64,000 bases of DNA from Nitrosotalea devaniterrae (lineage in GTDB: Archaea; Thermoproteota; Nitrososphaeria; Nitrososphaerales; Nitrosopumilaceae). Below the pieces are notes generated by a model. That model was not told the origin of the DNA. It saw only the letters and a list, made by a program, of their open reading frames with translations, and did not search any database. The DNA lies in the NCBI GenBank assembly GCA_900065925.1, contig LN890280.1, forward strand, positions 488,451 through 552,450. Direction: 5' to 3'. Below are positions 1-64,000 of this stretch, in pieces. Position 1 is the stretch's first letter, and each line of letters starts with the position of its first letter. Made by a program: the position numbers and the translations under genes.

Positions 1-56
1 AGCATCTTGCCGTTGCGTAGAATGCGATTCATTCGAATCTGGTGGCCTGTTACCAT
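1..56 (-). CDS. N-terminus of DhnA-type class I aldolase (partial)
   Basis: The minus strand from 56 reads MVTGHQIRMNRILRNGKM and runs off the left edge. This matches the N-terminus of archaeal DhnA-type class I aldolases (fructose-bisphosphate aldolase or 2-amino-3,7-dideoxy-D-threo-hept-6-ulosonate synthase), which usually begin with an R-x-x-R-I-x-x-x-G-K stretch before the PMDHG motif. Only 18 codons are visible, so the choice between the two activities cannot be made. The sequence AAATTATAAAA at about 110-120 on the minus strand could be its TATA region. Confidence 0.55.
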   Translation of the reverse strand, partial: MVTGHQIRMNRILRNGKM

Positions 57-279
57 TGGTGTTAATCGCTGGTGTGCCCTACTTAAAAATAGCGGGGAAA
101 TGTCGTAGATTTTATAATTTAGGTAACTGAAAAATTATGATCAAAACAAGATGCATGTCCAAGATTTTCTAAAATTAATTTTTAATATTTCTCTAAAACT
201 TGTCTTGATTGGTGCAATATAGAAATGAGGTTATTTTGTTCTCAAACGATTAAATACGCTAAAGAGAAAACACAGTCAA
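57..279. promoter_or_regulatory. Divergent intergenic region with archaeal promoters
   Basis: This AT-rich spacer separates the minus-strand aldolase start from mqnC. GATTAAATAC near 249-258 is about 25 bases upstream of the TTG at 280 and fits a TATA box for a leaderless mqnC transcript. I see no RNA gene or other ORF here. Confidence 0.4.
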
Positions 280-1398
280 TTGAGCCAACTGACAGCACAA
301 CTTCATCATTCTGAAATTGGTGACATCTTAGAGAATTCTCTTAGTGGTAAAAGGCCTGAAATTGAAGAATGTAAAAGATTGCTAGACTCTGACGATGTTC
401 ATCTGATGGGACTTGTTGCGGGATATTTGACAAGAAAAAAGTTTGGACGACGATCCTCTTTTGTAAATAATATGATTTTGAATTATACAAACGTGTGTAT
501 CACTGATTGCAAATTTTGTGCATTTTATAGGCCTCCCGGTCATGATGAATCTTATACTGTTACACTAGACAAGATAGAATCTAGGGTAAAAGCAGCGTGG
601 GAGATGTTTGGAATAACCCAGGTAATGTTTCAGGGTGGACATAATCCATCTTTGAGAATTGAATATTTCGAAGATGCGTTCAGATTGATAAAAAAGAAAT
701 TTCCAAAGGTTGGAATTCATGGTTTATCAGCTTCTGAAATTGACATGATCTCAAAAGTTGAACATACTAATACAAAAGAAGTCCTGTCACGACTCAAAGA
801 ATCTGGAATGCAATCAATTCCTGGTGCAGGTGCAGAAATCTTGGTCGATGAAGTAAAACAAATCATCAGTCCAAAAAAGATCTCAAGCAATACTTGGCTT
901 AGAATAATGGAAGAAGCTCATGGTCTTGGAATTCCAGCATCTGCTACAATGATGTATGGTCATGTAGAAACTAGAGATGATGTTGCAGAACACTTTATAA
1001 AAATTGCAAGACTTCAGGAAAAGACAAATGGTTTCATGGCATTTATTCCATGGAGCTTTGAGCCAAACAACACATTGATGCAAAAACAAGAAACTGTGAA
1101 ATATCCTGCAGGTGGAACTCAACTCCTGAAAATGATTGCAATATCTAGAATTATGTATGATGATCTGATTCATCACATCCAGTCCTCTTGGCTCACAAAT
1201 GGAGTTGCCATGGCACAAATGGCTTTGCAATATGGTGCTGATGATTTTGGCGGCACACTTCTTGGAGAAGAAGTAGTTTCTTGTACGGGAGCACGTTCAA
1301 CTGAACTTACTGGTGAAAGAATAATTCAAGCTGTAAAACAAATTGGCTATGAAGTCGAAGAGCGAGATAACTTCTACAATGTTGTACGAATCTGTTAA
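280..1398 (+). CDS. mqnC: Dehypoxanthine futalosine cyclase MqnC-like radical SAM enzyme
   Basis: 372 aa. The radical-SAM cluster motif C73-x3-C77-x2-C80 sits in NYTNVCITDCKFCAFYR, the form typical of MqnC, which cyclises dehypoxanthinyl futalosine in the futalosine route to menaquinone. A QGGHNP motif follows near residue 115. The length is normal for MqnC. The TTG start at 280 is preceded by a TATA-like TTAAATA about 25 bases upstream, suggesting leaderless translation; an ATG at 225 is out of frame. It converges with a UbiD-family decarboxylase (4-bp overlap), which suits the same pathway. Thaumarchaea use menaquinone, so the role is plausible. MqnE or CofH paralogues are the alternatives. 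Confidence 0.85.
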   Translation: MSQLTAQLHHSEIGDILENSLSGKRPEIEECKRLLDSDDVHLMGLVAGYLTRKKFGRRSSFVNNMILNYTNVCITDCKFCAFYRPPGHDESYTVTLDKIESRVKAAWEMFGITQVMFQGGHNPSLRIEYFEDAFRLIKKKFPKVGIHGLSASEIDMISKVEHTNTKEVLSRLKESGMQSIPGAGAEILVDEVKQIISPKKISSNTWLRIMEEAHGLGIPASATMMYGHVETRDDVAEHFIKIARLQEKTNGFMAFIPWSFEPNNTLMQKQETVKYPAGGTQLLKMIAISRIMYDDLIHHIQSSWLTNGVAMAQMALQYGADDFGGTLLGEEVVSCTGARSTELTGERIIQAVKQIGYEVEERDNFYNVVRIC

Positions 1399-2837
1399 AT
1401 GCCGTAACTAGACCATTTGGAATCTACCATTTTCTTTGTGACCTCGTCTGGCTTTACGAGTTCCTGAATTTCTCTTTGATATCCTTCTTCCTTTGTCTTT
1501 TGCGTGGCATCTATCCCAATCTTGGAACCCAAGTTTACAAATGGAGAAGCAGGATCAAGAGTATCTGTTGGGGTGTTGTTGATTATTATGGTATCTCTTG
1601 CAGCATCTGATCTTGTAGTAATTGCCCAAATTACATCATTCAAATCATGAACATTGACATCTTCATCTACAACTACAAAGAATTTGGTCAGTGCAAGCTG
1701 ACCCATTCCCCATAGACCCATCATCACTTTTTTTGCTTGTCCTGGATATCGTTTCTTAATTGAAATTATTGCCATGCCTTGAAACCACCCTGACGCTGGC
1801 ATTGAAAAATCTATCACCTCTGGATGGAACATTCTGATGAGCGGCAAAAATGAACGCTCAATTACTTTGCCAATGTATGCATCTTCTAGAATTGGTTTTC
1901 CTACTATGGTTGTAAGGTAAATTGGTTTTTGTCTTCGCATAATTCCAGTTAGTGTGAATACTGGATATGGTTCAGGTGGCGTATAGTATCCTGTATGATC
2001 TCCGAATGGTCCTTCCATTCTGATATCTGATGGATCGACATACCCTTCTAGCACAATTTCTGCATTAGCTGGAACCTCAAGGTCCACTGTTCTGCATTTG
2101 ACTGTCTTAATTCCTGTTTTTCTTGTAATTCCTGCAAATACATATTTGTCAAGGCCCTCGGGTACTGGAGCCACTGCAGAAAATACTGTTGCAGGATCTG
2201 AGCCAATTATTATTGCTGCTTCTATTTTGTTTCCAGAATCTTTTTTTATGTCGTAATGATGTGCACCGCGTTTATGTTTTTGCCAGTGCATTAGTGCATG
2301 GGTACTATCTATGATTTGCATTCTGTATACTCCAAGATTTCGCACGCCTGTCTCTGGGTGTTTTGTTGCAATCAATCCAAACGTAATAAATTTACCAGCA
2401 TCCTTTGGCCATGTTTTAAGAATTGGAATCTTATCAAATGAGGGGGCATCCTCTATCACTTCTGTGACGGGTCCACTTTTTTGCAACTTGGGTGCAATGT
2501 CTACCATCTTTGAGAGTTCTGGTAGTTTTCGTAGCTTGTCAAAAATCCCTGTTGGCATTTCCATCCGTGTCATGTCTACAATTCTCTGACCGATTTCAGT
2601 AAAGTCTTGCATCTCAAGTCCAATTTCAAGTCGTCTGAGTGAACCGAATGCATTGGCAAGTATTGGCATATCGTAATTTTTTACATTTTCAAAAAGTATC
2701 GCAGGACCATTAGAATACATCACTCTACTAAGAATCTCTGAAATCTCTAGATTTGTATCGACTAGAATTTTTACTCTTCTGATCTCTCCTGCTTTTTCTA
2801 ACTTTTCAACAAGTTCTGATATGTCTTCTATAGGCAC
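1395..2837 (-). CDS. UbiD-family decarboxylase, probably menaquinone pathway
   Basis: 480 aa, full length for the UbiD family of prenylated-FMN decarboxylases. The family hallmark EGPFGDHTGYYTPPEP lies near residue 275, and the acidic N- and C-terminal regions also fit. The start MPIEDISELVEKLEKAGEIRRV is a typical UbiD N-terminus. It lies tail to tail with mqnC and overlaps it by four bases, so it is probably the menaquinone-branch decarboxylase (MqnP/MqnL role) acting in the cytoplasm. That assignment is inferred from context; aromatic-acid decarboxylases look the same at this level. Confidence 0.85.
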   Translation of the reverse strand: MPIEDISELVEKLEKAGEIRRVKILVDTNLEISEILSRVMYSNGPAILFENVKNYDMPILANAFGSLRRLEIGLEMQDFTEIGQRIVDMTRMEMPTGIFDKLRKLPELSKMVDIAPKLQKSGPVTEVIEDAPSFDKIPILKTWPKDAGKFITFGLIATKHPETGVRNLGVYRMQIIDSTHALMHWQKHKRGAHHYDIKKDSGNKIEAAIIIGSDPATVFSAVAPVPEGLDKYVFAGITRKTGIKTVKCRTVDLEVPANAEIVLEGYVDPSDIRMEGPFGDHTGYYTPPEPYPVFTLTGIMRRQKPIYLTTIVGKPILEDAYIGKVIERSFLPLIRMFHPEVIDFSMPASGWFQGMAIISIKKRYPGQAKKVMMGLWGMGQLALTKFFVVVDEDVNVHDLNDVIWAITTRSDAARDTIIINNTPTDTLDPASPFVNLGSKIGIDATQKTKEEGYQREIQELVKPDEVTKKMVDSKWSSYGI

Positions 2838-2950
2838 ATATTTACTGGATTTGTATATTGTATAAGCTTAACTAGATTTTCAACTGATGTTTTTCAAGGA
2901 AATATCTGACAAGAGGACTTTAATTATCCTGTAAGGAAAATGCCATCAGG

Positions 2951-3181
2951 TTGGCTGAACAAAAGTGTCCCGTCTGCGGAGGTCAGGGAAAAATTATTCT
3001 TCTTGATACTCAATGCTCTTTTTGCAATGGGACTGGAGAATACTCCAAGACTGCAGACAGCTACATGAAGTCACATATCTGTCAATGCATATTTCTTGAC
3101 AGAATTACATGTCCACTCTGTGGAAAAAGATGTCATCATGACACTCCAAACAAACCAAAAGTCTTGATTAGTCCTATTTAG
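2951..3181 (+). CDS. Small DnaJ-type zinc-finger protein
   Basis: 76 aa starting at TTG 2951; the nearby ATG at 2940 is out of frame. Three CxxC pairs are visible: CPVCGGQGK, CSFCNGTGEY and CPLCGKR. The first two follow the DnaJ central-domain CxxCxGxG pattern, so it should bind one or two zinc ions. There is no J domain, so it is not DnaJ itself. It overlaps the end of the next, convergent gene by four bases. Function unknown. Confidence 0.65.
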   Translation: MAEQKCPVCGGQGKIILLDTQCSFCNGTGEYSKTADSYMKSHICQCIFLDRITCPLCGKRCHHDTPNKPKVLISPI

Positions 3182-3555
3182 AAAATTGGTGGAAGCTCGT
3201 TCTTCTTATCATGCCCGCCAGAACCGAATCTACAATAGAAACATTGGTCTGATTGCATATACTTGAGTTGCTCAATTTTGATTGCTCCTATCTTGAGTGC
3301 AATCTTTGTTAAAATTCTGTATTTTAGAGGCATGGATGGAATTACCTCTTTGAGATATACGTTGTAATGATCTGGACAAAACTTGAGTGTGATATTGCTT
3401 GGCTCCTTTGAAGTCTGGCTTACGGTCTTTGCAACACCGATCTGCTCTCGTATGTATTCGTGTTTTGGGCATGGACAGTTTCTTCCTCCTGGGTGTTTGT
3501 ATGCTGGAGTATTCTTCCAGTCAAAGCCTGGATATTCCTTTTCAAAGTCGTCCAA
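3178..3555 (-). CDS. Conserved hypothetical Cys-rich protein
   Basis: 125 aa beginning MDDFEKEYPGFDWKNTPAYKHPGG. The Cys/His groups CPCPKH near residue 28, CPDHY near 60 and CFYC near 106 suggest a metal site. I do not recognise the family. It is convergent with the DnaJ-type zinc-finger gene and divergent from the Pro/Ala repeat gene at 3657. Confidence 0.55.
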   Translation of the reverse strand: MDDFEKEYPGFDWKNTPAYKHPGGRNCPCPKHEYIREQIGVAKTVSQTSKEPSNITLKFCPDHYNVYLKEVIPSMPLKYRILTKIALKIGAIKIEQLKYMQSDQCFYCRFGSGGHDKKNELPPIF

Positions 3556-3656
3556 TGCCTAAAAGACGGGCTTGCTTCTTATAAAACTTCTACGAATTTG
3601 GCCAAACCTGGGTCTGATCAAAATGTAAATAAACTGCCATATCTCACAACTACTAC

Positions 3657-4259
3657 ATGTCTAAAGATGCACCAGCAAAAAAAACACGTTCTACTAAAAA
3701 AGTTGCAGAAGGATCTAATACTGCCGAACTAGAGGCAAAGATAGCAGAGCTTGAAGCAAAGCTTGCTAATTTATCATCTCAGGTAAAGCCTGCAGAACAA
3801 AAACCTGCACAGACTTCACCACCACCAGCTCCAAAACCACAACAAAGACCAGCTGCATCAGGTCCAACTCATGGTACACTTCCAGCAGGAATGAAACCAG
3901 CAGAAGCTCCAAAGCCTGAACCAAAACCACAACAAAGACCAGCTGCATCAGGTCCAACTCATGGTACACTTCCAGCAGGAATGAAACCAGCAGAAGCTCC
4001 AAAACCCACAGCACCAGAACCAACCACTAGTGCACATGAACCATTGGCTGGAGAAGTAGCACCTGCATATGCAAAGATCAGCTCAACTGGTTATACTGGT
4101 AACAAGTATTTTGCAACAAGAAAGAGATTATCATATCATCCAGCAGATAAACAGTTCACTGGCAGTTCAACAACTGCAACTGCTCCACAAGTATCTGCAG
4201 AGCCTCCAAAACCAAAATCTACTTTCAGAACTACACTTCCAGCAGGATTCAAGCCTTAA
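3657..4259 (+). CDS. Pro/Ala-rich repeat protein with coiled coil
   Basis: 200 aa. A Lys-rich start is followed by a short heptad stretch (ELEAKIAELEAKLANLSS, residues 23-42) that should form a coiled coil. After that come two 30-residue Pro/Ala repeats containing QQRPAASGPTHGTLPAGMKP, with a third partial LPAGFKP at the very C-terminus. There is no signal peptide or membrane segment, so it is probably cytoplasmic and largely disordered. The molecular role is unknown. It overlaps the convergent bcp gene by four bases. Confidence 0.6.
   Translation: MSKDAPAKKTRSTKKVAEGSNTAELEAKIAELEAKLANLSSQVKPAEQKPAQTSPPPAPKPQQRPAASGPTHGTLPAGMKPAEAPKPEPKPQQRPAASGPTHGTLPAGMKPAEAPKPTAPEPTTSAHEPLAGEVAPAYAKISSTGYTGNKYFATRKRLSYHPADKQFTGSSTTATAPQVSAEPPKPKSTFRTTLPAGFKP
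3831..4003 (+). repeat. Tandem in-frame coding repeat, 90-bp period
   Basis: Bases 3831-3913 and 3921-4003 are near-identical copies (83 bp each) separated by seven bases, giving a 90-bp period and a perfect 30-residue protein repeat. The identity at DNA level suggests a recent duplication or slippage. Confidence 0.9.
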
Positions 4260-4714
4260 TTCTTAAAGGCATTTAGCACTTCTTGTGCATGTCCTGCAGG
4301 TTTTACTTTTTCAAAAACTTTTAGGATTTTTCCTTTTTCATCTACTAGGAAAGTTGATCTGTTTACTCCCATGTATTCTCTGCCCATGAATTGTTTTTTA
4401 CCCCACACACCAAACTTTTTTGCCACATCTTTTTCAGTGTCTGCAAGTAAAATAAAAGGAACTTTCATTTTTTCGCCAAATTTTTTATGTGATTCTTCAT
4501 CATCTGGACTTATGCCAACTATTTCAATTCCTGAAGTCTTGAATTTTTTGTAATCTTGTGCAAATTCTGCAGCTTCTGTTGTACATCCTGGAGTAAAGTC
4601 CTTTGGATAAAAATAGACTACGTATTTTTTGCCTTTAAGATCTGATTTTTTTACGGTTTTACCGTCTGCATCTTTTAGCGCAAAATCTGGTACTTGATCT
4701 CCTTCTGATAACAT
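4256..4714 (-). CDS. bcp: Bcp/PrxQ-type peroxiredoxin
   Basis: 152 aa thiol peroxidase of the AhpC/TSA family, reducing hydroperoxides in the cytoplasm. The peroxidatic Cys44 lies in FTPGCTTEA. The usual PrxQ/Bcp resolving Cys five residues later is Ala49 here and no other Cys exists, so it must work as a 1-Cys enzyme with an external thiol. YFYPKDFTPG, RSTFLVDEKG and the length are typical of the family. It overlaps the 3657 gene tail by four bases. Confidence 0.9.
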   Translation of the reverse strand: MLSEGDQVPDFALKDADGKTVKKSDLKGKKYVVYFYPKDFTPGCTTEAAEFAQDYKKFKTSGIEIVGISPDDEESHKKFGEKMKVPFILLADTEKDVAKKFGVWGKKQFMGREYMGVNRSTFLVDEKGKILKVFEKVKPAGHAQEVLNAFKN

Positions 4715-4784
4715 CTAAGAGATATCTCATAATGGTCCCTACTTATTTTTTGTCTACTGATTTTGTCTCCTGAATAGAAGTTGA

Positions 4785-5060
4785 TTTCGATGTCAGGTCA
4801 GTATCAGTAAGGCACGAGGATTGAATCAAGTAGTTGAGAGATTGAACGGTACTTTCAGAGAACGTGAAAAGGTCATGAGGGGAATGGATCACAAGGAATC
4901 TGTCCAGAATCTAATTGATGCTTATCGAATCCATTACAATTTCATACGAGGTCATAGTGGAATAGGTAAGACACCTGCTGAGCAAGCTGGGATCAAGCTA
5001 GATTTAGGACAAAATAAAATTGAGGGTTTGATCAAAATGGCTTCAAGAACGGTATTATAG
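4785..5060 (+). pseudogene. C-terminal remnant of DDE transposase
   Basis: The frame from 4785 to 5060 encodes VVERLNGTFREREKVMRG followed by DAYRIHYNFIRGHSGIGKTP, the C-terminal part of an integrase-core (DDE) transposase including the last catalytic-Glu region. A stop at 4782-4784 cuts it off, and the N-terminal two thirds with the first Asp residues are absent, so it is dead. No terminal inverted repeats are evident. It sits between bcp and a secreted-protein gene. Confidence 0.75.
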
Positions 5061-5083
5061 AATGATACCGTCTTAAAAAAATA

Positions 5084-5758
5084 ATGGAATTAAGAGAAAT
5101 CATTCTTACATCCATCATATTTTTATCATTTGGCATACCAATTGCATATGCTACATCTTATGCTACTTTACACTTGGATTCTGTAGGCAACATACTTAGG
5201 GAAGATTCGATAGTTACATTCTCAGGTCAATTAACTAGTTCAAATGGTACTACAATTCCTCACCGTACTGTATTCATAGAAGATGATACCAGTTACTTCG
5301 TACGTCCTAACATAATTATTGCAATTACTACAACTGATTCTGATGGTAAATTTTCAGTTTCATGGAAAGCAGTTCCAAAAGATAACGGAAATCCATTTCA
5401 TTTCTATGCTAAATATCTAGGAGGTAACTTTTTTGGCTATACTAAAAGTGAAAGCTATGAATCAATAGTCAAACATACTAATCAATCCTCAACTGATGTA
5501 GTACCATCAAAGACAATTCCAATATGGTTTGAAGATGCCTCAAAAATGTGGCATGATGGAGAGATTAGAGATATAGACTATTCGTGGAGTATCAAGAATT
5601 TGATAGAACATGGAATTATAAAATCAAATGACATAGACACTGAATTGAAACTCCCGTCATGGTTGAAAAAAACTGCCAATTTGTTTGTAAATGGCGAAAT
5701 CTCAAAAGAAGAATACGTCAATAATTTACAATATCTTTTAAAGAGCAATATAATCTAG
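5084..5758 (+). CDS. Secreted protein with Ig-like domain and WxK repeats
   Basis: 224 aa. A signal peptide (residues 1-24, ending YAT) is followed by a beta-rich domain (SGQLTSSNGTTIPHRTV..DGKFSVSW) resembling bacterial Ig-like folds. The C-terminus carries two copies of the IPxWxxxAxxWxxGxIxxxxYxxxIxxLIxxxII motif (from about 145 and 190) common in secreted thaumarchaeal proteins. The same motif occurs in the gene at 61086. It is probably exported; function unknown. Confidence 0.65.
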   Translation: MELREIILTSIIFLSFGIPIAYATSYATLHLDSVGNILREDSIVTFSGQLTSSNGTTIPHRTVFIEDDTSYFVRPNIIIAITTTDSDGKFSVSWKAVPKDNGNPFHFYAKYLGGNFFGYTKSESYESIVKHTNQSSTDVVPSKTIPIWFEDASKMWHDGEIRDIDYSWSIKNLIEHGIIKSNDIDTELKLPSWLKKTANLFVNGEISKEEYVNNLQYLLKSNII

Positions 5759-5864
5759 GATAAACCCCGAAATTGAACACGGAGAACAATTAGATTACAG
5801 ATCCCGAGTTCTGAACAGTGTCTGATTTCGAATGTTTTATATTGTATATTCAGAGGTGAGGTGA

Positions 5865-6575
5865 ATGATGGTTAATCCTCGCGCATGGCTTGCAGAAGCA
5901 ATAGCAACATACGCACTTGTCTTCTTTGGACCACTGTCTATCATATTATCAGTTGCATACTTTGGATCTGTTCTAACAATTCCTGCACTTGTTGTCATAG
6001 CACTTGCACACGGTGCAGCAATAGGGTTGATGGTCTATGCCTTTGGACATGTATCAGGTGCACACATCAATCCTGCTGTTACTATATCCATGATAGTCAC
6101 AAGACGAATCAATATCAAAGATGGAATTGCATATATTGTATTTCAGATAATTGGAGCAATTGTTGCTGCTGCAACACTCAAAGCAATATTGCCTGATCTT
6201 GGAGACAAGGTGCATTTTGGAACACAGGGTGGACCTAGTCTACTTTTGAATAATAGTGCAATTTCAGGATTCACAGTTGAGGCTATTCTTACATTCTTCT
6301 TGGTAACTGTTATTTTCATGACTGCGGTACACAAGAAAGCACCTGCTGGCATGTATGGTCTTGCCATTGGTGGAATGATATTTTTGATACACTTGGTAGG
6401 TGTTCCATTAACTGGAGCAAGTGTCAACCCAGCAAGAACGCTAGGACCTGCAATCATCTCTGGATACTGGAATGATCACTGGATTTATTGGGCAGGGCCA
6501 ATAGTAGGTGCTGTAATTGCAGGACTTGTCATGAACTATATCTTTGTGAAAAAGGCTGAAAAAGAAGTAGCCTAG
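5865..6575 (+). CDS. Aquaporin/MIP-family channel
   Basis: 236 aa integral membrane protein of the MIP family with six predicted helices and the two half-helix NPA boxes: HINPAVT near residue 66 and SVNPARTLGP near 188. It should conduct water or small neutral solutes. A Shine-Dalgarno-like GAGGTGAGGTGA lies just before the start; ATG 5865 or 5868 are both possible. TTTTATATTGTA near 5835 fits a TATA box. The gene is complete and stands alone between the secreted-protein gene and tRNA-Arg. Confidence 0.93.
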   Translation: MMVNPRAWLAEAIATYALVFFGPLSIILSVAYFGSVLTIPALVVIALAHGAAIGLMVYAFGHVSGAHINPAVTISMIVTRRINIKDGIAYIVFQIIGAIVAAATLKAILPDLGDKVHFGTQGGPSLLLNNSAISGFTVEAILTFFLVTVIFMTAVHKKAPAGMYGLAIGGMIFLIHLVGVPLTGASVNPARTLGPAIISGYWNDHWIYWAGPIVGAVIAGLVMNYIFVKKAEKEVA

Positions 6576-6631
6576 ATTTTTTCATCACTTTTGAAATGTA
6601 TTATAACAGGTCTTTGCTGAATTTTATTTGT

Positions 6632-6706
6632 GGACCCGTAGCACAGCTTGGATAGTGCGGACGCTTGCGGAGCGTCAGGTCGTGGGTTCGAGTCCCCCCG
6701 GGCCCG
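6632..6706 (+). tRNA. tRNA-Arg (anticodon GCG), element attachment site
   Basis: 75 nt cloverleaf without intron or encoded CCA: acceptor GGACCCG/CGGGCCC, D stem GCAC/GUGC, anticodon stem GACGC/GCGUC with loop UUGCGGA (anticodon GCG), T loop UUCGAGU. Two stem positions do not pair: A3-C70 in the acceptor and U50-C64 in the T stem. Both odd bases lie inside the 15-bp att core, so the 3' part may have been supplied by the integrated element. Confidence 0.9.
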
Positions 6707-6707
6707 C
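6693..6707 (+). repeat. attL core (tRNA 3' end)
   Basis: TCCCCCCGGGCCCGC, the T-stem/acceptor end of tRNA-Arg, recurs exactly at 26347-26361; the match extends to 6689-6707 with one mismatch. It lies 36 bases before an integrase gene, which is the standard layout of an archaeal tRNA-integrated element. Confidence 0.85.
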
Positions 6708-6742
6708 CTACTTTCTAGGTCTTAAAATAGGCCCACCTCCAT

Positions 6743-7954
6743 ATGGTGTCATTGGAAATCTCCTTTGAGGACATTAACAAGGAAACAGACCCATACCAGT
6801 TATTCCTAGATTCGATAAAAAGTCCAGATACTCTACGAAGATACAGGAATTTTCTAAATGATTTTCTAAAACTAATACCGTCAAAAATTTACGAAGAGGT
6901 ACTCAAAAAATCTCCTCAAAACAGGGAACCAAAACTATTGGCAACATATTTTCTTGAACTTGCAAAAACAAGTCCCGATACTGTTAGCCGAATAATTGTC
7001 CAGTATATCAAAAATCAAATTGAACTTGTAAAAACCGAACAGATGAGTCCAAACACTTTACCAAATCATGTCAAACCAATCAAGGCATTCTTGGATTCAA
7101 ACGGTGTGGCGTTACACTGGAAATCTTTTTACAAATTATATCCTAGGACAAGACCTGCAGCAGATGACAGGGCGTATACCAGAGAGGAACTTCAAAAGAT
7201 GCTTGAGATCTCAACTGATATCACTGACAAGATAATAGTACAGATGTTTTCTGCAGGTGGATTTCGACTGGAGTCATGGAATTATTTTATTTGGAAGGAT
7301 GTGGTGTTTTTCAAAAACCAAGACGGATCTTTCAAAGGTGCGGCATTGTTGGTTTACAGGGGTGATCCTGAAAGTTACTGGACATTTCTTACTCCTGAAT
7401 GTTGCAGAAGTCTTGAGATTTATCGTGAAATGTGGAGATCACAAACTGGAAGATATCCAAAACCTGATGAGCCTCTTTTAAAATCTGTGAAATATCCTAT
7501 CGTAACACGACTGAATGCACTTGGAGTAAAAAAACGAATTGAAAAAATTGTAAAGGCCATAGGTCTCAGACCTCCACTACCTGCAGGGAAAAGGCGTCAT
7601 GAAGTGGCACTTGACCATGGCTTTAGGAAATATTTTGCTACAATGATGAGACGGGCTAAAGTGAACTTTCTTGACAAGGAAGACATGATGGGGCACAAAG
7701 TGGGTTTAGAACAACACTATGAGCGATATCAAGAGGATGATTTTGAGCGATTTCCTGAATATCAGAAAGCAATCTCATTTCTTACTATATCTGACTCCGA
7801 ACGTCAGAAATATGAATTGGAATTGAAAGACAAGAAAATAAACGAAATTGAGAGTACAATCCGAGACGAGAATAAAAAATTAATTGAAGATCTTGAGATT
7901 TTGAAATTAAAAGTGGAACGTATGGCTGAGTCATCTAAAAAAAATAATCAATAA
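6743..7954 (+). CDS. Tyrosine recombinase (integrase) of element 1
   Basis: 403 aa site-specific recombinase. The catalytic signature can be followed: Arg175 in SAGGFRLESW, His292-x2-Arg295 in DHGFRKYF, His318 in GHK and a nucleophile Tyr326 or Tyr329 in HYERY. The N-terminal 140 residues form the usual SAM-like core-binding region, and the C-terminus (from 352) is a charged coiled coil. It lies directly after attL, so it should catalyse integration into and excision from tRNA-Arg. The gene is intact. It shares layout with a second integrase at 26405 but has diverged clearly. Confidence 0.9.
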   Translation: MVSLEISFEDINKETDPYQLFLDSIKSPDTLRRYRNFLNDFLKLIPSKIYEEVLKKSPQNREPKLLATYFLELAKTSPDTVSRIIVQYIKNQIELVKTEQMSPNTLPNHVKPIKAFLDSNGVALHWKSFYKLYPRTRPAADDRAYTREELQKMLEISTDITDKIIVQMFSAGGFRLESWNYFIWKDVVFFKNQDGSFKGAALLVYRGDPESYWTFLTPECCRSLEIYREMWRSQTGRYPKPDEPLLKSVKYPIVTRLNALGVKKRIEKIVKAIGLRPPLPAGKRRHEVALDHGFRKYFATMMRRAKVNFLDKEDMMGHKVGLEQHYERYQEDDFERFPEYQKAISFLTISDSERQKYELELKDKKINEIESTIRDENKKLIEDLEILKLKVERMAESSKKNNQ

Positions 7955-7958
7955 TTAT

Positions 7959-8717
7959 TTAAAGCTTGAACGACCCCATCTGCTTTTTATAGCCTGGATA
8001 ATTTTTCAATCTGTTTGTCATACCTGATTCTTCTTCATAATAATGCTCGTAGACGTCGATTAATTGAGATAGTTTAGGATATAATTCATTTATTGACTTT
8101 TTGATTTTATTAATTTTCTTCTTTGCAATTTTTTTATTTTTTGGAATTCCAGGTTCTTTTACATGGCCTTCCGTTAATTGATCCAAAAATGAATTAAAAA
8201 TCGTTTCTTGCATTTTAGGAAAATCTAATGCATGGTCCAACCAAATTTTTCTGAAATTGATTTGTTCTTTACTTCCATCTGTTTTTTTAATCCAGTAGTC
8301 TAGATTTTTTAAAAGAGAGGCAAATACATAAAAACCATATCTGGTCACCATTATTTTTACAAATTTTGTTTCAGGGTTATCTTTAGAATATAATTTAGCG
8401 TCATTCTTCCAGTAATTTTCATTCATATTTCCAAAACCAAATGACATGTTCATTGTTTGCTCTCGAAACTGATCACCGGCTATGGCAAAATCAAGATCTT
8501 GATCCTCGATGATACTGTAGACGGGATATGGTTTTTGTTCTTTTTTCTTAATCTTGTGCTGTCTGACTAGCGTATTGAGTTTTTTTGCGAGCCCTTTTGT
8601 TTTCTTGTATCCCAACCTGTTTTTGTCCAGGTGTTTTGAAATAAGGCCAAATTCACTTGGTCCGTTTTCTTTAAGAAATTTCATTATCTGGTAATTGTGC
8701 TGTTCTTTTGAGTACAC
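7959..8717 (-). CDS. Winged-helix DNA-binding protein
   Basis: About 252 aa. The open frame runs back to 9020, but that upstream part lies antisense to two small plus-strand genes, so the start is placed at GTG 8717 (alternative ATG 8684). Residues 5-60 (QIMKFLKENGPSEFGLISKHLD...KGLAKKLNTLVRQHKIKKK) look like a winged-helix domain. The C-terminal half is Lys-rich and alpha-helical (KNKKIAKKKINKIKKSINEL). Its start overlaps the 8717-8737 palindrome, which suggests autoregulation or control by the divergent RHH protein. Function unknown. Confidence 0.5.
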   Translation of the reverse strand: MYSKEQHNYQIMKFLKENGPSEFGLISKHLDKNRLGYKKTKGLAKKLNTLVRQHKIKKKEQKPYPVYSIIEDQDLDFAIAGDQFREQTMNMSFGFGNMNENYWKNDAKLYSKDNPETKFVKIMVTRYGFYVFASLLKNLDYWIKKTDGSKEQINFRKIWLDHALDFPKMQETIFNSFLDQLTEGHVKEPGIPKNKKIAKKKINKIKKSINELYPKLSQLIDVYEHYYEEESGMTNRLKNYPGYKKQMGSFKL

Positions 8718-8737
8718 TAGTACCCAATGGGTACTAG
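8717..8737. promoter_or_regulatory. Perfect 21-bp palindromic operator
   Basis: Arms CTAGTACCCA and TGGGTACTAG surround a single central A. It lies between the divergent wHTH gene and an RHH gene, beside a shared AT-rich TATA-like stretch (8738-8751). Placement and symmetry fit an operator for one of the two encoded regulators. Confidence 0.7.
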
Positions 8738-8766
8738 ATAAATAATAAACTTGTGAAGTATATGAC

Positions 8767-8916
8767 ATGCGTGAACCAATCACAATTAGTCTTGAAAATA
8801 AAATAATTAAAAAAATTGATAATTCTAAAGGGAAAAATGAACCTAGGTCTCGTTTTATCGAGGACATAATCTCAGGATATTTTGACAGATGTGATAAAGT
8901 GAGGAGTACAAATTGA
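8767..8916 (+). CDS. Small ribbon-helix-helix (CopG-like) regulator
   Basis: 49 aa: starts MREPITISLENKIIKKID and continues with RSRFIEDIISGYFD. This is the beta-strand plus two-helix pattern of CopG/Arc-type RHH repressors, in which the N-terminal strand (PITISL) reads DNA. It starts 30 bases after the 21-bp palindrome and is followed by an overlapping gene at 8913. It probably regulates copy number or the divergent wHTH gene. An alternative ATG at 8762 is in another frame. Confidence 0.65.
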   Translation: MREPITISLENKIIKKIDNSKGKNEPRSRFIEDIISGYFDRCDKVRSTN

Positions 8917-9089
8917 GTCGCGTTTGTTGTAATAATGAACCGCACTACCAGGTAATTTATGACGGTGGTATAATGGGTAATGACGAAATTCTTGTTTGTG
9001 ATATTCACATTACAAAGCATCCATTTGATAAGAAGATTATCTCAAAAAATATAATTACTTGTTTTAAAAACGAAAAAAAATTGGAGTAA
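8913..9089 (+). CDS. Small Cys/His protein overlapping the RHH gene
   Basis: 58 aa from TTG 8913, which overlaps the RHH stop (ATTGA junction), implying translational coupling. The CCNNEPHY, CDIH and C-terminal Cys arrangement could bind zinc. Family not recognised. Confidence 0.45.
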   Translation: MSRVCCNNEPHYQVIYDGGIMGNDEILVCDIHITKHPFDKKIISKNIITCFKNEKKLE

Positions 9090-9199
9090 TGAGACTGATT
9101 TTTTCGGGCTACCACCAATGTAGTAATGTCCAATTGTTCTCAAGTGTGATATAACATGATTTTTCTTGATAGTGGAAAATTACTAGACGGAGGAACAAA

Positions 9200-10894
9200 A
9201 TGACAACTGAGCCCGAATTTTTTATTCTATGTTATACTTGCGATAAAAAAGTTTCCGGTGAAGATTTGAAGCATTGTATACACTTGAATCATTCATTTGG
9301 AAAAATGCTTACTGGTAATTCATTATCAGATGAAAATAAAGGAATACTTGAAAAAAATAAGATCAATAATGGTGAATTTCATGTCGATACAATAGATGGA
9401 AATAGTTTTGATTATCAGATTTTAGGCCATGAAATAAAGAATCTTTACAGCCATGCAGTTTTTGATGGAGTAAGCTACGTATGTGTATATTTGCCGACAC
9501 AGGTACAAGAAACAACAAAATCTGGTAAGGCCACTCTTACTTCAAAGAAGTTTATGAATATGGGTTATTTTGTACTTTATGATCCTGGTAGGGTATTAAC
9601 ACAACAAAAAAGAATGATGCCAGTTACTGAGGCTTGGTTATCAGAACAATTCAAAGTAAATGTAACAGAACATGCTGATAATGTCAGATGGTCTCATAAA
9701 GATCTACGAAATTGGATCAATACTGATCAGATGGCTAAACCAAAGGATCTCTTTGAAAAATTGAATTCCATCATTAGAAAATATTTAGAGTTTGATAATG
9801 ATTCTACATATGCTGTTCTAATTTTATGGATCATTGGAACATATTTTTACAGATTGTTTGATGCTTATCCATATCTTAATTTTACTGGTAGCAAGAGAGC
9901 TGGTAAAACCAAAGCCTTGGAATTGATAAAATTCACATCGTTCAATTCTATCATGTCTCCTGATTTTACGGGCTCTTCTTTGTTTAGATTGATAGAGCTA
10001 ACTGGTGCAACAATTGTTTTAGATGAGGTTGAAAATTTTGGCAATAAAAAATCTGAATCTGCACAACACATTCGAACTTTGATCATGCAAGGTTTCTTAA
10101 AAGATCAATATGCGTATAGAACCAACACCGATAAGATGATGGCTGTTGAATCATTCAATCTTTATTCCCCAAAAGCTTTAGGACATATCAATAGCTTTGA
10201 CGATGTTTTAGATGACCGATGTATCAATATCATAATGAAGAGAACTACAAACAAATCCATCCTAAATTCTCACCCCGATCAAAATGAATCCGTATTTGCA
10301 GAAATTCGTAATCTATGTTATCGAGTATTTTTAGAGAATGCAAGACTTGTTGATGATTGGAAGAATAAGGCAGAACAATTAATGCCTGTATATGGTAGAG
10401 AAAGATTACTTTGGCATCCTTTGATCACTTTAGCAATGTTCTTTGAATCCCTGGATATGCCTGGATTGATTAATTTGATTTCAAAATATGCTAAAGAATC
10501 ACACTCTGAACGTCAAATTATTGACGAAGAACAGAACGTGGCTAATAAGATCTCCAATTATTTAATTTCAAATCTCATTATCGATTCATGGGTGATTACC
10601 AAGATACTTTATCATGATCTTATTGCAAAGGCAGATGATTATGGTATTAATCCTGCATATCTTTCACCCAGAAAATTCACTGAGATTTTGAGACAATTGG
10701 GTCTAAAAGATTCTAGAAGAAACACTGGGATAGGCTGGATTATGTCCGAACAAGACAAGATTCGTATTAAAACCACATATCTTGACAATCCGCCGTCAAA
10801 TAATGCTACACTTGATACACTTGATACACATCTGGATCGTAAAGATGGGAATGCAAATGCAAGTAGTGTAGATAGTGCAGTAAGTGCATCGTAG
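9200..10894 (+). CDS. P-loop ATPase, probable replication helicase of element 1
   Basis: 564 aa preceded by a GGAGG ribosome-binding site. An N-terminal Cys pair (CYTC) and His/Cys residues suggest a small Zn site. A P-loop core follows: Walker A GSKRAGKT near residue 231 and Walker B ATIVLDEVE near 271, then a conserved region through DDRCINIIMKR. The pattern resembles SF3-like/DUF3631-type ATPases that plasmids and proviruses use as replicative helicases. The Ser/Asp-rich tail (from about 530) is low complexity. No primase motifs are seen. Replication is an inference from fold and element context. Confidence 0.6.
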   Translation: MTTEPEFFILCYTCDKKVSGEDLKHCIHLNHSFGKMLTGNSLSDENKGILEKNKINNGEFHVDTIDGNSFDYQILGHEIKNLYSHAVFDGVSYVCVYLPTQVQETTKSGKATLTSKKFMNMGYFVLYDPGRVLTQQKRMMPVTEAWLSEQFKVNVTEHADNVRWSHKDLRNWINTDQMAKPKDLFEKLNSIIRKYLEFDNDSTYAVLILWIIGTYFYRLFDAYPYLNFTGSKRAGKTKALELIKFTSFNSIMSPDFTGSSLFRLIELTGATIVLDEVENFGNKKSESAQHIRTLIMQGFLKDQYAYRTNTDKMMAVESFNLYSPKALGHINSFDDVLDDRCINIIMKRTTNKSILNSHPDQNESVFAEIRNLCYRVFLENARLVDDWKNKAEQLMPVYGRERLLWHPLITLAMFFESLDMPGLINLISKYAKESHSERQIIDEEQNVANKISNYLISNLIIDSWVITKILYHDLIAKADDYGINPAYLSPRKFTEILRQLGLKDSRRNTGIGWIMSEQDKIRIKTTYLDNPPSNNATLDTLDTHLDRKDGNANASSVDSAVSAS

Positions 10895-11275
10895 ATAACC
10901 TCTCCTAAAGATAGAAATGAAAATGTGTATAGTGTAGATTATGAAAAAGAGTAATACTACACTTGATACACCTACTACACCTTTGGGATTCGCATATGAT
11001 GTAAAGACTCATCAAATCAGATGTTCAAACATGTGTTTTTGATTATTTGTTAGCATCCGGCTGGTATACTATCATAATTATAGTATATCTTAAGACTGAT
11101 AATTAATGCGTATGACATATCAATAACGATGGAAAAAAATGTCCAACACATGTCGGACATTCTTAACATTTCGGACAAATATGGGGGTAAACCATGGAAA
11201 GTTATAGCATCTAACTTTGGGTAAAGCAAAAAGTCTACCATATCTCAAAAAATTAGGGCAAAACTATGTCGCCCA
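10895..11275. other. Non-coding region with short TACAC/GTGTA repeats; possible origin
   Basis: Downstream of the ATPase gene. The 15-mer CTACACTTGATACAC occurs at 10806-10820 (inside the gene end) and again at 10957-10971, with further TACAC and GTGTA words between. A 31-codon frame at 11129-11224 (MEKNVQHMSDILNISDKYGG...) could be a small gene but has no other support. No larger gene is convincing. Confidence 0.35.
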
Positions 11276-11602
11276 TTAGGGAATGTTCAATAATTGAAAC
11301 AAGTAATTCGGTGAAGGATCCAAGGATATTGTAATGCCGTCATTGTTGTATGATCCTCTTGCAATAGTGGCAGGTCTTTGCCAGTATCTAATTCTAGTTG
11401 CAATGCCTTTTTTGCTCTTCGCATATTTTGCTTGGGCTTTTCTACGGTATTCTTTTTCACCTGGTCTTGTACGGTATTCCTTCTGATATGCTCTATCCAA
11501 TGCCTTTCTTTCAGGATTGCTATGATATGCTTTGTGCCACTGCCTCTTTGCTTCTCTAATAGCTTGTTGTTCCTGTACGGTCTTTGTACTTATGCGACTC
11601 AA
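11276..11602 (-). CDS. Small basic hypothetical protein
   Basis: 108 aa, very rich in Arg/Lys and aromatic residues with a recurring pattern (WHKAYHSNPERKALDRAYQKEY, then KAQAKYAKSKKG). Similar strings precede HNH or endonuclease VII domains in phage proteins, but no nuclease motif is present. It could be a nucleic-acid-binding protein. It lies between the ATPase and the RHH operon on the opposite strand. Confidence 0.45.
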   Translation of the reverse strand: MSRISTKTVQEQQAIREAKRQWHKAYHSNPERKALDRAYQKEYRTRPGEKEYRRKAQAKYAKSKKGIATRIRYWQRPATIARGSYNNDGITISLDPSPNYLFQLLNIP

Positions 11603-11973
11603 ATCAATCCCCCAATTTTTGTAAAAATTGAAAACGTTAGTGTTGCAATTACAATTTCATGTCTTTGCATTATGCATTAAATGATCAATCCAACTTTTAA
11701 TCTTTGATCAATTCTGTCCTACCGAATCTGAAAACTAGGGCATATTTTTGTTGGATACCTGGCAGGTATTCTCAACAGATTCAGACTTATTCCGGAATCA
11801 ATCAATCCATAATCAGTAATAAAATAACTACCTATCCCGAATTCCCTTAGACCTCTTGGAAGGAGGAGGAGGGGGGGGGGTTAGAGTAGATAGTAGTATA
11901 AACTGCCTAGATGCACATGTAATCCCGAAAAGCAAGGGAATTGTGAAGGATTATCAAATGTTATCTTAAATAA
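11603..11973. other. Intergenic region with long G tract
   Basis: Contains no convincing gene. The notable feature is a purine tract at 11861-11880 (AGGAGGAGGA followed by ten Gs), which could form a G-quadruplex and is very unusual in this AT-rich sequence. The right end holds the TATA element (CTTAAATA, about 11965) for the RHH operon. Confidence 0.5.
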
Positions 11974-11994
11974 TGATATCATCATTTGATATCA
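11974..11994. promoter_or_regulatory. Double TGATATCA operator before RHH gene
   Basis: Two perfect TGATATCA palindromes at 11974-11981 and 11987-11994, start-to-start spacing 13 bp, lie between the TATA box (about 11965) and the ATG at 11998. A repressor bound here would block transcription. The same pair with the same spacing recurs at 12358-12378. Confidence 0.7.
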
Positions 11995-11997
11995 ATA

Positions 11998-12185
11998 TGT
12001 CAGTTCCAGAACCAAAGGATAAACCGATTCTATTAAGACTGCCAGAACACTATGTTATTGCATTAGATGAGATAGTAAGACAGTCAAAAGGAAAATACAA
12101 ATCTCGTAACGAATTGGCAACAGAGATTATAGGTATATTCCTATCAGATCTAAAAAATAGCGCGGAGAACGAATCTCATGGGTAA
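11998..12185 (+). CDS. Ribbon-helix-helix regulator
   Basis: 62 aa. The strand ILLRLPEHYVIALDEIVRQSK and the helix RNELATEIIGIFLSDL form a ribbon-helix-helix DNA-binding fold. The start is set at ATG 11998 because the in-frame upstream ATG (11973) would run through the double TGATATCA operator. It overlaps the downstream Zn-ribbon gene by eight bases. It is the likely repressor acting at the TGATATCA sites on both sides of this operon. Confidence 0.65.
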
Positions 12186-12360
12186 AGATTTTGATGCCTT
12201 GATTGGCTTCATCCTTCTTCTGGTCGGTGCTGCAGCCGTTATCAAAATCATAGATGATGCAACAAAGAAAACGCATTATATTTGTCCACGTTGTAGCAAG
12301 CAGATTGTTAGGAATCAGAATCCATGTCCATACTGCGGCGCTCCTGTACGCTGGGTATGA
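12178..12360 (+). CDS. Single-pass membrane zinc-ribbon protein
   Basis: 60 aa: a transmembrane helix (LIGFILLLVGAAAVIKII, residues 8-25) followed by a zinc ribbon (CPRC...CPYC, residues 36-52). It starts inside the RHH gene end, so the two are co-translated. Function unknown; small membrane Zn ribbons are common in archaeal mobile elements. Confidence 0.6.
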   Translation: MGKDFDALIGFILLLVGAAAVIKIIDDATKKTHYICPRCSKQIVRNQNPCPYCGAPVRWV

Positions 12361-12402
12361 TATCACTATATGATATCAAATAGAAGGCCATACATGATAT
12401 CA
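12358..12402. promoter_or_regulatory. Triple TGATATCA operator
   Basis: Three TGATATCA palindromes at 12358-12365, 12371-12378 and 12395-12402. The first two have the same 13-bp spacing as the pair before the RHH gene. They overlap the Zn-ribbon stop codon and precede the small gene at 12449 and the GNAT gene. Confidence 0.65.
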
Positions 12403-12448
12403 GACCAACACAATTTTAACTTCTGCAATATGACATATGATGATTAGC

Positions 12449-12586
12449 ATGACTGAAGAAATTCTAAAACTGAAAGGACCAGAAGCAAAAGCTTTTCTGG
12501 ATTATGACTCTAAGGAACTGTCTACTGAGCGTAAGCAGTTTCTGAGTGATGCACGAAAGTATTACAAAGAACACTGCAAACAATAA
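12449..12586 (+). CDS. Small hypothetical protein upstream of GNAT
   Basis: 45 aa from ATG 12449 (or 48 from 12440): MTEEILKLKGPEAKAFLDYD, then KQFLSDARKYYKEHCKQ. Charged, helical, no Cys cluster. It follows the triple TGATATCA operator and ends 37 bases before the GNAT gene. It could be an antitoxin partner, but there is no family evidence. Confidence 0.4.
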   Translation: MTEEILKLKGPEAKAFLDYDSKELSTERKQFLSDARKYYKEHCKQ

Positions 12587-12623
12587 GATGTTTTATTTAT
12601 AATTCATTTTAAACTAGTATTCT

Positions 12624-13127
12624 ATGAAAGTATGTTATGATTTCTTAAACTCTTCATATGATATTTCTAAATTAGATTTTACAGAAGAAGATGGAACCGA
12701 TCCACTACTAGTAGACGAGTTTGCAAAATCAAAGGCAAGGTCTTATCATCAAAATAAACTAAGCACAGTCCGCGTTGTAAAATACAAAGACATTGTTGTT
12801 GGATATTTCGCAGTCTCCATGTTTTCGATAAGTGTTGAACAGCTTGCTACTGATGAAAAGGTATCAGTTGCAACTCCCTTACGTTATCCATCTATGTTAT
12901 TAGGTCAGCTTGGAGTAGATAAAAAATATCGAGGAAACGGCATTGCAAAAGAGATTTGTAAATTTTGTCTAGGTTTAGCTCAAGATGTTGGTGAAAAGGT
13001 TGCATGTCGTTACATTGTACTTCAAACTAACGAAAAAAGAACTAAACTATACGAAGATTATGATTTTGTAAGATCACCAAAGAAACCTGATAATGGGAAA
13101 ATCTGGATGTATACCAAGTTATCATGA
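12624..13127 (+). CDS. GNAT acetyltransferase, toxin-like
   Basis: 167 aa GCN5-related N-acetyltransferase. The acetyl-CoA loop is LLGQLGVDKKYRGNGIA (near residues 92-108, Q/RxxGxG/A type), and the C-terminal KLYEDYDFV motif is the usual YExxGF position. The LG-LGVDKKYRGNGI form and size are close to GNAT toxins of RHH-GNAT toxin-antitoxin modules. An RHH gene lies 440 bases upstream but in a separate unit. The role as toxin is an inference. An AT-rich TATA-like stretch precedes ATG 12624. Confidence 0.75.
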   Translation: MKVCYDFLNSSYDISKLDFTEEDGTDPLLVDEFAKSKARSYHQNKLSTVRVVKYKDIVVGYFAVSMFSISVEQLATDEKVSVATPLRYPSMLLGQLGVDKKYRGNGIAKEICKFCLGLAQDVGEKVACRYIVLQTNEKRTKLYEDYDFVRSPKKPDNGKIWMYTKLS

Positions 13128-13312
13128 TCTTGATTTGACTATCAATTCTGAAATATATTCTAACTCTTTTTGATAATCTGATAAATTCATTTGTTCTGCT
13201 TTATGCGTCACATTAATTCCTATTTTGGATAGGGCTGTAAAATCGGACGGTCCTACAAAATTTGTTGACTGGAAATCATCCCAACTTAGTATCTGGGTCT
13301 TACCAGGCTAGA
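13122..13312 (-). pseudogene. C-terminal gene fragment
   Basis: The minus strand has an open frame ending at 13122: GKTQILSWDDFQSTNFVGPS, later INVTHKAEQMNLSDYQKELE and IVKSRS. It lacks a start codon at its 5' end (a stop lies just upstream) and reads like a genuine protein C-terminus, so it is probably a decayed gene. It overlaps the GNAT stop by six bases. Confidence 0.35.
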
Positions 13313-13400
13313 TATTTGCAATTTGATAAGGAATTTAAATATCATTGTCATCTTGGAATTCTATATTGAATTAAACTTGATATTTCTGTTTTGTGAAATT

Positions 13401-14870
13401 CTACACCGGGATAAAAATTTCAGCTATTGAAACTGCTTCGTTTATTATTTTATATGCTTGTTCCTCCGAGAAACCTAATAGTACTAGATCTTCCTTTTTT
13501 ATGTCACGTCTTTTGAAATCTTCGATCAACCATTCTTCTTTATTGTATTGTTTTCCCAATCCTTCTGAAATTATCTTAGCGGTCTCTTTATTATCAATAC
13601 CATTCACGTATTCAAGATTCTTATTAATAAAATCATGTAAAGAAAGTGATTGAGTCTCTCTAAGTATTTTTGAAATTATGACCAGGATTGAAGGATTTGC
13701 ATGACGTGTATCTAAATGTGTCAACATAGCTGGTGAGATCTTGACCCTGCTTGTATCCCCTATCTTATCTCCAAACGATCGTAACTCATGTAATGATGAT
13801 TTGAGTACTATGAAACTAAATCTTCGTCGTTGACCATTATCTTGCTTTCTTAACTCATTAGCACGAATTTCAATTTGCTTTCCCCATGCTTGTAAATCAA
13901 AAAATCGTGGATCAGTATTTGGTGACATGACATCACTTAAAAAAGCAAAATATACAGATCTGTTTAGCTTTCCATAGTCGAGATTCTGTTCTTGAAGAAC
14001 TCTATTGATATATTGATGACCTGTGGGTGCTGGTTTACCTTTTACATCAGAGGGATCCCTCATTCCATGTAGGGATATCACAATTATGTCTGACTGTAAA
14101 TTTGATATTATTTTGAAAAAGTCAGCAGTAGGAATTTTTTCCAGAATTAAAGCTAAAAGTCTTTTGAAGCGAAGATCATTTTCTTTGAAATATTTTTGAA
14201 AAGTTCCTATCTGACTGTAAGTCTCATCTCTGTCCTTCTGTACCTGTACTACGTCCAAATCTTTTATGCTGTTGTAGATTTGTTCAAACGGTAACAACAA
14301 TTCTTCAAATTCTGAAAATTTAAGAAACCATTCGACATCTTCTCTAGAAAGTGGCCAGTAATCAGTACCACATCTAATTTTGTTTCCTTTTGTAACCTTA
14401 CTATTAATTTCTCTTGCTGCTTGACCTTCATTCGTGTCTCTTGTAAAAACGAGTTTGTATGATAATGCAAGACTATACGATTTTTTATATTTTGGATCAA
14501 TTATCAACAAATCTGTGAACTTGCTGGCAACATTTACTATGGTTGGTATGATATCGTCCTTATCACGAACCCCGCTCTCCACACTATTTTCTATGTCTTC
14601 AATTTGTGCCGGTGAAAAATTTCCCAGTTTATTTGTTTTAATTACGGTTATAATGGGAGAAATAGCTGGCTTGATAAATTGTTCTATGATGTCACATCGT
14701 TTCTTTTTTTCTTTATTTTTATCGAAATAATACCTGATAACTGCTATGGCAAATCCGGCAGCACTAATGGGATACATAATAGTAGACAATCCTGTAATTA
14801 TACTCAAAATTATGATAAATATTCCAACTGTAATCGGTATTATGATAAACCAGTTAGACATGTTCATCAC
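13401..14870 (-). CDS. Unknown membrane-anchored protein in defence island
   Basis: 489 aa. Two N-terminal transmembrane helices (residues 6-28 and 30-49) precede a large soluble domain. Visible stretches include IIVISLHGMRDPSDVKGK near residue 270 and RRRFSFIVLKSSLHELRSFG near 355. I recognise no catalytic motif. Its start overlaps the end of the Cas4-like gene by 17 bases (ATG 14870, 14867 or 14861), so the two are co-transcribed from the operator-bearing promoter at 15711. It may be the membrane effector of the neighbouring nuclease system. Confidence 0.6.
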   Translation of the reverse strand: MMNMSNWFIIIPITVGIFIIILSIITGLSTIMYPISAAGFAIAVIRYYFDKNKEKKKRCDIIEQFIKPAISPIITVIKTNKLGNFSPAQIEDIENSVESGVRDKDDIIPTIVNVASKFTDLLIIDPKYKKSYSLALSYKLVFTRDTNEGQAAREINSKVTKGNKIRCGTDYWPLSREDVEWFLKFSEFEELLLPFEQIYNSIKDLDVVQVQKDRDETYSQIGTFQKYFKENDLRFKRLLALILEKIPTADFFKIISNLQSDIIVISLHGMRDPSDVKGKPAPTGHQYINRVLQEQNLDYGKLNRSVYFAFLSDVMSPNTDPRFFDLQAWGKQIEIRANELRKQDNGQRRRFSFIVLKSSLHELRSFGDKIGDTSRVKISPAMLTHLDTRHANPSILVIISKILRETQSLSLHDFINKNLEYVNGIDNKETAKIISEGLGKQYNKEEWLIEDFKRRDIKKEDLVLLGFSEEQAYKIINEAVSIAEIFIPV

Positions 14871-15666
14871 TTACAATTGTATTCAAATGTTTAAGACTTC
14901 TCTCCAATTTGGTAACCACTGTTTTTTCTTCCAAGTGATTTTTTGGAATGGATAGTGGTTTTTCTATCAAACCATTTCCATCGTTTGAGCACTTGGTCTG
15001 ATATGAACAGAATTGACACAGACCAGTTACTTCACCTTTTGGTATGACTTGACTTGCTTTTGCATCTTCAATTTCCTGTACTCGTTTTGCAATCCACTCT
15101 GTTAGATCTCTTGGCTGAACTTTGAATGCAACCAAGTCATTCATGTCTGCATATACCAAAGTCAAGTTTTGGACTGGCATTATCTTTGGAAACATTGTGC
15201 TGTAGCATTGTACTTGCAAAATGTGTTCAGGCTTTGGCAAGAATCCACTCTTTATCTGCCACTTGACAAACTTTGTAGTTTTCAAATCAATGACTGTATT
15301 TGTCTTCCAATCGTACATGTCTAGTCGTCCTGCCACGGTTGCTACTCTTCCATCTCTTAGAGTTACAAAGTGTTCAATGTCTAACTCTCTCCACTTGTAT
15401 GCTCTAGTGATTTCATGTAAGAAATCCCCTCTAACTGACGCCCACATGCTTTCAACAGTTGCATCTCGGAGTAGTTCTTCTTCTTGTATGCCAAGTTCTT
15501 TGTAGAATGCCTTTCTCTGGCATCCTACAATGTTGGTTACAGAGTATCTACTCTGTGGAGCCTCATACTTCTTCCCATGTCGTCTTTTTAAAAAATTAAC
15601 GATGCCCACAGGAAGATCAATTTCTACTGCATTTATGCAGTCTTTTTGTTCTTGTATTGTTTGCAT
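14854..15666 (-). CDS. Cas4-like PD-(D/E)XK nuclease with Fe-S cysteines
   Basis: 270 aa. The RecB/Cas4 nuclease core is readable: His84 in RGDFLHE, Asp116 in GRLDMYD, Asp127-x-Lys129 in VIDLKT and QVQCYS at 151-156. Cys49, Cys217, Cys220 and Cys226 (CQFCSYQTKC) match the 4Fe-4S set of Cas4/AddB-type exonucleases. No CRISPR array or other cas gene is in the window, so this is a CRISPR-independent Cas4 homologue. Its promoter carries the same TACAA-N7-TTGTA operator at the same distance from ATG (44 bases) as hsdM. Confidence 0.8.
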   Translation of the reverse strand: MQTIQEQKDCINAVEIDLPVGIVNFLKRRHGKKYEAPQSRYSVTNIVGCQRKAFYKELGIQEEELLRDATVESMWASVRGDFLHEITRAYKWRELDIEHFVTLRDGRVATVAGRLDMYDWKTNTVIDLKTTKFVKWQIKSGFLPKPEHILQVQCYSTMFPKIMPVQNLTLVYADMNDLVAFKVQPRDLTEWIAKRVQEIEDAKASQVIPKGEVTGLCQFCSYQTKCSNDGNGLIEKPLSIPKNHLEEKTVVTKLERSLKHLNTIVSDEHV

Positions 15667-15710
15667 ACAATATAGTATGTATTGGATGTGTTATGGTTTT
15701 ATTTGGATTG

Positions 15711-15727
15711 TACAAATATTATTTGTA
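15711..15727 (-). promoter_or_regulatory. TACAA-N7-TTGTA operator of the Cas4-like gene
   Basis: A perfect 17-bp palindrome, TACAAATA-T-TATTTGTA. On the minus strand it is followed by AATCCAAATAAAAC (BRE/TATA-like) and then ATG 15666, with 44 bases between operator and start. Operator and TATA block are near-identical to the hsdM promoter at 17371. Confidence 0.7.
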
Positions 15728-15732
15728 TATGA

Positions 15733-16485
15733 TTAATTCTGTAATAATGTGACAGTATCTAACCAGGTTTGCAAAACATCGATGAATAAATATCCAGACA
15801 AGATCAAAATGCTTACAAGAACTATATGATTACCTGAAGTTTCAGCATTTGTAATTGGATCTATGATGTTTCTTTTTAGATCATTTTTCAAAAATTTTCT
15901 TCCACCGCTCTTTCTCCAGTGTTCTTCATGATTTCTTAATTCGATGATCATCGATTCCACTTGAAAATACCCATGCATAAGTTCCCCCTTAGATCTATTA
16001 TCTTTACTTAAATTATATCCATTTTGGAAATCACATTCCTTATAATTTGGAATATGGGTTGGTCCACCATTCTTTTTTTTATTCCGTAAATCTAAATTAT
16101 ATGCTCTAAATTTTATAGAATCAGGCATTTTATTATGCCATGAATCATCCGAAATAAAATTCACATTACCCAAAAAAACATGATAGAAATCAGCAAGAAT
16201 TTGTGGTAATTCAATAATTATGTCATGGACCTCATCTGGTTCAAATCTTAAATTGTCTTCAAGATTGTTAGGTTTTGCTGAGCGTATGATTCTATTAATA
16301 CATTTTTTTTCGAATCTTTCAATTACGTCTTTTAAAAATAAAATATCATCTGACGGAATGGATGTATTCTCAGATTCTTTTATTAATAAATTCAATTTTT
16401 CTTTGATTTGTATCCATGTAGAATCTAATACGAGTACGGATGCCATACGTGCAAAAACATATGTTTTGAACTCTTTTTCATCCAT
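15733..16485 (-). CDS. HEPN-like protein with C-terminal membrane helix
   Basis: 250 aa, mainly helical. Residues 184-189 read RNHEEH, the R-x4-6-H active-site signature (with Asn after Arg) of HEPN ribonucleases. A transmembrane helix (HIVLVSILILSGYLFIDVL) ends the protein at about 219-238. HEPN RNases are typical effectors of CARF-regulated defence, and the divergent neighbour is a CARF-wHTH protein. The HEPN call rests on one motif plus helical context, so it is tentative. It ends just before the operator at 15711. Confidence 0.45.
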   Translation of the reverse strand: MDEKEFKTYVFARMASVLVLDSTWIQIKEKLNLLIKESENTSIPSDDILFLKDVIERFEKKCINRIIRSAKPNNLEDNLRFEPDEVHDIIIELPQILADFYHVFLGNVNFISDDSWHNKMPDSIKFRAYNLDLRNKKKNGGPTHIPNYKECDFQNGYNLSKDNRSKGELMHGYFQVESMIIELRNHEEHWRKSGGRKFLKNDLKRNIIDPITNAETSGNHIVLVSILILSGYLFIDVLQTWLDTVTLLQN

Positions 16486-16594
16486 AATTTTTGTACCTTA
16501 TCCTAAACAATGTGGATTCATGATAATAAAATGATCCTCATTCGTCATCTCTGTATTACATTTTGGCTTTAATTTAACAAGTTTAAATTAGTAA

Positions 16595-16615
16595 TATACA
16601 AGAATGATTTGTATA
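16595..16615 (+). promoter_or_regulatory. TACAA-N7-TTGTA operator of the CARF-wHTH gene
   Basis: TATACAA, seven bases, TTGTATA; it lies between a TATA element (GTTTAAATTAG, about 16580-16590) and ATG 16618, so binding would repress the regulator's own gene. Same half-sites and spacing as the sites at 15711 and 17371. Confidence 0.7.
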
Positions 16616-16617
16616 AA

Positions 16618-17370
16618 ATGATCCAGATTTCACTAGTAGGCCTAACTCCTGTTGTTGTCGAAGAAGGATTGAGAAAATCAATACCTGAAAAATTATACAT
16701 TATTCATACAAAAAATGAATCAAATTACAAGTTTGAATCAGAAGCAAAGAAACTACAAAATAAAATTGAAAAACAATACAAAATACTTACAACTCTATTA
16801 AAAGTAGATGCGTTTGATATGGATGAAATCATTCGTACAATTTTAACTGTAATAAGTCAAGAAAAGAAACAGAATCCAAAATTGACAAAAAAAGATTTTG
16901 CGATTAACATAACTGGCGGAACAAAACTCATGGTAGCGGCTGCGTCTACTGCTGCATATCTTGCAGGTTCAAGAGTGTACTATGTGATGGAATCCTCCAA
17001 ATATCGAGGTGAAGATCTAGTAAAAGAATTACCAATGCCAGTAAGACCAGAAGATGACAACAGGGGAAATTCATCTAGAACCACTGCAATAATACTAGAG
17101 AAAATTAAGAAACTTAAAAAATGTACAAACAAAATGTTATTGGAGGAAATTAGGAAGGATTCTAGATTAAAGAAAAATCAAAGAATGGAATATCATCTAA
17201 AAAAATTATTGCAAAATGATCTAATTACAATTACTGCAGGCTGGGAAAAATCTACTGTTAATCAAAGAACGGGAAAACATGATATTGATTATAAAAAAAG
17301 AACAATACGGTTAACCTCCTCGGGAGAATACTATGCAGAGTTTCCTGGACTCATGGGAAGCATAATATAA
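16618..17370 (+). CDS. CARF-domain winged-helix regulator
   Basis: 250 aa. The N-terminal Rossmann-like domain carries NITGGTKLM (residues 97-105) and the AGSRVYYV strand, the CARF ligand-pocket signature seen in Csa3/HFX_2341-type regulators and Can2/Card1. The C-terminal 80 residues form a winged helix (NKMLLEEIRKDSRLKKNQRMEYHLKKLLQNDLI). The start is set at ATG 16618 because a TTG at 16609 would fall in the operator. It sits just upstream of hsdM in the same direction and shares operator motifs with hsdM and the Cas4-like gene, so it probably senses a nucleotide ligand and controls them. Confidence 0.75.
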   Translation: MIQISLVGLTPVVVEEGLRKSIPEKLYIIHTKNESNYKFESEAKKLQNKIEKQYKILTTLLKVDAFDMDEIIRTILTVISQEKKQNPKLTKKDFAINITGGTKLMVAAASTAAYLAGSRVYYVMESSKYRGEDLVKELPMPVRPEDDNRGNSSRTTAIILEKIKKLKKCTNKMLLEEIRKDSRLKKNQRMEYHLKKLLQNDLITITAGWEKSTVNQRTGKHDIDYKKRTIRLTSSGEYYAEFPGLMGSII

Positions 17371-17393
17371 TTATACAAATATTACTTGTATAA
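17371..17393 (+). promoter_or_regulatory. TACAA-N7-TTGTA operator and promoter of hsdM
   Basis: Arms TTATACAA and TTGTATAA with a seven-base spacer. AATCCAAATTAAAACC follows as BRE/TATA, then ATG 17435 after 44 bases. Matches the Cas4-like gene promoter in sequence and geometry. Confidence 0.7.
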
Positions 17394-17434
17394 TCCAAAT
17401 TAAAACCTATCAAATACCTATCTGTATACAAAGT

Positions 17435-19504
17435 ATGGAAAACTACATATTTCAAAACTTAGGTAACAATGAAAATGATAAGTCCAAAGGCTTATCACGA
17501 TCAAATGAAAGAAAAAATGATATGAACATGAATGAAATTGTTAGTTTGGCTTGGGGAGCAAAAGAGCTTCTCCGTGGAGATTATAAAAAGAGCAAGTATG
17601 GAGAAATAATTTTACCATTTGTAGTCTTACGAAGACTTGAACGAGTATTGGAACCAACCAAAGAAAAAGTACTTTCAGAATTAGAGAAATTAAAAGGAAT
17701 GGATGATAAAATAGTAGAGGCTCGTCTAAATCAAATAACTAAACAACCATTTCATAATAAAAGTAAATTTAATCTAGAATTATTATTAGCAGACGATAAG
17801 AATATCCATAAGAATATCAAGTCATACATGCGAGGTTTTTCTGAAAACATTCGTGACATATTTGAGAATTTTAAGTTTGATGCAGTAATTGATGATCTCG
17901 ATAAACAAAGACTCCTATACCAAATAATACAAAAATTTGCTCAAGCTCCGCTTGATCCAAAAACAATAGACAATCATATGATGGGTACAATCTACGAAGA
18001 ACTAGTCAGAAAAACAAGTGAGGCTGCTAATGAAGAGGCAGGAGATCACTTTACTCCACGTGAAGTCATTAAACTAATGGTAAATCTATTATTTGCACAT
18101 GATAAACAATTTCTTAAACAACCTCATTTAATCAGAACAATTTATGATCCTGCTGCAGGTACGGGTGGAATGCTGTCAATTGCATCAGAGTATCTGAGGG
18201 AATTGAATGATAACGCACAGCTTGATGCCTTTGGTCAAGAACTAAACCCGGAATCTTATGCTATTTGTAAATCGGATATGTTACTCAAAGGGTTTGATTT
18301 GAACAGAATAAAATACGGAAACAGTTTAACAAATGAAGATGGTTTTTCATCAGAGACTTTTCATTATATGCTGTCAAATCCGCCTTTTGGTGTAGATTGG
18401 GGAAAATATGAGTCAAAAATACGTGCAGAAGCAGATAAAGGCCTGAAAGGAAAGTATGGTGCAGGTCTTCCTCGAAAAGGTGACGGTTCATTATTGTTTT
18501 TAATGCAAATGATTTCAAAAATGAAACCAAAAGAAAAAGGTGGCAGTCGCATTGCTATAGTACTCAATGGCGCACCCTTATTTACCGGAGAAGCAGGTTC
18601 TGGCGAGAGTGATATTAGAAAATGGATTATTGAAAATGACTGGCTAGAAGCAATCATTGCTCTACCTGATCAATTATTTTATAATACTGGAATTTTTACC
18701 TACATCTGGATAGTTACGAATAACAAACCATCTGAAAGAAAGGGCAAAGTACAACTGATCAACGCTTTAGGAGAAAAATTCTATAATGATATGTCAACTA
18801 GTTTGGGAAACAAAAGACACATCATATCCGATGATCAAATTAAAAGTATTACAGAAATTTTTGAAAAGTTCAAACCTGGTGAATATTCTAAGATTTTTGA
18901 TAGGGAAGACTTTGGCTATGTCAGAATAACAGTTGAACGACCTCTCAAAAGGAATTTTCAAACCTCAAAAGAACGTTTAGAAAAACTACAAAACGAACCT
19001 GTATCTCAAAAATTAACTTCTAAAAAAACTTCAAAGAATCCTTCCATGGAAGATATATCGAAAATATTAAAACAGATTGATTCTTCAAAAGTGATTAAAG
19101 ATTGTACTGAATTCTCAAAATTATTAAAAGAAAAGTTTTCCAAGGCTGGATTTGTTCTTAATTCTATCTTGGAAAAAACAATAACTAATGCATTATCTGA
19201 ACGCGACGAAGAAGCAAAACCATGTCTTGATTTTAAGGGTAATTTAATTCCAGATTCTGATTTACGTGATAATGAGAACGTTCCCTTGAAGGAAAATATT
19301 GACACATACTTTGAACAAGAGGTAAAACCGTATGCTCCTGATGCGTGGATAGTGGAAGAATCTAGGAATAAAATTGGCTATGAAATCGCATTTACTAAAT
19401 ACTTTTACAAGTATAAACCTCTTCGACCTCTTGAAGAGATTGATGTTGAGATAAGAAAACTTGAAGAGGAGATTTCTGGATCATTGAAGGATTTGATGAA
19501 ATGA
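17435..19504 (+). CDS. hsdM: Type I restriction-modification DNA methyltransferase (HsdM)
   Basis: 689 aa N6-adenine methyltransferase subunit. The SAM motif DPAAGTGGM begins at residue 238 and the catalytic NPPFG at 315. The N-terminal helical HsdM_N domain is preceded by about 30 extra residues. The C-terminus beyond residue 500 is long and charged compared with a typical HsdM (about 500 aa), with a Ser/Lys linker and a further domain to 689. The start matches the promoter alignment with the Cas4-like gene. It abuts hsdS (next codon), forming an operon hsdM-hsdS-hsdR. Confidence 0.93.
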   Translation: MENYIFQNLGNNENDKSKGLSRSNERKNDMNMNEIVSLAWGAKELLRGDYKKSKYGEIILPFVVLRRLERVLEPTKEKVLSELEKLKGMDDKIVEARLNQITKQPFHNKSKFNLELLLADDKNIHKNIKSYMRGFSENIRDIFENFKFDAVIDDLDKQRLLYQIIQKFAQAPLDPKTIDNHMMGTIYEELVRKTSEAANEEAGDHFTPREVIKLMVNLLFAHDKQFLKQPHLIRTIYDPAAGTGGMLSIASEYLRELNDNAQLDAFGQELNPESYAICKSDMLLKGFDLNRIKYGNSLTNEDGFSSETFHYMLSNPPFGVDWGKYESKIRAEADKGLKGKYGAGLPRKGDGSLLFLMQMISKMKPKEKGGSRIAIVLNGAPLFTGEAGSGESDIRKWIIENDWLEAIIALPDQLFYNTGIFTYIWIVTNNKPSERKGKVQLINALGEKFYNDMSTSLGNKRHIISDDQIKSITEIFEKFKPGEYSKIFDREDFGYVRITVERPLKRNFQTSKERLEKLQNEPVSQKLTSKKTSKNPSMEDISKILKQIDSSKVIKDCTEFSKLLKEKFSKAGFVLNSILEKTITNALSERDEEAKPCLDFKGNLIPDSDLRDNENVPLKENIDTYFEQEVKPYAPDAWIVEESRNKIGYEIAFTKYFYKYKPLRPLEEIDVEIRKLEEEISGSLKDLMK

Positions 19505-20839
19505 ATGAAACAATATCAAAAAATGAAAGACTCTGGCATTGAATGGATTGGAAATATTCCAGAACACTGGGAAATTCGAAAACTAAAACAAATTAGTTCA
19601 TTATCTGCAGGTGGAACTCCATCTAGAAGTGTAGGTGATTACTGGGAAAATGGAACAATTCCTTGGTTATCCTCTGGAGAAATTCGTAATAATGTAATAA
19701 GTGATTCTGCTGAAAAAATTACTGAAACTGGATTTCTAAATAGTTCCACCAAACTGTTTCCAAAAGGAACTGTCTTAATCGCAATTACTGGAGAAGGCAA
19801 AACTAGGGGAAGAACATCCATTCTTTCGATTCCTTCCACGGCAAATCAATCAGTAGTTGGAATGATTGTGCAAAGTAATTCAATTCATAATTATTTTTTG
19901 TGGTATTATCTACAAAGTGAATATTATAATCTTAGAAGCCAAAGTCATGGTAGTGTTCAATCTGGCTTAAACTTGGATATTCTAAAGTCGTATCCAATTG
20001 TCTTTCCGAATTCGACGGAGGAACAAAAACAAATTACAGTTTTTCTTGATAAAAAATTAAAACAGATCGATTCTTCAATTTCAAAAAAAGAAAAACTGGT
20101 AGAACTCTTACAAGAAAAACGACAAGCAATGATTGTTTATGTAGTAACAAAAGGTCTTGATGATACTGTTCCAATGAAGGATTCTGGAATAGACTGGATT
20201 GGAAATATACCTGACCATTGGGATGTAAGTCCATTAGGTCGTAATGTTGAAATTTTTACCGGATATCCGTTTGAAAGTGAATTCTTTGAACAACAAGGCG
20301 TAAGACTGGCTAGAGGGGATAATGTGTCTGAAGGTAGACTACGCTGGGGTGATAAAACCCGATATTGGAAAAACGTGACTCCTGATATGGAAAAATATCT
20401 TCTAGCGAAAGATGATTTCTTACTAGGCATGGATGGTTCGAAGGTAGGAAAGAATTACGCTGTAGTTACACAATATGATCTTCCATGTCTTTTGGTTCAA
20501 AGGGTTGCACGATTACGCTCTAAAGGGATTTTGATTCAAAATTATATTCCATATGTAATAGGAAATATAAAATTTGTACAATACGTAGATTCTGTAAAAA
20601 CTAATGTTGCCATTCCACATATGAGCCCTAATGACATTTCTAAATTTCCTTTAATTCTTCCACCTGTATGTGAACAAAAAGATATTATTGAATTTCTTAA
20701 TATGAGAACAAAAAATATCGATTCGTTACTTACTAACTTGGTCAAACAAATAGAAATATTGAAAGAATATCGTCAAACGATAAACTTTGCAGCTGTAACT
20801 GGAAAAATTGATCTAAGAGAGGAGGATATTACATCGTGA
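19505..20839 (+). CDS. hsdS: Type I restriction-modification specificity subunit (HsdS)
   Basis: 444 aa with two target-recognition halves. Each half starts with the same phrase, MKDSGIEWIGNIPEHW near residue 7 and MKDSGIDWIGNIPDHW near 222, and ends in a coiled-coil spacer (ISKKEKLVELLQEKRQAMI; IEILKEYRQTI). The two variable domains should read a bipartite DNA site. It begins directly after hsdM and overlaps hsdR by four bases (GTGA), so all three are translationally coupled. Confidence 0.92.
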   Translation: MKQYQKMKDSGIEWIGNIPEHWEIRKLKQISSLSAGGTPSRSVGDYWENGTIPWLSSGEIRNNVISDSAEKITETGFLNSSTKLFPKGTVLIAITGEGKTRGRTSILSIPSTANQSVVGMIVQSNSIHNYFLWYYLQSEYYNLRSQSHGSVQSGLNLDILKSYPIVFPNSTEEQKQITVFLDKKLKQIDSSISKKEKLVELLQEKRQAMIVYVVTKGLDDTVPMKDSGIDWIGNIPDHWDVSPLGRNVEIFTGYPFESEFFEQQGVRLARGDNVSEGRLRWGDKTRYWKNVTPDMEKYLLAKDDFLLGMDGSKVGKNYAVVTQYDLPCLLVQRVARLRSKGILIQNYIPYVIGNIKFVQYVDSVKTNVAIPHMSPNDISKFPLILPPVCEQKDIIEFLNMRTKNIDSLLTNLVKQIEILKEYRQTINFAAVTGKIDLREEDITS

Positions 20840-23800
20840 CAATCGATGTCAAAGAAAAACAATTTGAAAATCATATTGAATCTATATTACTTGAAAATGG
20901 TTATCTCAAAAGAACTTCAGACAAATTTGAACGTCAACGTGCTCTAGATTCTGAACTTTTTATTCAATTTCTAAAAGAATCGCAACCAGATTCTTGGAAA
21001 CTCTTGGAAGAAATTCATGGTTCTGATTTACAAGATACAATTCTTGAACATCTGGAAAAAGAGTTAGATGAAAAAGGAATGATCCATGTAATACGAAAGG
21101 GAGTCAAGATCTCTGACATTCATCTTGACTGCGCATATTTCAAACCAGTATCAAAATTAAATCCTGAATCACAAAAACAATATCACAAGAACATTTTTTC
21201 AATCATAAGACAAGCAAGATATAGTAAAAGAAATGAAAATTCTCTGGATCTTTTACTATGCTTAAACGGATTGCCTATTGCAACAGGCGAAATAAAAAAT
21301 CCATTCACAGGACAAACCTATGAAGATGCAATAAGACAATATCAACAAGATAGAGATCCTGATGAGAAGATATTCCAATTCAAAAAACGCACTCTAGTGC
21401 ATTTTGCCATTGATCCATATCAAATACACATGACAACCAAACTAAACAAAGAAAATACTGCATTTTTGCCATTTAACAAGGGAAAAGATGGAGGTGCTGG
21501 AAATCCTGAAAGTTCGACCTATCCTACCTCATATCTATGGACAGAAATTTGGCAAAAAAATTCTTGGCTTGAAATACTATCTAATTTTATTGAAATTCAA
21601 ACAATAGATCAATCTCCTGCGCCTACAAAGGAAATTCTCATTTTTCCTAGATATCATCAATTAGATGCAGTACTCAAGCTAGTAGAGACCACAAAAATTC
21701 AAGGAATTGGTAATAATTATTTAATTGAACATTCTACAGGTAGTGGAAAAAGTAATACCATTGCTTGGCTTGCTTACAAATTATTTTCTTTACACGAAAA
21801 TGATACCCCTATCTTTGATGGAGTTTTAGTAATATCTGATAGACTTGGAATAGTAAATCAACTAGGTAGAACAATAATGCAATTTGAGCAGACACCTGGA
21901 ACAGTACAACAAATAGAAGACTCGACAATGTTAGCAGAAAATTTAGAGACAAGCAGAAAAATATTAATCAGCACACAACAAAAATTTCCATTTGCTTATG
22001 AAAAGATTACGAATCTAAAAGGAAGAAATTTTGCAATTATAATTGATGAGGCACATAGTTCTCAGACTGGAGAGGGTGCTTCCAAAAAAGTAAAAGAGGT
22101 TTTAACTACAAATCTTGAAGAGGCTGCAAAAATAGAATCAGAACTAGAAGAATCAGAAGAAGATATTATCGATAAAATATCCGCGGAGATGAAAAAAAGA
22201 GGTCCACAAAAAAATCTAAACTATTATGCATTCACGGCTACTCCCAAAGCAAAGACATTGAAACTGTTTGGAAAAGTGGCATGTTTTATTCCTGAGATAA
22301 AATACGATCCATTTCACAAGTATACCATGAAACAGGCAATTGATGAAAATTTCATACTAGACGTACTAAAAAATTATACCACTTATGAAAGATTTTTCAA
22401 AATAGTGAAAACTTGTGCAGAAGATAAAGCTGTTGAGGGCAAAAAAGCATCTAGAGCATTGATGAAGTATATTGATTCTCATACCCTCAACATTGCTACT
22501 AAATCACAGGTAATTGTAGAACATTTCAAAACACACACCTTACCAAAAATAGGAGGGCTGGCAAAAGCTATGGTAGTTACGTCTTCACGATATCAAGCAT
22601 TTTTGTACAAGAAAGCGATCGATGAATATGTCAAACAAAAAGGATATGAAGGAATCAATACTCTTGTGGCGTTTTCTGGAACCATTACTGATGAAGTGGG
22701 AAACAAACATACTGAATGTAGTATCAACAATACCAAAACTGATGAAGAATTACGTGATGCGTTTGATACTCCAAAATATAACATATTGGTAGTTGCTGAG
22801 AAATATCAGACAGGATACGATCAACCACTATTACATACAATGTATGTAGACAAGAAATTATACGGAATAAAGGCAGTACAAACATTATCTCGACTTAATA
22901 GAACACAGGCTGGCAAGACTGATACCTTTGTAATTGATTTTCAAAATAAAGTAGAAGACATTGTAGAGGCATTCAAGCCATATTATCAAGGAACCTCGCT
23001 AATTGACAAGACTGATCCTAATTATCTTAATTCTCTTTATACCAAAATCCTAAGTTATGATATCTTGAAACTAGAAGATATCAATTCTTTTGCAGCAATA
23101 TTTTACAAATCACGTGATGATGAAGCACAAGGTAAGCTATATGGAATAATGGGATACCCACTTGTAAGATTTAATGAAACAGATGAAAAACTACAAGAGG
23201 AATTTAAGCAAAACCTTGTAAACTTCATCGAGTCTTATTCATTTCTTACTCAGGTTGCACAATTTGATGATACGGATTTGGAAACATTATTTTCTGCAGG
23301 GAAATTCTTTGTCAAATTAATTCCAGAAGTAATTAGTTCACGACTTCCTTCATTAAAAGGAGATGTATCACTTCAATGGTATAAACTTGAAAAGACGCAT
23401 GAAGGAGATATCTCACTTGGTAAGGAAACAAAACCAATTATAACCACAGAAAAATTTGGAAAGATAAAAAGACCGGACATTATAACAAAATTATCTGAAA
23501 TTATCAAAATATTCAATGAACGATTTGCAGAAGGAGTGCCTCCTTTGGATGCCAACAAGATTGTTCTTAATGAATGGATTAAGAAACTTGAAAATGATGA
23601 AGAATTACGGGAGATTGCAAAACACAATGAATTTCAGGATTTCCTTCGTAAATTTAATGAAAAATTCAGGGAAATAATGATTGGATCTCTTAATGAGAAC
23701 AAGAGTCTTGTTTCTATGATATTTGCAAATGAGCAATTAAAAACCGAATTAGTGGTTGCAGCAGCAGAAGATTATCATAAATGGGTTGCAGAAAATAACA

Positions 23801-24414
23801 TTCCCCCAATTACTCCAGGTTCTCCAAGTGAGAATATGTTACATTTCAGAGAAGCTATAAGAAATTGCAAAGGTTATCTGCATTGGATAGATCTCTATCT
23901 TGGAGTAGACGGATTACGGATATTGATGCTTGGGCTAGATCAAGAAAAGACAAAAGAAGTCAAATTGCTAACTAGTTTATACAAAAATGAATATCAGATT
24001 AACGAAAGATTTCTTGATGAGTTTAAAAGATTCCAAACTGAATTACATGCAAAGGGAATTTCATGTGAAATGAAAGTCATCATGACTAAAAATGCATATG
24101 AAAAAGTTGCACATGATAGATATCTGATTGGTCAAAATATAACGTATAATGTTCCCTCATTTACTACCGTAGTAAAAGGAAGATTTAGTGAAATAAAAAG
24201 AACCAAGGCTCAAGTTCCATTTTCAGATTATTGGAATAATTCTGATACGCTAGATATTGTAAAAGAATGGGATATGATAAAACAAAAACATGATCAAACT
24301 CAAAAATTGTATCCTACAAATTGTACTACTTGTGGAAAAAAGATCGAAGTCCCCTTTATTCCAGATGGCGTAAGACCTGTTTATTGTCATGATTGTAATC
24401 CAAAGCACAAGTGA
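20836..24414 (+). CDS. hsdR: Type I restriction endonuclease subunit (HsdR)
   Basis: 1192 aa motor/nuclease subunit starting at GTG 20836. The N-terminal PD-(D/E)xK nuclease is seen as GEIKNPF near residue 150 with the QYQQD block. The SF2 translocase follows: STGSGKS near 300, DEAH at 404-407 and AFTATP near 462. It is longer than usual and ends in a zinc ribbon (CTTCGKKIEVPF...VYCHDC, about 1164-1189) not normally part of HsdR. It completes an apparently intact type I RM system. Confidence 0.93.
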   Translation: MTIDVKEKQFENHIESILLENGYLKRTSDKFERQRALDSELFIQFLKESQPDSWKLLEEIHGSDLQDTILEHLEKELDEKGMIHVIRKGVKISDIHLDCAYFKPVSKLNPESQKQYHKNIFSIIRQARYSKRNENSLDLLLCLNGLPIATGEIKNPFTGQTYEDAIRQYQQDRDPDEKIFQFKKRTLVHFAIDPYQIHMTTKLNKENTAFLPFNKGKDGGAGNPESSTYPTSYLWTEIWQKNSWLEILSNFIEIQTIDQSPAPTKEILIFPRYHQLDAVLKLVETTKIQGIGNNYLIEHSTGSGKSNTIAWLAYKLFSLHENDTPIFDGVLVISDRLGIVNQLGRTIMQFEQTPGTVQQIEDSTMLAENLETSRKILISTQQKFPFAYEKITNLKGRNFAIIIDEAHSSQTGEGASKKVKEVLTTNLEEAAKIESELEESEEDIIDKISAEMKKRGPQKNLNYYAFTATPKAKTLKLFGKVACFIPEIKYDPFHKYTMKQAIDENFILDVLKNYTTYERFFKIVKTCAEDKAVEGKKASRALMKYIDSHTLNIATKSQVIVEHFKTHTLPKIGGLAKAMVVTSSRYQAFLYKKAIDEYVKQKGYEGINTLVAFSGTITDEVGNKHTECSINNTKTDEELRDAFDTPKYNILVVAEKYQTGYDQPLLHTMYVDKKLYGIKAVQTLSRLNRTQAGKTDTFVIDFQNKVEDIVEAFKPYYQGTSLIDKTDPNYLNSLYTKILSYDILKLEDINSFAAIFYKSRDDEAQGKLYGIMGYPLVRFNETDEKLQEEFKQNLVNFIESYSFLTQVAQFDDTDLETLFSAGKFFVKLIPEVISSRLPSLKGDVSLQWYKLEKTHEGDISLGKETKPIITTEKFGKIKRPDIITKLSEIIKIFNERFAEGVPPLDANKIVLNEWIKKLENDEELREIAKHNEFQDFLRKFNEKFREIMIGSLNENKSLVSMIFANEQLKTELVVAAAEDYHKWVAENNIPPITPGSPSENMLHFREAIRNCKGYLHWIDLYLGVDGLRILMLGLDQEKTKEVKLLTSLYKNEYQINERFLDEFKRFQTELHAKGISCEMKVIMTKNAYEKVAHDRYLIGQNITYNVPSFTTVVKGRFSEIKRTKAQVPFSDYWNNSDTLDIVKEWDMIKQKHDQTQKLYPTNCTTCGKKIEVPFIPDGVRPVYCHDCNPKHK

Positions 24415-24463
24415 ATCCTGGAGAGTATGAGAAAATGAAAACCTACGTCAGTTTTTTTTAATA

Positions 24464-24835
24464 TTATTCCGATGTCTTATTTTTATTCTTGAATTTTTCA
24501 AAATATTTTTCTCGCAGTAAAATGTCTCTCTTTCGACCTGCCTTTATTTGTGAAGTAGACCATTTTTTCATCCAAATTATATTATTTTTTGTAATAAAAT
24601 AATGTGATTGGCATGGAAGACTCCAATTTCCAACAGAAGGATAGATTGAAACCGTTTCACCGTCCCAAATTAATTCCCATTCAGCAGGCCGTATTGGTAG
24701 CACAACGATTTCGCCACATCCACAAGCACATCGATGTGTAGACGTAGCAAAAGGAATTGAAATGTATAGTATCCCTTCCTTTATTTCATCAGGAATTAAT
24801 TCAACAAACTCGTGATTGATGGTAGTTTGTTTCAT
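24464..24835 (-). CDS. DUF6527-type protein of ubiquitin-like module
   Basis: 123 aa. The signature HRCACGCGEIVVLPI followed by YPSVGNWSLPCQSHYFI matches the DUF6527 family, a small Cys/His metal-site protein found beside ThiF/E1 and multiubiquitin genes. Its start overlaps the ThiF stop by four bases, so it is the third gene of the operon. The molecular role is not established; a deubiquitinase or ligase-like role is only speculation. Confidence 0.7.
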   Translation of the reverse strand: MKQTTINHEFVELIPDEIKEGILYISIPFATSTHRCACGCGEIVVLPIRPAEWELIWDGETVSIYPSVGNWSLPCQSHYFITKNNIIWMKKWSTSQIKAGRKRDILLREKYFEKFKNKNKTSE

Positions 24836-26019
24836 CCAATATCATCATTTACGATTTCATTACATCCAATACTATATGTAGTATAATGCTCATTTTCTAA
24901 ACTACCATAAAATCCACACATCTTTTTCCATTTGATAACTGCCAAAACTGCGTTTAGAGCATTAATATCTGCAATTTGGATATTGGACGAATATTCATCA
25001 TCTTCGTCACTACCAGAAAGAATTCTTGTTTTTACATGTTCGTAAAAAGAAGAAGTACATGTTGTTACTTGGGCTGATCCAGTTAGCACTTCATTCACTT
25101 TATCAATTCCTATTCCTACGTCAATAAACTGTATTTTCTTTTCTATTAGGTATTTTACAATAGTCTTTCTAGATGGAATTTTATCTACGCAGACAAATAC
25201 CATATCCATTGAATCTAATTTCGAGATATTTGATTCAATAATAAATTCTGGATGTGGAGTAATTTTTCTATGCATTTTGGAATAAATCTCTGTAAACCAC
25301 TCTACTTTTGTTATGTCTCTTTGGAGATCTTCTCTTGAGGGTGCACCTGGTGAGCGAAATGCATTGTGGTGATGAAATTTATCTCCATCAAAGAGATGGA
25401 TTTCTTCTACTGGTGTTTTAGAGATAAGATCAAGAATGTATGAACCGGTTCCTCCCAAACCAATTATTGCAATTCGTCCTTTTAGTTTTTCATTAATTGA
25501 TAATATGCCTGCACGACTTGAGGCAGTATCATAATAATTGAAGACAGATTCTTGTTCGGTGAGAGGCATTTGTTTAAACGTCCTTGCTGTTACACTGCCA
25601 TCTATAGCGCGTGCTTGATTCTCAAACAAATGCACATAGTGTTCAATTTTTTTAAAGTGATTCTCATATTTTCCGCTTTCAGTTGGTTTTTGTGAAAAGG
25701 AGTATTTAGCTACGAGCCCTTCTCGAATTTTCTCATTGTTTGTACCTCCACCCAAATTAGTCATCGGTGAACCGTTGTGATCACATGGGTAATCACCAGT
25801 CCACAATACTTGATGGTCATTAGGAGTAATTTTAAAACTCGTAATCATTGCATGTGAAATTATTGAACCTCGCAGTATCTGCTTTTTTTCATTCACATAT
25901 GGTACGTTGTGGATAATTAAATCACTGTTTGAAATCTCTATTTCATAACCTGCGTTTATGATCTGTTGCAGATCATCGTTATGATTTATTAGATCGGTGA
26001 ACGTCAAAGCGCATTCCAT
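24832..26019 (-). CDS. ThiF/E1-like adenylyltransferase of ubiquitin-like module
   Basis: 395 aa. The N-terminal 165 residues carry a domain resembling that preceding ThiF in this family (VLWTGDYPCDHNGSP). The E1 Rossmann core follows: GLGGTGSY near residue 187, LFDGDKFHHHNAFR near 208 and VFVCVDKIPS near 275. A Cys in QVTTCTSSF (about 312) is a possible catalytic thiol. It should adenylate the C-terminus of the adjacent ubiquitin-like protein. The start overlaps that gene by 41 bases, larger than usual, so a later start is possible. Confidence 0.78.
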   Translation of the reverse strand: MECALTFTDLINHNDDLQQIINAGYEIEISNSDLIIHNVPYVNEKKQILRGSIISHAMITSFKITPNDHQVLWTGDYPCDHNGSPMTNLGGGTNNEKIREGLVAKYSFSQKPTESGKYENHFKKIEHYVHLFENQARAIDGSVTARTFKQMPLTEQESVFNYYDTASSRAGILSINEKLKGRIAIIGLGGTGSYILDLISKTPVEEIHLFDGDKFHHHNAFRSPGAPSREDLQRDITKVEWFTEIYSKMHRKITPHPEFIIESNISKLDSMDMVFVCVDKIPSRKTIVKYLIEKKIQFIDVGIGIDKVNEVLTGSAQVTTCTSSFYEHVKTRILSGSDEDDEYSSNIQIADINALNAVLAVIKWKKMCGFYGSLENEHYTTYSIGCNEIVNDDIG

Positions 26020-26230
26020 TAATTACGTTGGCATCTTGTCCATCTACGAGAGTACCTTTAGAATTACCAGGCCCATGCGTGTACATAACAGCGAACATTT
26101 CATCTGCACCATGTGATGGAAATGCCAAGTTAACTACTTCTGTGTAACTTATTGTCTCCTTTTCCCAAGTCTTATGTTGTCCGTTTACAAATATTTGGAA
26201 TTTGTGGTCGTGTTCTTTCGCAGCACTCAT
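25979..26230 (-). CDS. Multiubiquitin-family ubiquitin-like protein (single domain)
   Basis: 83 aa. FQIFVNGQHKTWEKETISYT, then VNLAFPSHG, match the multiubiquitin domain, a beta-grasp ubiquitin-like fold of prokaryotic conjugation operons. Only one domain is present. The C-terminus ends HRSNKS rather than Gly-Gly, which is usual for this family but makes the conjugation chemistry unclear. First gene of the Ubl-E1-DUF6527 operon, reading toward hsdR. Confidence 0.72.
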   Translation of the reverse strand: MSAAKEHDHKFQIFVNGQHKTWEKETISYTEVVNLAFPSHGADEMFAVMYTHGPGNSKGTLVDGQDANVINGMRFDVHRSNKS

Positions 26231-26346
26231 GACAATATTTATGGTATGACTCTAATACGTTTGTCGATCGACTAACTATTGACCTTTTATTTATTATAAT
26301 TTTACACACAAAGTGGGCCCAAAATAAGCCCATGTTAGTACCCGAA

Positions 26347-26361
26347 TCCCCCCGGGCCCGC
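26347..26361 (+). repeat. Middle att site (attR of element 1, attL of element 2)
   Basis: Exact copy of the 15-bp tRNA-Arg 3' end core at 6693-6707. A second integrase gene starts 44 bases downstream in the same direction, so the site serves both as right end of element 1 and left end of a second insertion. Confidence 0.8.
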
Positions 26362-26404
26362 TACAATAATGTCCTTTTTAGAGTTCCGAACCTAAAGAGG
26401 ATAA

Positions 26405-27697
26405 ATGATGAAGATAAGCAAAAGTGAAATACAAAAAGTCTCAGACGAGCCAATAGGCCTGTTCTATCAGGGGATAAGGGCAGCAGCTACTAAGGAAAAG
26501 TACACCCGCACCTTGAGACGAATCTTATGTGATTTCTTTGAAGATGTTTTAGAAGGTACATTTGAAGAGAGGGCATCACAACTAGTCCACAAGGCAAAAT
26601 CCGATCCAGAATGGATTACTAGTTTGTTGCTTACGTTATCCAAGAGACTCAAGGAAAGAACTGACCTTCCAAGGACAAATGATGATTATCTTAGCCCGAA
26701 TTCTTTTCCAAGATTCTTCAAGCCAATCAGAAAATTGCTTGACATGAATGATGTTCCGGTTGCATGGAAAAGAATCTACTATACATTTCCACAACGTGAC
26801 AATACATATTCTGACAGCAGAGGATACACAAGAGAAGAGATACAAAAGATGCTTGGGTTTACCAGAGGTCCAATGGACAAAGCCTTGATCCTGGTTGCTG
26901 CAAGCTCAGGAATTCGTGGTGGAGGTTTTATGCTATACTGGAATGATTTGATGCCAGTCTACAAGGTGGACGACAAGATTGTCTTTGATATTACAGAATC
27001 AGAAGAATCAAGGGCGCAGATTGTCTGTGCAACTCTTACCGTATATCGCAAGACACAGGAAGAGTATCCTGCATTTATCACGCCGGAAGCTTACAATGCG
27101 ATTATGGATTACAGATTGAAATGGATCAAGGAAGTTGGAAAAGAACCACTGCCAACTGATCCATTGTTCAAAGAAGCGGGACCATTTGCTACTATGCTAA
27201 AAGTTGATGCGGTAAAAAGAAGGATTACGCGAGTTGCAGAAAATGCAGGAATTCGAAAACCACTTGTAAAAGGCAAACGAAAGCACGAAGTTCCAATAAT
27301 GAACGGGTTTAGGAGATTTTTCAACAAAATAAACAAGGAGACCATATCAAAAGATTCACCGCTTGCTGCATTGATCAAAAAAGAGTACATGATGGATCAT
27401 GTTGGCCTTGTCAAGCTTGATCGGAACTATTTCAAGGCACATATTTCCGAATTGGTAGAGGAATACCTCAACGCGGTTCCATCTCTTACGATATCTGATG
27501 AGGAACGAGAAAAGGCACTGAACAAGAAACTGCGTATTGAGAACAAGGACCTGTATCAAAAGAACGTAAGGATTGCCGAACTAGAAAAGAACCAGGAGAT
27601 GATGACCAGGTGGATGATGAGGTTCAAGGAAATTCATCCCGAGATGTTTACGGAAGAGGTTTTTGTGGGAGGAGTTAAGACACAGCAAAGATCCTGA
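26405..27697 (+). CDS. Tyrosine recombinase (integrase) of element 2
   Basis: 430 aa; start ATG 26405 or 26408. The catalytic order is Arg171 in SSGIRGGG, Asn300-x2-Arg303 in MNGFRRFF, His332 in MMDHVG and Tyr342 in RNYFK. Asn replaces the His of the HxxR box. It resembles the first integrase in layout (EKYTRTLRR core-binding region, C-terminal helices) but is clearly a different lineage. Its site next to the middle att suggests it used the same tRNA-Arg target. Confidence 0.88.
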   Translation: MMKISKSEIQKVSDEPIGLFYQGIRAAATKEKYTRTLRRILCDFFEDVLEGTFEERASQLVHKAKSDPEWITSLLLTLSKRLKERTDLPRTNDDYLSPNSFPRFFKPIRKLLDMNDVPVAWKRIYYTFPQRDNTYSDSRGYTREEIQKMLGFTRGPMDKALILVAASSGIRGGGFMLYWNDLMPVYKVDDKIVFDITESEESRAQIVCATLTVYRKTQEEYPAFITPEAYNAIMDYRLKWIKEVGKEPLPTDPLFKEAGPFATMLKVDAVKRRITRVAENAGIRKPLVKGKRKHEVPIMNGFRRFFNKINKETISKDSPLAALIKKEYMMDHVGLVKLDRNYFKAHISELVEEYLNAVPSLTISDEEREKALNKKLRIENKDLYQKNVRIAELEKNQEMMTRWMMRFKEIHPEMFTEEVFVGGVKTQQRS

Positions 27698-27718
27698 ATC
27701 TGTACACTTGAGAAATAC

Positions 27719-30337
27719 TTATTTTTGAATTTCACTTAGCAATGAATCAAATTCATCACGCCAAAATCTATCTGTTTTATCCTTGAATATTTCTTGTATT
27801 TTTTCTGTGTTGGCCTTTAACCATTGTTTACATTCGTTGATATTCTCTATGTGTTTTGGTATGATTTTAGTAATGGAAATGGCATTGTTTCTAGAAAATC
27901 CTAGATTCATTAAAAAGTAAACCCGCTTGTCGTACGCTCCTATTTCTAGATGGTCGGCAAGATTAGAATATGATTTCAGTTCTAATTTGTTTTCTCTAAT
28001 TACTAGTTCTAGTATATCGGAATAACATTGGAGACCTCTTGTGTATGAAAATCTTAAATCATTTTCTAGAATATCGTCTACCTTATCGATTAATTTGTTA
28101 ATTTCTTTTTTTGTAAGTGTAGATTTTTTCCTATGTTTTTCTTCATAATATATGCGACTTTCAAGTATCTGTTTGTAGTATTTTTGATTGATCCAATCTC
28201 CTGCTATGTGCGTACAATCAATTATGGAATTTTTTCGCTGATCTGGAGTTAGCAAAAATTTGTAAATCAATTCAAAAACACCATGTAGCTTTGCAGAAAT
28301 TTGAATATCTCCTGGTTCTGGAATAACTGGTGGTCTGTAGCGATTTTTTAGATAAAGATAAAGCTGTAGTTGTAAACGTGGATCTATGGATTTGTTTCTG
28401 AGTATTGTTTTTTTATCTAAAATTGCGAGCTTTAATGATATATCCTGAAGAATCTTGCCAATTTGATTAATTCGTATTGGTGATATTTCTGGATATTTTG
28501 TTTCTAAATTGCTAAGAAAATGCTGTTCAGGATCTCGAATTTGATTGATAATTAAACTCGTAGCCACTCCTAAGACGTTCTTTTTTCCATGTTTGAGACC
28601 TTGATATTCCTCTAAATGTGAAACTAACAATTCTGCATCAATAGTGAGAGTTAACTCTGTAGAACTTTGTACATCTTCAAGTTCATCTTTAAACGCATCT
28701 TTGCCTTCCTTCCACTCCTCTATATCTACACAGTAAATATTTCCATAATAGTCCTTGCCTAATCTTCCTGCTCTTCCTGCTAGATTTTTTATAGTAAATC
28801 GATCCATTTCGTTTTGTGAACCTTTCTTTGGTTTGTAGAGTACAATATTTTTAGCAGGGAGATTAACGCCTTCTAATAGCGTACTAGTACAGCATAAGTA
28901 ATCTATTGTCTTTTTTTCAAACAAACGTTGAATTAAAAATCTAACAAAATTTGGCATTTTACCATAATGATAACCTATTCCATGGCTCAAATAATCAATT
29001 AAATCATAATCTGAATGAACATTTTTCTTAAGAAATTCAATTGTTTCAGATATCTCACTAGATATTTGAAATTCTTTCTTTTCATTTGCAATAGCTTCTG
29101 ATACATTTTTACATTCAGTAGGTTTTGTGCAGTATACTATTGTGTGACCCCTACCACTTAGTAATTTTGCGGCAATCCATGCTTTTGTTTCATATTGCGT
29201 AGTAGGTAGATTTTCTTCTAATTCGATTGTTTCTATATTGATCGTAGATTTTAACTCCTCTGAGAAAATTGATACATCTACTTTTCTTTTTTCAATAAAA
29301 TTTATAAAAAAAACATTTCGTCCTACTGGAGATCTGGATGAAGGTAAAACCTCTATCTCTTTAATTGAAAAAATATCCTTGAAGTTCTCTAAACTCTTCA
29401 TATATGGAGAAATACACACTATCTGAGTAGTTGGATTCTGCAGTAATAATTCACTGACCGAATCCTCTAGGATGACTCCGCGCTCGGCATCTTTAATTTT
29501 CTGAGCTTCATCAATAACTACTAAATCGATTTTCATATTATATCCCCTTGATTGAATATATTGTAATCTCTCTTGGGTGAATATCAGAATCTTCCTCTTT
29601 GCTTTTTCTAAATATTCTATGTTTATGTCATTTACTGAGCTAACAATTTGAACATCATTTTGATTTGTAAATTCTAAAATCTTGATTAAACTTCTATGTA
29701 CATCGTCTATTAGCGCTCTTGTTGGCACTATGAACAAAACAGTGTATGTTTCAGCTGTAAGAATTTTATAAATGGCATAATTGTGAATTATGAATGATTT
29801 TCCTGCAGATGTAGGTGCAGAATATGCAACATTTTTCCCTTTCATTAAAGATCTAAATACGTCTGATTGAAAATCTGTGAAGTTTTTATTTTTATCGAAA
29901 ATCTCAAATTGATTAAGAAATTTTTTTGCAAATATTTCGGGAAATTTTAATTCAAGGAATACTGAAGAATCCTTGCTATTAGTAAACGAAAAATAATCTC
30001 TTCCTTTTTTTTCTGATATGATCTGCTCTATGGTGGGTAAATCCCCTAGACGACATAGTACCAATTCGGTTAAAAATTGAATGTTTGCTATTTTTTTCCC
30101 AAATTGATTCATAAGAAAAATAGCTACTTTGAATGCAATTTTCTGATGATCTGATATTTTACTTAATGCTAAAATTGCCGCACTTTCAGCAAGTTTCTTA
30201 ATACGTGCACCTGATAATTCTGTTTCATGATTATGAGATTTTAATTCTGAAGATAAGAGCCAAGTATAATCAGATCTGAAATTAGTATCTGCATAGATTT
30301 CATCACAGAGTTCTTGTATGATTGATTCTGACATCAA
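27719..30337 (-). CDS. hamB: Hachiman helicase HamB
   Basis: 872 aa SF2 helicase. Walker A APTSAGKS at 174-181, DEAQ at 276-279 and the motif VI region NLAGRAGRLGKDYYG near 540 are clear. The N-terminal 150 residues are helical and specific to the family; the C-terminal 300 are also helical. It follows hamA with a 4-bp overlap. In Hachiman, HamB scans DNA and holds HamA inactive until it meets damaged or phage DNA. Pairing with a DUF1837 protein makes the assignment firm. Confidence 0.85.
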   Translation of the reverse strand: MMSESIIQELCDEIYADTNFRSDYTWLLSSELKSHNHETELSGARIKKLAESAAILALSKISDHQKIAFKVAIFLMNQFGKKIANIQFLTELVLCRLGDLPTIEQIISEKKGRDYFSFTNSKDSSVFLELKFPEIFAKKFLNQFEIFDKNKNFTDFQSDVFRSLMKGKNVAYSAPTSAGKSFIIHNYAIYKILTAETYTVLFIVPTRALIDDVHRSLIKILEFTNQNDVQIVSSVNDINIEYLEKAKRKILIFTQERLQYIQSRGYNMKIDLVVIDEAQKIKDAERGVILEDSVSELLLQNPTTQIVCISPYMKSLENFKDIFSIKEIEVLPSSRSPVGRNVFFINFIEKRKVDVSIFSEELKSTINIETIELEENLPTTQYETKAWIAAKLLSGRGHTIVYCTKPTECKNVSEAIANEKKEFQISSEISETIEFLKKNVHSDYDLIDYLSHGIGYHYGKMPNFVRFLIQRLFEKKTIDYLCCTSTLLEGVNLPAKNIVLYKPKKGSQNEMDRFTIKNLAGRAGRLGKDYYGNIYCVDIEEWKEGKDAFKDELEDVQSSTELTLTIDAELLVSHLEEYQGLKHGKKNVLGVATSLIINQIRDPEQHFLSNLETKYPEISPIRINQIGKILQDISLKLAILDKKTILRNKSIDPRLQLQLYLYLKNRYRPPVIPEPGDIQISAKLHGVFELIYKFLLTPDQRKNSIIDCTHIAGDWINQKYYKQILESRIYYEEKHRKKSTLTKKEINKLIDKVDDILENDLRFSYTRGLQCYSDILELVIRENKLELKSYSNLADHLEIGAYDKRVYFLMNLGFSRNNAISITKIIPKHIENINECKQWLKANTEKIQEIFKDKTDRFWRDEFDSLLSEIQK

Positions 30338-31254
30338 ATCTCCTCATTGAATTTTATGCTGAATCTTTCTTCATCTCGGAAAGGAAGTAGATACACCATG
30401 AAATTTTTATCTTTAATGGATTCTTCTGACTTGATCCTCTCAGAAATACTGTGTGAATATCGCTTACATTCTTCCTCATATTTTTTTTGTAGATGTTCGG
30501 ATAATTCTTGTTTCCCGCGATTTGATAGATTTTGTAGTATATTCCAATCAAAACATAACAATAATGAATATGAATGACCTAGATCTTTTTTATTTGAAGT
30601 ATAAGGGTTAAGAAGCTTAACTACTTCTTTTGTAAATTTGCCAAATTTTGTTTTATCTATAAAGCTTGAAACAATATTTATTTCATCTATGTCATCATAA
30701 TTTTTTTCAAATTCTGAAATTGAAGACATGGCATCATTGAGTGATGTTCCAAACTCCTTTCTCATCTTGGATTCTCCGTAGTGAATTATTATCTTATCTC
30801 TAACCACCTGCAAATGAATTGCATCCATTCCAAAAAATGGCCAGTCCGAACTAGTTTTAAGCTGCATTTTGCTTACCACTTGACTTATACCTTCTGACTC
30901 AAGTAATAAAAAAAGGATTAATTCTCCAACCTCCCCAGTATTTCTCATTTTTCGTTGAAATTTCTTTCGTGCTCTATAAATCAGATCTGTAATGTTTCTT
31001 ATTTCGTCTGCTCTTTTCTGGCTTATTTGATTCTTATAATCTCCATAATTGAGAACATAAAAAACTACATTAGTTTTTAAAAATTCTAAAAAATCACTTT
31101 CTCTAATTGAATCAGATGTAGTCTTTATCATCAGAAATCTACATGATAAATTATTGTCTATTTTTTCTTTAGTGATTTCCAAAATTTTCTTTAATTCTTT
31201 TTCTGTTATTGGTTGAGCTTGTGCAATCTGATTTTTTAATTCTTGAATATCCAA
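30334..31254 (-). CDS. hamA: Hachiman nuclease HamA (DUF1837)
   Basis: 306 aa. The DUF1837 core is readable: GEVGELILFLLLES near 107-120, Asp144 in FFGMDAIHL and Glu161-x-Lys163 in YGESKMRKEFG, giving a PD-(D/E)xK nuclease site. HamA degrades DNA non-specifically when released by HamB. It overlaps hamB by four bases. The pair is complete and shows no disruption. Confidence 0.85.
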   Translation of the reverse strand: MDIQELKNQIAQAQPITEKELKKILEITKEKIDNNLSCRFLMIKTTSDSIRESDFLEFLKTNVVFYVLNYGDYKNQISQKRADEIRNITDLIYRARKKFQRKMRNTGEVGELILFLLLESEGISQVVSKMQLKTSSDWPFFGMDAIHLQVVRDKIIIHYGESKMRKEFGTSLNDAMSSISEFEKNYDDIDEINIVSSFIDKTKFGKFTKEVVKLLNPYTSNKKDLGHSYSLLLCFDWNILQNLSNRGKQELSEHLQKKYEEECKRYSHSISERIKSEESIKDKNFMVYLLPFRDEERFSIKFNEEI

Positions 31255-31327
31255 TACGATTCAACAGATACTATGTGTGTGATTAGAAAAACATTGTGTT
31301 GATTTCATTTTTTGTTAATGTTGTTAT

Positions 31328-31480
31328 CTAGGTGTTTTTTACTAATTTTGTTTCCCACTCTTTATCTGGAAAAACTTGGTCACAGAATTCTGACATTTCA
31401 TTGAATTTTTCTGCATTCAAATGAATGTCTACATACTTTCCACCTTCGATGTTGAATCTCACAACATATGTTTCTGACAT
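31328..31480 (-). CDS. Small hypothetical protein upstream of hamA
   Basis: 50 aa: MSETYVVRFNIEGGKYVDIH, then EKFNEMSEFCDQVFPDKEW. The beta-hairpin-like start and codon use look genuine. It reads in the same direction as hamAB, 73 bases ahead of the hamA start. Function unknown; possibly an accessory or regulator of the system. Confidence 0.45.
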   Translation of the reverse strand: MSETYVVRFNIEGGKYVDIHLNAEKFNEMSEFCDQVFPDKEWETKLVKNT

Positions 31481-31538
31481 ATGATGATGAAACAAATGTT
31501 AATTAATAAAGTAGGCAGTTATTATAAAATAACCCGAT

Positions 31539-31775
31539 ATGACTATTTCTACTGATGATGGTAACCGGATACCCGGAGATCGTATCATTAAATGGAGTAA
31601 TACTCCTATGTCCATTGAGGATATTGGTAAAATACTTCTATTGATGTGGGAAAATGAAGATCTGAGACATCCTCCACCTCAGAGAGGAGCTAGAATGTTA
31701 TTAGATTTTATTAATGAATTATTTGACACTAGAAAAATTACTGATGATTTACTCCACAAATATTATTTGAAGTGA
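31539..31775 (+). CDS. Small hypothetical protein
   Basis: 78 aa, starts MTISTDDGNRIPGDRIIKWS. A helical C-terminal half (QRGARMLLDFINELFDTRKI) is visible. Divergent from the 50-aa gene and ahead of the wHTH-kinase operon. Family not recognised. Confidence 0.4.
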   Translation: MTISTDDGNRIPGDRIIKWSNTPMSIEDIGKILLLMWENEDLRHPPPQRGARMLLDFINELFDTRKITDDLLHKYYLK

Positions 31776-31912
31776 TCAAATCTTCTAAATTGTTGCATTA
31801 ATAGCATGTCTTCTAGTTGAACCGATTGTCATATAAAATTACATGTAGTGATTACCTTATTGGTAATTACATATATAGAAAGTTCATATATTTCCATATC
31901 TGAAATATACCG

Positions 31913-32221
31913 ATGGTAAAAAATACGCTTTCGAAGGAAAATATATCAAATTACATTAATATTCAAAAAAATATTATGAATGAGAAAAGACTCCAAATAT
32001 TATTGCTACTTCAAACAGAACAAAAAAGCTGGAGTCAATTAATGCAAGAACTAGATCTACGAAATCCTAAATTGTTACATGATCATATTTCTACACTACG
32101 TCTTGCCAATCTAATAGAAAAAAATGATAAAGGATTTTATCAAAATACAAAATTTGGAGAAACATGGTTAACTGCTAACATAAAATTAATGAATACCCTG
32201 AATAAAAATGATCAAAAGTAA
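31913..32221 (+). CDS. Winged-helix regulator ahead of kinase gene
   Basis: 102 aa. The ArsR-like pattern EKRLQILLLLQTEQKSWSQL followed by LLHDHISTLRLANLIEKNDKGF forms helix-turn-helix plus wing (residues 24-80). It overlaps the kinase-ATPase gene by 14 bases, so it is translationally coupled and probably regulates the operon. A TATA-like stretch lies near 31865-31890. Confidence 0.65.
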   Translation: MVKNTLSKENISNYINIQKNIMNEKRLQILLLLQTEQKSWSQLMQELDLRNPKLLHDHISTLRLANLIEKNDKGFYQNTKFGETWLTANIKLMNTLNKNDQK

Positions 32222-34697
32222 AAGCACATCGCCAATTTTACCTTCTCTATGTGGAATGCACATCGGAAAATACGTCATTGGAAAAGAAATTGATGAAGGA
32301 GGATTTGGAGTTATGTATGAAGCTATTGACACAACCCTGGATAATAGGGTAGCAATTAAATTTCTGAAAAGTACTAGCAATTCAAAATGGATGGATGAGG
32401 CTCGAAAAGCTGCTAAATTACAAAATGTTCCTCAAATAGCTACGGTGATAGAATTTAAAGAAGAGAAAAAAATCGTAGGGCAACAGGAGTATACCTTAAG
32501 ATACATAGTATGGCAATTTGTTGAGGGTCAGACTCTAGAAAAGTTTCTTGATCAAACTGATCATTTATCCACTTCTTCTATTGTGAACCTTGTTACAGAA
32601 ATATGTATGGGAATAGCAGCTATGAGGGAAGTTGGTCTGGAACATGGTGATCTACACCCTCGCAACATAATGATAGTACCACCAAAATCATATGATCCTT
32701 GGAAAAGATATGGAATTAAAATACTTGATTTTGGGTTGGCAGGATCCTATAGGGGCGAATCATTTGTTGATGATATGGAATATGTCAGATTCATTCTATT
32801 TGATTGTTGGAATCGGAATCAATATTATGCAGGAGAGAAACTAGCTCAAGATAGAAAATTTCACCACTTACTTACTGATATTATAAATAGAATGGAAGAT
32901 CCTATTCTAGAAAGAAGATTAAAAAATCCATTGGATGTCATTCACCGAATTCATGATATTACGGAACAATCAAAAATTACTGAACCTATACAGAATACTA
33001 AACTACGAACACCTTTTGAATATACTAGTGCAGAAGAAATGCCTGAGGATTCTGATTTATTATCTGCACTCTATGCAGATAATGTTCCTTGGTTAAAAGA
33101 AGTAACTAGTTTTGGAACAGTAATAATTTCAGGACCACGTGGATCAGGAAAATCCATGATTCTAAAAAATATGCGTTTAATAACAAAATTAGCATCATTT
33201 GAATTTGATAAACAAGAATTTGATAAACTGGGTTTTTTGGGATTCTATGTTCATTCTCAACAAAATCTGTATATCCCATTCGCAGGAACTTCTTTTAAAG
33301 AAAAAGATATCAAAACTCAAGAAAAATTTGTACATTATCTAAATCTGTTATTTACATCTGAAATATTAGAAGCACTCATTTCGCTAGAATCACGCAATTT
33401 CATCCTTTTGTCACCAAATACAAAAATTTCTCTTTATGAGTTTATGGAAGGAAAGGTTCTTCAGAAGAAACTAACAAAAGAATTTCTTTCAGTAGAAAAT
33501 ATTCTCATTGAGTTAAAATCAATTATTGAAAAGGAAATTTTACTTGCACAAAGTAAGATTGTGTTTAATAAAAAACTTCAAAAGATGACACGCGTAGGAT
33601 ATCTTACTGAATTAGTTACTTTTCTATCAAATAATGTATTTCGCAATTCTAGACCGTTCTATTTCTTACTTGATGACTATTCTAATCCTAAAGTCCCATT
33701 CGATATTCAAAAATCACTAAATCGAATTATAGGATTTAGGAATAGTAAATATTGTTTTAAAATTACCACTGAAAAATTAGGTTTTATTCCACAAGATTTG
33801 GATGGCAAATTTTTACAACAGGATAGAGAATTTACTTATTTAGATTTAGGTGGGCGTTACATAAAATACGATGGATCCCAAAGAAAAGAATTCATCAAAG
33901 AGATTATCGCTCGTAGGTTAAAACGTGCAGAGATTAACCTAGATCCAGATCAATTTTTTGGCAATAGACGTCACAATAACATAGCTGAAGCTCTTCTATT
34001 TGAAAAACAAGGTCATAAAAAGAAAAATACACGTGTGATATATTCTGGTTTTGAAACAATTTACAGATTATGCATGGGCGATGTTGGTACAATACTAACA
34101 TTATGCAGAGATATCTATGCTGTATGGATTTCAAAAAAACAAACAATTGATGAACCCGTAGATTATAAAATACAAGACAAAGCTATTCGTGATTTTTCGA
34201 AACGACGATTAGATTCAATTAAGGAATTACCAATCTACGGAGAACAGCTTTATAGATTAGTTGAAGTGTTTGGAGATATTTCTAAAAAATATTTATATGA
34301 ATATTCGAAATCTTCTACCAATTATGATTACAGGGAAGTATTGAGAATTGATCTTGTCGAAAATCCTAACTGTCTGAAGGGTGAGGCAAAAGAATTACTT
34401 ACAAAGTTAATTACAGAACATATTTTTCTTGATGCTGGCACAGCATATCCATTGGGAAAGGGAATTTCTAATATACAATTAATTTTACGGCCAATATACA
34501 CTCCAGTACTAAAAATTAGTTATACAAATAGGTATGCTGTACGAATGTCATGTAGTCAATTGAAAGGATTTTTATCAAATCCTGAAAAATTCATACAAAG
34601 CGGAAATAGATTTCTAAATCTTGTATCTAATGATGGTACATCTATAGATGGTAAAACTCTCACATTGGATTCCTATTATGATGGAGTAGAGAAATAA
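32208..34697 (+). CDS. Protein kinase fused to P-loop ATPase
   Basis: 829 aa. Residues 15-260 are a eukaryotic-type Ser/Thr kinase: Gly loop GKEIDEGGFGVMYEA, VAIKF, catalytic HGDLHPRN (Asp148) and DFG at 174-176. HGD replaces the usual HRD, as in ABC1/aminoglycoside-kinase-like loops. A P-loop NTPase follows (SGPRGSGKS near 308-316), then about 500 residues resembling Orc/Cdc6 or STAND ATPases with a possible winged helix. No membrane segment. The fusion in a defence island suggests a signalling NTPase that phosphorylates targets on infection; this is inference. Confidence 0.7.
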   Translation: MIKSKSTSPILPSLCGMHIGKYVIGKEIDEGGFGVMYEAIDTTLDNRVAIKFLKSTSNSKWMDEARKAAKLQNVPQIATVIEFKEEKKIVGQQEYTLRYIVWQFVEGQTLEKFLDQTDHLSTSSIVNLVTEICMGIAAMREVGLEHGDLHPRNIMIVPPKSYDPWKRYGIKILDFGLAGSYRGESFVDDMEYVRFILFDCWNRNQYYAGEKLAQDRKFHHLLTDIINRMEDPILERRLKNPLDVIHRIHDITEQSKITEPIQNTKLRTPFEYTSAEEMPEDSDLLSALYADNVPWLKEVTSFGTVIISGPRGSGKSMILKNMRLITKLASFEFDKQEFDKLGFLGFYVHSQQNLYIPFAGTSFKEKDIKTQEKFVHYLNLLFTSEILEALISLESRNFILLSPNTKISLYEFMEGKVLQKKLTKEFLSVENILIELKSIIEKEILLAQSKIVFNKKLQKMTRVGYLTELVTFLSNNVFRNSRPFYFLLDDYSNPKVPFDIQKSLNRIIGFRNSKYCFKITTEKLGFIPQDLDGKFLQQDREFTYLDLGGRYIKYDGSQRKEFIKEIIARRLKRAEINLDPDQFFGNRRHNNIAEALLFEKQGHKKKNTRVIYSGFETIYRLCMGDVGTILTLCRDIYAVWISKKQTIDEPVDYKIQDKAIRDFSKRRLDSIKELPIYGEQLYRLVEVFGDISKKYLYEYSKSSTNYDYREVLRIDLVENPNCLKGEAKELLTKLITEHIFLDAGTAYPLGKGISNIQLILRPIYTPVLKISYTNRYAVRMSCSQLKGFLSNPEKFIQSGNRFLNLVSNDGTSIDGKTLTLDSYYDGVEK

Positions 34698-34698
34698 T

Positions 34699-35727
34699 TT
34701 GGGATTCAAATATCCAAAATTCGAGAAGTTATCTAATACCGATAAACTATATGATCTATACATTTGTGCTTTGGGGTTTGAAGATAGGAGCCTAGGTAGC
34801 AATAACAAGATATTGAAAAGTGGTATTCAAGCAAAATATTCTATAATACTTCAGTATACTACAAATAAGAAAGATAATGAAGAGAATAAATCTGATTTTG
34901 AAAGAATAATTGGAAAAATTTCTAATGACTTTTGTTATATAAAGTATGATTTTTCAAAAAGAAATCAATTCGGCGAACGTTTGGTTAATATCTTGCATAA
35001 AAAACACATTTCAGGAAACTCTGCTATCATAAACATAACAAGTTTTACAACTCATGCATTACTGTGGATTCTAAATTATTTATTGGATAATTTCAACGAA
35101 ATAAAAATTGTTTACACATCACCAAAACGATACAATCTACAATCAGAAAATGATAGATCATTTGCTGCGGGTGTAAAAGACATATTTACAATACCTGAGT
35201 TTATTGGAGCGAATCTTCCAGGTTATATGACATTACTAGTTATTCTTCTGGGTTATGATTTGATTCGAGCTAGAGGTGTGATGACACAAATTCAACCTTC
35301 AAAAAAAATTGGAATTATCCCAAAACCAACTACTCCCAATATGAATAATGAATTTCAGAAGAATAATGCTGCACACTCGATAAGTTTTAGTCATAATGAT
35401 AAGTTGATTAAACTTACAATTTTTGATCTGAAATCACTAATTAAATCATTGATAGATGTCCGATTAGATCACGTGGAAAATTACAATATATTGCTGGCAC
35501 TAAATGGCAGCAAACTCCATGCGGTCGCAGCGCTATTATTTGCTAAAAAATTTCATGACATTCAATTAATTCTATCTACTCCTCTAGAATATTTTCCCAA
35601 AAGCTATTCTGAAGGAACTGGTGACACATACACAATTACCATTACAAAAGATTGGCTCATACGATTCCTACACGAAAAATCACACATATTCACTCAACGT
35701 TTAGATCCTATCGATAAACAAAATTGA
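34699..35727 (+). CDS. Rossmann-like partner of the kinase-ATPase
   Basis: 342 aa from TTG 34699, one base after the kinase stop. The N-terminal half has strands typical of a Rossmann fold: LYDLYICALGFEDRS near residue 15, SAIINITSFTTHALLWIL near 113 and EIKIVYTSPKRYN near 135. The NITSFTTH phrase lies where CARF-like proteins have NITGGTK, so a nucleotide-sensing domain is possible. The C-terminal half has a second alpha/beta region (NILLALNGSKLHAVAALLFA). No nuclease motif is seen. Probably a functional partner of the kinase. Confidence 0.5.
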   Translation: MGFKYPKFEKLSNTDKLYDLYICALGFEDRSLGSNNKILKSGIQAKYSIILQYTTNKKDNEENKSDFERIIGKISNDFCYIKYDFSKRNQFGERLVNILHKKHISGNSAIINITSFTTHALLWILNYLLDNFNEIKIVYTSPKRYNLQSENDRSFAAGVKDIFTIPEFIGANLPGYMTLLVILLGYDLIRARGVMTQIQPSKKIGIIPKPTTPNMNNEFQKNNAAHSISFSHNDKLIKLTIFDLKSLIKSLIDVRLDHVENYNILLALNGSKLHAVAALLFAKKFHDIQLILSTPLEYFPKSYSEGTGDTYTITITKDWLIRFLHEKSHIFTQRLDPIDKQN

Positions 35728-35822
35728 AATTCTTGGAACGGATCTGTTGAGATTATGTACTATGTTGTCCTAATTTCAGTACAATCCCCTAGTATTACTG
35801 AATAGAATAATCTTGTGAATCG

Positions 35823-35862
35823 GGCCGGACACGCTACTGTACAGTTCATTTTTGCGTTCCAT
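35823..35862 (-). repeat. 40-bp repeat, copy 1
   Basis: 38 of 40 bases match 38109-38148. It contains the perfect palindrome ACTGTACAGT and on the minus strand begins exactly at an ATG (MERKNELYSSVSG). It lies just downstream of the 35868 gene stop. Confidence 0.75.
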
Positions 35863-35867
35863 TATAT

Positions 35868-36947
35868 CTATTTCCCTATCGAACCTTGTTCTATGTCAGA
35901 CAATTTTGTACCATTAAAAAAAGTATCAAGTGTCATTTTCATACCATAATCAAAAGGCATCATGGAATTAAAAATTACATGGTAACCATCTTGATAAAAC
36001 TCAAAGACGTAATCAGGAGGATTTCCTTTAACATCAGCATATGCAGCATGAGAATAAACAACATGATTTCCAAACTGCCACGCTTGAGCATATTTTATTA
36101 TATCATAATAACTAAAATCATTTTTTGACAACCCTGTACAGTTGCAATATGATATGTCAATGTGCGGAGTAGATATAGTGGGTTTGTCCAAAGTGTATCT
36201 GAAATATGCTTCATTGGCATCATATGATATATCAATTAGAAATGATCCATCTTCAAGAGATAGTGGTATTTGGACAGGTATTTTTGACTGACTCCTGTAT
36301 TTTCCTAGCAGAAATTTAGAAGAATTCAACACTTGGTCTTTTGATAAATGTCTGCCATCACCTATCAAGCCGTTCTTGTCTACAGTCCATGTTGGAGTTT
36401 TCACATAAATGTACCCAGAATCATCCACACCAAGGTCTAATTCGGGTAATGCATTTTCTATAGGTTTGGCCATTGCCTTCATGCCAAAAAAATATGATGC
36501 ACCGTCAATTGTTCGATACTCCTCAAAGTGACATACGTCCTGAATTTGTTGTCTTCCAGGCTGCGGCCAGTATTTTAGCATACAATGTGAATCCAAGTCA
36601 AGTATGCTATATGCTCTGTATGATGAAATGTCATTCTTGTCACCGCCAAGCCATGAAGGCAGTCGTATCAACAAAAATCTCTGGTATGCATTTGCACTGT
36701 CACTAAAGTTGTATGAGCTTGGATACATGAAATATCCAACATCATTTGGCATCATGTCTGATATCTTGACATAGCCTTCAGATGATCCAGATGAACCAGG
36801 ATAATTAGAAGAATGTAGGTAAATCCTGTCATTTTTTTCTGATGTTGTCGGAGGAGAAGTCAACACAATTATGCCATACACTACAATGGCAAAAGTAACT
36901 ATTGTAATCATAAAAATAGAGAATTTTGAAAAGTGTAGAGTTTTCAT
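35868..36947 (-). CDS. Secreted/membrane-anchored protein of the MKTLH family
   Basis: 359 aa. N-terminus MKTLHFSKFSIFMITIVTFA is a signal anchor. The rest is a beta-rich extracytoplasmic domain with Cys residues (CMLKYWPQ, DVCHFEEY, SYCNCTG). No catalytic motif recognised. It follows the 36951 gene by three bases, so both form one operon from the promoter at 38025. Likely a cell-surface or pseudoperiplasmic protein. Confidence 0.6.
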   Translation of the reverse strand: MKTLHFSKFSIFMITIVTFAIVVYGIIVLTSPPTTSEKNDRIYLHSSNYPGSSGSSEGYVKISDMMPNDVGYFMYPSSYNFSDSANAYQRFLLIRLPSWLGGDKNDISSYRAYSILDLDSHCMLKYWPQPGRQQIQDVCHFEEYRTIDGASYFFGMKAMAKPIENALPELDLGVDDSGYIYVKTPTWTVDKNGLIGDGRHLSKDQVLNSSKFLLGKYRSQSKIPVQIPLSLEDGSFLIDISYDANEAYFRYTLDKPTISTPHIDISYCNCTGLSKNDFSYYDIIKYAQAWQFGNHVVYSHAAYADVKGNPPDYVFEFYQDGYHVIFNSMMPFDYGMKMTLDTFFNGTKLSDIEQGSIGK

Positions 36948-36950
36948 TTT

Positions 36951-38024
36951 CTAGCTCTGCTGTCCAACTTGATTTCCTATAATTTCGATTTCTTGAGTTC
37001 CATTTGTAAATGGAATGGTAAAGCTTGATCCATTTGCTGTAGGTGCTAGATCAATATTTTCCTCCATACCATCAGCTAAAACAGTATGAAAGTCCTTGAA
37101 TGGTTTATCAGATGGGTTAAGATCAGTTATAAATTTTGGAATTGTTACCATAAGAGATCCATCACTGGTAGTTTGAATTTTTATTATAATACTTCGAGAT
37201 TGAAGATCATACTGGAGTTCTTTTATTTTTCCTCCAGAAATAGTGCTATTCAGGAGGTTTGTTTTAATCATAAAAGGACTTGGTAAATACCCCCATCCTA
37301 GCTCTGAGAGATGAAATGCAACAGTGGTTTTTACGCAAACTGGGAAATTACCTTCTGTCTTGAAAATTAATTGTAGATCGTCATTACATTTTACATCTTT
37401 AGCTGCAACACCTGATTTGAATTGCTTTAATGGTGACGCAAAATATGCAGGTGGTTTTTGTGCATATGTTTCATTGACATCATGAATTAGAAACTGGAAT
37501 GATTTTGAGATAGTCTGTTCATCACTGGTTTGAATAGGATCTTTTTGAATTATTATATGATATGAAAATGTGACAGTAACAGTTGCAGTTCCAGGTTCTG
37601 TTGCTACATAATTTGTAGTATAATCAGGACTAGTTCCAGTGATATTTTTTCCAGGATCTAACAATGGGGACCAACCTACCCCTGCACAGTTGATATTTTC
37701 TGCCTTGTTTTTGACATGATTATCGAGTATTATGGTGAAAAGCTCTGCCTGTGTGTCTTGGGCGGAACATTTTCCACCGTCCACCACTATTGGAACAGTA
37801 GAATTGTTGACCAGTGTTGCTGTGACAGTAAATGTATCTCCAACTTTTGGAATGGAGGGAGAAACTTTCAGATTGACAATTTGTGGATTTTTCGATAGGT
37901 TAGACTCTGGATAATTATTACAATTGAATCCTGGTTCTCCAGGACATGGTGCATAGGCATTGTTTACAGGTATGATTATCACTAGTATGAATAAAATTGG
38001 AATACCAGCAAAGGCGATTTTCAT
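36951..38024 (-). CDS. Secreted protein with two-Cys GLQ module
   Basis: 357 aa. Signal peptide (MKIAFAGIPILFILVIIIPVNNAYA), then an Ig-like domain (VGDTFTVTATLVNNSTVPI) related to that in the 38605 gene. Residues about 200-247 hold the conserved module QFKSGVAAKDVKC, then VCVKT...LGWGY. The C-terminal beta domain resembles that of the 58193 gene (FHTVLADG, SFTIPFTNGTQEIEIIG). Start matches the shared promoter cassette. Role unknown. Confidence 0.65.
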   Translation of the reverse strand: MKIAFAGIPILFILVIIIPVNNAYAPCPGEPGFNCNNYPESNLSKNPQIVNLKVSPSIPKVGDTFTVTATLVNNSTVPIVVDGGKCSAQDTQAELFTIILDNHVKNKAENINCAGVGWSPLLDPGKNITGTSPDYTTNYVATEPGTATVTVTFSYHIIIQKDPIQTSDEQTISKSFQFLIHDVNETYAQKPPAYFASPLKQFKSGVAAKDVKCNDDLQLIFKTEGNFPVCVKTTVAFHLSELGWGYLPSPFMIKTNLLNSTISGGKIKELQYDLQSRSIIIKIQTTSDGSLMVTIPKFITDLNPSDKPFKDFHTVLADGMEENIDLAPTANGSSFTIPFTNGTQEIEIIGNQVGQQS

Positions 38025-38096
38025 TTCTTACATGTACTGGACTGTTATAATTTAAAAAATTGGTGTAGATTGCCTCTGTAGTATTCTTATAGTTTA
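38025..38096 (-). promoter_or_regulatory. Shared surface-gene promoter cassette, copy A (divergent)
   Basis: On the minus strand: AAACTATAAGAATACT, then CTACACCAATTTTTTAAATT, then CAGTCCAGTACATG just before ATG 38024. It is the weakest of five copies but keeps the order of upstream box, T6AAA TATA box and CCAGTACAT. Confidence 0.6.
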
Positions 38097-38108
38097 AAAG
38101 AGTGGACC

Positions 38109-38148
38109 GGCCGGACACGCTACTGTACAGTGCATTTTTACGTTCCAT
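38109..38148 (-). repeat. 40-bp repeat, copy 2
   Basis: Second copy of the 35823 repeat, again starting at an ATG on the minus strand (MERKNALYSSVSG) and holding ACTGTACAGT. It lies between the 38210 gene end and promoter copy A. Not followed by a conserved coding sequence. Confidence 0.75.
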
Positions 38149-38209
38149 CGTGCCTAAATTTTCATACTATGTATTCGGTCATACTTTCTAACCTATGTTA
38201 CGGTACAAA

Positions 38210-38608
38210 TTATCGTACATGTATACTAGATGTTATATTAAAAACAGTATTTTGACCTGCAAACACTGAAACAAAATATTTTTGTTTAATCTCATTGTAA
38301 GTATAGATTGTGTACTTTCCAGCTGGAAGTTGTAATGAATAATGTGCATTAGCATTGGAGAAAGTCTTTCCTGCCATCGTGATGCCATCAGGTGCATACA
38401 CAAATACTTCATAGTTAGCACTCCTATTTGTTACACTACCCAAAGGACCACCATACACATATGATGACACATTACCAGAAAGGGTTCCATTGTTTTGTAA
38501 TGCCATGTTTGGAAGAGGAGTATTTAGTTCAGAGTTTAAAACGAAGACAACCATACTTGTTACCATAATTCCCAATATTGTGAATATTACAAGATGTAGA
38601 GGTTTCAT
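38210..38608 (-). CDS. Small secreted protein with carboxypeptidase-regulatory-like domain
   Basis: 132 aa. N-terminus MKPLHLVIFTILGIMVTSMV (signal anchor), then a beta-sandwich of the carboxypeptidase-regulatory/CnaB-like type (GGPLGSVTNRSANYEVFVYA, NAHYSLQLPAGKYTIYTY). The N-terminus is very similar to that of the 58193 gene. It overlaps the upstream PEF-CTERM gene by four bases (ATGA). Confidence 0.6.
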   Translation of the reverse strand: MKPLHLVIFTILGIMVTSMVVFVLNSELNTPLPNMALQNNGTLSGNVSSYVYGGPLGSVTNRSANYEVFVYAPDGITMAGKTFSNANAHYSLQLPAGKYTIYTYNEIKQKYFVSVFAGQNTVFNITSSIHVR

Positions 38609-39849
38609 TTTCTAAATCGTATCTTGTAAAGCGCAATTGTTAACACAATACTAATCAACATAACTGGAACTGTGAGAGGAAATTCTGGAACCATTGAGGT
38701 ACGGTTTGCATTCCCGCCTTCCACGTCAGTATGAATTGGTGAAGTGGAATTACAATCAAGCAGTGATTGAGAATTGTATTCATATCTAGAGTCAACCATG
38801 TAAAAACCCGAATTCATCATGGTGGAATTATATTTTGCAGATCCGAGTACAACAAAAAAATCAGTTTCAATCTGTGTATTTGTTGGACTGCCATAATTGT
38901 GACCGACATTTGCAAATTGATTAAATCGTATGTCGTGTGGAATTATGCCCAAGTTTTGAAAATATCCCCTTGTTGCAGTACTCATAGCACAGTATTCAGT
39001 ATAATTTTCACTCAAATTTGGCGGTACCGTATTTGACCATGGTACAGCTTTGCCTGATACTGGATATGATTCCTCACTACCCTCATATTTCATAATGACA
39101 TGAGAATAAGTCTCACCTGATGTTCCGTTACTTTGCTCTAGTATAGTATATCGATACCATATAGAAGAAGCCCATCCGCGAGTTATTAATTCGTCAAAGG
39201 TATTAGGAGTGACACAAGCAGGTTGACCATTTTCATTTTTCATAATAAATTGAAGACCTTCTTTGCATTTTACATCATTTGCGGCAATTCCTGACTTGAA
39301 TTGTTTCAGGGGAGTCAGTAAAGATGGGATGATGGGTACAGTAGAATGTAGAATTGAGATATTTGTATTATTATCATATATGTCAAACAGGAATGATTTG
39401 GACATGGTCTGTCTAATTTCTGGCTTGGTAGGATCGGTTTGATTTTTTGTGTAATATGAGAATGTTATAGTAGCATTGGTAGTTCCGGTGGCTACTGCTT
39501 TGTAGACAAGAGTTGTACCAGGACTAGTTTTGATAGTCGTTTCATTGGAATTGAGTGTTTGATGGAAAAGGGAATAAGCACATGTAAAATTATTATTTTG
39601 TACCGCAACGTGGTTATCAAATGTTACAGCAAACGGTCCTTCACAATCATCAATTACAACAGATATTGGATCTGGTGAATTATTCTCCAAAGTTGCAGTA
39701 ATTTTAAACACATCTCCAACTTTAATTGAAGATGGCTGAGTGTGAATGTCAACGATGTTCACATTGTTAGTATTATCAGCAAAGGCAATGTTATTAGCAA
39801 TACCAAGACTTACCACAAGAACTATTATTGAAAGGCATAGAGTTTTCAT
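38605..39849 (-). CDS. PEF-CTERM surface protein with Ig-like domain and GLQ module
   Basis: 414 aa. Signal peptide to about residue 24 (IAFA), an Ig-like domain (IKVGDVFKITATLENNSPDPI), the two-Cys module QFKSGIAANDVKCKEG...PACVTP...RGWAS (about 182-229), and a C-terminal sorting tail: VPEFPLTV, hydrophobic helix, then RFRK. This tail fits an archaeosortase PEF-CTERM signal, so the protein is probably anchored to the cell surface. First gene of an operon with the 38210 gene, driven by promoter copy B. Confidence 0.7.
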   Translation of the reverse strand: MKTLCLSIIVLVVSLGIANNIAFADNTNNVNIVDIHTQPSSIKVGDVFKITATLENNSPDPISVVIDDCEGPFAVTFDNHVAVQNNNFTCAYSLFHQTLNSNETTIKTSPGTTLVYKAVATGTTNATITFSYYTKNQTDPTKPEIRQTMSKSFLFDIYDNNTNISILHSTVPIIPSLLTPLKQFKSGIAANDVKCKEGLQFIMKNENGQPACVTPNTFDELITRGWASSIWYRYTILEQSNGTSGETYSHVIMKYEGSEESYPVSGKAVPWSNTVPPNLSENYTEYCAMSTATRGYFQNLGIIPHDIRFNQFANVGHNYGSPTNTQIETDFFVVLGSAKYNSTMMNSGFYMVDSRYEYNSQSLLDCNSTSPIHTDVEGGNANRTSMVPEFPLTVPVMLISIVLTIALYKIRFRK

Positions 39850-39910
39850 TTTGTATATGTACTGGATATGTATAGTTTAAAAAACTGGTGTAGGATTCTT
39901 CTAGTTTTTA
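39850..39910 (-). promoter_or_regulatory. Shared surface-gene promoter cassette, copy B
   Basis: On the minus strand AAAACTAGAAGAATCC, then ACACCAGTTTTTTAAACTAT, then ATCCAGTACAT and ATG 39849. TTTAAA lies about 32 bases before ATG, so the start should be at or close to the transcription start (near-leaderless). Confidence 0.75.
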
Positions 39911-40072
39911 GCACGGATTTAGAATCTCATATGACCCACTGGGGGAACTAATCAGTTAGTTTAGTTCTCTATACAATGAAAAAGTTCGAATTCTGTAAGA
40001 ACCCGTCTGATATTGGCTTTATTTCAAATTATTTTCAATTGAATCATCATTATTATGATTTGAGAGTTGATT
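39911..40072. other. Intergenic spacer, possible 37-codon frame
   Basis: A plus-strand frame from ATG 39976 (MKKFEFCKNPSDIGFISNYF...) runs 37 codons into the end of the metalloprotease gene. Nothing else supports it. No repeat or RNA recognised. Confidence 0.3.
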
Positions 40073-41377
40073 CTAAACATGAAATCTGAATCTCTTGGAA
40101 ATGATTACCACTCCGATTATTGATATTGCTATGATCATGCCTGAAAGAGGACCAAACTCTGGCGTTGTAACTTGATTTATGATCTCAAATGTGGTAGAAC
40201 TCTGAGGATTTCCTTGATAAGAAAGCATCACCGTATATTGACCCGAGTGATACTTACTTGTTATTGGTATTTTCAACTTATAGCTATGATCGCTTGAGGG
40301 TTGCAAGTAACGGTCATCTACTTTAACTCCATTTTCATCTGTTATAGTTAATTCAAACTCTCCATTTTGATTTGAACCCACACCGCCTGAAATTGTAATC
40401 AGTTGAACATGTCTATCATCTGTCAAAACTATTGGATTTACATCCACAGAAACATCTTGTGGAATCACTATCTGGGATGGTGATGGGAAAGATGGCTCTT
40501 GAGGCTGAATTTGTTGATTTTGTTGGGTGATAGGCAACACTGGAATGTAGAAACTTGGCGGTGGCGTTGTGTTGGTTATCTGCATGGTTAACATGGTTAA
40601 CTGATTAGACTGGAAAGGAGAGTCTTTCATTACTATGAAAAGTCCACTTGTACTTGATACATTATTGCATGTCATCAAAGGTGTGGTTATCCACCCATTC
40701 TGTGTGGCTTGTGTGCAGCTAGGATAAGATTCAAACATTCTGCCGTTGTCAAAATCAGTTTGTGATTGTACTGATGGTACAACATATGCATCAAATGCAA
40801 GGTCTTTGTTACTTGATGATACATAGTAACTAAATGAATTTGAAGAAAAACCTACACATGTTGGTGCAAAGTGATTATGGCCAGCACTTATCTGACTATG
40901 CTGAGTTATGGTTCCGTATTGAAAATAGGTTCCATCAGGATTCATCACATTATTTGGATCTGTACTATGACCCATGCCAAGTAAATGCCCTAGTTCATGT
41001 TCAGCAGTTTTATCCAAAGTGGCCCGTGAATATGGAAACCAAGTATTTTCACATACGCTATCACCAAGTGTGACTTGCATTATGTGACTTGCCAACAATG
41101 CCTCACCTGCCCAAGTCCCTCCAGTATTGTCTTTAATCCATTGGACCTCAAAATCATATTGTTGTTGAGGCGAATCAACCAGAACAAAATTTATGCTTGG
41201 ATTTGCATTATGCCACGCTGTAATTGCATCATCCATTACATTTGCAGCATTACTTGTTGCCCAATCTGGAAGCGGGTCCACATAAATTGTATAGGTTTTT
41301 GTTTCTTGTGCTTCAGATATTCCTATGCTTTCAAGACTAACCATGAAAATAAGTAATAAGATCATCGTTTTGTTCAT
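40073..41377 (-). CDS. Secreted metzincin metalloprotease with PEFG-CTERM tail
   Basis: 434 aa. Signal peptide (MILLLIFMVSLESIGISEAQ), then a matrixin/reprolysin-like domain with the zinc site HELGHLLGMGH near residue 129 and Met-turn NNVMNPDG near 144. A Pro/Gln linker leads to a beta-sandwich domain (about 300-400). The tail TPEFGPLSGMIIAISIIG...KRFRFHV is a PEFG-CTERM sorting signal. So it is a cell-surface protease. It is divergent from a wHTH gene, with a palindrome between them. Confidence 0.85.
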   Translation of the reverse strand: MNKTMILLLIFMVSLESIGISEAQETKTYTIYVDPLPDWATSNAANVMDDAITAWHNANPSINFVLVDSPQQQYDFEVQWIKDNTGGTWAGEALLASHIMQVTLGDSVCENTWFPYSRATLDKTAEHELGHLLGMGHSTDPNNVMNPDGTYFQYGTITQHSQISAGHNHFAPTCVGFSSNSFSYYVSSSNKDLAFDAYVVPSVQSQTDFDNGRMFESYPSCTQATQNGWITTPLMTCNNVSSTSGLFIVMKDSPFQSNQLTMLTMQITNTTPPPSFYIPVLPITQQNQQIQPQEPSFPSPSQIVIPQDVSVDVNPIVLTDDRHVQLITISGGVGSNQNGEFELTITDENGVKVDDRYLQPSSDHSYKLKIPITSKYHSGQYTVMLSYQGNPQSSTTFEIINQVTTPEFGPLSGMIIAISIIGVVIISKRFRFHV

Positions 41378-41404
41378 TCCACTAATTCTTCTTCAGGCTA
41401 TATA

Positions 41405-41421
41405 CACTACAATATGTAGTG
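41405..41421. promoter_or_regulatory. Palindrome between protease and wHTH gene
   Basis: CACTAC, five bases, GTAGTG, 27 bases from the protease start. Related words (ACTACATACACTA) continue to 41438. Fits an operator for the divergent winged-helix protein. Confidence 0.55.
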
Positions 41422-41477
41422 CTAGACTACATACACTATGCTTACAATTTTTGGTCTAGTCTAACATCACAATACTG

Positions 41478-41792
41478 TTGAGTCCAATCCAACGGAAAGA
41501 TTTTCTTGTATTTCTCAGGAAGATGTCTAAAAAGGGATTTTATGAGGTTCTTAACTATGTCTATGAGAAAAAGAGTGTTCATTACAATGAGGTACTGAAT
41601 TATGTGCTTGACAAAAAGATTGTTGATAGCAGAGCCTCTGTAACCATAGCCCTCAATGGATTGACAAATCTAGGTCTACTTGAGAGAACTGTTACTAATG
41701 CCAGACCAATTAGAACAAATTATCAGGTTAGTAAGACAGGTCATCAAATAATAAAGAATTTGAGAGATCTTGAAGCTGTTTTTTCCAAATAA
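41478..41792 (+). CDS. Winged-helix transcription regulator
   Basis: 104 aa starting at TTG 41478 (ATG codons downstream give shorter forms). Helices KKGFYEVLNYVYEKKSVHYNEV and SRASVTIALNGLTNLGLLER followed by a wing (PIRTNYQVSKTG) indicate an HTH of the HxlR/MarR-like winged type. It is divergent from the surface protease and probably controls it through the palindrome at 41405. Confidence 0.65.
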   Translation: MSPIQRKDFLVFLRKMSKKGFYEVLNYVYEKKSVHYNEVLNYVLDKKIVDSRASVTIALNGLTNLGLLERTVTNARPIRTNYQVSKTGHQIIKNLRDLEAVFSK

Positions 41793-41840
41793 CCATTGAA
41801 AACAAGTAATAATCTATTCTAACTGAATCTGATCATGCAT

Positions 41841-42064
41841 ATTTTGTTCTCACCTGGGAACAAAATCGCCTTATTTTCTCTACCACCTGGCAAAGAAATG
41901 TAATTTATTTTTGCTCTCAACTGATAGCAAAATATGCCTATTTTTGGTTTCACCTGAAACCAACGCTATTTTTGATCCAAATTTGGGCTAAAAATCAGAC
42001 GCATGCTAGTCTATGTTTTGGACTATGCATCATTTTGTATTTTTGCTTGCAAGTGCAAGCAAAA
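41841..42064 (+). repeat. Regular array of seven inverted repeats (hairpins)
   Basis: Centres lie near 41853, 41886, 41920, 41953, 41981, 42016 and 42052, about 33 bp apart. Hairpins 1-4 share the centre CACCTG or CAACTG (41851, 41884, 41918, 41951) with tetraloop ACCT or AACT. Stems differ in sequence but are self-complementary: TTTTGTTC/GAACAAAA, TTTCT/AGAAA, TTTTGCT/AGCAAAA, TTGGTTTC/GAAACCAA, CCAAA/TTTGG, AGTC/GACT and TTTTGCTTGC/GCAAGCAAAA. Left arms are T-rich and right arms A-rich. No coding role; function unknown. Confidence 0.85.
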
Positions 42065-42083
42065 TTTTTACCCTATTTTATCA

Positions 42084-42350
42084 ATGGCAAAAGATTCCAG
42101 AATTACTCGCAGACACAGTATAATTTCGAATTCAAGCATTGAAATTCAGGCTCAGATTTGCATTTTTTGTAACAAAGAGAAGCGAGGCGGAGCCATTCGT
42201 TACTATAGGATTGCTTGGAAGCTAATTTGGCACTTATCCCACAATCACAAAGATGAAGTGGGATTTGAGCATGAATTAAGGAGACTAAAACAGCTTGCAA
42301 TAGAAAATTCTTGCGTCAATAAATTGGAGGGCGTTAAAATTGTCAAATGA
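42084..42350 (+). CDS. Small C2H2-type zinc-finger protein
   Basis: 88 aa, start set at ATG 42084 (MAKDSRITRRHS); a frame extending upstream would run through the last hairpins. CIFC at residue 31 and HLSHNH at about 54 form a C2H2-like site, as in archaeal virus and plasmid zinc fingers. It overlaps the next gene by 11 bases. Confidence 0.55.
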   Translation: MAKDSRITRRHSIISNSSIEIQAQICIFCNKEKRGGAIRYYRIAWKLIWHLSHNHKDEVGFEHELRRLKQLAIENSCVNKLEGVKIVK

Positions 42351-42540
42351 TATCTCTGTAGTCTGTAGTAGATCAAAGTGTAAAAGACCAGCTGTGGTTT
42401 GTCGTTGGTATGTTAAGATAGATCCATATCCCGTATTAGTTGCCTATCTGTGTTCGGATTGCAAAGATGTTTTTCCATGGAATGAGGATATCATCAAGGA
42501 AGTAACAATGCTTCAACCGTCTGCTAAGGAACTGAAATGA
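42340..42540 (+). CDS. Small zinc-binding protein
   Basis: 66 aa from TTG 42340, overlapping the preceding zinc-finger gene. Cys groups CSRSKC and CSDC suggest a treble-clef-type zinc site. A 25-codon frame (MSFAQFTGVKRST...) follows at 42542. Function unknown; looks mobile-element derived. Confidence 0.5.
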   Translation: MSNDISVVCSRSKCKRPAVVCRWYVKIDPYPVLVAYLCSDCKDVFPWNEDIIKEVTMLQPSAKELK

Positions 42541-42611
42541 CATGTCGTTTGCACAATTCACTGGTGTAAAACGGTCAACTCAACAAAACAAGGAGATTGA
42601 ACGTCCAAAAT

Positions 42612-42748
42612 GTAAGTAAAACTAACAAAAAATGTCAGTTTTGGTTGATCAATGTAAGTTTTTGTCAGTTTTTCGTAGGTTTGCAAAGGGAAACTTACAA
42701 ACTGACAAACTTACACAATTTACTATATACCATACCTATCTTGTCAGT
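42612..42748. repeat. Iteron-like cluster of the 8-mer GTNAGTTT
   Basis: About ten copies: GTAAGT at 42612, GTCAGTTT 42634, GTAAGTTT 42654, GTCAGTTT 42664, GTAGGTTT 42675, inverted AAACTTAC 42691, AAACTGAC 42699 and AAACTTAC 42707 (head to tail at 8 bp), GTCAGTTT 42733 and GTCAGTAG 42741. The opposed blocks also form a long imperfect inverted repeat around GCAAAGGG. Confidence 0.75.
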
Positions 42749-42797
42749 TTGTCAGTAGAAAATGTCATCTTTTTTAAAAATATTTTTCGTTGAAATA

Positions 42798-42821
42798 ACT
42801 CTACTAGAGTGAGACACTCTA
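42798..42821. promoter_or_regulatory. Two overlapping dyads
   Basis: ACTCTA-C-TAGAGT (42798-42810) overlaps TAGAGTG-AGA-CACTCTA (42805-42821), so a central TAGAGT can pair either way. Looks like an operator or switchable hairpin. Confidence 0.5.
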
Positions 42822-43099
42822 ATCTATCTAAGACTTACACGCACGTTGACACGCGCATATTTTCTATCAATTATGTGGTAAACAGTTCTAATTTCAATCA
42901 TCTGTTAAAACATAATCAAATTACTTGATAGTTCTACAGTTGTTTCAAGGACTAATGGATAGTATTGGACTGACTTTGGATGATGGTTAATCTGTTAACC
43001 TTCTAACGATTCTAAAACTATCATTTCTACGTGATTTTTACTGGTTAAAAATGAATATCTGAATATTCTTAATTAATCTCAAACAATAAGGAAATAATC

Positions 43100-44152
43100 T
43101 TGGTTAAAGAACGAAAGGGAAAGATTGGAAGAACCGTTGAACAAACAATTCATAGGCAAATGGATGATAATCTCACAATTGGGATCACTTTTGATACCAA
43201 AGAGGATTTCAAATTTGATCAAGATGATCCATGGGATTGGGATGCTGAATTTCAAGTATCAATGGCAATAGATGACATTGTTAGGGCTCTTGAGGATTTG
43301 GGTCATCACACAACATTGATTGGAAGCGGAAGGAAACTGGTTGATAATTTCTCAAAACATGAAAATGAAGTTGACATTATTTTCAACATTGCAGAGGGTA
43401 AATTCGGTCGTAGCAGAGAATCCCAGATACCTGCATTGCTTGAAATGGCTGGCATTCCTTACGTAGGTTCTGATGCATATGCCTTGACAGTGTCTCTGAA
43501 CAAATGGCATACAAAAATAATTGGAAAAACATGTGGTGTACGTACTCCAGAATTTACAGTTGTAGAAAATATTGATTTTCTAAAAAAAGAAAATGTCCTA
43601 AAATACCCTGTAATTACAAAACTTTGCTATGGTGGAAGCAGCATGGGCATTGACGATGATTCAAAGATTTACGACTTTACTGAGCTACAGAAACGAGTCA
43701 AGTATATGCTTAGAACATATAGTCAACCTGTACTTGTAGAAGAATTCATCACTGGAACTGAAGTAGATATACCAATTCTAGGAAATATGCCGAATAAAAT
43801 TTTTGGAATTGTTGGTATATCAATTGATGACAAAGATATGGGTAATAGATATCTTACATCCAAGATAGTGTATGAAGATGGATATTGCTTTCGATATCCA
43901 CTGAATGCAGATTTTGAGCCTGAAGCCGCTCAAATGGCATTGAACATGTATAACGCATTAGGTTGCAGAGATTTTGGCAGAGTTGATATGAGAATAACTC
44001 CTGATGGAATTCCGTATTTTCTTGAAATAAACCCGTATCCGTATTTGGGAAAACACAGCAGCTTCAATTACATCGCAGAAAAAAATGGCATGGCATACAA
44101 AGATGTAATTGAAATGATTATGCAAAACGCCATTGGCAGATATAATTTCTAG
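43100..44152 (+). CDS. D-Ala-D-Ala ligase-like ATP-grasp enzyme
   Basis: 350 aa from TTG 43100. The Ddl-type ATP-grasp layout is clear: a Rossmann-like N domain with VDIIFNIAEGKFGRSRESQIPALLEMAG, then VITKLCYGGSSMGI, VEEFITGTEVDIP, and the metal-binding RDFGRVDMR...YFLEINPYPYLG. This matches Ddl, but archaea make no murein, so the real product is probably another peptide or amino-acid conjugate. It is convergent with the AAA-TPR gene (4-bp overlap). Confidence 0.85.
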   Translation: MVKERKGKIGRTVEQTIHRQMDDNLTIGITFDTKEDFKFDQDDPWDWDAEFQVSMAIDDIVRALEDLGHHTTLIGSGRKLVDNFSKHENEVDIIFNIAEGKFGRSRESQIPALLEMAGIPYVGSDAYALTVSLNKWHTKIIGKTCGVRTPEFTVVENIDFLKKENVLKYPVITKLCYGGSSMGIDDDSKIYDFTELQKRVKYMLRTYSQPVLVEEFITGTEVDIPILGNMPNKIFGIVGISIDDKDMGNRYLTSKIVYEDGYCFRYPLNADFEPEAAQMALNMYNALGCRDFGRVDMRITPDGIPYFLEINPYPYLGKHSSFNYIAEKNGMAYKDVIEMIMQNAIGRYNF

Positions 44153-46674
44153 TCCCAAATGTGTATATCACACGGATAATAGTCTAATTCGTAGAACCAT
44201 TTCTGTGGCCTTGCGGTCTTGTATACCTCCAAACTTTTCTGATTGACCTCTCTTGAATCAATACCTTTTCTATCCAATATTTTTGAAAGAATTTGATATC
44301 GCTTTGCAAGTGCTAGTTCTTTGTCATTTTTGTAATTGTTTGGCTCAAACCTCTGTAGCCAACTTTCTGCAATATTATATTCTTTTAATTCATAATGTAT
44401 TACTGCCCTGTTGAAACAATAGTAGTCATTCATAACTGATTCAGGATATTGTAAAACAAGCGGCTCAAGGTGTATCATTATCTGTTTTGCTTTACTGATA
44501 TCTCCAGTTTGTTTTAGAGTATTTGCTATGTTCATGTTAATGAATATATTATCAAATAATTCACTAACGTTAGCATTTGCATCTTCAAAGAATTGCAATG
44601 CTTTAGAATATTCTCTTTTTTGTTGGTATACCAAGCCAAGGTTGTTGAGAGGAACATCCACTTCCGGAGAATCTAAACTTCTAAAGATTTCAAGACTGGA
44701 CCCAAGATATTTTTGAGCATCATCAAACTTTCCAATGTAAAAGCTCTCTGCACCCATATTGTTAAGGCATCTTGCCTTTTCTATCTTCATGGAATACTTT
44801 TCAAAAATATCAAGAGCATTTTTCATAAATTCGATTGCTCTTCTGGACTCGTAAATGATTCCAGATTTTCTTTGCAGCTTGGCAAGTTCTCTTACATCAT
44901 TTGCCAAGTTAAAATTGATCTGGCTTTTTTCAAAAGCCTTGACAGCTTTTTCAAAATATCCAAAATGATCATAAACTGTGGCAAGAAATGAGTAGACCTC
45001 ACCTAACTTGCTCACATTTCCTAGTTTCTCATAAATTCTCAAACTCTCTTCTAAGGACTCTATTGCCTTTCTTCCCGCATCCCCACTCCCTTCATATCTC
45101 CAACATCTTCCCAAGAGTAATTTTGTCTCAGCTCTTTCCATTTCAGTTAGGCTTGCAGTCTTTTCAAGATCATTGAGATTTGTTATACATTCAGATGTGG
45201 AATTATTACCAAGCAGCGCTTTTGCGTATCCAAGTCGCAATGAATTGTACTCTAATTGTGGAAATGATACCTTGTTATCTTTGATTAGTTTGAAGCATTC
45301 TTGGTATTGCTTGATGGCGTCTACAAAAAAGTAGTTCTCAAAAGATGTTTTGGCGGAAATTGAGAGGAATTTCAAAGTCTTATCCCATTCTCGTGCACGA
45401 TAATAATGATATGAAATAATGAAAGGGTCTTTTTGTTCTCCAAACTTGGACTCTAGGAACTCTGCAATGTCTCTGTGACAGTCTGTTGCTATGCTGCCTA
45501 GGCCTGAATAGATTGTTTCCAGAGTTTTTCTATGATCAAATACAAACGTTGTACTGTCTCCAATTCTTTTCACAATGGAATAGATCTGATCCAAGTCTTG
45601 CAATAAATGAAAAACTTCAAGCTTGTCCTTTTTCATAAAACTTGTCAATATGTCAAGATCAAATCTGTATCCCAAGACAGATGCATATGTTAGAACTTCT
45701 CTTGAACCGGGCAAATCTATGTAAACTTTGCGCAGTCTTTTTGTTATGGTATCTGCAAGCCCGTAAGATGATGGAAAATCTAACGAAGTATCTAGTTTCC
45801 AATAACTATCAGTATCAAAAAATATCACCTTGGATTCTTTTAAGAGTCTTAAAAGTGATTTGAGAAAGAATGGATTACCGTCAGTCTGTTTGTAAATATT
45901 GTGTATGGTTTCACTATCAAGCCTATGCGGTCCAAGAAATCCTTCAACAAATTTAGGATATAAATTCTCAGGCATAGAATCAAGTTCTATTAAAGTAGAA
46001 TTATCCTTGTTAAGTGAAAACAGCAAGTCAAATTTTTCCTTTGCATCAAGATCTTTCTGGGTAGTAATAAAACCAGTCCTGTATGATATGATTATCATAA
46101 TTTTTTTGTCAATCTTTTTCATAATATATGAGAGAATCTCCAAAGAAGTATTGTCAAACCATTGTATGTCTTCTGCATGAAATACCATGGTCTTCTTCTT
46201 TGAAATTTTTTGAAATATGGAAAGATAATTTGAAAATACATAGTGGCTATTATCTATAGAATATTTGTCAACATTGGAGATGCCTCTTACAGTCTTTGTA
46301 ATTTCCTGAGTTGTAGTAACGTACGGCTCTAGTGATGGAACAAGCTTTGCTAGATTTAGAATGGTGTCAAACAGATCACCACGTGTAAAATTTCTATAGG
46401 TATTTAGAAAATCCTTCATCATCTCTATGAAAGAAAAGAGAGGAAGATCCTGCTCTTCATATCCTCTGGCAGTGAGAATAGCTGTATCCTTGTCTTCTAT
46501 TGATGTAAGAAACTTGTTTATCAGAGAGGTTTTTCCTATCCCTGCCTCTCCAATTACAAATACAAACTTGTTTTCAGTATAATTGTTTACCTCTTCAAAA
46601 ATACTCTCTAGTTTCTGTAAGGTGTCCTCTCTATCTAGAAAGAATTGTTGACTAGAAACCACTTTTTCGCTCAT
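44149..46674 (-). CDS. AAA/STAND ATPase with TPR repeats
   Basis: 841 aa. An N-terminal AAA_16-type ATPase has Walker A IGEAGIGKTS near residue 42 and a Walker-B-like MVFHAEDIQW near 159. TPR-like helical repeats fill 430-800 (LNNMGAESFYIGKFDDAQKYL; LNNLGLVYQQKREYSKALQF). The layout is that of MalT/adenylyl-cyclase-associated signalling ATPases, but no C-terminal DNA-binding or cyclase domain is present. Cytoplasmic; likely a signalling scaffold. Not obviously linked to its neighbours. Confidence 0.75.
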   Translation of the reverse strand: MSEKVVSSQQFFLDREDTLQKLESIFEEVNNYTENKFVFVIGEAGIGKTSLINKFLTSIEDKDTAILTARGYEEQDLPLFSFIEMMKDFLNTYRNFTRGDLFDTILNLAKLVPSLEPYVTTTQEITKTVRGISNVDKYSIDNSHYVFSNYLSIFQKISKKKTMVFHAEDIQWFDNTSLEILSYIMKKIDKKIMIIISYRTGFITTQKDLDAKEKFDLLFSLNKDNSTLIELDSMPENLYPKFVEGFLGPHRLDSETIHNIYKQTDGNPFFLKSLLRLLKESKVIFFDTDSYWKLDTSLDFPSSYGLADTITKRLRKVYIDLPGSREVLTYASVLGYRFDLDILTSFMKKDKLEVFHLLQDLDQIYSIVKRIGDSTTFVFDHRKTLETIYSGLGSIATDCHRDIAEFLESKFGEQKDPFIISYHYYRAREWDKTLKFLSISAKTSFENYFFVDAIKQYQECFKLIKDNKVSFPQLEYNSLRLGYAKALLGNNSTSECITNLNDLEKTASLTEMERAETKLLLGRCWRYEGSGDAGRKAIESLEESLRIYEKLGNVSKLGEVYSFLATVYDHFGYFEKAVKAFEKSQINFNLANDVRELAKLQRKSGIIYESRRAIEFMKNALDIFEKYSMKIEKARCLNNMGAESFYIGKFDDAQKYLGSSLEIFRSLDSPEVDVPLNNLGLVYQQKREYSKALQFFEDANANVSELFDNIFINMNIANTLKQTGDISKAKQIMIHLEPLVLQYPESVMNDYYCFNRAVIHYELKEYNIAESWLQRFEPNNYKNDKELALAKRYQILSKILDRKGIDSREVNQKSLEVYKTARPQKWFYELDYYPCDIHIWD

Positions 46675-46752
46675 GGAATGAAGAATTTAGCTGTCAAAGA
46701 ACTAATTATGTTTTGAGATACTAGCATAATTTCTTATAAAAAAGATGTACTT

Positions 46753-47199
46753 GTGGAAAGAAAACATCGATTTCAAATACGGCTTGCAAATCATGAGGAT
46801 GCAATAAGCTTCCTTAAACTAGAAGCAAGATGTTTCAAGATGAGAACAAGTAAAGATACAATCTACTTTTGGACTCCAGCGGTATGCTATTTATGGTCAT
46901 ACAAGGCTATAGTGGATGACAAAATAGTAGGAGGAATAATTGCAACACCCACGCGTGATGGAAATTGGTATGTGAACTCTCTCTTTGTACATCCATCATA
47001 CAGAAAACATAGAATTGCCACAAGACTGTTGTCTAAAATCGTCAAAACTGCTGGAAATAAGAAAATCTTTCTTGATATCAAGACCAATAGAAGATTCCTC
47101 ATGGATTTTTACAATAAGCATGGTTTCAGGTTACACAAGTTGGAAAAAAATTACTATTATGATGGAAGTGACCGTTATCTCTTAATGTATTCTCACTAA
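46753..47199 (+). CDS. GNAT-family N-acetyltransferase
   Basis: 148 aa, start GTG 46753 (TTG 46751 is in another frame). The acetyl-CoA region VNSLFVHPSYRKHRIATRLL (about 77-96) and the C-terminal FYNKHGFRLHKLEKNYY are typical GNAT motifs. Substrate unknown; the size resembles RimI-like enzymes. Divergent from the AAA-TPR gene. Confidence 0.8.
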   Translation: MERKHRFQIRLANHEDAISFLKLEARCFKMRTSKDTIYFWTPAVCYLWSYKAIVDDKIVGGIIATPTRDGNWYVNSLFVHPSYRKHRIATRLLSKIVKTAGNKKIFLDIKTNRRFLMDFYNKHGFRLHKLEKNYYYDGSDRYLLMYSH

Positions 47200-47298
47200 T
47201 GAACTTAAAATTGTATTATGCTAACGTCTATTCCTCCAAGATTCAAACCATGGTGAGACAGTATTGTATCGGAACTTGTAAGGCGCGTTACCTTCACT

Positions 47299-47357
47299 AA
47301 AACTAGAAGAAACCTGCGCCACTTTTTTATGATATGTCAGTCCAGTACATGTGAAAT
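47299..47357 (+). promoter_or_regulatory. Shared surface-gene promoter cassette, copy C
   Basis: AAAACTAGAAGAAACCTGC, then CCACTTTTTTATGATAT, then AGTCCAGTACATG and ATG 47358. Same order and spacing as copies B, D and E. Confidence 0.75.
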
Positions 47358-48842
47358 ATGAAAATTCTACATCTTTCAATAATGCTGATTGTCGCAATTA
47401 ATCTATGTTCATCATTTCCACTAGTGTTTGCTAAAGGAATAGACACTATGGGAGGACCTACACGACTTCCTAATGTTTTACTCACACAGATTTTATCATC
47501 TGAAAATAATGTGTATCTTTTATGGGAAAACGGCGGAAAATTCTTTTTTCAGAAGAGTGCAGATGGTGGATCTACATTTGGTAGTCCTGTTATGGTAACG
47601 AACATCACAGGTGCAAGATCTGTAGAACCACAGATGGCAGCATCAGGTAATGATGTGTACGTGGCATGGAATTATTTTGACCAGAACAGGACATATCTTG
47701 ATTTCAGGCAGAGCACGGACAACGGAACCAGCTTTGGTGACATTGCTACTTTATACAGAGGTTCTTCTCTAGATTTTCTTTCTTTGAATCTTGTTACATC
47801 TGGAAAACATGTGTATATCGCATGGCAGGAGAATTCGGGATATGCACATTTGATCAAAAGCGATAACAGTGGTACCACATTTTTGCCAATCATAGATCTT
47901 GATAACAATACTAAGGGATTAGGTGATCCGAAGATCTTTGCATCAAACAATCACGTTTATCTATTCATGGAAGGCGGCTGCATTATTTCTTCAGGAACTC
48001 AACAAATCTGCTATCCTTCGCCATTTGTAAGGCGAAGCGATGACTATGGAAATACATGGAGCGGCATAAATCCGATAATGAATGGAACTGCTGCAGGTTT
48101 TGCAACTGATGCAAGGGCCACCGTATCTGGAAATAATGTCTATCTGATATGGCAATTCAATGGATACGGCTTTGGCAAGATATTATTTGCAAAAAGTAAC
48201 GACAGTGCGGCTACATTTGGAAAGACTGTCTACTTTGACAATAATGGACAGGAAGGATATCCTAATGTCTTGACAAATGGAAACAATGTCTATCTCTTCT
48301 GGCAGACTGATGGCAACAATACAAAAGATATAATGTTTGCACACAGTGTAGATGAAGGAACCATATTTTCAAAGCCAGTTAACATAAGTGACAACAAGTT
48401 CTCTTCAGACAACTATTACTTGTATAAACAGATTGCATCTTCTGGTAACCATATTTACGTGACATGGGAGCAACACAATCAAAGCAACAGTGAGATATTC
48501 TTTAAGATGAGCTCAGATGATGGAGAGACTTTTGGGAATACAATCAATCTAAGTGAAGATCTGGACAGCGTGGTGAAAAATGAAGTCAACAGTACCTGGG
48601 TGAATTTTGATAAACCTCAGGTGGTTACATCTAGGAATAATGCGTATGTTGGATGGATTAACAACTACGAAGGAAATAACAATATTTTTTTTCGTACAAG
48701 CAACGATGGTGGTAACACATTTGAAAACCCAATTATTATGAGAGAAGATCATGTCATACCTGAATTTCCATTTGCTATTCCAATTTTACTTGTTAGTTTT
48801 GTATCTGTAATGGTATTTTACAGGATTAGATTTAGAAAATGA
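47358..48842 (+). CDS. Asp-box (BNR) beta-propeller surface protein with PEF-CTERM tail
   Basis: 494 aa. Signal peptide to about residue 25, then a sialidase-like beta-propeller with repeated Asp boxes: SADGGSTFG, STDNGTSFG, RSDDYGNTW, SNDSAATFG, SVDEGTIF, SSDDGETFG and SNDGGNTFE. No catalytic residues are evident, so it is probably a binding protein. The tail VIPEFPFAIP, a hydrophobic helix and YRIRFRK form a PEF-CTERM sorting signal. Its stop overlaps the next ATG (ATGA). Confidence 0.8.
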   Translation: MKILHLSIMLIVAINLCSSFPLVFAKGIDTMGGPTRLPNVLLTQILSSENNVYLLWENGGKFFFQKSADGGSTFGSPVMVTNITGARSVEPQMAASGNDVYVAWNYFDQNRTYLDFRQSTDNGTSFGDIATLYRGSSLDFLSLNLVTSGKHVYIAWQENSGYAHLIKSDNSGTTFLPIIDLDNNTKGLGDPKIFASNNHVYLFMEGGCIISSGTQQICYPSPFVRRSDDYGNTWSGINPIMNGTAAGFATDARATVSGNNVYLIWQFNGYGFGKILFAKSNDSAATFGKTVYFDNNGQEGYPNVLTNGNNVYLFWQTDGNNTKDIMFAHSVDEGTIFSKPVNISDNKFSSDNYYLYKQIASSGNHIYVTWEQHNQSNSEIFFKMSSDDGETFGNTINLSEDLDSVVKNEVNSTWVNFDKPQVVTSRNNAYVGWINNYEGNNNIFFRTSNDGGNTFENPIIMREDHVIPEFPFAIPILLVSFVSVMVFYRIRFRK

Positions 48843-49135
48843 AAATTCTACATCTTGCAATATTATTGGTAGGCAGTGCTGCTACGGTTGGAACATATTT
48901 CTTATTTGGGATTGCATTGAACAATTCATACACTACATTGGCAGCAAGATTCTCCCAATCATTTTTCAATATTTTTACATTCATACCATTTTCGATAATA
49001 GGTCTTGGATGTGCGATACTTGTTTGGTGTGTATTTTTACACAAGTTTGAAATCATGCGTAAACAAGTCATTGTATTTTCAATCCTTGTCATGGTTGTAG
49101 GAGTTGATGTATTTGGATTTTATTTGTTAGATTAA
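48839..49135 (+). CDS. Small three-helix membrane protein
   Basis: 98 aa with three hydrophobic helices (about 4-24, 42-65, 73-95) and few charges: MKILHLAILLVGSAATVGTY at the start. It is translationally coupled to the propeller gene. No recognised family; the first helix is the cluster's usual signal-like segment. Confidence 0.55.
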   Translation: MKILHLAILLVGSAATVGTYFLFGIALNNSYTTLAARFSQSFFNIFTFIPFSIIGLGCAILVWCVFLHKFEIMRKQVIVFSILVMVVGVDVFGFYLLD

Positions 49136-49143
49136 GCATACTC

Positions 49144-49202
49144 AAAACTAGAAGAAACCTACGTTATTCTTTTAAATCATGTCTATCCAGTACATCTCAA
49201 TT
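49144..49202 (+). promoter_or_regulatory. Shared surface-gene promoter cassette, copy D
   Basis: AAAACTAGAAGAAACCTACG, then TTCTTTTAAATCATG, then TATCCAGTACATC and ATG 49203. The alignment shows that the gene starts at 49203, not at the in-frame ATG 49179 inside the cassette. Confidence 0.75.
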
Positions 49203-50966
49203 ATGAAAAATGGATATTTTTTAATAATTACAATTGTTTTTATGGTATCAATAATTTCAAATTCTGCCCATGCCCAAACAAGTCCAATTTCTTTATCAAT
49301 GCAAAAAGACATGTACTATCCTAATGATGTTGTTGTCATTAACGGTACCAGCACGTCAAACCAACTTGTCACTGTGGAGATAAAAAACCCGTTTGATAAA
49401 TCCGTGTTTGAAAAATCTTTACTGCCTTCTGCAAAAGGTACATTTTCTATAACATATGTAGTTGACAGTTATCCCACAAAGGGAACATATGTTGTCATTG
49501 CTACACAAAATTCTGAAACTAACGCATCATACTTTGGGGTGTACACAAAACCTGCAATACGCCTTGAGGCCTCCATGGACAAGATAAACTATGAAAATGC
49601 TGACAAGGCAAACATTACGATATTTGACTTGGCAGAGTCTATGATTGATATCAAAATTCTAGACAACTCTCAGATGCAACAATTTGAAGATAAAATAACT
49701 ACAGCTCATGACGGTCATGCAGTATACCCTCTCAACATAACATCATATCCTGTTGGGGTTTACAGTATACTGGTTACAAGCAGTACTGGACAAGTAAAGT
49801 TGGGTTTTTCAGTGGGATTGGTGCCTACTGGTGCCCAGATATCTGTCAATACTGAAAAAAACACCTACTCTCTAGGAGATAGTATTCTGGTACTTGGTAC
49901 AGTTAATGCAAATTCCTTGGTTCACATATTGTTAACTGATTCTAATGGTACTCTAGTGAAATCTATTCAGACATACTCTGACAATACTGGACATTTTACA
50001 ATACCTGATCTGAAGATTCCAACAAATGCAGTACCAGGAAATTGGCAAATTGTTGCATCAAGTGGAGTGAATCACCAAAGTTTGAGCATACTGGTGGTAC
50101 GGTCTGTCTATGGAGTCAGTGACAATCCTGTTATTCATGCCTATGGTCCTGGCGGTCCCGGTGTTCCAATTCACATAGACACTCCATTACAACAATCTTT
50201 ACGTGGAATTGCATCAAAAGATGTTCAATGCAAAGAAGGACTACAACTGGCAATAAAATCAAAAGACAATTCTCCTGCATGTGTAAGTGATACTATCATT
50301 GGAAGGCTTGTCAGACAGAGTTGGTGGGCCTGGAATGACAAGGTAGGAGATACTATAGTCAACACTTCTGACAAAAGAGACTTTGACAAGTCATGTGGCA
50401 TATCTGAGATAATGTCATCAATAATCGGGACCAGTGGATTTGTTAAAGATACACTACCTCATGATGGCATTACTTTTCCTGGTATGAACCTGACAGAACC
50501 TGCAGGTGCTGGTATCCAGTTTGCAATCAAGCCCAATTCTACAGCGCAGATCACATTTGCATATGATTTCAATCCTTATCCTGGTAGTAATTGTAAAGTC
50601 ACAACAAAAGATGCGATGACCTATATCAACATGGCAAGATCAAATGCTCTCATATCCAATACTACAGGATCAAATACTCCGATATCTGATTTTCCAAGTT
50701 CTCCTGACATATTTGAGGTAGATAAAACCAAGATACGCACTGATCTTCCGCTGCTGGGAGACTCGGGAGATGTACAAGTAAAACTGATCAATGCAGAAGA
50801 TCTCAATGATCATGTGGTTAAAGTAACGTACCAAATCACATCAAAACTTACATCTCAAATGGGAAAATCATACCTTCTAAATTTCTGGTGGCACAGTGCA
50901 GTTGGGGTGACAGTGGGAAATGATTTGTACAATGGTACTGCATTTTCTGGACCTCGATTTGGTTAG
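49203..50966 (+). CDS. Secreted protein with macroglobulin/Ig-like domains and GLQ module
   Basis: 587 aa from ATG 49203 (MKNGYFLIITIVFMVSIISN, signal peptide ending AHA). Two or three beta-sandwich domains of the MG2/Ig type follow (YYPNDVVVINGTSTSN; TYSLGDSILVLGTVNANS). The two-Cys module RGIASKDVQCKEGLQ...PACVSD...LVRQSWW lies at about 332-375, and a last domain ends the protein. No C-terminal anchor. First gene of an eight-gene operon (49203-61061). Confidence 0.65.
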   Translation: MKNGYFLIITIVFMVSIISNSAHAQTSPISLSMQKDMYYPNDVVVINGTSTSNQLVTVEIKNPFDKSVFEKSLLPSAKGTFSITYVVDSYPTKGTYVVIATQNSETNASYFGVYTKPAIRLEASMDKINYENADKANITIFDLAESMIDIKILDNSQMQQFEDKITTAHDGHAVYPLNITSYPVGVYSILVTSSTGQVKLGFSVGLVPTGAQISVNTEKNTYSLGDSILVLGTVNANSLVHILLTDSNGTLVKSIQTYSDNTGHFTIPDLKIPTNAVPGNWQIVASSGVNHQSLSILVVRSVYGVSDNPVIHAYGPGGPGVPIHIDTPLQQSLRGIASKDVQCKEGLQLAIKSKDNSPACVSDTIIGRLVRQSWWAWNDKVGDTIVNTSDKRDFDKSCGISEIMSSIIGTSGFVKDTLPHDGITFPGMNLTEPAGAGIQFAIKPNSTAQITFAYDFNPYPGSNCKVTTKDAMTYINMARSNALISNTTGSNTPISDFPSSPDIFEVDKTKIRTDLPLLGDSGDVQVKLINAEDLNDHVVKVTYQITSKLTSQMGKSYLLNFWWHSAVGVTVGNDLYNGTAFSGPRFG

Positions 50967-50975
50967 TGATGTGAA

Positions 50976-53417
50976 ATGAAAACACTATACTATACCATAA
51001 TTGCAATATCTGGAATTGCAATAGTGGGAGGAATTGCACTGGTTCTAGCCTCGGAGATAGATTCTGCCAAATTGGTATCACAAAATAATATGACTGAAAA
51101 TAATTATCAAAATACTATTGTGAATAATAGTCAGTCTGTAACGGATTCTAGTACCAATCAAACATATCATCCTGTCATGGCACAAAGTAGCAATTCTACA
51201 TTCAGAGTCTCTCAGGCTACCACCACATTGTGGGACTATGTGTCTGATGGTCAAATTCGTTCTGTAGCAATTTCTTCTGATGGTAAATATATTGTAGCGG
51301 GATCTGAATCTGATCAAAATGCCGGAACCGTGTATTTTCTTGACAATCAAGGAAATCTTTTGTGGCATCATACAACAGATAGAAAAATATCCCAAGTGTT
51401 TATTTCATCAGATAACTCGTTTGTCCTTGCATCAGGATATCAGATTGCTCCAGGTCCTGCAGGCATATATGAAAATGGAGCAATTTATTTTTTTGATAAT
51501 ACTGGAAAAGTATTATGGAGTTACATGACAAAAAATTTTGGACAAATATTGTTGGCTTCTCTCTCACCTGATGGCTCTCATGTTGTTACTGCATCTGGAA
51601 CTGAACTATCCTATCTTGACAACAGTGGAAAGATGCTATGGAATTATACTTCAAGCTCAGATATCAACTCTATATCGTTTTCAGATGACAGCTCTAATAT
51701 TCTGACAACTGCCGGACATCAAATAAAATACTTTGACAAGGAAGGCAAATTACTCTGGACATTTGATACCGATTATGGATATGTATATGCAAAACTTTCC
51801 CCTGACGGCAAGTATGTCGTAGCAGGAGATGCTCAAAATGGTTATGATGGAAAAATTTACTTTATAGACAATACGGGACACCTGATTAAAGAATCTCAGG
51901 TTGGCAGTCCAATCGGGTCTATTTCGATATCTGCCGACAGCTCTCATGTGGCAATTGGCACAAACTGGGCTACGATGCTTTTTACATCTACTGGAGACTT
52001 GATCTGGACTGACAAGATAGTATCACAAGTAGCAATTTCATCGGATGGTTCGTTTATTGCAGGCGTGTCAGGGGCAGGTGATGGTACATATCTGACATAT
52101 TTTGACAAGCACGGAAATATTCTATCAAGATATCCTATAGGGGATTGGGCACAGCTTGTCCTGTCTAAAGATTCACAATACGCAGTACTTGGCCATCCTA
52201 CAAATTATCTCTCAAGCATACAATTTGTCAAAGTTCCATCCAGTTATGCAGCAGGCCTCGGAATCAGTGATATTCCACAATTCGACCTGCAACATTTGCA
52301 GACCTCAAATGACACACATGTATCTATGACATCTGTAAACAACACTGAACTATATGCCCAAGTTGCCACGGGTCAAACTGTACAGCTGCCCTATAATCTA
52401 AATTTTGAAACAAATTTTACAAGCTCTGACCTGCAACTTGGACTATATGCCCCAGAACACCTTGACGTATCGGTATCTCCAGTATTTCCAACTGAAATAA
52501 TTAATGGTGTCTTGCCTGGAAGTAAAATACTGACAATTCATGCAGACACTCATGCCACACCTGGAAACTATACTATTACCGTATATGGAAAAGGCAGTAC
52601 GGTAGATTCTGACACTGGTTGGCTCACAACATTTGATAATGTAGTGCTTGCCAAAGTGCATGTAACTGTAAAACCATACTCTAGTAAAATTTCAATCCAT
52701 GTTGGCGATGCACAATATGTATCCAAGTCATTTTGTGTCAATCTGGAGCCTGATGGACAGTCTTGTGGATCGGGTCCAATCTATGAGCGAGTTCCAATAA
52801 CTGTCTATTCTAATTCGGTGCAAACTGTTACACTGAATACATCAGAACTTGATGATGGCAAGTGGGTAAAGTTTGTGCCAGATAAACTCGTTGCAGGTCC
52901 AGATGGTACTATATCTACTATGATTGTATCAGGATATGAGATTCCATTTGCACCAAATCCTTTGAATGACAAATCCTTGGTGATACAAGCCGCATCAGAA
53001 AATGACACGCAAACTGTAATTGTTCCTGTGTACTTGCTTAATTTTATCTCTGTATTACATTCTCCTTCTCCAATACATCTTAGCGGTATTGCAACAAGCA
53101 GTAATGGGACAAACTTTAGCGAGTCTGGTGTGGTGTATGATCCATTGGCTAACTCTAATGGTACATTGCCAGTAAAACTTGCAGTGCGTGATTTATTGGA
53201 TGGTAATTTGCCAATCTCTTTACCACTGTGGTTATCAATTGATGTTCCAAACCCTGAATTTGCATTAAATGCAACAGAGCCATACTATTTTATCGTGACA
53301 GCAAAAACGCACGATGGTCCGTCTTCTGGCACTTATACTGTTGAAATAGATGAAGACATTGGAGGGCAACACTTTGTCCAACCCGAAACAATTGTAATTG
53401 AAAATATTCGGCATTGA
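50976..53417 (+). CDS. Secreted WD40/PQQ-like beta-propeller protein
   Basis: 813 aa. N-terminal signal anchor (MKTLYYTIIAISGIAIVGGI), then about seven repeats of SxDGxxIVAGS...VYFLDNxGNLLW (residues 75-410) forming a beta-propeller, then two or three Ig/NEW3-type beta domains (THATPGNYTITVYGKG). Extracytoplasmic binding or scaffold role likely. It follows the previous gene by nine bases. No Cys-metal sites or catalytic motifs seen. Confidence 0.7.
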   Translation: MKTLYYTIIAISGIAIVGGIALVLASEIDSAKLVSQNNMTENNYQNTIVNNSQSVTDSSTNQTYHPVMAQSSNSTFRVSQATTTLWDYVSDGQIRSVAISSDGKYIVAGSESDQNAGTVYFLDNQGNLLWHHTTDRKISQVFISSDNSFVLASGYQIAPGPAGIYENGAIYFFDNTGKVLWSYMTKNFGQILLASLSPDGSHVVTASGTELSYLDNSGKMLWNYTSSSDINSISFSDDSSNILTTAGHQIKYFDKEGKLLWTFDTDYGYVYAKLSPDGKYVVAGDAQNGYDGKIYFIDNTGHLIKESQVGSPIGSISISADSSHVAIGTNWATMLFTSTGDLIWTDKIVSQVAISSDGSFIAGVSGAGDGTYLTYFDKHGNILSRYPIGDWAQLVLSKDSQYAVLGHPTNYLSSIQFVKVPSSYAAGLGISDIPQFDLQHLQTSNDTHVSMTSVNNTELYAQVATGQTVQLPYNLNFETNFTSSDLQLGLYAPEHLDVSVSPVFPTEIINGVLPGSKILTIHADTHATPGNYTITVYGKGSTVDSDTGWLTTFDNVVLAKVHVTVKPYSSKISIHVGDAQYVSKSFCVNLEPDGQSCGSGPIYERVPITVYSNSVQTVTLNTSELDDGKWVKFVPDKLVAGPDGTISTMIVSGYEIPFAPNPLNDKSLVIQAASENDTQTVIVPVYLLNFISVLHSPSPIHLSGIATSSNGTNFSESGVVYDPLANSNGTLPVKLAVRDLLDGNLPISLPLWLSIDVPNPEFALNATEPYYFIVTAKTHDGPSSGTYTVEIDEDIGGQHFVQPETIVIENIRH

Positions 53418-53422
53418 TTAAA

Positions 53423-54829
53423 ATGAAAATTCTGTATTATTCCATAATTGTGATTTCTACCATACTTTTTACTTCTAGTAATTTGATATTTGCCGATAAC
53501 GGAACCTCTACAGATTATGGAAATCTTCCAGAACTACACAAAGGAGAGTTGTCTCAATCGTTTGATGTTGATTGGAACCAGCAACAATACCATGTTTCCA
53601 CTTGGACCAGAAATGGAACAGTCACAAGTGTCAATGCAACAACAAGTGGAATTGAAATTGGTCTTGCACCTTCAAATGATGGCATTCTCATAGTACAGCT
53701 ACCGCGTGATATCTTTGAGCACAAATGGGTGGGATTGGCAAACATTGAAGGTACCTTTGATTATGAACTTCCCAAATTTATTCGGGTTGGACTTGATTGT
53801 AATTCACAGACACTTGAGGGAAACTTTACATCAACTACAAGAACAATACACTTTGAAAATTCTTTTAATGATTACTATACTGGTCCTGGAGGTCCTGTAA
53901 CGCATCATCTTGCAGGCACTTCCTTTTCTGATGTACCTCTTGGAGGATCAATTGTACCTGTAGAGTCAGAACAAAAGATCTGCGGATGGTCTTATGGCAA
54001 ACAAGGCATGTTACTACAGGTAAAAAAAGACTCTAAACCAGACTTTATGCAGATTCAACTACAATCTGAAACAATGGGAAAACACTTTGCTGTGTTTGCA
54101 AACAATATTCCAATTCCTTTCAATCAGATTGAAGATCGAGGCTCAATAACTCTGAATTTCACATATCCTCCATATCAGGATCAGATAACAGTTAACGCCA
54201 GTGCACTAAATGATGTTTCAATATACTCGCCAAAAAAGCAATCAGAATTTGGTATATCTCCTTTTGATATCATATGTACAAATGGGCTTGAAAAGGTAAT
54301 CAAGACACATGATGGTTTTGCAGCATGTGTTTTTGCAAAAGACAAAGAGAAACTGTATGATATTGGGTGGGCAGACAAGACATCAGTCATATCTATATCA
54401 AATCCTCAGCCCACCGTTGGACAATACTTTGAAGCAGGCGGAATACTGTTTAATGTAACGTCTGTTGGTGCAAGTTTTATTGATAGTGAATCAAATAAGG
54501 AAGGTGCACATGTTATAGTAAACATGACGGCACAAAGTTTGAGACACAAGCCTGTGCATGTTGATAACACTAACTTTGCCTTGGATTCTTCTGACAAGTC
54601 AAGAACCGTACAAATTTCTCAATTTGGTAGTTACAATTCTACTGCATATACAATACCTGATGATCATCCCACAAATCTGCAATTTTCATTTCCAACGTGG
54701 ATGAAAAAATCAGAGTTTGGATTAAAGGATCATAGTTTGATAATTTATCTTAAATCAAATGATGGCAATGTTCCAATAATTCCGCTTGAAAAGATTTCAT
54801 GTCAAAGTGGGGATGTGAAATTTTGTTAG
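53423..54829 (+). CDS. Secreted protein of MKILY type with GLQ module
   Basis: 468 aa from ATG 53423 (an in-frame TTG at 53414 overlaps the previous stop and is less likely). Signal peptide MKILYYSIIVISTILFTSSN. It holds beta domains and the two-Cys module FGISPFDIICTNGLEKVIKT...AACVFA...IGWAD (about 275-322). A DUF4352-like domain follows (PTVGQYFEAGGILFNVTSVG to about 440). Extracytoplasmic; function unknown. Confidence 0.6.
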   Translation: MKILYYSIIVISTILFTSSNLIFADNGTSTDYGNLPELHKGELSQSFDVDWNQQQYHVSTWTRNGTVTSVNATTSGIEIGLAPSNDGILIVQLPRDIFEHKWVGLANIEGTFDYELPKFIRVGLDCNSQTLEGNFTSTTRTIHFENSFNDYYTGPGGPVTHHLAGTSFSDVPLGGSIVPVESEQKICGWSYGKQGMLLQVKKDSKPDFMQIQLQSETMGKHFAVFANNIPIPFNQIEDRGSITLNFTYPPYQDQITVNASALNDVSIYSPKKQSEFGISPFDIICTNGLEKVIKTHDGFAACVFAKDKEKLYDIGWADKTSVISISNPQPTVGQYFEAGGILFNVTSVGASFIDSESNKEGAHVIVNMTAQSLRHKPVHVDNTNFALDSSDKSRTVQISQFGSYNSTAYTIPDDHPTNLQFSFPTWMKKSEFGLKDHSLIIYLKSNDGNVPIIPLEKISCQSGDVKFC

Positions 54830-54859
54830 TAATTTATCTTAGTAATAATATTTGAAAGT

Positions 54860-55654
54860 ATGAAAACTCTATACATTCTGATAATTGTGCTTACTCCGAT
54901 AGCATTTTTGCTTTCATTTGCCATCATACCGCATATTGGTCATGCATCATTTGAGGGCGGACCTATGAATTCAATGGTGCTTGCAACTGATCAGGGAGAA
55001 ATACAGATGCCACAAAACAAATGTACTCAAAACCAGAAATTTGGGCCTGGACCACATCCTGCATTTACAGGAGGGCCAGCGCATTGGCCTTGGCCTTCAA
55101 GTGACAATATCACGGGTATTGGTTTTTCAAAAATTGTTCGAGTATATGACAGGGGTGATGAAATAGATAATTTCATACTTGAACCTGGTCACAGTGGACA
55201 AATTAGCTATTCTCTTTTCGTAAAGTCAGATTTTTTCAATCCTAGAAACCTAGCATGGATATCAAACGATGCCGGATTTATGCATCGTTCATCTGATACA
55301 ATAGTGCCTCAGAAAATTTCTGCCATGGGAAACATGACACTTGACAATGGCACAACAAAAAAGACGTGGTTTGTCTGCCAATCAATACCCGGTGGTGCCA
55401 AAGGATGCGGACCCCAGTATGGACAAAGACCTTCAAGTACTGTGTCATTACCGACTATTGTTTTTGATCATCCTGGAGTCTCTGTTTCATATTTTCCACC
55501 AATTGAGCTTGTAGGCATAATTCCAGTAACTATAACTGCTACCGTATATGCTTCCAATGATTCTCCTGAGGGAACATATTGGATGTACTTGGCACCAGGA
55601 CCTAATGATGGAGGACCTGAAGTGCTCTTAACTGTAGGAAATTGTTCCAAATGA
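54860..55654 (+). CDS. Secreted hypothetical protein
   Basis: 264 aa. Signal peptide MKTLYILIIVLTPIAFLLSF...GHA, then a Gly/Pro-rich stretch (FGPGPHPAFTGGPAHWPWPS) and a beta domain ending PEGTYWMYLAPGPNDGGP. Two lone Cys (VCQS, KGCGP) and a terminal NCSK are present. Stop overlaps the next ATG. Family not recognised. Confidence 0.55.
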   Translation: MKTLYILIIVLTPIAFLLSFAIIPHIGHASFEGGPMNSMVLATDQGEIQMPQNKCTQNQKFGPGPHPAFTGGPAHWPWPSSDNITGIGFSKIVRVYDRGDEIDNFILEPGHSGQISYSLFVKSDFFNPRNLAWISNDAGFMHRSSDTIVPQKISAMGNMTLDNGTTKKTWFVCQSIPGGAKGCGPQYGQRPSSTVSLPTIVFDHPGVSVSYFPPIELVGIIPVTITATVYASNDSPEGTYWMYLAPGPNDGGPEVLLTVGNCSK

Positions 55655-56772
55655 AAATTCTACATGTTGGAATGATTGCGATTTCGCTTTTGATGTTTGG
55701 TTGTATGTCAAATGTTTCAGCATCTTCTAATTCAATCATCTTAAACAGCAGTAAAGTTCAGGAAATTTTGTCTCCCGAATTAATTCCGTATCTTGTTAAC
55801 CATGGTTATGCCATAGTACCCAGCAATACCACTGAATGGTTTTTGTGGCACAGTCACTTTAATGACATTTCAAATTACAGTGATATTGCATTTACTGGAG
55901 ATGTAGTGTCAAAAAATATTGTAAATGTTAAATCATCTTATATTGTAGGAAATATTACATCGACCCTTTCATTCATGGAGGGAACTCAATATATCACAGG
56001 ACCTCCTTTCAAGAAAATCAATTATACTCTAAATCTTGATCAATATACAATACATGTGGATAAATTTTTGAAAAACCCACAAACTTCGAACAATATGACA
56101 ATTAGAGAACCCATCGTTGATCCTATTTATCACTCTGATCCTCCTGGTCCTAGATTTAATATTGGAGATCATGTATTGTTTTATGTAAAAAATTTTAATG
56201 GATCTAACGCATATTCACAAAATTCTTTCATAATTCCAGATACTTGTAATGCAACAGATGTTTTTGGACAAAACCGTTATTTTGGAAGTGATTACACTAT
56301 GACACAAAATGGCATAAAGGTGGATTACAATATCTCTGGAGACAAGCCACCTTTTACTGCAAATCTACCAATTCAATTTATGTATAGTAGTAAGATAGAC
56401 ACACTATCTGGAAAATATTTTGCTGTCCGATATGACATAGTAGATGATCCGTCATTCAGAATTATTTCAAGTAAGGAGATCAATGTAAATTCCAAAAAAT
56501 GTGAGTGGATGGAATCAGCAGATTGGGAATTGAGCCTAAAAAGTGGCAAGTATTATTCAAATATTTATATAAAAAATGACGATGGTACGTTTAGGCAAAC
56601 AGCCAGCATGGGATTCTCTGTCATACCAAATGCAACAAAAACTTTGTTATCATCATCCCAACTAAATCATGGAGAAATTTCAAAATCTCCAGAATTTCCA
56701 TATGCATTATCAATATTACTAATCGGTTTTGTTTCTGTAATTGTTTTTTATAGGATAAAGATTAGAAAATGA
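55651..56772 (+). CDS. PEF-CTERM surface protein
   Basis: 373 aa from ATG 55651, which overlaps the previous stop (ATGA); the TTG at 55642 would overlap further. Signal peptide MKILHVGMIAISLLMFGCMS (a Cys within a lipobox-like stretch may matter). An OB-like beta domain (FTGDVVSKNIVNVKSSYIVG to LFYVKNFNGSN) follows, then a tail SPEFPYALSILLIGFVSV...YRIKIRK, a PEF-CTERM sorting signal. Coupled to the next gene by ATGA. Confidence 0.65.
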   Translation: MKILHVGMIAISLLMFGCMSNVSASSNSIILNSSKVQEILSPELIPYLVNHGYAIVPSNTTEWFLWHSHFNDISNYSDIAFTGDVVSKNIVNVKSSYIVGNITSTLSFMEGTQYITGPPFKKINYTLNLDQYTIHVDKFLKNPQTSNNMTIREPIVDPIYHSDPPGPRFNIGDHVLFYVKNFNGSNAYSQNSFIIPDTCNATDVFGQNRYFGSDYTMTQNGIKVDYNISGDKPPFTANLPIQFMYSSKIDTLSGKYFAVRYDIVDDPSFRIISSKEINVNSKKCEWMESADWELSLKSGKYYSNIYIKNDDGTFRQTASMGFSVIPNATKTLLSSSQLNHGEISKSPEFPYALSILLIGFVSVIVFYRIKIRK

Positions 56773-58196
56773 AAACTCTTCACTTTTTGATCATAGGAAT
56801 TGTAGGACTTGTAGTATCGGGATTTGGTGAAACGCGTGCAGAACAATCTATAACTCTCACACCATTTGATATATCATTTTTGAAAACTGATTTTAACAGA
56901 ACCGGAATATCGCACCAGATTATTGTCATAAAACCAAATCAAACCTCATCCATTCATGTAATGGTGTACAATAATGACAACAAGACACATCAGGTAAATC
57001 TACAGATTCCTATGGAAAACCTTGCAAACTTTGTATCCTCTTATTCATTTACTCCATCTTCTCTTACAATATATCCACACACATCCAATGCAACTATTCT
57101 ACACATAACGGCAGCTGGCATCAATGATATTCAAACAGGATTTGTCAACATATTGACTCAAGACAAGTCGTTTGGAATGAGATCCAAGGGATTCTATTTG
57201 GCAATTGGCAATGACATACCAGAATCCAGACTTGATTGGATTGACCAGTCCCTCCGCGAAGCAATGCCAGGTACTGCATTTCCCAACCTTCACGCTTTTT
57301 ATGAAACAGAAAACAAAATCATACCTGATAATGTATTTGGCATGCCAAGATATCTTCCAAAAGGATACCAGTTACAAGGATTCTCAGAGATTGCTCCAGG
57401 ACCGTTACTAGTTTACGCTCCTATTCAAATCACAACAAACACTACCATGATAGATTTTCTCCATTCAGGTGGAATAGTGGCATACTATGAGGTAAACGAT
57501 CCAGCCTTTGATCTTAATAAATGGCTGACTGCATATGTAGGACAAAACGAAGCACAAGAGGTGGTCATCAACGGCATAACAGGTGTGGCCATTGAACAGC
57601 AAAAAAGGCAAACAGACAACATGCCTTTTACCTCTCCTGCAGTAATACTGCTTTTCAAAGGTACATCCCAGATTGAAATGTATGGCAACATATCACTTGA
57701 GGAGCTGCTAAAAGTTGCATCATCTGTTCTAGTAATAAATGAGAGTCAAGCAGTATCTGCTCAGTGTAGAGAAGACAAAGATTTTCCTGGCAAGCCTTGC
57801 AATGACGCAATCGATACATCAAACCCAAATCAAAAACCCATCTTAGGTGACAAAAGTGACTGGCAAGCATTCTACAACATGAAAGGAAAAGAGTGGATAG
57901 AATCAAAAAAACAAGAGATGTACTTTGCAGATGAGAATGGGATCTTAAAAGAATGGTACGAATATGGCGGTAGCTCTGGACACTTTGCAAATGCTGATGT
58001 CTGGTACTATTACAGCTTGTATGGTGAATCACCAGATATCAAAAGATACTATAATGAAGCAGTTCAGGAAAACTGGGTTTATCCTATAATTACGTATTAT
58101 TATGCAAGTCCGATTGTTTTTGTAATTGTTGGTATTGCGGCTGTTATTGTGGGATTTCTTATATCAAAAAAGATTCTGGTGAAAATTAAGAAATGA
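56769..58196 (+). CDS. Membrane-anchored extracytoplasmic protein
   Basis: 475 aa. Signal peptide MKTLHFLIIGIVGLVVSGFG, a beta domain (HQIIVIKPNQTSSIHVMVYN), a central alpha/beta region, and a C-terminal transmembrane helix (SPIVFVIVGIAAVIVGFLIS) with a Lys-rich inside tail. No PEF motif. Two Cys (AQCREDKDFPGKPC) may form a disulfide. Function unknown; fourth-from-last gene of the operon. Confidence 0.55.
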   Translation: MKTLHFLIIGIVGLVVSGFGETRAEQSITLTPFDISFLKTDFNRTGISHQIIVIKPNQTSSIHVMVYNNDNKTHQVNLQIPMENLANFVSSYSFTPSSLTIYPHTSNATILHITAAGINDIQTGFVNILTQDKSFGMRSKGFYLAIGNDIPESRLDWIDQSLREAMPGTAFPNLHAFYETENKIIPDNVFGMPRYLPKGYQLQGFSEIAPGPLLVYAPIQITTNTTMIDFLHSGGIVAYYEVNDPAFDLNKWLTAYVGQNEAQEVVINGITGVAIEQQKRQTDNMPFTSPAVILLFKGTSQIEMYGNISLEELLKVASSVLVINESQAVSAQCREDKDFPGKPCNDAIDTSNPNQKPILGDKSDWQAFYNMKGKEWIESKKQEMYFADENGILKEWYEYGGSSGHFANADVWYYYSLYGESPDIKRYYNEAVQENWVYPIITYYYASPIVFVIVGIAAVIVGFLISKKILVKIKK

Positions 58197-59638
58197 AAAC
58201 TCTACGTCTTGTAATAATCATAACATTAGGAATTTTAGCAACAAGTATGGTTGCATTTGTTTTAAACTCTTATCTTAATACGCATCCTCCTCTTACACTG
58301 CAAAACACTGAATCTCACAATGATTCTTCAAGCGCAAATCCTGGAAATTATGACACTACAAGTGTTTCAACCATTATAATTCCAAAAGGTTCTAGCGATC
58401 CTAGTTCTGGGAAAAATTATGAACCAAGGTACCTGCTAGTTGTTCTTGGTGTAAACAATACAGTCAGATGGATAAACGAGGATGATTTGCCGGGTGCAAT
58501 AGTAGCCGACACCGACAATCAACCCGATCCTCTTTTTGAAAAGGGCCCTTACAGTAATGGAGTCATAATGTCTGGTAAATCATTTAATTTTACTTTCACA
58601 AAAATAGGTGAATATCAATACGATACAGAGCCGCACCCGTGGCTCTATGGCTGGGTCTTGGTATTGCCACAATCTCTAGAAAATGCAACTCAGACAGTTA
58701 TTGTAAATGACACTAAAATTCCTGGACCATGTGAAATATTTGCATTGCCTTGTCCCAATAGTACTAGTTTTACAGCTCAAAAGTTTGGGTCTAATGTCTA
58801 CGTGGAAAAAGTAACTGTCAATGGATATGACAAGTATGCAATAGTGCATCCTTCAAGGAACTGTGTGTATCCTCCAAGCTATGATGGAAATAAAACATGT
58901 CGAAATCCAGATGATCTTGCAATTTTAAGACTGGTAGGAATAGATACTTCAATTCCACGGGAAAATCTAAACATCACAATAAACGGTCTGAATTCAACAT
59001 ATGTCATGGGTGACCCCATAAATTTTGGAATAAAAGTAAAGGGTTATGGTCATTGCGATTTTCCATCCGTTCTTGTAATCCATGAGGGTGTCATAGTATG
59101 GCAGAGTAAGACAACACAGACTTCATGTCCTTTCACTATGAGTCAGATTGATGATAAATACACCATAGGAGACTTGGGAGGACCATTATATCTCAACCAA
59201 TCTGGGACATATACGGTACATGTAGGATATGCATCAAACATGACTGAAAAGAGATTTGGTGTTATACAATATCAAAAAACAACCACATTTGATACTGGAA
59301 TCCACCCATTTTCCATTAATGTAACAAATACGAACTTTACACTAAATTACAACATATTTGGAAACAACAAAGTACTTGATGCAAATATGGATATGCAATC
59401 AAAATCTCTAATACTGTCATTGGAAACAACAAGTAATGGAACATTGGCATTAACTATGCCTAGAGCAATGATTGATGCAAAACTACCAACTGGTAATGAT
59501 GACAAATTCTATGTGTTGGTAAATGGTCAGGAATCCATTTTCCAGGAAGTCAAGACTACTACAACTGATAGAACCATATTAATTCCATTTACAAATGAAA
59601 CTCATGTGATAGAAATAATCGGAGCGCAGATAATATAA
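58193..59638 (+). CDS. Secreted protein with degenerate cupredoxin domain
   Basis: 481 aa. Signal anchor MKTLRLVIIITLGILATSMV. Residues about 60-165 form a plastocyanin-like domain (NTVRWINEDDLPGAI to GEYQYDTEPHPWLYGWVLVL). The copper ligands are mostly lost: the first His is replaced (DLPGAI instead of a PHT-type motif), Cys is Thr, and the axial Met is Leu; only the His of HPW remains. Beta domains follow, the last similar to the 36951 protein C-terminus. Probably structural rather than electron-carrying. Confidence 0.65.
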   Translation: MKTLRLVIIITLGILATSMVAFVLNSYLNTHPPLTLQNTESHNDSSSANPGNYDTTSVSTIIIPKGSSDPSSGKNYEPRYLLVVLGVNNTVRWINEDDLPGAIVADTDNQPDPLFEKGPYSNGVIMSGKSFNFTFTKIGEYQYDTEPHPWLYGWVLVLPQSLENATQTVIVNDTKIPGPCEIFALPCPNSTSFTAQKFGSNVYVEKVTVNGYDKYAIVHPSRNCVYPPSYDGNKTCRNPDDLAILRLVGIDTSIPRENLNITINGLNSTYVMGDPINFGIKVKGYGHCDFPSVLVIHEGVIVWQSKTTQTSCPFTMSQIDDKYTIGDLGGPLYLNQSGTYTVHVGYASNMTEKRFGVIQYQKTTTFDTGIHPFSINVTNTNFTLNYNIFGNNKVLDANMDMQSKSLILSLETTSNGTLALTMPRAMIDAKLPTGNDDKFYVLVNGQESIFQEVKTTTTDRTILIPFTNETHVIEIIGAQII

Positions 59639-59651
59639 TCAAATTTAAAAA

Positions 59652-61061
59652 ATGAAAGCTCTGAATCTTACAATTCTAATATTATCTGGAATTGCAATCA
59701 TTATGGGAGTTAACTTTGACGCATATGCAACATGTGTTCTTGGTCCAAATGGGACACAAGAATGTGCAGGTCCCCCTGTCTTGCACATGACCGTAAACGC
59801 ACAAAGTAACAGATATGCTACTGATGATACCGTAACAATTTTTGGTCATGTTGATCAAGTTCTTCTGGATCAAGATAATGATGTAATCCAGGTTGAAATC
59901 TACAACCCAAATAATGTTTTGTATAAATCTAACAAAATTAATGTAAGCCAAAATGGCACATATTCATATTCCTTCAAAATTAATGGTGTCCTTGGAATTT
60001 CAGGATGGTACGATGCCAAGATTATTCCTACGCCAACAGAATGGACAGGAATTGGTTTCAATTATGAATCTACTCCATATCATGTAACAATTGGAAACAC
60101 AACTTTTCCAATCATATACAAGATTGATGGCGGTAAGATTAATTCTATAGATGTAAACCCTCATGAGACCTCTATTACAATACATGCAAACCAAGTACGA
60201 TGGATGACCTTGGATCTGCCAAGAAACCTACTTGACGCTAAAGATGATAAAAATAATGACATTTCATTTCTAGTCTTTACAAATTATACCGCAACTAATT
60301 TCAAAGAGATTAGTTCTGATGAAAATACACGAACATTAACATTGGAAGTGCCCCCAATAACGGAAAAATACGACATATTTGAAAGGGAAAATGCAGACAT
60401 CAAGATAATAGGTACAACACTTGCACCACTGGTAAACCGTGATGTTATTCCGTACCATGTGGCATCACCTATTTCCCAGCAAAAATCAGGAATCCCGATA
60501 AAAGAGATAGACTGTGCAGATGGCCTTCAACTAGTGGTAAAGTCAGACGGAAAGACACCGGCATGTGTAAAACCTGATACTGTTGGCATGCTGATTCTAC
60601 GTGGATGGGCATCTGTCAACGACCTGCCCTCCAATCTTGTCTGCAATCAAGACTGTAAAAACATGGTAGAAAAAGCAGGATATGCATGTAATGCAGAAGG
60701 TGATATTTTTTCATGCCATATTCAAAACTCTGCAAATGTTACCCAAGTTATCATACCACATGGCTCATCGAACCAACAATCAAACACATACAATTACATT
60801 CCAAACAAGATTACACTGATCTTGGGAACAAATAGCACGGTACAGTGGTACAACCAAGATGATGTACCAAATAGTATTACAAGTGATCTGAAGAAATTTG
60901 ATTCTACTTTTATCATGCCAAACCATTCTTGGACATTTGTTTTTGACAGACCAGGGATCTATTGGTATCACAGTGAACAGCACCCTTGGATGCATGCAGA
61001 GATAATTGTTTTGCCAAGTGAATTTGTACCTGTTACGCCAAAAGGACCAATACACCCATGA
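59652..61061 (+). CDS. Secreted protein with GLQ module and copper-less cupredoxin domain
   Basis: 469 aa. Signal peptide MKALNLTILILSGIAIIMGV...AYA, an Ig-like domain (about 30-145), a second beta domain, and the two-Cys module QKSGIPIKEIDCADGLQ...PACVKP...RGWAS (277-320). The C-terminal plastocyanin-like domain (NSTVQWYNQDDVPNSI to GIYWYHSEQHPWMHAEIIVL) keeps His and Met but has Asn for the first His and Ser for the Cys ligand. Last gene of the operon. Confidence 0.65.
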   Translation: MKALNLTILILSGIAIIMGVNFDAYATCVLGPNGTQECAGPPVLHMTVNAQSNRYATDDTVTIFGHVDQVLLDQDNDVIQVEIYNPNNVLYKSNKINVSQNGTYSYSFKINGVLGISGWYDAKIIPTPTEWTGIGFNYESTPYHVTIGNTTFPIIYKIDGGKINSIDVNPHETSITIHANQVRWMTLDLPRNLLDAKDDKNNDISFLVFTNYTATNFKEISSDENTRTLTLEVPPITEKYDIFERENADIKIIGTTLAPLVNRDVIPYHVASPISQQKSGIPIKEIDCADGLQLVVKSDGKTPACVKPDTVGMLILRGWASVNDLPSNLVCNQDCKNMVEKAGYACNAEGDIFSCHIQNSANVTQVIIPHGSSNQQSNTYNYIPNKITLILGTNSTVQWYNQDDVPNSITSDLKKFDSTFIMPNHSWTFVFDRPGIYWYHSEQHPWMHAEIIVLPSEFVPVTPKGPIHP

Positions 61062-61085
61062 TATCTAAATGAAAAACTCTACCTC

Positions 61086-62048
61086 TTAGAACTCTTTTAT
61101 TGCCTGTAGCAAAAACAGGTCATAATCAAGACGCCCTTCTGGATAACAGTCAAGCATTATCCCATTGTGAATTCCGTGAAAACTCCAGTCTTTGCATTCT
61201 CTATCGTACTCAAACTTGGAATTGTCAAACTTCCAGTCAAAGCCATTTCTGATGTGGGAGTCTGGGTACCCATGTCCTCTTACAAGTGTTACAGTGTTAT
61301 TCCAGTAGTTTACTGTCACCTTGGCATAGAGTGAGTTTGGATAAAGGTACATGACATGTTTGTGGCCAGTTATGGCATCAAACTCTCTTTGTGTAACATA
61401 CTCGTTGTGTAATACTATTACCTTGTCATACTGTTCTAATATGTGGGGATTTTTGTCAATGTCAATGTCTGTTACGGTGTTGTATCCCAGAGACTCTAAA
61501 ACCTTGAGCCCGTTTGAGCTGTCCATTAGGGTATGAATATCATCACGTATTTTTATGGTAAGGCAATTCTTGCATTCTCCCCTGTAATGAGCATAAAACC
61601 CATTTTCAGAATATGCACTAGATGTAAGAACGGGTATGATCACTACTGATTTTCTGGTCTCGTTGAACACTGATACGCTTTTCATCTCGTGATTCATTTT
61701 TGAAATAAATGTATAATTCAACTTGATGACGTCATTTTTTATTAAATACCTTATTGTACCAACATATTCCTTGTCAGAGACCAAACCAATGCTCCAAAAA
61801 TATGATATATCCTTGAATTCCTTTGGTGTTTCCTGTTTGGTGTGGTTGCCTACTGTAGCATACCTTATTGGTATTACCTTGTTTTCAACTGACCATTTTA
61901 TACTGTTGACATATTGCTCATCTGAAATTTTTCCATCATGCCAGAGATTGACATTTTTTTTGATCCAATGCGGAATTGATTCATCTTGGTGATGTGGCAG
62001 AAAAGATGCAATAAATAAAGCAAATATGATCCAGAGAACCAAGTGCAT
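61086..62048 (-). CDS. Secreted protein with IPxWIK repeats
   Basis: 320 aa from ATG 62048 (MHLVLWIIFALFIASFLPHH, signal peptide); the frame runs on to 62186, but a TATA box (ATTATATATACTC, about 62068-62080) lies about 25 bases before 62048. IPHWIKKNVNLWHDGKIS and a second copy near residue 75 match the repeats in the 5084 gene. The C-terminal 200 residues contain ECKNCLT and KHVMYLYPNSLYAKVTV, of unknown fold. Probably exported. Confidence 0.6.
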   Translation of the reverse strand: MHLVLWIIFALFIASFLPHHQDESIPHWIKKNVNLWHDGKISDEQYVNSIKWSVENKVIPIRYATVGNHTKQETPKEFKDISYFWSIGLVSDKEYVGTIRYLIKNDVIKLNYTFISKMNHEMKSVSVFNETRKSVVIIPVLTSSAYSENGFYAHYRGECKNCLTIKIRDDIHTLMDSSNGLKVLESLGYNTVTDIDIDKNPHILEQYDKVIVLHNEYVTQREFDAITGHKHVMYLYPNSLYAKVTVNYWNNTVTLVRGHGYPDSHIRNGFDWKFDNSKFEYDRECKDWSFHGIHNGIMLDCYPEGRLDYDLFLLQAIKEF

Positions 62049-62198
62049 TATTTGGATTCTGAGTATTGAGTATATATAATGTCCAGTACTAGTACCGTAC
62101 ATGCTGAGACAAACGATTGTCAGCATAGAATATTGTTCTATATATTTTGTTTTTAAGAGACTTGAAAATATACTATTTTTGTACACTGGTGATAAGTT

Positions 62199-62360
62199 AT
62201 GAACATTAGACTAGAACCAAAAGATGTTGCCAGGATGAATACTTTTGATAACAATAGATGTAGAAAATGTCTTCAGCTGTTCAAAGAAGGTGATATCGTT
62301 GAGAAAATAGGTGCACGTCCATCAAAATATTACCATAGGGAATGTTTCAGACCTTATTGA
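62199..62360 (+). CDS. Small zinc-finger protein
   Basis: 53 aa: MNIRLEPKDVARMNTFDN, then CRKCLQLF and YYHRECF. The CxxC...HxxC pattern resembles half of a LIM/PARP-type zinc finger. It sits just before promoter copy E. Function unknown. Confidence 0.55.
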   Translation: MNIRLEPKDVARMNTFDNNRCRKCLQLFKEGDIVEKIGARPSKYYHRECFRPY

Positions 62361-62368
62361 TTGTGTTG

Positions 62369-62427
62369 AAAACTAGAAGAATCCTGCATCAGTTTTTTAA
62401 ACTGTATATGTACAGTACAAGTATAAA
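62369..62427 (+). promoter_or_regulatory. Shared surface-gene promoter cassette, copy E
   Basis: AAAACTAGAAGAATCCTGC, then ATCAGTTTTTTAAACTGT, then ATGTACAGTACAAG and ATG 62428. The CCAGTACAT box is slightly altered (ACAGTACAA). Confidence 0.75.
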
Positions 62428-63684
62428 ATGAAAACATTACATTATTCTATAATTACAGGCTCTGGAATCTCTGTGGTATTGGCAATTGGAATATACTTGA
62501 TGGTTTTTTCAAGTGTTGTTTTTTCAGCTGGTGTCAATCCCTCCTGCAGTTCTGCACCAAACATATCTAGGGATGAAATTGTACTGAAGAAAATATCGTG
62601 GATATCTGTAACTGAGATAGAAAAAAACCAGACAAGCCTTGATTGTACCACCGTAACCTCTGAAACTTTTTTACACATTCCAAAACTTGAGCATGCATTA
62701 TCTGGAGCAGACCAATGTATGCAGGGAGAAGATGGAGTCTGCTCATTTGCTAGCGGTTTTGGCACGGTGATGATTTCTCCATCTAGTAGAGTGATACCTG
62801 TAGATGATCATACCAATTATAGACTCAGCCTAACACAAGATGAAACATACTTTCTACTGGGTAACGTAAATCTTGAACATGTGGGAAATTTGATTGCAGG
62901 TGATGTAAACTATGATGGAAAATACTATCAGGTTTTGTTGTATACTGGTGATACTCCAAATCTACCTCAGGTGAATACAAATTTTGCTGTAGAGCCGGTT
63001 TCAACTGATGATCTATCTGCAGGCAAGTCGGTAAACTACACCATAACAGTGAAAACACTTGCAACCTTTGGAGTGCCCGTGTCAGTTGTACTATATCCTG
63101 TAATTAACGCACAAGATTCTGGGGTTACTGCAAAAATAATTCCTGATTTGCTCTCAATCCCTGAGAGGGACACTGTAAATGCTACTTTGGTCATAACTGC
63201 TGGACCTGAGGCACAAAACGGGACATATGAAATCGGATTTGATGGGAAATTACAAGATGGCGGATTCTCTGGTGGGATGAGACAAACAAATTGTCCATGT
63301 ATTAGAATAGGTGATTCTGATTGGACTATTAGGACAAATTATGGTGATAGTGGTTCATGGGGTGGAAAGAGTCCACCGTCATGGCTTCGCGTAGAGACTA
63401 CCACCGACAAGAATGTCTATCATACAGGAGAGTCAATTGAAGTTAAAAATTTCATAATCAATGATAGTCCAAATGTAGTTACACTGGAAAGCAATGCAAG
63501 GTTATTTGTTACAGTGTACAACCAAGTAAACGGCACTGGCGCTCATCGATATTTTTATGGCATTGATGCGCTTTATGATGGAAAACCAATTACATTGGCA
63601 CCACATTCCAAAACCATTCGTAAATTTATAAAAAAATTAATCGTTGATCAAAATGTTGCTAGATCTTTAAAATTCAAGTTTTAG
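62428..63684 (+). CDS. Secreted protein of the MKTLH family
   Basis: 418 aa. Signal anchor MKTLHYSIITGSGISVVLAI. Several Cys pairs (NPSCSSAPN, LDCTTV, DQCMQGEDGVC, NCPCIRIG) suggest disulfides. A NEW3-like beta domain (LSAGKSVNYTITVKTLATFG to AQNGTYEIGF) lies in the middle. No C-terminal anchor. Transcribed from promoter copy E. Confidence 0.6.
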   Translation: MKTLHYSIITGSGISVVLAIGIYLMVFSSVVFSAGVNPSCSSAPNISRDEIVLKKISWISVTEIEKNQTSLDCTTVTSETFLHIPKLEHALSGADQCMQGEDGVCSFASGFGTVMISPSSRVIPVDDHTNYRLSLTQDETYFLLGNVNLEHVGNLIAGDVNYDGKYYQVLLYTGDTPNLPQVNTNFAVEPVSTDDLSAGKSVNYTITVKTLATFGVPVSVVLYPVINAQDSGVTAKIIPDLLSIPERDTVNATLVITAGPEAQNGTYEIGFDGKLQDGGFSGGMRQTNCPCIRIGDSDWTIRTNYGDSGSWGGKSPPSWLRVETTTDKNVYHTGESIEVKNFIINDSPNVVTLESNARLFVTVYNQVNGTGAHRYFYGIDALYDGKPITLAPHSKTIRKFIKKLIVDQNVARSLKFKF

Positions 63685-63690
63685 ATTATT

Positions 63691-64000
63691 TCAAACATTA
63701 TTTGAGAAATAATAGTTGGTATTTTCTATCTGAAACTTTGTCTTTGATGTTATCATGACTGATTGAGCTAATGGAGTATAGTCTTTTACAGTAAATATGA
63801 GCGAACCTGGAAAATATGGAATTGCTACCAATTGTTCCTTTACAATGGCTTGATTATATAGTACATCATTTAGATACTGTTCCATCACTGGTGGAATTTC
63901 TTGTAAAGGTGCAACTATGACTCGTTCTGCTTCAGATACATCAATCTTCTTAACGTAAACATGTTTTCCAATTTGAGAGCCTATATTTTCCATAGTTAGA
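63691..64000 (-). CDS. Cdc48/VAT N-domain protein (5' end outside the window)
   Basis: The last about 100 aa are visible; the frame is open to the edge. SQIGKHVYVKKIDVSEAERVIVAP, VKEQLVAIPYFPGSLIFTV and MITSKTKFQI match the C-terminal part of the Cdc48 N-terminal domain (double-psi barrel end plus Cdc48_2). The gene stops right after this domain, so no AAA modules follow. It may be a free-standing adaptor-like N domain. The ATG at 63993 is probably internal. Confidence 0.55.
   Translation of the reverse strand, partial: LTMENIGSQIGKHVYVKKIDVSEAERVIVAPLQEIPPVMEQYLNDVLYNQAIVKEQLVAIPYFPGSLIFTVKDYTPLAQSVMITSKTKFQIENTNYYFSNNV

Follow-up and report, generated by a model that had tools for sequence, protein, structure and literature searches.

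A lineage-specific array of DNA palindromes, possibly operator-like, ahead of a zinc-finger gene pair in "Candidatus Nitrosotalea devanaterra"

"Candidatus Nitrosotalea devanaterra" is an acid-soil archaeon. Its closed genome of 1,805,304 bp (LN890280; PMC4836417) was analysed over a 64-kb stretch (G000:C1:488451-552450, hereafter the window), in which a row of inverted repeats at genome position 530,288 is housed in a 291-bp intergenic gap (41793-42083), with a winged-helix regulator gene on the 5' side and a two-gene zinc-finger operon on the 3' side. A first-pass annotation had described this row as seven consecutive hairpins with a 33-bp period, and had proposed a structured RNA, a protein-binding array or a recombination or replication site, which raises the question of what kind of element the array is. 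The features concerned are, in window coordinates:

41478 to 41792, plus strand: upstream neighbour, putative small winged-helix regulator of 104 aa (HxlR/MarR/Lrs14-like, scores below cut-offs)
41841 to 41866, plus strand: U1, palindrome ATTTTGTTCTC-ACCT-GGGAACAAAAT
41875 to 41898, plus strand: U2, palindrome TTTCTCTACC-ACCT-GGCAAAGAAA, 35.1 bits with the single-unit covariance model R1
41909 to 41932, plus strand: U3, palindrome TTTTGCTCTC-AACT-GATAGCAAAA with one mismatch
41944 to 41963, plus strand: U4, palindrome TTGGTTTC-ACCT-GAAACCAA
41968 to 41995, plus strand: U5, imperfect palindrome ATTTTTGATCCA-AATT-TGGGCTAAAAAT
42003 to 42030, plus strand: U6, bulged hairpin ATGC-TAGTC-(9 nt)-GACTA-T-GCAT, unrelated to the other units, no match to model R1
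42041 to 42064, plus strand: U7, perfect palindrome TTTTGCTTGC-AAGT-GCAAGCAAAA, ending 19 nt 5' of the ZfA ATG
42084 to 42350, plus strand: ZfA, downstream neighbour, 88-aa C2H2-like zinc-finger protein (CxxC...HxxxxH) by family alignment
42340 to 42540, plus strand: ZfB, 66-aa four-cysteine zinc protein, overlapping ZfA

As far as sequence and structure prediction indicate, all three genes next to the array resemble small regulators that bind DNA or metal. The AF2 model of ZfA has a finger core of strand and helix (mean pLDDT 71), and members of the ZfA family turned up in 25 of the 400 order-level genomes searched (E <= 0.01), many of these matches being weak; ZfB has a 66% identical copy at locus L010, likewise paired with ZfA. 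Beyond the zinc pair come an iteron-like region and the genes for an ATP-grasp protein resembling D-Ala-D-Ala ligase and for a STAND-type AAA/TPR protein. The winged-helix gene has, in its promoter region, a palindrome of its own, TATGTAGTGCTAGACTACATA at 41413-41433, which is partly retained in genome G029; it is likely the operator of the winged-helix regulator, and its motif is unlike that of the array. Elsewhere in the window, a perfect 90-bp tandem duplication (3831-4003, 1.9 copies, 100% match) probably lies inside coding sequence.

All seven hairpins lie where the annotation placed them, in DNA that is indeed non-coding, but only six are homologous: U1, U2, U3, U4, U5 and U7 align gap-free about their dyads and have in common the consensus motif TATTTTTGnTnnCAnnTGnnAnCAAAA, which U6, with its bulge and 9-nt loop, lacks. 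The dyad centres of U1 to U4 (41853.5, 41886.5, 41920.5 and 41953.5) reproduce the reported spacings of 33, 34 and 33 bp; this regularity is confined to the first four units and the supposed 33-bp period does not extend over the whole array, since later centres follow at 28, about 34.5 and about 36.5 bp. The loops of the first four units read ACCT, ACCT, AACT and ACCT, as had been noted, the left arms are rich in T and the right ones in A, and the Shine-Dalgarno-like AGGT reported for the minus-strand loops occurs in three of the six related units only. To our knowledge, the array loops belong to no known tetraloop class. The centre is CA-NN-TG in five of the six motif units and AA-NN-TT in U5, so the dyad symmetry extends into the unit centre and the palindrome requires no more than a 2-bp centre, a layout more in keeping with a two-fold-symmetric protein on duplex DNA than with a tetraloop hairpin, which has no need of it.

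The palindrome array is real and far beyond chance; its hairpin count exceeds that of both shuffled sequence and the rest of the genome. The gap contains five non-overlapping near-perfect palindromes with a 4-nt centre (ungapped inverted-repeat score >=7.5), whereas none of 2000 dinucleotide shuffles contained more than two, and elsewhere in the 1.8-Mb genome no independent 230-bp cluster exceeded two; in a genome-wide scan, in which clusters with looser loops were compared too, the array is the strongest hairpin cluster. Folding of both strands, which the annotation had recommended, gave z-scores of -7.46 (plus) and -6.55 (minus) with RNA parameters, and -5.03 with DNA parameters (200 shuffles each, 0 of 200 as good in every case). 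A second strong cluster, at genome 241,581-241,743 (L022:1581-1743), consists of four near-perfect hairpins of 10-13 bp that surround a pilin-like ORF of 67 aa, some 1.4 kb away from a tyrosine recombinase-like gene; its hairpins have unrelated sequences, and the cluster shows no sequence relation to the array.

These fold scores, together with pairing that is retained although unit sequences vary, and with loops that are similar, would be expected of a structured RNA, transcribed either as a spacer of a joint winged-helix/zinc-finger operon or independently, as a small RNA whose hairpins bind a protein or regulate translation; the 291-bp spacer has only a weak promoter, so that transcription might continue into it from the winged-helix gene. 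CsrB/RsmZ-like architecture, i.e., that of regulatory RNAs with tandem hairpins, offers a likeness in its row of small hairpins with similar loops and in the minus-strand AGGT of three array units. However, the array differs from such RNAs in having neither an Rfam match nor a wobble strand bias, and CsrA is not known from archaea. At gathering score, the sole Rfam match in the whole window was a tRNA at 6632-6706. Mismatches read on the plus strand are about equally often G-T (4) and A-C (3), and there is thus no sign of RNA on one strand; in U2, a weaker unit, two mismatches on the plus strand read as two wobbles on the minus strand. The absence of a wobble strand preference is as expected of a duplex-DNA element. 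Since, in addition, no homologue was found in the genomes searched and the upstream gene's orthologues lack the array, we regard the annotation's structured RNA as rather unlikely.

The stems themselves had been described as different yet complementary. Compensatory double changes do occur at 6 of 10 pairs, and 91.7% of cells pair when the units are scored as hairpins, but complementarity is not complete (mismatches in U2, U3 and U5). Covariation amounts to 0.56, compared with 0.22+/-0.06 in shuffled and at most 0.13 in slid alignments, a figure affected by the fact that units were partly picked for their pairing, which makes an arm permutation test fairer than the covariation score. Arms agree at 9.5 of 11 positions inside one unit, as against 7.1 of 11 between units, and the true pairing of arms is the best of all 720; arms thus match their own partner best, and each unit's self-complementarity is itself maintained. 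Such per-unit symmetry exceeds what a fixed-consensus operator needs, and fits recognition of a hairpin or cruciform, RNA stems, or homogenisation of arms by template switching. The last of these is a documented mutational process (PMC8604942, PMC7202029), and could have produced the array neutrally, if tandem duplication of a short palindrome was followed by template-switch (quasi-palindrome) repair that homogenised the arms during replication, with neither selection nor function. The array's restriction to one genome, the unit-by-unit homogenisation and the equal quality of both strands agree with this, but the 1.8-Mb genome holds no second array of the kind, divergence has erased neither the unit motif (TATTTTTG, CAnnTG) nor the spacing of 33 bp, and the array lies in a promoter region, so that a purely neutral origin seems improbable, if by no means far-fetched.

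Structure was said to be conserved while sequence was not; this holds across the units of the one array, which is itself absent from all relatives searched. By blastn against 151 family genomes, the array matched the window alone, the rest being noise, and phage records gave no match. Covariance models, another of the checks recommended, found no counterpart array with the one-unit model R1 in 37 genus genomes (those matches outside the array that were read were single and in apparent coding sequence), and only the window with the four-hairpin model R2 in 121 family genomes. None of the zinc-finger homologue loci checked, from a search across 400 order-level genomes, has a comparable array. 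Judged by these comparisons, the array is specific to the host lineage among available genomes, at one genome per species. The annotation had made its reading depend on presence in close relatives and on an excess over shuffled sequence; the relatives searched lack the array, and the excess is pronounced.

Several known classes of repeat can be set aside. A CRISPR array, a pattern that the annotation, too, had not recognised (nor had it an integron attC or a tRNA), does not agree with units that are only 71-82% alike over 28 nt, arranged nearly head-to-tail with short linkers. REP/BIME elements resemble the array as clustered, imperfect, intergenic palindromes, but the array occupies a single locus, without dispersed copies in the genome, and the genome lacks a Y1 transposase; for IS200/IS605 or REP, PF01797 is absent from the genome, while 5 of 14 control genomes matched. 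A role as chromosomal origin, one form of the suggested replication site, is unlikely, as the best AAA_22 match, taken as orc1/cdc6, lies at genome 634-1041, about 530 kb off.

Two congeneric arrangements place the array more precisely. Orthologues of the winged-helix gene in G029 and G013 have no array 3' of them, and in G029 a related secreted-protease gene (matrixin-like) lies upstream of the winged-helix gene while the zinc pair is absent; G021 has the zinc pair, the ATP-grasp gene and the STAND gene in conserved order, but neither the winged-helix gene nor the array. As G029 and G021 each keep one side only, the array sits at the junction of two gene blocks. This synteny break, and the iteron-like, origin-like region after the zinc pair (42597-42900), might point to a hairpin or cruciform of a mobile or integrated element (a recombination end, a single-strand origin or a partition centromere) that remained between the blocks. 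Against this, the genome contains no Y1/IS200-IS605 transposase, no direct repeats, integrase or ParA are seen beside the array, and a degenerate motif scan of IMG/VR gave eight scattered single sites and no arrays; neither ZfA nor winged-helix proteins were found in viral contigs. We consider a mobile-element remnant quite unlikely.

In the iteron-like region, repeats of TGTAAGTTT/TGTCAGTTT, in both orientations, surround a TATA-rich core, after which comes a stretch that is conserved, GAGACACTCTAAT...TAAGACTTACACGCACGTTGACACGCGC. At G021:C282:1003-1273 (L138) there is a match of 68%, with other repeat words (TGTGGGTTT), and in L010, L007 and L134 the zinc pair is flanked by visually similar regions whose words differ again. 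The conserved core occurs only once in the genome, and the region could be a promoter or an origin with changing specificity. Directly 3' of the zinc pair at the syntenic locus of the congener G021 (L134 ~3210-3350, G021:C244), a 27-bp repeat, CTGGAAATTGTATGGTTTGTAACTGCA, occurs in five direct copies. A non-coding stretch, TAAAGACTCAYTRGGGGAA...TCAGTTAG, is common to L134 ~4140-4175 and L006 ~1177-1212, upstream of the zinc pair in G021 and downstream on the opposite strand in G098; it is absent from the host genome.

The reading that we favour, though only tentatively and short of an even chance, is that of a lineage-specific DNA palindrome array, probably operator-like, which controls the zinc-finger pair. 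A palindromic unit of about 33 bp would have been tandemly multiplied between the winged-helix gene and the zinc-finger pair, giving a cluster of dyad-symmetric candidate binding sites for a small DNA-binding protein encoded alongside, with either zinc-finger protein or the winged-helix protein as the likeliest binder. The likeness to tandem palindromic operator or partition-site arrays lies in several dyad sites directly 5' of a small operon of putative DNA-binding proteins, with one unit overlapping the weakly predicted promoter; the difference lies in arms that vary by unit yet remain self-complementary, and in the lack of ParA or a known centromere-binding protein nearby. A TATA PWM trained on the host genome's own upstream regions reflects leaderless spacing (motif start about 32 nt 5' of the start codon); it found no good leaderless box for ZfA, but a candidate further upstream:

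42032 to 42043, plus strand: predicted weak TATA-like element ATTTTGTATTTT (PWM score 4.1, near the 75th percentile among promoter scores)

By leaderless spacing, a start site may tentatively be predicted near 42064, on the final base of U7. Given these two weak predictions, U7 would be in the classic position of a repressor site, where its occupancy, between TATA box and start, could block transcription of the zinc-finger operon (autoregulation), while U1-U5 upstream might add cooperative or looping occupancy; we infer binder, cooperativity, repression and promoter position alike.

Upstream regions of ZfA homologues differ among genomes, and hint, short of proof, that palindromic operators precede genes of this family. 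In G019, a perfect 28-bp palindrome (12-bp arms, 4-nt centre) lies at -54 to -27, with a score reached by 0 of 932 upstream regions in the host genome, and two weaker palindromes, about 30 bp apart, lie 5' of the homologue in G098 (L010). Several observations count against the operator reading, however. Folding of the L010 upstream region does not surpass that of shuffles (z -1.26), and no such palindromes lie upstream of the homologues in G021 and G090. The unit motif was not found elsewhere in the host genome outside coding sequence, and there is therefore no regulon. Spacings of 33, 34, 33, 28 and 71 bp are not strictly helical. Finally, a plain operator does not require complementarity at degenerate positions, and the arms co-vary beyond a fixed consensus. 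A new thaumarchaeal cis-element, in which the adjacent zinc-finger pair recognises the self-complementarity of each unit (as a cruciform or single-strand hairpin) and not a fixed sequence, would account for such arms, but we hold it to be very unlikely.

The main surprise of the array, its stem covariation, has ordinary explanations. If the array is neutral, it would be a clear archaeal case of arm-homogenised palindromes imitating RNA covariation, and a caution against reading paralogous repeats as structural evidence. If the adjacent zinc-finger proteins bind it, a small zinc-finger family of ammonia-oxidising archaea, so far uncharacterised, would gain a defined DNA target.
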